Part shown: positions 1-16,342 of the stretch, one piece after another
Layout of the letters: each line of letters begins with the position of its first letter
Position numbering within the stretch: the first letter of the stretch is position 1
Source: a bacterium
Lineage (GTDB): Bacteria > UBA9089 > JASEGY01
NCBI GenBank assembly: GCA_030019105.1
Contig: JASEGY010000022.1
Location: 1-16,342, forward strand
Length of the DNA: 16,342 nucleotides
Direction: 5' to 3'
Translations under genes and position numbers: made by a program
The notes under the pieces: generated by a model
The model's database searches: none
What the model was told of the DNA's origin: nothing
Seen by the model: the letters and a program-made list of their open reading frames with translations, nothing else

Positions 1-47
1 TCCGCAATCTGCAATCCAAAATTGGTTTGGTTGCGGCCAGAGGCCGC
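1..47. repeat. Palindrome plus dispersed AT-rich repeat at the window edge
   Basis: Positions 33-47 form the perfect inverted repeat GCGGCC-AGA-GGCCGC. Positions 1-22 carry words of the TCCGCAATC / GCAATCC type that recur at 3841-3855, around 3163-3193 and at 6721-6797. Both lie inside the 3' part of the DUF2384 reading frame. Confidence 0.6.
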
Positions 48-394
48 GCTAAGTTGTTCAGGGTGAAATTGGGCGTCTTCATCCAGGAGAGGAACTTCTC
101 CTTGTCCCCGAATATCTCTACTCCCCGGGCCACCACCTCAGCGATCTGCAGGATCTGCTCTGAGACAACCCGGTTGAAACGCTGCTGCCGACTGTATCGC
201 TTGATCGTGCGTTCAGTCACAGACAGCAACTGAGCGATCTGGCTTGCCGAGAGACTGAGGTAGTCGGCCAAACGCAGAAGTGCATCCTTGGTTATACCCC
301 TGTTGCTCAGATCGATCAGGTCCATGCGGCTTGTGATATCCCCCCGAAGCACATCCCTGCCTCCAAGTATGTTTGAAATGTTCGAAAACTGCAT
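1..394 (-). CDS. MbcA/ParS/Xre-type antitoxin (DUF2384), 3' end beyond window
   Basis: The frame is open from an ATG at 394 to the window edge (131 codons seen, no stop). AAGGAG lies about 6 nt upstream of the ATG, which supports this start. Residues 37-70 look like a helix-turn-helix (LSLSASQIAQLLSVTERTIKRY). Residues 78-113 carry the DUF2384 signature (EVVARGVEIFGDKEKFLSWM followed by KTPN). In this family such proteins are usually antitoxins that bind DNA and neutralise a RES-domain toxin, whose gene normally lies just downstream; here that is outside the window. From about residue 117 on, the codons fall in a GC-rich palindrome and then a dispersed repeat, so the C-terminal segment that usually contacts the toxin may be replaced. 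The gene starts 38 nt after the Wzz-like gene and may be co-transcribed with it. The family call is fairly secure; integrity is not. Confidence 0.75.
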   Translation of the reverse strand, partial: MQFSNISNILGGRDVLRGDITSRMDLIDLSNRGITKDALLRLADYLSLSASQIAQLLSVTERTIKRYSRQQRFNRVVSEQILQIAEVVARGVEIFGDKEKFLSWMKTPNFTLNNLARPLAATKPILDCRLR

Positions 395-432
395 AGTTGA
401 CTCCTTCCAAGTTAGGCGATGAAACAAGGCCA

Positions 433-1542
433 CTACTGCTTTATCCTCCTCAGATACTCCTGAAAAAAAGCCAGGAAAGTGGTTAAAAACAGACCTGTTA
501 TCATCGCGATAAAGATATTCAAAGCAACCTTAGGTTTATATTTCTTCTCTGGCGGAACAGCGGAATCAAGTATTTGTACCTGGGGAGCCTCTTTGGCTTC
601 GGTTATTCCGGCCCGTTCGTATTCCTCAGAAAGCAGCTTAAAAAGTGTCTCCTGCACGATGACTTCCCTCTTTAAACGGGCTAACTCAAGCCCTACGGCC
701 GGGACCCTGGCCAGGGGGATAGCAGTTCGGTCTTTACCTTTGCCACCGTGTTCGAGAAGGTCGTACTGTTTGGAAAGCTCCTGAATTTCCAGGCGCTTCT
801 TAGCTATATCAGGATGGTCAGGCGAGGTGTAGCTGGACATTACGCCTACCTGAACCTCGAGGGCAGCCATCCCGGCCTTTAATTCAGCCGCCGCTTTGAT
901 GGCCTCAGTTACTTCCTCTGAAAGAGAAATAGTTCCTTTCTCTTCCTGAAAGGCTTTCAGGGCATCTTCTGCCTGGCGAAGTTTCTTTTCAGTCTCAGTC
1001 AGTTGGCCCTCGATAAAAATCCTGTTTTGTTTGGCTTCAAAAACGCTATTTTGATCAATGTAATCCTGGAGAGCCCTGATGTATCTATTGGCAATCATGG
1101 CGGCCAGGTCCGGTGATTCGGCCTGGGCCGCAATTCGGATAGTTCCCTCTTTGTCTTGAGTTATCTGACTTGCTTTCTCCAGATGTTTGACTGCCTCTTC
1201 CATATTCGCAGCTTCGTATCTCTTAATCAGTTCCAACTCTTTAATCACCTGAACAGCGACTGTCCGGCTTCGCAGTATGGGCAGATAATAGCCCCCTATT
1301 CCGGATCGCTCCATTAAGGGTAACATCTGGCTTCCCATCGGCAGGGCCGACAGGGCTGACAACAAACCGCCCCGGCTCTCTTTGGCCGGAGGAAGGATGG
1401 AGGCCTCAGCCAAGTAAATCCGGGGCAATAGCAGGGAAACTACGCCGGCCGCCAGGACCACCAGAAAGGTTCCCCCAATGATCAGCCTTCGATTATTTTT
1501 AATCACCCGCCAGTAGTCGAGTATGTTTATCTCTTCGGCCAT
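433..1542 (-). CDS. Wzz/GumC-like polysaccharide chain-length determinant
   Basis: This 369-residue protein has the classic Wzz (polysaccharide co-polymerase) layout. A short cytoplasmic N-terminus (INILDYWRVIKNNRRL) leads into a membrane helix at about 20-40. A long periplasmic domain follows, with coiled-coil stretches around 165-265. A proline-containing segment (VPPEKKYKPK) leads into a second membrane helix at about 339-361. No C-terminal tyrosine-kinase domain is present, so it is the kinase-free type. In this family the protein sits in the inner membrane and sets polymer length or bridges to the Wza outer-membrane exporter. AAGGAG lies 6 nt before the ATG. It is in the same orientation as the Wza-like gene upstream, with an antitoxin gene and a hairpin element between them. 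Confidence 0.88.
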   Translation of the reverse strand: MAEEINILDYWRVIKNNRRLIIGGTFLVVLAAGVVSLLLPRIYLAEASILPPAKESRGGLLSALSALPMGSQMLPLMERSGIGGYYLPILRSRTVAVQVIKELELIKRYEAANMEEAVKHLEKASQITQDKEGTIRIAAQAESPDLAAMIANRYIRALQDYIDQNSVFEAKQNRIFIEGQLTETEKKLRQAEDALKAFQEEKGTISLSEEVTEAIKAAAELKAGMAALEVQVGVMSSYTSPDHPDIAKKRLEIQELSKQYDLLEHGGKGKDRTAIPLARVPAVGLELARLKREVIVQETLFKLLSEEYERAGITEAKEAPQVQILDSAVPPEKKYKPKVALNIFIAMITGLFLTTFLAFFQEYLRRIKQ

Positions 1543-1562
1543 AATAGGCTCCTTTTAGGCCC

Positions 1563-1655
1563 TGGTCATCGTTTCGGCCATTGTGACCGACCAGAAACCA
1601 GGTTTCTTGAAGAAACCTGGTTTCTTCGGTGCTTGAGCGGCCGAAACGATGACCA
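1563..1655. repeat. Nested inverted-repeat element (palindrome within terminal inverted repeats)
   Basis: Outer arms GGTCATCGTTTCGGCC (1564-1579) and GGCCGAAACGATGACC (1639-1654) are perfect inverted repeats, extended by one more pair at 1563/1655. Between them, 1593-1608 and 1610-1625 form a second perfect 16-bp inverted repeat (AGAAACCAGGTTTCTT) separated by one base, and each of its arms is itself nearly palindromic. The element fills most of the gap between the CopG-type antitoxin and the Wzz-like gene. It resembles a MITE or REP-type element and could also fold in RNA to attenuate read-through into the Wzz-like gene. No transposase is nearby. Confidence 0.75.
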
Positions 1656-1674
1656 TCGCCTCCTTAGTCAGTAG

Positions 1675-1980
1675 TTAGCGTCGAATCTCCTGTGACTCTG
1701 CCTTTACCCGCTCAATGACCCAAGAATGAATGAGTGTAGAAGAGGAAACACCTTTACGTTTCGCCAATTGATTGACCGTCTTTAAGTAGGTAGGTTCAAG
1801 TCTGAGATGGACCATTGTCTTTTGTAATTCAGGTGACAACTCAATCGATTCTTCAAACGGCTCCAACTCGTCCCAGATATCGCCCAGATCATGAGTGCTG
1901 TAAAATTTAGCCGCTTCCTCTTCGGTCATATCTTTTGGGATATCCTCTATTGATTTAAGTTTAGCCAGTTTCTTACTCAT
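1675..1980 (-). CDS. CopG-type (PF12441-like) orphan antitoxin
   Basis: This 101-residue protein has the N-terminal motif of CopG antitoxins of type II systems: EEEAAKFYSTHDLGDIWDEL (residues 20-39), matching the family pattern of acidic run, F/W, THD, L, D, W/Y and E. A ribbon-helix-helix-like C-terminus follows (HLRLEPTYLKTVNQLAKRKG then SSSTLIHSWVIERV). Such proteins usually bind their own promoter and a BrnT-like or similar toxin. AGGAG lies 7 nt upstream of the ATG. It starts 29 nt after the stop of the Wza-like gene and precedes the Wzz-like gene, so it sits within an exopolysaccharide operon with no toxin gene beside it. It might be a relic, a solitary regulator, or an antitoxin acting on a toxin elsewhere. 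Confidence 0.78.
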   Translation of the reverse strand: MSKKLAKLKSIEDIPKDMTEEEAAKFYSTHDLGDIWDELEPFEESIELSPELQKTMVHLRLEPTYLKTVNQLAKRKGVSSSTLIHSWVIERVKAESQEIRR

Positions 1981-2009
1981 TTAAATCTCCTGCAATATTG
2001 ACGCAATTC

Positions 2010-3851
2010 CTACTTCGCAATAGTATCAACCATAAAGACCAGGGTAAGGCTCTGCACCAGGACACTCAGCCAATCTCTCCAGCCCTTGATCTCCAGCCGG
2101 TCAACCACGATTGTCTCCCCGGCATCTACGACTGTTTCTCGACTTACTTTTCTGGTAGAGCCATCTCTTCGAGTGATCTCGATTCGTTTTTCGTTAGCCC
2201 GTTCAGAAAATCCGCCGGCCAACCCCAAATAATAACTGACCGTCCTGGCCGGTTCGTAGGGAAATGTCCCCCCTGTCTGAACCTCTCCTACCACAGTAAC
2301 CGTATTCGGAGCCGCCGGGACGGTAATAACATCTCCATTGAGCAAATCAAGGTCAGTCTCAGGGTCTTTTTCTATCATCAGGTCATAAAGATTGACGCTT
2401 AAAACATCACCTTCCCGTTCTATCTTGATGTCTTCCCTGGTAGCCGTAGAGGTAATCCCACCGGTCCTGAGGATAACCCCCCTTAACGTTTCCCCTTTCA
2501 AAAGGGTGTAGACACCTGGCTTTTCTACCTGGCCTTTCAAGAGCACAGTATCCTCTACCTGCTCCAGGGGAGGGACTATAATTTTATCACCCCGGTTAAG
2601 GACCAGATCGTTCTCCTCCAATTCTAATCGAGACAGATCAAGAGGTATAACCTCCCTGGATTCATCCCCCCTGATTCGGATGCACATAGCTTCCTGTTTG
2701 GATGCCTGGGCTAAGAGCCCTCCGGCCATCAGAATAAGATCACTCAATCTCATTCCCTCTCCTAAATCATATTCCCCTGGCCGTTGAACTTCGCCCTCGA
2801 TAGAAACTCTAAATTCTTCCAGTTGAGCATAAGAATAGATAGTAATCTGATCGCCATCCTCAAGTTTAGAACCTTGTTTCAGGTCAGTTACATCAACCCA
2901 AACAGCGGTTTTTTTCTTAGTTAGTGTAATTCGACTGATAAGAACTTTTTTCAAATAAGCCTCGGGATGAAACCCGCCAGCCATAGTTAGAAGGTCTTCG
3001 AGCCCTTCTTCCTCCTTGAGTTCATATTGACCGGGACGTTTAATTTTGCCTTCGATGGTTACGGTGGGACCGGCCGGCGGGACATAAATTACATCATCCG
3101 CTTCAAGGAGCAGGTTCTGATCTAATTCCCCTAAAAAGAAAAACCGGTAGAGATCAACCTCCTGAATGCGGAATGCGGAATGCGGAATGCGGATTTTTCT
3201 TCCTCTGACTTCTGAATTCTGAATTCCGAATTCTGAATTCTGCCTTTTTAGTTGTATTCTCCTTATTGAACCGGAAGGCTCAAGTCCCCCGGCTCTTTTT
3301 ATCGCGGTAGAAATATGGTCAAGCGGGCTAAGTCTATAACTATCCGGCTGCTTTACCAGGCCCAAAACAAAAACCCTGATCGGCCGAAGTCCGGTCAGCA
3401 AGACATTGACTTCGATATCCTTGTAGTATTTACCTACCTGTTTTGAGACCGTCTCCTGAGTTTGGCTAATGGTCAAATTCTGGACGAATAATTCTCCCAC
3501 TCGCGGGATAAATATCTTACCCTCTGGTGTCACCTGAAGGCGGTAACTGGTATTTAATTTGCCCCAAATATTGATACTTAAGACATCTCCCGGACCTAAG
3601 CGGTAGTCGGGTGGAGTCAGGGCGGCCCCCTCTAAATAGGCCCCCTCCTGGACTTCACCGCCCCCAAGTAGTTGGTGACCGAAGGGTAAGACAGATGTTC
3701 CCTCCGATCCAATCCCGGGTTGGGCGACTAATCCTTCCATCTCCTGGGCATTGGCCTTCACCTCAGATAATAGAAGAAACAACAGAGACACAACCAATAT
3801 ACTACCAATCCGTAATCCCGGGTACCCACGAAGTGGGTGCGCAATCCGCAA
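2010..3851 (-). CDS. Wza-like polysaccharide export outer-membrane protein with five SLBB domains
   Basis: This 613-residue protein has a signal peptide (hydrophobic 16-29, likely cleavage after KANA at 35). A poly-export domain covers about 80-155 (PPDYRLGPGDVLSINIWGKL). Five SLBB domains start near 156, 263, 347, 435 and 517, each with a G-x-(V/I)-x-x-(P/G)-G core and an AGG/TGG loop. The C-terminus (590-613) is a possible amphipathic or membrane helix. Family members form the outer-membrane channel for capsule or exopolysaccharide and partner with Wzz-like proteins, here two genes downstream. The best start is TTG at 3851, because AGGAGG lies exactly 6 nt before it and no in-frame ATG precedes the signal peptide. 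Residues about 204-230 and 2-15 are encoded by dispersed repeats, so both look like recent in-frame additions. Five SLBB domains exceed the two of E. coli Wza. Confidence 0.9.
   Translation of the reverse strand: MRIAHPLRGYPGLRIGSILVVSLLFLLLSEVKANAQEMEGLVAQPGIGSEGTSVLPFGHQLLGGGEVQEGAYLEGAALTPPDYRLGPGDVLSINIWGKLNTSYRLQVTPEGKIFIPRVGELFVQNLTISQTQETVSKQVGKYYKDIEVNVLLTGLRPIRVFVLGLVKQPDSYRLSPLDHISTAIKRAGGLEPSGSIRRIQLKRQNSEFGIQNSEVRGRKIRIPHSAFRIQEVDLYRFFFLGELDQNLLLEADDVIYVPPAGPTVTIEGKIKRPGQYELKEEEGLEDLLTMAGGFHPEAYLKKVLISRITLTKKKTAVWVDVTDLKQGSKLEDGDQITIYSYAQLEEFRVSIEGEVQRPGEYDLGEGMRLSDLILMAGGLLAQASKQEAMCIRIRGDESREVIPLDLSRLELEENDLVLNRGDKIIVPPLEQVEDTVLLKGQVEKPGVYTLLKGETLRGVILRTGGITSTATREDIKIEREGDVLSVNLYDLMIEKDPETDLDLLNGDVITVPAAPNTVTVVGEVQTGGTFPYEPARTVSYYLGLAGGFSERANEKRIEITRRDGSTRKVSRETVVDAGETIVVDRLEIKGWRDWLSVLVQSLTLVFMVDTIAK
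3161..3243. repeat. Short-word tandem repeats inserted in frame in the Wza-like gene
   Basis: Two adjacent degenerate arrays are seen: four GAATGCG-type words at 3163-3193 and GAATTCTGAATTCCGAATTC-type words at 3212-3241. Together they encode about 27 residues (QNSEFGIQNSEV, then IRIPHSAFRIQ) between the first SLBB domain and the strand EVDLYRFFFLGEL that normally follows. They preserve the frame and contain no stop in it. Confidence 0.8.
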
Positions 3852-3855
3852 TTCC
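3806..3855. repeat. Dispersed repeat supplying the start region of the Wza-like gene
   Basis: Words of the CAATCCGTAAT and GCAATCCGCAATT type flank a small hairpin (ACCCAC at 3824-3829, GTGGGT at 3833-3838). The TTG start codon and the first 15 codons of the Wza-like protein fall in this repeat. Confidence 0.6.
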
Positions 3856-3857
3856 TA

Positions 3858-3863
3858 CCTCCT
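3858..3863 (-). promoter_or_regulatory. Shine-Dalgarno deciding a TTG start for the Wza-like gene
   Basis: AGGAGG on the minus strand ends 6 nt before TTG at 3851. The next ATG in frame lies beyond the signal peptide, so TTG is the plausible start. Confidence 0.7.
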
Positions 3864-3872
3864 CTTCCACCT

Positions 3873-4421
3873 CTACGAAATACCCGCTGTCCTCAGGGCC
3901 GTAGCCACATTGGTATCTTTTAAGGCCAATTCCTTCAATACCCACTCTATCTTCTTTTCTCTTTCCTCCCGTCTCACTTCTCTTTCTTCAAGTTCACTGG
4001 TTTTCTTTATCGCCGGGGCAAGGGCAGTGCGCCTGTCCCACATGACAAAGCCAACCAGGGAGAACATACCGGCAACTATAACCCCCATCACAGCAATCAT
4101 AATTCCAAATCCCCATAGCATAAAATCTTTCAAGTCGTTTATCTGTGCCTGGAGATTCTTTTGTCCCTCTTCGAGCCTTTCTTCCAACCTGATAAGCCTT
4201 TCTTCCAACTTGGTGAGCCTTTCTTCCAACCTGGTGAGCCTTTCGATCAATTCCTTAGCAGTAATAGTTGGACCTTTATCTACTACTCGTTGCTGAAGAT
4301 ATATATCTTCCCCGGTTTCTTGCCGGTCGGTTCCAGGGGCAGCTAAGGTTAGGGTGGGATAGAGAAGTATTAGAAAACCTGCTGCCGTCCATATAATATT
4401 TTTTAGAAGTGTCAAAGACAT
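3873..4421 (-). CDS. Exported coiled-coil membrane protein of unknown function
   Basis: This 182-residue protein matches no family I recognise. The start is ATG at 4421, because AGGAGG sits 5-6 nt before it; the frame extends six codons further up to a TTG, but that would place the Shine-Dalgarno inside the gene. Residues 7-28 form a signal peptide or anchor (WTAAGFLILLYPTLTLAAPG). Residues 56-98 are a heptad coiled coil (LTRLEERLTKLEERLIRLEE). Residues 101-127 form a membrane helix, followed by a highly charged tail (about 143-168). The gene ends 21 nt before the TTG of the Wza-like gene, so the two are very likely co-transcribed. That position suggests a structural or scaffolding role in the export machinery, but this is inference from context only. 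Confidence 0.75.
   Translation of the reverse strand: MSLTLLKNIIWTAAGFLILLYPTLTLAAPGTDRQETGEDIYLQQRVVDKGPTITAKELIERLTRLEERLTKLEERLIRLEERLEEGQKNLQAQINDLKDFMLWGFGIMIAVMGVIVAGMFSLVGFVMWDRRTALAPAIKKTSELEEREVRREEREKKIEWVLKELALKDTNVATALRTAGIS
4176..4238. repeat. Three 21-bp tandem repeats encoding coiled-coil heptads
   Basis: Units at 4176-4196, 4197-4217 and 4218-4238 all begin CCTTTCTTCCAAC and differ at a few positions. Each unit encodes one heptad of the coiled coil in the 182-residue membrane protein, so the rod could lengthen or shorten by unit slippage. Confidence 0.8.
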
Positions 4422-4442
4422 TATTCGCCTCCTTTTCAATTA

Positions 4443-4505
4443 AGTTTCGAGTCTCGAGTCTCGATTTGCGGTTTTCGCACTTCTCGAAACTCGAAACCCG
4501 AAACT
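4443..4505. repeat. Imperfect inverted repeat of TTTCGAG words
   Basis: Left arm 4443-4464 (AGTTTCGAGTCTCGAG...) pairs imperfectly with right arm 4482-4505 (TCTCGAAACTCGAAACCCG...). It lies in the gap between the DUF58 gene and the coiled-coil gene, just upstream of the latter's ribosome binding site, and would form a hairpin in the transcript. Confidence 0.55.
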
Positions 4506-4523
4506 ATAGACTTCATGAAAAAG

Positions 4524-4639
4524 ATTTTGGGGTTGGTTATCCTTTGGAGTTTAGGCTTTAGCCTTTCATAACTAATGAAATCCTAAAGGATTAACTCCGA
4601 AAGCTACGTAGCCTATATTGAACTCGCCTACCCCAAAAT
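4524..4639. repeat. MITE-like element, copy 1, with 13-bp terminal inverted repeats
   Basis: Ends ATTTTGGGGTTGG (4524-4536) and CCTACCCCAAAAT (4627-4639) are inverted repeats with one mismatch. The core 4546-4598 (GGAGTTTAGGCTTTAGCC ... GGATTAACTCC) is itself a quasi-palindrome. It recurs in opposite orientation at 7109-7153. With the adjacent TTTCGAG inverted repeat it accounts for most of the 225-nt gap between the DUF58 gene and the coiled-coil gene; I see no gene there. Confidence 0.65.
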
Positions 4640-4646
4640 ATTTATC

Positions 4647-5546
4647 TTAAGAGCTATACTTCTTCCCCCGTTTGGCCAAATAGGAGCTCAGGCCGTAATC
4701 TAACGGTGTGCCGGTATCAAAGCAAACATAATCTATGGCTGCCTGCCCGCATTCTTGCTGCATTTTGTTAATAAAATTTTTTATATGCGAAAGATATTCC
4801 TCTCTGAGATAATCCGCCTCAATCGGAAGCTCGGTTCCATCTTCCATATCCTTAAAAAGGAGAGGGCCGTCAAAAGGAAAGGTAAGCTCATAATTATCAA
4901 GCAAATGGAAGAAAAGGACTTCGTGTTTCTTGTGCCGGAGGTGACTCAACCCGGCCATAACGGCTGCCTGATCATCAAACAGGTCAGAAATGACAATGAA
5001 TAACCCCCGGCGTTTAACTCGTTCCGCTAATTCATGCAAGGTTCGGCTGATGCTCGTCTCTCCTTTTGGCTTAAGGCTTTCTAATTCTTCCAGGATGGCA
5101 TGGAGGTGGGCAGGATGTCCCCGGGGTGGAATGTAGTTCCGAATCCCCTCATCAAAGGTAATCAAGCCAACATAATCTTGCTGTTTAAGCATTAGGTAAG
5201 TCAAAGAAGCTGCCAGATACGAGCCATATTCAAGTTTAGTCACCCTGTCTGATCCGTATCCCATAGAGGCGCTCGAATCTAACAGCAAATAAGCTTTCAG
5301 GTTGGTCTCCTCTTCAAACTCCTTGATGTAAAATTTGTCACTCTTACCGTAGGCCTTCCAATCTATGTAACGAACTTCATCTCCTGGAACATAAGGCCGG
5401 TATTCAGCAAATTCAACATTAAACCCCCTGAAGGGAGACTTGTGCAGCCCGGCGATGAAACCTTCCACCACTAATCTGGCTTTTATTTGAAGGCCGGATA
5501 ATCTTGATATGACCTCTGGTTTTAAAAATCGACGATAGTCTTCCAT
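4647..5546 (-). CDS. DUF58 (von Willebrand factor A-like) domain protein
   Basis: This 299-residue protein, counted from ATG at 5546, matches the DUF58 family in length and layout. The conserved block EFAEYRPYVPGDEVRYIDWK at 45-64 is followed by a VWA-like core with a metal-binding motif DSSAS (90-94, D-x-S-x-S) and later strands (GLFIVISDLFDD, HEVLFFHLLD). Proteins of this kind often accompany MoxR ATPases and act in envelope assembly or metal insertion; no MoxR is in the window. Start choice is difficult. ATG 5546 has no clear Shine-Dalgarno, because the upstream 200 nt is a low-complexity repeat. The frame stays open through that repeat to a TTG at 5753, 7 nt after the PorV-like stop, which would add 69 Thr/Gln/His-rich residues. 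I favour 5546 on homology. The 3' half has no odd features. Confidence 0.85.
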   Translation of the reverse strand: MEDYRRFLKPEVISRLSGLQIKARLVVEGFIAGLHKSPFRGFNVEFAEYRPYVPGDEVRYIDWKAYGKSDKFYIKEFEEETNLKAYLLLDSSASMGYGSDRVTKLEYGSYLAASLTYLMLKQQDYVGLITFDEGIRNYIPPRGHPAHLHAILEELESLKPKGETSISRTLHELAERVKRRGLFIVISDLFDDQAAVMAGLSHLRHKKHEVLFFHLLDNYELTFPFDGPLLFKDMEDGTELPIEADYLREEYLSHIKNFINKMQQECGQAAIDYVCFDTGTPLDYGLSSYLAKRGKKYSS

Positions 5547-5554
5547 AGGTGAAT

Positions 5555-5755
5555 GGTAGTCTGGTAGTCTGGTAGTCTGGTAGTCTGGTGTCTGGTGTCT
5601 GGTAGTCTGGTGTCTGGTAGTCTGGTAAGTAGTGATCCGGTGAGTAAAAGACTGATGTTTGATAGCCTGGTGAGTGGTGATCTGATAAGCAGTGGTCTGG
5701 GAAATACCAGACACCAGACCACCACTCACCAGACACCAGACACCAGACACCAATC
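5555..5755. repeat. Low-complexity GTCTGGT array with an inverted right arm
   Basis: Positions 5555-5626 are tandem words of GGTAGTCTGGT and GGTGTCTGGT. The middle (5627-5700) is a degraded version. Positions 5706-5752 carry the reverse-complement words (CCAGACACCAGACCACC...). The left and right arms could pair into a long stem. The array fills the space between the PorV-like and DUF58 genes, and several frames are free of stops across it. It is not a CRISPR array: there are no unique spacers of constant length. Confidence 0.8.
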
Positions 5756-5760
5756 CCCCG

Positions 5761-6819
5761 CTAAAACCGATACGAAATCGAGAAGCGGTGAGAGATACCC
5801 AGGTCGCTGTTGTTAAGCACGGCGTAATCTAACGTGAGGCCTCCCGGAATTGTGGTTTCACTTTTTCGAGCGCCTCTGCTGCCATAGTATTTTTGTTCCT
5901 CCCGATAATAACTTGTCCGAACTGTTTGGCCCTTCATCGGCTTTATCCCCAGACCGGCGGTAATATCACCTTCATCATATCCTGCTCTTAAAGCCAACTT
6001 TCCGTTAAGCAAGCAAAACTCTGTCCCTCCATGCACCTTGACAGACCGGTCACTGGTCTTATCTACATCCAGGGCAAGGATAAGGGCATTCTTCAGCAAC
6101 CGATAGGCTGCCCCGGCCCGAAGAGTTAATGGCCATTTATCACTTTCTTCTTCCCGCTTTATCTTCGGCCCCAGCACATTTTCCAGATTTAACCCGAGGC
6201 TTAACTCTGGCCTGGCCCGATAGAGCAGACCAAGGTCTACGCCCATGCCGCTGCCGTCATCATCGCCCCACTCGTGAGAGGCCCACTTGAAATTTCCGCC
6301 TGCCGAGAGACGTGGGGAAAGTTTATAACTGCCCGCAAAAGAAAAAAGGCTTCTTTTATCAGACATGTCTCCACCAGGGGTATTATTTTCATCCGTCCGT
6401 TCAGTTCCATCCACACTCAATTGGGCGAATCCACCCCCCAGACTCCAGGATGGAAAGGAACGGCCGAGGCCAAAGAAATAATACTTTGTTTCCTCAAAGA
6501 GGCTGACATGCATCAGAGATACTTCTCCACCTTTGATCTGAGACAATCCAGCCGCATTAGCGCCGATAGCCCCCAGATCGTCTGCCAGGCCGACATAAGC
6601 CTGGCCCATAGCCTGAGCTCGGGCCGCCGTTCCCAGGGCAGTAAAATAGCCTGGAAGCCCCCCGTCTTCAGAGGTAGCATGGGCAGAACTACCCCACAGC
6701 AAGATTCCTATTAGCGAGATAATGCGGATTGCGAATTGCGGATTGCGGATTGTTCCGATTTTCGATTTCCGATTTTCGATTTCCGATTGCAGATTCAATG
6801 TAATTAGGTTCCCTTTCAT
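5761..6819 (-). CDS. PorV/PorQ-like (UPF0164) outer-membrane beta-barrel protein
   Basis: This 352-residue protein has the PorV/PorQ hallmark just after the signal peptide: FTALGTAARAQAMGQAYVGL and ADDLGAIGANAAGLSQIKGG (residues about 58-97). Amphipathic beta strands then run to a C-terminal aromatic strand (ISHRFSISYRF), as expected for an outer-membrane barrel. In Bacteroidetes PorV is the shuttle of type IX secretion, but the wider family occurs in many phyla without it. The start is ATG at 6819 with AAGGAGGTGG 7 nt upstream. Residues 8-33, between the start and the hydrophobic core (34-44) of the signal peptide, are encoded by a dispersed repeat and are charged and atypical. Predicted cleavage is after SSAHA (48). 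It is the first gene of the export cluster after the 429-nt repeat-rich gap. Confidence 0.85.
   Translation of the reverse strand: MKGNLITLNLQSEIENRKSKIGTIRNPQFAIRIISLIGILLWGSSAHATSEDGGLPGYFTALGTAARAQAMGQAYVGLADDLGAIGANAAGLSQIKGGEVSLMHVSLFEETKYYFFGLGRSFPSWSLGGGFAQLSVDGTERTDENNTPGGDMSDKRSLFSFAGSYKLSPRLSAGGNFKWASHEWGDDDGSGMGVDLGLLYRARPELSLGLNLENVLGPKIKREEESDKWPLTLRAGAAYRLLKNALILALDVDKTSDRSVKVHGGTEFCLLNGKLALRAGYDEGDITAGLGIKPMKGQTVRTSYYREEQKYYGSRGARKSETTIPGGLTLDYAVLNNSDLGISHRFSISYRF
6721..6797. repeat. Dispersed short-word repeat inside the PorV-like signal-peptide region
   Basis: Words GCGGATTGCGAATTGCGGAT (6724 onward) are followed by alternating CGATTTTCGATTTC words up to about 6788. They add about 26 codons in frame directly after the first seven codons. 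The first part matches the repeats at 1-22 and 3841-3855. Confidence 0.8.
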
Positions 6820-6970
6820 CTGGTAACCACCTCCTTAAAGATTTTGTCTGGTCTTTTGGTCTTCGATTTTTCTGCGTCCTACTTATTCATTGTTTCACCT
6901 GAAAATCCCTTTTTGGGATACTGCTTAGTTTTTCGGTGCTCATCCGCTACTACTTTGATTATGAAAATCT

Positions 6971-7057
6971 AATAGCACACGGATAACACGGATACTACGG
7001 ATTACCACGGATAAAATCAGTATAAATCCGTTAAATCCGTGTCATCCGTGTGCTATT
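6971..7057. repeat. Long inverted repeat with 23-bp arms
   Basis: Arms 6971-6993 and 7035-7057 (right arm ends GTCATCCGTGTGCTATT) pair with one mismatch. Further ATCCGT / ACGGAT words lie in the loop. It lies between convergently repeated elements and has no coding capacity. It looks like a dispersed hairpin repeat and could act as a bidirectional transcription terminator downstream of the CopG gene's neighbour or in the leader of the PorV-like gene. Confidence 0.7.
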
Positions 7058-7108
7058 AAAAACAATAGCCTTCATAAAAGCTAAAGGTAGTGACGCTATC
7101 CACACTCA

Positions 7109-7153
7109 GGAGTTAATCCTTTAGGATTTCATTATGAAAGGCTAAAGCCTAAA
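7109..7153. repeat. MITE-like element core, copy 2 (inverted relative to copy 1)
   Basis: GGAGTTAATCCTTTAGGATT ... AGGCTAAAGCCTAAA is the reverse complement of 4550-4598, identical except for a 4-base insertion in copy 1. The two copies bracket the PorV-like and DUF58 genes in opposite orientation. Confidence 0.75.
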
Positions 7154-7248
7154 ATCCGAAATATAGCTTGCTTTAGCTTTCGTGTGCCTCATTGATTAAA
7201 AAGAGTAGCTATTCCCACTGATTAGGTACTTTTTTCTAAATCAAAGTA

Positions 7249-7518
7249 CTAACGGGTGAGCACCAGTTTCTCTGCCAGCCACAGATTCACTAATGTTTCC
7301 GAATGCACGCCTTTGCGGCTTGCCACCCCATGAATCTGCTTTGCCAACCCATCTTCGATCTGAAAAAGGTTAATATGCCTGGTCTCTTTCGGGGAAAATT
7401 CGAGTTCAACTTCTTTCAACACGTCCTCATAGTCAGTAAGATCGTGAGTATCAAAAAAATCCTGAAATTCATCAACACTTTTAAAGCTCGGAATTGGATC
7501 TCGCTTACTTTTTGACAT
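7249..7518 (-). CDS. CopG-type (PF12441-like) antitoxin
   Basis: This 89-residue protein has the same N-terminal signature as the antitoxin at 1675-1980: SVDEFQDFFDTHDLTDYEDV (residues 14-33). A basic ribbon-helix-helix-like end follows (INLFQIEDGLAKQIHGVASR, then KGVHSETLVNLWLAEKL). ATG 7518 overlaps the end of the upstream 68-residue frame by 14 nt and has no clear Shine-Dalgarno, so its translation is probably coupled to that cistron. The overlap ties it to the Rpn-like locus rather than to the PorV-like gene 429 nt downstream. By family it should bind DNA and neutralise a toxin; the nearest candidate partner is the Rpn-like nuclease three cistrons upstream, but pairing of these two families is not established to my knowledge. 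Confidence 0.8.
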   Translation of the reverse strand: MSKSKRDPIPSFKSVDEFQDFFDTHDLTDYEDVLKEVELEFSPKETRHINLFQIEDGLAKQIHGVASRKGVHSETLVNLWLAEKLVLTR

Positions 7519-7711
7519 GTTTCTGTCGTCTTTCCCGCTTTTCTATATAGGCTTCGATTTCTTCAAGGGATAATCGCTGCAAGATATCTTCGGTAGAAAG
7601 CCCCTGCAACCGATCTTCGGTAGAAAACCGCGGCAAAACCTCTTCGGGAGTTAAAAGATTCAGATGGTCCTTTGTATAATCCCGTTTGAAATCTTCCATC
7701 GTGTACGGCAT
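7505..7711 (-). CDS. Free-standing copy of the Rpn-like C-terminal peptide (diverged, 68 aa)
   Basis: It begins MPYTMEDFKRDYTKDHLNLL, matching residues 201-220 of the Rpn-like protein with one change, then diverges. A 9-residue unit is repeated (STEDRLQGL, STEDILQRL, SLEEIEAYI), giving a longer acidic linker than in the parent, before the basic end KRERRQKHVKK. The ATG at 7711 follows GGGGGGATAGGGAATTGGT, identical to the leader of the copy at 7721-7906. It lies 9 nt after that copy's stop, which favours re-initiation. The divergence without stops or frameshifts argues that it is still under selection. The role is unknown; it could be a separate inhibitor subunit of the nuclease. Confidence 0.6.
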   Translation of the reverse strand: MPYTMEDFKRDYTKDHLNLLTPEEVLPRFSTEDRLQGLSTEDILQRLSLEEIEAYIEKRERRQKHVKK

Positions 7712-7720
7712 ACCAATTCC

Positions 7721-7906
7721 CTATCCCCCCAGCTTCGATATTGAATCTCGCTTACTTCTTGTGGCATGTGTCTGTTGCCTTTCCCGCTTTTCTAAGTAGG
7801 CTTTGATTTCTTCAGTAGAAAGCCCCTGCAACCGATCTTCGGTAGCCAACAAATTCAGATGCTCCTTTGTATAATCCCGTTTGAAATCTTCCATCGTGTA
7901 CGGCAT
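7721..7906 (-). CDS. Free-standing copy of the Rpn-like C-terminal peptide (61 aa, identical to parent)
   Basis: The ATG at 7906 opens a 61-residue frame identical to the last 61 residues of the Rpn-like protein (MPYTMEDFKRDYTKEHLNLL ... SISKLGG). It is part of a perfect 195-bp tandem duplication. It starts 9 nt after the parent's TAG, with AGGGAATTGGT before the ATG and a run of six G about 13 nt upstream. That is a weaker ribosome binding site than the GGAGGG inside the parent gene. It may be expressed by re-initiation, or may be a very young non-functional duplicate. Confidence 0.5.
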   Translation of the reverse strand: MPYTMEDFKRDYTKEHLNLLATEDRLQGLSTEEIKAYLEKRERQQTHATRSKRDSISKLGG

Positions 7907-7915
7907 ACCAATTCC

Positions 7916-8101
7916 CTATCCCCCCAGCTTCGATATTGAATCTCGCTTACTTCTTGTGGCATGTGTCTGTTGCCTTTCCCGCTTTTCTAAGTAGGCTTTG
8001 ATTTCTTCAGTAGAAAGCCCCTGCAACCGATCTTCGGTAGCCAACAAATTCAGATGCTCCTTTGTATAATCCCGTTTGAAATCTTCCATCGTGTACGGCA
8101 T
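7916..8101 (-). CDS. Putative intragenic small protein inside the Rpn-like gene
   Basis: The ATG at 8101 (codon 201 of the Rpn-like gene) is preceded by GGAGGG with a 7-nt gap, a stronger and better-spaced ribosome binding site than that of the full-length start. Translation in the same frame gives a 61-residue, highly charged peptide (MEDFKRDYTKEHLN, ATEDRLQGLSTEEIKAYLEK). In E. coli rpn genes, a small protein made from an internal start blocks the toxic full-length nuclease. The architecture here is analogous, and two extra free-standing copies of exactly this segment follow. Expression is inferred, not shown. Confidence 0.45.
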   Translation of the reverse strand: MPYTMEDFKRDYTKEHLNLLATEDRLQGLSTEEIKAYLEKRERQQTHATRSKRDSISKLGG

Positions 8102-8701
8102 ACCAATTCCCTCCAATTGATAATTCTCGAACAACTGGTTGATGATTGTGCTCATCTCCCCTGTGTGGCTCCGATACTGAGCCGCACCAGACATGACCTT
8201 CTCTCGAACCCCACTGAACAAATGCCATATCGCGTTGTGTTCTGCCACCGGCATCTCATTCAACACGAGTACTCGAATCCGATGCGCGCCCCACACCACC
8301 TCATAGACACCCGCCTGCAATCTCTCCAACCTCACTTGGTTAGCCAGCAACTGTGGGAAACGGGTGCTGACCCCATAGAGCCGAAACTGATCTTTCGGCA
8401 AAAGATCGTCCCACGAAGGGCTGGTCTGCTTACGATAATTAACGTAGTGTCCGGTCAGTTCATCAAGCGCCCAATCATCGAGCGGTTCGTGTAATGATTT
8501 ATAACTGAGGAGATTATGTGTAACTATATTATCCAACCCATCAGGCATCTGTCCCGAAAATTCACCGGTCTGCTTCTTCAGAATGACCACATCGAGTAGT
8601 TGCCGTTTGACGGAAAGGTCCTTTTCAAGCTCGACAACAAAGGGTGAGTCCGTGAAGAAGTCAGTTAGGGCTAAACCAAAGAGACGATGCCAGTCAATCA
8701 T
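7916..8701 (-). CDS. Rpn/PD-(D/E)XK-like nuclease family protein
   Basis: This 261-residue protein is counted from ATG 8701 (MIDWHRLFGLALTDFFTDSP). The frame continues upstream to 8740, but those 13 codons fall in a hairpin repeat, so I prefer 8701. The N-terminal two-thirds resembles Rpn/YhgA-type putative recombination-promoting nucleases, and similar proteins are common in cyanobacteria and planctomycetes: FVVELEKDLSVKRQLLDVVI (21-40) with E24/E26 and D37 as metal-ligand candidates, then NLLSYKSLHEPLDDWALDEL (63-82) with K68. The usual E-x-K appears as S66-Y-K68, so activity is uncertain. Residues 201-261 form a charged tail that begins with an internal start. The last 12 residues appear to derive from a CopG-gene start. 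It is the first cistron of a four-gene run. Confidence 0.7.
   Translation of the reverse strand: MIDWHRLFGLALTDFFTDSPFVVELEKDLSVKRQLLDVVILKKQTGEFSGQMPDGLDNIVTHNLLSYKSLHEPLDDWALDELTGHYVNYRKQTSPSWDDLLPKDQFRLYGVSTRFPQLLANQVRLERLQAGVYEVVWGAHRIRVLVLNEMPVAEHNAIWHLFSGVREKVMSGAAQYRSHTGEMSTIINQLFENYQLEGIGMPYTMEDFKRDYTKEHLNLLATEDRLQGLSTEEIKAYLEKRERQQTHATRSKRDSISKLGG
8109..8114 (-). promoter_or_regulatory. Internal Shine-Dalgarno in the Rpn-like gene
   Basis: GGAGGG on the minus strand, 7 nt before the in-frame ATG at 8101. It is lost in the downstream copies, whose leaders carry GGATAGGGAATTGGT instead. Confidence 0.55.
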
Positions 8702-8887
8702 AATTTCTCTGGTTCCCACGCTCTGCGTGGGAACCCCCATCCGGGACGCTCTGCGTCATAGTCTGCATCCCCACGCAGAGATGGGGACGAGGGGTAGGGT
8801 CGAAAATCACAGCTACCCGACCTCAATTTCTAACCGCACAAGTCGAAAAATCCTGAAAAATCTGCGTTTATCTGCGGCCTATTTATT
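8702..8887. repeat. Paired hairpin repeats between the giant gene and the Rpn-like gene
   Basis: Hairpin 1 is GGTTCCCACGC (8711-8721) / GCGTGGGAACC (8725-8735) with a 3-nt loop. Hairpin 2 pairs CCCCAT (8735-8740) with ATGGGG (8781-8786) and CTCTGCGT (8749-8756) with ACGCAGAG (8773-8780). Both share the ACGCAGAG word. This dispersed repeat lies just before the Rpn-like start and could serve as a terminator for the giant gene. No gene is seen in the remaining 8787-8887. Confidence 0.65.
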
Positions 8888-9162
8888 TCACCTGACCATT
8901 ATCTTCCTTACGACATTATCTCCCCCAGCCTCGATATAACACAGGTAAACCCCGGCTTCCACCAGGGTGCCATCACCGTTTTTACCATGCCAGGAGACCT
9001 CGTTCGGCCCGGCCTTACCGCCTTCATCTCCGGCTGAGAACTCAAACTCCTTGACCAGATGGCCAAGCAGATCGTAGAGACGAATAGTCACATTGGTATC
9101 CTTCTTCAGATGATAAACAATCTTTGTCCCCTGGGAAGGCAGGAAGGGATTGGGATAGTTGC
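8888..9162 (-). other. FlgD-Ig-like C-terminal domain of the giant protein
   Basis: The segment starts [11 protein letters not shown], continues [20 protein letters not shown] and [20 protein letters not shown], then [12 protein letters not shown], and ends VRKIMVR. This is the usual order for FlgD-Ig/C-terminal sorting domains: N-P-F, an L/I-Y-[D/N]-x-x-G strand, W-x-G-x-[D/N], G-x-Y, and a final basic K-I-x-[V/I] strand. Confidence 0.85.
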
Positions 9163-12100
9163 TTACTTGCGAAATAGTTGCCAGGGTTTCAGGATTCGTC
9201 CCGTACTCTACCAACCGGAATTCACCGGTATCCGTAGTAGTTGCCGTAACTGTATTATTACCTGTATTCGGCACTGAACCAGGCACCAGCTCCCAGGTTT
9301 TACTATTCTCATTGTAATGGTACATCCTCAGGTTCACTTCATTGGTTACCTTATCTTCCTGATAGGGGATAATGACAGTAATGCCTTCTTTTAGAAAAGC
9401 TCCTTCATCCAGGGCTATTCTCAAACCCGGATTATCGGACGGCTTTATCTTATCATAGTAAATCATCTTTGTCGGTGTATCAATGGAATCTACCTGAACA
9501 TAACCGTCCGTATTAAGTGCCCCGGAGGGAATAATAACTTCCCCTCCACCATCGACTGAAATTGTCCCCCCCAGACCGGCTGTAATCCACTGGGCAGAAC
9601 CTACGATGGTGATAGTAGTAAGGCGCACATCAGAATAACTCCCTATATTTCCAGCCAAATCCCAGGCCTTAACCCGGAAAGAGTAGGTGTGAGAGAACTC
9701 CCCGGTAAATTCATAAGAAGTTGCCGTCGTGTCAGAAGCCAGGGTTCCCCAGGAACCGCTTCCATCCCTGTATTCAAGCCGGTAGGAGGCTATCCCTGAC
9801 CGGTCATCTGTCCCGGCCCAGCTTAGCATAAAGGTTACTCTTGAGTTGGCCGGCAGGGCAGTCAGGAAAACCGTCGGTGACGTTGTATCAATGTTAATGG
9901 TGTAGGTTGAATTTGACTTCGTAAGCCCACCGGCGTTATTTTCCGCCTGAACATACCAGGTGTGCGAGCCTGCTGTAAGCGCTTGTGGTGGAGTAGCCTG
10001 TGTGGCCTGGATGCCTGTAACTTTCTGTTGGTTATCTATAAAGACACTGTAACCGGCAATCCCTGATTCCGGATCAGAAGATGAGTGCCAGGACAGTTGG
10101 GGCTGAGTGTTAAAGGTCCAGGTTCCGCTGGCCGGTGTTAAGAGATCAAAGCTGGCTGGCGGAGTAGGATCTTTTTCGATCTTAGTAGATTTCACCTCAG
10201 ACCAATTCCCCAGGTTGCTGGCATTGTCCCTGGCCCTGACCCGGAAAGAGTATTCGTGGAAGAAATCATCCCGGTTAAATTGGTGGCCGGTAGCCGTGGT
10301 TCCACTGACTAAGGCTTGCCATTGGCCGGCCGGCCAGGCTGTGGTATCCCGGTATTCCAAATCATAAGAGGCTATTCCGGAACCGGCGTCTGTTCCGGTC
10401 CAGCTCACGGTGAAGACAGGCTCAGAAGTAGCCTGCAGCGAATTAAGCTCTGCCGTGGGCAGCGTAATATCTATCCTGACAATATAAATAGATGTAGATT
10501 TCGTTACCAGGCCAATATTGTTTTTAGCCTTTACATACCATGTATGATTCCCCTCGGTCATTGCCCCGGCAGCCTGAGTAGAGGTATCTGCCGGGCCAAC
10601 ACTCTTATTCAGAGCCCCATTCAGGTAGAGGTCATAGCCGGCTATCCCTGACTCAGCATCGGTTGCCGCCTGCCAGGTGAAGACAGGAGAAGGACTATTT
10701 GTCCAGGCTCCATCCGCCGGGGTCAAGATATCAAAGGGCAGGGGTGGAGTGGAGTCTAATTTAACCCCATCAGAATAGGCCGGATCAGATTCAAGCCCAA
10801 CAACATCCTGGGCCTTAACGCTGAAATAGTAAGTCTTTCCTGATAAAAGGGGAAGTCCGCTCTTAGTCACCGAGGTATTAGTGCCGTTATTTGTCCAACC
10901 AACGACCTCAGTTCCACCCTGGCTTGTGCCGATGGCATAAAAGTAAGCAACAATCCCGCTCCCCTCTCCATCATTGGCAATGGCCCAGTTGGCGGAAAGC
11001 TCGGTCTCAGAGCCAGTGGTATCCACATCCGCGCCTGACCACCCATCGTTGACCCAGGCGATGGCCCCTGGTTTGGTTGTATCAAGATTGATACCAAAGA
11101 CAGCGGTTGACCTTCTATCACTGCCGGCATTATTTCTGGCTATCACATGCCAGGTATTCGGCCCCTCATCCAGAGTTGTCCCGGCAGCAAGTTGAGCAGA
11201 GGTGTCTCCGGAGCCAACACTCTTATTCAGAACCCCATTCAGATAGAGGTCATAGCCGGCTATCCCTGATTCACCATTGGTTGTCGCCTGCCAGGTAAAG
11301 ACAGGGGAAGAATTATTTGTCCAGGTACCGCTATCTGGTGTTAAGAGGGTAAAGGCCAGAGGCAGAGTTAAATCGATCCGGATTTCTTTTTCATTGATTG
11401 CTTCCTGATGGCCGAGGTTATCCGCTGAGAAATACTTGACAGTATATATCCCCTCATTTTCAAGCAATATCTCGGTTCCTTCAGCCGAAGAAGTATTGGG
11501 AACAGTGCCGTCAATGGTAAAATAAGTTGCGGCCACACCGGAGCCAATATCACCTGGCGTAAGGGTGATAATTAATTCCGTATCACTCCAATCCACCGGG
11601 GCATTATCGGTTGTGGCCGGCGGAGTATTGTCAAGATAGAGCGTCACGCTTCCTATCCCTGTTTGATTCCCAAGCTTATCGGCGCTTCGGTATTCAAGGG
11701 TGTGCGTATCCTCGGTTTCACCGGCTAAGGTAAAGGAGCCCGTGTAAGTAGTCCAGGTCCCTGCACCATCAAGACGGTATTCGGTAAGCCCTACCCCGAC
11801 TCCTCCTCCATCAGTATCAGAGAGGCTAAAGCTGGTGGTAGTGTCCACATACTTCACCCCATCAGGTGAATACTGCGGCCCGGTAATACTGAGCGCAATG
11901 ATTGGCGGGGCATCATCGACGTAGATATTCAGGGTCTTTTCCGCCTCCCAGTGTCCCAGGGTATCTTCACTTTGATAACCAATGGTATGAGCGCCGGCTG
12001 TTTCAACTGAGAAAGGCCCCGGGTAAGTATTCCATCCTCCACTATCGATGCGGTACCTGATTGATTTAACCCCGGAACCGGTATCCACGGCCGAAAGGTT

Positions 12101-15100
12101 AAAGGTATTAGCCGAGGTGACGTAGGTTACCTGATCAACAGGGAAGTTTGTATCAGAAACACTGATCCCGGTCGTTGGCGGAGTGAGGTCTAAATTAATT
12201 TCAAAGGGGGCATTTGAGGCCATCGTAGTATCCCCGGCATTGTTCCTGGCCACCACATACCAGGTGTGAGTCCCCTCGCTTATGGTTCCATTCAGTTGGG
12301 TCGAGGTAGTCTGCGCTCCAATGCTCTTATTCAGCGCCCCATCTGAATACAGGTCGTAACCGGCCATGCCGGATTCACCATTGGTAGTCGAAGACCATCT
12401 GAAGACAGGTGACGGACTGTCTATCCAATCACCATTTGCCGGATTCAGTAAATTAAAGCCAACCGGAGCAGTCAGATCGATCTTCACCTCTGTCTGGTGA
12501 ATTTGTTCCTGGTTACCAAGATGGTCAGTAGAATAGTATCGAATGGTATAAATCCCTGAAGCCGTGAGGCTAACCTGTATCCCTGTGTTCCAGGAAATCC
12601 CGTCAGTAGAATAATGAGTCGTGGCCACCCCGGACCCGGTATCTGCCGGGCTGAAATTGATAGTGACCGGTGTATTGCTCCAACCCGGCGGGACATCATC
12701 CGTAGTAACCGGCGGAGTGTTATCTAAATAGACCGCCAGGCTCTTTGTATCCTCGGTATTACCTAAGTGGTCCGTACTCTGATAATAAATGGTATGGGTT
12801 CCCGAAGCGGTTAAAGAGAAGGAGACGCCGGGATAAGAAGTCCAGGAGCCGTCATCGATCCGATAGCGGGTAGAAGCCATACCCGCGCCGGTATCAGTGG
12901 CCGCCAAACTAAACTGGGCGGCAGAAGTAACATAACTTCCATATTGAGGGCCGGAGATGTTGAGCGAGGTTTGCGGTGGAGTCTGATCAAGATAGACCGC
13001 CAGGCTCTTTGTATCCTCGGTATTACCTGAGTAGTCCGTGCTCTGATAATAAATGGTATGGGTTCCCGAAGCGGTTAAAGAGAAGGAGATGCCGGGATAA
13101 GAAGTCCAGGAGCCGGCATCGATCCGATAGCGGGTAGAAGCCACACCCGCACCGGTATCAGTGGCCGCTAAACTAAACTGGGTGGCCGAAGTAATATAAC
13201 TTCCATATTGAGGGCCGGAGATGTTGAGGGTAGTCGCCGGCGGGGTGTTATCTAAATTGATTTCAAAGACAGAATTTGAGGCTATCGTGTCCCCGGCATT
13301 GTTCCTGGCCACTACATACCAGGTATGACTTCCTTCGGTCATAGTTCCCTCCGGTTGGGTGGAAGTAGTCTGCGCATCAACGCTCTTGTTTAGCGCCCCA
13401 TCCAGATACAGGTCGTATCCGGCCATGCCGGACTCCCCGTTGATAGTTGGCGACCAGGTGAAGACAGGTGATGGACTGTTTGTCCAATCACCATTTGCCG
13501 GGCTCAAAAGAGCAAACTCGTTCGGAGGAGTCATATCCAGTTTTACCTCTATCTGATGAGTCTGCTCCTGGTTGCCAAGCCGGTCAGCAGAATAGTATCG
13601 CAAGGTATAAATCCCTGAAACCATAAAGCTAACCTGTGTCCCTGTCTTCCAGGAAATCCCGTCAGTAGAATAATGAGTCGTCGCTGTACCAGCCCCCATA
13701 TCTGTCGGGCTGAGATTGATGGTGACCGGCATATTGCTCCAACCCAAGGGGGCGTTGTCCGTAGTCGCCGGCGGGGTGTTATCTAAATAAATGCTGAAGC
13801 TCTTTGTATCTTCTGTATTCCCCAGATTATCCGTGCTGTAATATTGAAGGATATGGTCTCCTTCGGTTCCGATTCCCTCGCTTTGCAAAGAGAAGGGGGC
13901 CGTGTAAGGTTTCCAGTCCCCACTGTCGATCCGGTAGGAGGTCGAATCAGTTCCGGAACCATCCTCAGTAACAGACATAATAAAGGAAGTCGAAGCCTTG
14001 ACATAAACCTTATTTCCAGCGACGTATTTAGGTTGAGAGATGCCGAGATTAGTAACCGGCGCTGTCTGATCAAAATAAACAGATAGCGACTTTGTCTCTT
14101 CTACCTGCTGCAACTTATCTGTGCTTCGATACTCAATGGTGTAGCCGCCTTCACTTTTACCTGCCAGGGTAAAAGCAGCCGCAGACATCCAATTCCCGCC
14201 ATCTATTCGATACACGGTTGAAAGGACGCCAACACCCGTGTCAGTGGCCGTAAGAGTAAAGGTAGTGGTTGGACCAACATAGGTTTTATCCCCGGTATAT
14301 TTAGGTGTAGAAATTGCCATGCCTGTGGCCGGTGGTGTTTGATCCAGATAGACAGCTAATGACTTTACTGCCTCTGCATTCTGAAGGTTGTCTGTGCTTC
14401 GGTATTCTATGGTATGGGCCCCTTCGGTGACAATTCCTTCATTTTGTAAAGAGAAGGCAGCGGTATAGCTCTTCCATCCGCCGGCATCAATCCGATATTC
14501 AGTTGAAGCCGCCCCAGCGCCCGTATCGACTGCGGACAAAGTAAAGGTAGTATTCAGAGTGACATAAGTAAAACTACCCATTACCTCATTCGGATCACCC
14601 ACCGCCATAGTTGTAGTTGGCGAAATATTGTCTATATATACGGCTGTACTCTTAGTGCTTTCTACATTCCCGGCATTATCCGTGCTGTAATATTGAATGG
14701 TATGCTCCCCCTCACTCCTGCCGGCCAAAGTAAAGGCTGTGGTATAAGACAGCCAAGCTTCGCTATTAATTCGATACATGGTTGAGGCCACCCCAGAGCC
14801 GGTATCAACCGGCGAGAGGGTAACAGTAGTGCTTGAGGTGATATAGTAATTTTGGTAATTCGGATCAAGAGTAATACTGGTTACCGGTGGCGTGCCATCG
14901 GTATTAAAGGTAAAGACCGAGGTTGACCGCGTGGTCAGGCCGGCCTTGTTCCTGGCATTTACATACCACGCATGCTGCCCGCCTGAAAGCGGTGAGGCAG
15001 GTGTGGTTGAGGTGATGGATGCATCTACTGACTTGTTCCATGCCCCATCAATATATAAATCATACCCGGCTAAACCGGATTCAGGGTCACTGCTCGATCC

Positions 15101-16342
15101 CCACCCTAAGAGAGGAGATGTGGTATCCACCTGGCTGCCGTTAAGTGGGGAAAGAAGATCAAAGGCGATCGGGGGGGTGGTATCTGGGGCCTGGCCGGTT
15201 CCCCAATAGGGGTCATAGTTATCAGAGGGATGAATAGTTAAAGGAGCCGGATTACTGCCGTCCGCATCCATGACATAGACCCTGTATCCCCCGCCATCCC
15301 TGTTGGTATTAAAGGTAATCCGGCTTCCATTTGGAGAAAAGCAGGGATAGCGATCAATAGCCGGATTGTTGGTTAATCCGGTTTGGGCGGTGCCATCAGA
15401 ATTCATGACATAGATTTCTTCATTACCATTCCGGGTGGAGACAAAGACAATCCTTCCATCAGGGCCAAAAGAGGGATAATAGTCAGTGGCTATATTATCG
15501 GTTAGTTTGGCCGGAACAGAACCATCAACATTCATGATCCAGATTTCATAATCACCATCCCGCATAGAAGTAAAGGCGATCCTGGTCCCGTCAGGGGAGA
15601 AGGTTGGGTGCTGGTCCCAGTAAGGATTGTTGGTTAAGTTAGTCTGATTACTGCCATTGGCATCCATAATATAGATTTCATAGTTGCCGTCACGGGCCGA
15701 CTCAAAGGCAATCTTATTCCCATTCGGTGAGAAAACCGGATAGTTATCGTCTGCGGAATTATTGGTCAACCGGGTGGGATTAAGGCCGCCGGCGCTCATT
15801 GTGTATATTTCATACTGGATGCTGGAGCGATTAGAGGCAAAGGCAATCCGGTAGCCATCCGGCGAGATAGCCGGGGCCTTGTCTTGAGCCGTATCATTAT
15901 TAGTCAGATTAGACTGATTTTGGCCATCGATACTCATAGCATAAATTTCAGCGTTGCCGTCGCGATCAGAGACAAAGGCGATTTTACCGGCTTCAGTTCC
16001 GGCAAAGGTGGTGGCATTGGCTTCATTGGAATAGCCGGAATCTCCGGCCGCATTGTAGGCCCTGACCCGGTAGTAGTAAGTTGTTTGGGTGTCAAGTCCG
16101 GTATCTTGATAAGTGGTTATATTGACCCCAACCGTATCTATTTGAGTGTATGTCCCGCCGCCGGTTTTTCGCTCGATCTTAAAGCCGTCTTCAGCGCCGG
16201 AGTTGTCGCTCCAGGATAAATCTATCCGGCTGGATGACATAGGCACAGCCTCTAAATTAGTTGGAGCAGCCAGGAGGGTGGCCGCATTGGCCTCATTAGA
16301 ATAGCCGGATTCCCCGACCGCATTGTAGGCCCTGACCCGATA
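8888..16342 (-). CDS. Giant multi-domain secreted protein with FlgD-Ig-like C-terminus, 5' end beyond window
   Basis: The frame is open from the right edge to TGA at 8888 (2484 residues seen). In order: end of one FN3 domain (16342-16254), a second FN3 (16246-15997, [20 protein letters not shown]), a six-bladed PD40 propeller (15990-15195), an array of Ig-like modules linked by D-x-TPP (15168-9875), a further Ig/FN3-like module (9874-9604), a ZU5-like segment (about 9600-9170, [20 protein letters not shown]), and a FlgD-Ig-like end (9162-8888, [20 protein letters not shown] ... VRKIMVR). Such C-terminal domains occur on proteins exported to the surface in several phyla, including type IX substrates. 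No enzymatic domain is visible; an adhesin, matrix or cell-wall-binding role is inferred. An upstream GTG/ATG near 16246 is not the start, because FN3 coding continues past it. Confidence 0.9.
9875..15168 (-). repeat. Array of Ig-like modules in four types with higher-order order
   Basis: Modules are bounded by D-x-[T/A]-x-P linkers. Type A (about 95 aa, [13 protein letters not shown] and HTWYVxARNNAG): 14885-15168, 13238-13522, 12176-12463, 11069-11359, 10457-10741, 9875-10156. Type B (88-96 aa, DTGxGVxSTxYRID and YYSTDxxGNxE): 14618-14884, 14330-14617, 14057-14329, 13769-14056, 12974-13237, 12710-12973, 11903-12175, 11618-11902. Type C (82-86 aa, [12 protein letters not shown]): 13523-13768, 12464-12709, 11360-11617. 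FN3-like modules: 10742-11068 and 10157-10456. Type B resembles OmpL47-like Ig folds. The A-B-C labels are mine. Confidence 0.85.
12710..13237 (-). repeat. Recent 264-bp duplication of one Ig-like module
   Basis: The modules at 12974-13237 and 12710-12973 are both exactly 264 bp (88 codons) and differ at only about fifteen positions by eye, mostly single substitutions. Their neighbours of the same type are much more diverged. Confidence 0.85.
15195..15990 (-). other. Six-bladed PD40/TolB-like propeller within the giant protein
   Basis: Six repeats share the pattern [G/R]-I-x-F-x-S-x-R-x-G-x-x-[E]-I-Y-x-M-x-x-[D]-G then L-T-x-N and S-P-[D/N]-[101 protein letters not shown] and [20 protein letters not shown]. 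Known PD40 propellers bind proteins or glycans in the periplasm or outside the cell. Confidence 0.88.

Follow-up and report, generated by a model that had tools for sequence, protein, structure and literature searches.

A gene for a putative PD-(D/E)XK nuclease carries a conserved internal start in front of its variable C-terminal tail, and the tail segment recurs twice immediately downstream as free-standing frames. With modest confidence, the locus is best explained as an Rpn-like nuclease with an intragenic antitoxin, belonging to a separate, unannotated family in which the antitoxin segment has here been tandemly copied. The locus lies on the minus strand of a 16,342-nucleotide stretch of bacterial DNA, referred to as the window. 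The full-length gene (8701-7916) encodes 261 residues and has 1965 homologous proteins at E<=0.001; its longest open frame begins at 8740, and the homologues begin at MIDWHR, which corresponds to 8701. Residues 1-200 (8102-8701) make up the putative nuclease domain, with E26, D37, K68 and E81 as candidate catalytic residues, and are followed by the tail.

Counting from the ATG at 8701, codon 201 is an in-frame ATG at 8101, and an internal Shine-Dalgarno (SD) sequence, GGAGGG (8114-8109), ends 7 nt upstream of it, as a first-pass annotation of this DNA had reported. The intragenic small frame that begins here (copy 1, 7916-8101) has 61 codons before its TAG. Two stand-alone tail frames follow at 7906-7721 (copy 2) and 7711-7505 (copy 3), both open and each beginning 9 nt past the preceding TAG. 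The annotation described these as exact repeats of the inner segment, which holds for copy 2 (61 of 61 residues, with zero nucleotide changes) but not for copy 3, a diverged frame of 68 residues with extra repeat units (41 of 50 aligned residues identical). The overlapping CopG-type antitoxin gene that it placed at the end of the array is present: a CopG/BrnA-type frame at 7518-7249 matches PF12441 (45 bits vs a cut-off of 28) and overlaps copy 3 by 14 nt.

The internal start is strongly conserved at the DNA level. Among 43 scored genes, window included, which are related to one another so that none of the internal-start figures amounts to independent trials, the start codon is ATG in 41 and GTG in 2, and an SD-like word precedes it in 42, the exception being L032. 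This scoring set aside L014, which has no tail, and the L070 gene, with head MWKN; the ATG and SD of the latter were scored in the anti-SD pairing analysis. Met occupies the internal-start position in 45 of 50 aligned proteins and Val in the other 5. Codon choice just upstream is also skewed: the Glu preceding the start is encoded by GAG in 30 of 37 genes, where the same genes would lead one to expect 16.05, and the Gly by GGA or GGG in 25 of 32, where they would lead one to expect 15.59. Genes without that Glu often retain a purine run, such as the GGAGGG of L122. Mean anti-SD pairing is -9.9 kcal/mol at 44 internal starts, whereas 1532 control codons average -2.3 and 256 other in-frame ATG or GTG codons -2.6. 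Within the window, the internal start scores -9.8, copies 2 and 3 score -8.4 and the nuclease gene's own start -4.2 kcal/mol, so by pairing energy the inner start and both free copies look stronger than the start of the full gene. On these sequence grounds, the internal start is conserved and would yield the tail as a separate protein.

The label "Rpn-like" given in the first-pass annotation suits the architecture of this protein but not its family. The window protein matches no Pfam or NCBIfam model, and hhalign profile comparison with four E. coli Rpn proteins gave a probability of 0.1 and no similarity. PF04754, the Rpn domain model, is absent among the weak matches listed for 50 homologues, which cover 25 of 41 families. 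The window's own genome contains PF04754 Rpn genes at six places on five contigs (L153-L158), the window protein not being among them; one of these genes, L153, resembles E. coli RpnS in having units of four residues (REQG) and an internal MPTIADVLREEG. PADLOC returned scattered weak matches and none to the window protein. By these comparisons, the family is separate from Rpn and unannotated.

A search of the family profile against PDB sequences found nothing at E<=10. The structure model of the window protein, a predicted fold, resembles PD-(D/E)XK nucleases, with Bse634I, SgrAI and BsaWI among its structural matches. D37, E26 and E81 occur in all 50 alignment rows and K68 in 49. In the genes of the fetched loci (L100, where the motif is missing, was left out), Ser or Thr at K-2 together with Glu at K+13 is found in 45 of 45, whereas distant relatives show the reverse pattern in 9 of 9, with Glu at K-2 and no acid at K+13. 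The available part of one source gives PDX21-53KX12-13E as the permuted active site of CCGG-family restriction enzymes (PMC4652773). The spacing conserved here, D37-x30-K68-x12-E81, resembles the permuted active site of Cfr10I, Bse634I and NgoMIV, whose Glu sits on the following helix (K-x12-E), although Leu36 stands where the CCGG-family motif has Pro and the structure on our side is a prediction. The candidate active site is thus, judged from alignment and model, conserved and permuted. A distant subfamily from the order of Thiomargarita (L098, L099, L101, L135, L138 and L140) has a canonical ExK active site and similar repeat tails; two members that were scanned had no Pfam or NCBIfam match worth the name.

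The tail is the variable part of the protein. Its length ranges from 32 to 115 residues (median 74) among 50 homologues, and it is built of hypervariable repeat units of about nine residues. It is modelled as helical, in a tail model of poor quality (mean pLDDT 66, pTM 0.29). Other gene arrangements have also been observed. For example, L117 holds three complete family nuclease genes in tandem that differ in tail unit number, while L014, on contig C542 of the window's genome, is a tail-less version of the nuclease: a paralogous frame that ends in FENYSS just before the tail, 38 nt from the contig end.

The Rpn proteins offer the closest studied architecture. In the available text of Zhong et al. 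(PMC10327210), E. coli RpnL nucleases are inhibited by RpnS, a small protein made from an internal start, as the first-pass annotation had stated, and the number of repeats tunes the match between RpnL and RpnS. The annotation knew of no described locus with the present arrangement; the same text reports that independently arisen RpnS genes stand on their own downstream of rpnE (ypaA) and, in certain strains, rpnC, so the arrangement itself is already known. These loci and the window share a nuclease-type gene, an internal start and a stand-alone copy of exactly the inner segment. In MG1655, ypaA starts 12 nt after rpnE, and the repeat begins inside the SD sequence AAAAGGAGAG, as in the window; between rpnE's inner segment and ypaA, dN is below dS. 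The RefSeq entry for this strain lists ypaA as a pseudogene and RpnE as inactive.

There are also differences. E. coli RpnE has one stand-alone copy, four-residue repeat units and no CopG neighbour, whereas the window has two copies, longer units and a CopG gene, and the proteins belong to different families by the Pfam, NCBIfam and hhalign tests. A ypaA query was never found at more than two places per genome among 5371 genomes with a match. RpnL/RpnS (COG5464) and the window protein share an N-terminal PD-(D/E)XK-type domain (predicted in our case), a hypervariable tail, helical in our model, and a conserved internal start, but the window protein has no PF04754 match and its family's tail does not match the RpnA small-protein structure, which ypaA does. 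The likeness could reflect either convergence with Rpn or very old common descent. What is new here is the family, the permuted active site, the two free copies at one locus (also in L065) and a carried-over piece of CopG.

This last feature bears on how the copies arose. When the sequence is shifted by 195 nt against itself, 250 nt match perfectly (8112-7863 vs 7917-7668), far beyond chance, so that a perfect tandem repeat stretch spans 7668-8112. The duplicated unit extends beyond the tail stop into the first part of the CopG gene. Copies 1 and 2 end in a piece (7930-7956 and 7735-7761, respectively; RSKRDSIS) that is 85% identical over 27 nt to the start of the CopG gene (MSKSKRDPIPS) and lies in the CopG reading frame. 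The same CopG-like end is found on the inner tail of P0122, a partial protein of 71 residues from a related genome. Because copies 1 and 2 end in this CopG-related piece, the ancestral locus can be reconstructed from the sequence as a nuclease gene with its end overlapping a CopG gene, the duplicated piece running from the inner ribosome-binding site into CopG.

Under the favoured explanation, the full-length product would be a PD-(D/E)XK-type nuclease, which by analogy might act against phages, and its C-terminal tail would also be made separately from the internal start. On the model of RpnL/RpnS, the small protein may bind the tail of the full-length protein and hold the nuclease off; it is proposed to be in excess over the nuclease because of its stronger start site. 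A tandem duplication of about 195 nt, from the internal SD site into the CopG start, would have freed two further tail cistrons, which may be coupled to the upstream stop codons 9 nt away. Copy 2, being identical, would supply more inhibitor. Copy 3 would be a variant with a different unit number, which may not fit the present nuclease, going by the E. coli repeat experiment in the available text (PMC10327210). Translation, nuclease activity and a benefit from the extra copies are likewise presumed.

Free-standing tail copies recur in seven other loci and are mostly kept as coding frames. A complete gene followed by a tail frame with its own ATG and SD-like site is found in the window, in two loci of one Planctomycetota genome (L020 and L070), and in L065 (two copies), L104, L122, L083 (cut at the contig end) and L135 (distant subfamily), all five from the order of Thiomargarita. 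In the window, L020 and L104, it is the SD site that opens the shared stretch; in L065 and L135 the stretch starts about 60 nt earlier. In a sample chosen partly for short frames, 38 distinct genes had 300 nt or more of downstream sequence, and in 8 of them a tail-like frame follows within 700 nt, one of these frames having lost the start (L023/L071) and one being a piece of another gene (L106); in the nuclease-led search subset, the count was 2 of 12 (L020 and L023). Most loci fetched for short tail frames, which are fragments, contig-end frames or tails without a recognised adjoining nuclease, stand outside these counts, as do the tail frames of the distant subfamily in L138-L140.

Selection was assessed by comparing inner and stand-alone copies in the window, L020, L065, L070, L104, L122 and E. 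coli rpnE/ypaA (L083 and L135 were left out). dN was below dS in L065 (all three pairs), L070, L104, L122 and rpnE/ypaA, with Fisher p from 2e-12 to 0.014; these values are uncorrected for multiple tests, average over both branches and could be affected by gene conversion. The L020 comparison was not significant (p 0.12), and the window's copies 2 and 3 show no significant constraint (p 0.12). Pairwise divergence thus points to purifying selection in four of the five tested loci besides the window, where copy 2 appears too recent and copy 3 too little diverged for selection to show. The idea that copy 3 protects against the paralogue L006 as its immunity protein is unsupported, since this copy is nearer to copy 2 (dS 0.21) than to the L006 tail (dS 1.23).

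For the same reason, namely the youth of copy 2 and the small divergence of copy 3, non-functional duplication is a serious rival. The inner start could be functional, while slippage or unequal recombination at the repeat-rich end of the gene, beside CopG, would have left the free frames in the window as by-products, still open since the duplication happened recently and preserved the frame. This is a real possibility, if a less probable one. The repeat period is a multiple of three, the first two copies are identical across the shifted stretch, and the unit has taken along part of the following gene, as expected of a blind duplication. Relatives bear on it in both directions. The first-pass annotation had held that decaying fragments in related genomes would count against its proposal, and such fragments do occur, as in L071, which lacks the ATG, and in L119, L105, L109 and L106, which hold fragments of further genes; intact copies are present as well. 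Independent recurrence of stand-alone tails in other lineages, with start and SD mostly kept, speaks against a mere by-product, as do the dN values below dS at four of the five other loci tested and copy 3 itself, which is old enough to differ and yet is open with a start and an SD-like site.

The separate tail could also be an assembly partner of the nuclease rather than its inhibitor, with extra copies setting stoichiometry. A variable, modelled-helical tail would suit this role, and helper subunits from internal starts are known, for instance the Cas11d small subunit made within cas10d (cited in the available text of PMC10327210). That same text describes the closest studied architecture as inhibitory, and variable repeats suit a specificity surface, which makes an assembly role rather unlikely. 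As for an assembly artefact, the genome is a metagenomic draft of 1053 contigs and copies 1 and 2 are identical, but copy 3 differs, similar arrays occur in other assemblies, and short-read assemblers tend to collapse such repeats rather than create them; this origin is highly improbable.

Beyond the intragenic antitoxin with a tandemly copied segment, a more far-reaching and rather unlikely proposal is that a second nuclease family independently evolved, or kept beyond recognition, a gene-within-gene antitoxin, and that in several lineages free cistrons with varying repeat numbers form an array that serves as a store of dosage and specificity. Identical copies would raise the inhibitor-to-toxin ratio, and diverged ones would counteract sister nucleases or earlier forms of the toxin. 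In the literature searched, intragenic antitoxins have so far been found for Rpn proteins only. If the tail is inhibitory, the principle would extend to a family of nucleases that no domain model covers, and the inner gene, copied out repeatedly and each time from near its ribosome-binding site, would offer a natural experiment on how nested genes escape from their host genes. The stand-alone copies also offer ready test pairs for whether repeat number sets specificity.

The distribution of the tail is sparse: among Planctomycetota, 1 of 246 genomes drawn has it; in the window's phylum 2 of 19 do, and in the order of Thiomargarita 27 of 42. Plasmids gave no match to the small frame, and phages none to the full gene. 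A search for the small frames as predicted proteins gave four matches, two from the window plus P0122 and P0124 (86 residues), suggesting that such frames are rarely annotated or that the search was too insensitive.

The CopG gene, whose upstream neighbour is the nuclease locus, was considered as a general partner of the nuclease and rejected. Two CopG queries (phmmer, E<=1) found no relative in 5380 frames of 134 other loci, several of them overlapping, and 14 CopG matches above the cut-off lie elsewhere in the genome. Since relatives are missing from those 134 loci, the gene is taken to be a bystander. A second CopG-type gene in the window (1675-1980, minus strand; PF12441, 37.4 bits) lies between genes that are presumably polysaccharide-export-like and chain-length-like.

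A MITE-like element with 26-nt inverted ends occupies window positions 6935-7264 (minus strand), and its end provides the final codons and stop of the CopG gene at 7518-7249. It is flanked in the window by GAGAAACT/GAAAAACT. A shorter copy lies upstream of the paralogue in L006 (853-1043), with a perfect 8-nt repeat, AGGCCGCT, and a 22-nt piece of the element's end has 55 matches in the genome at up to 3 mismatches.
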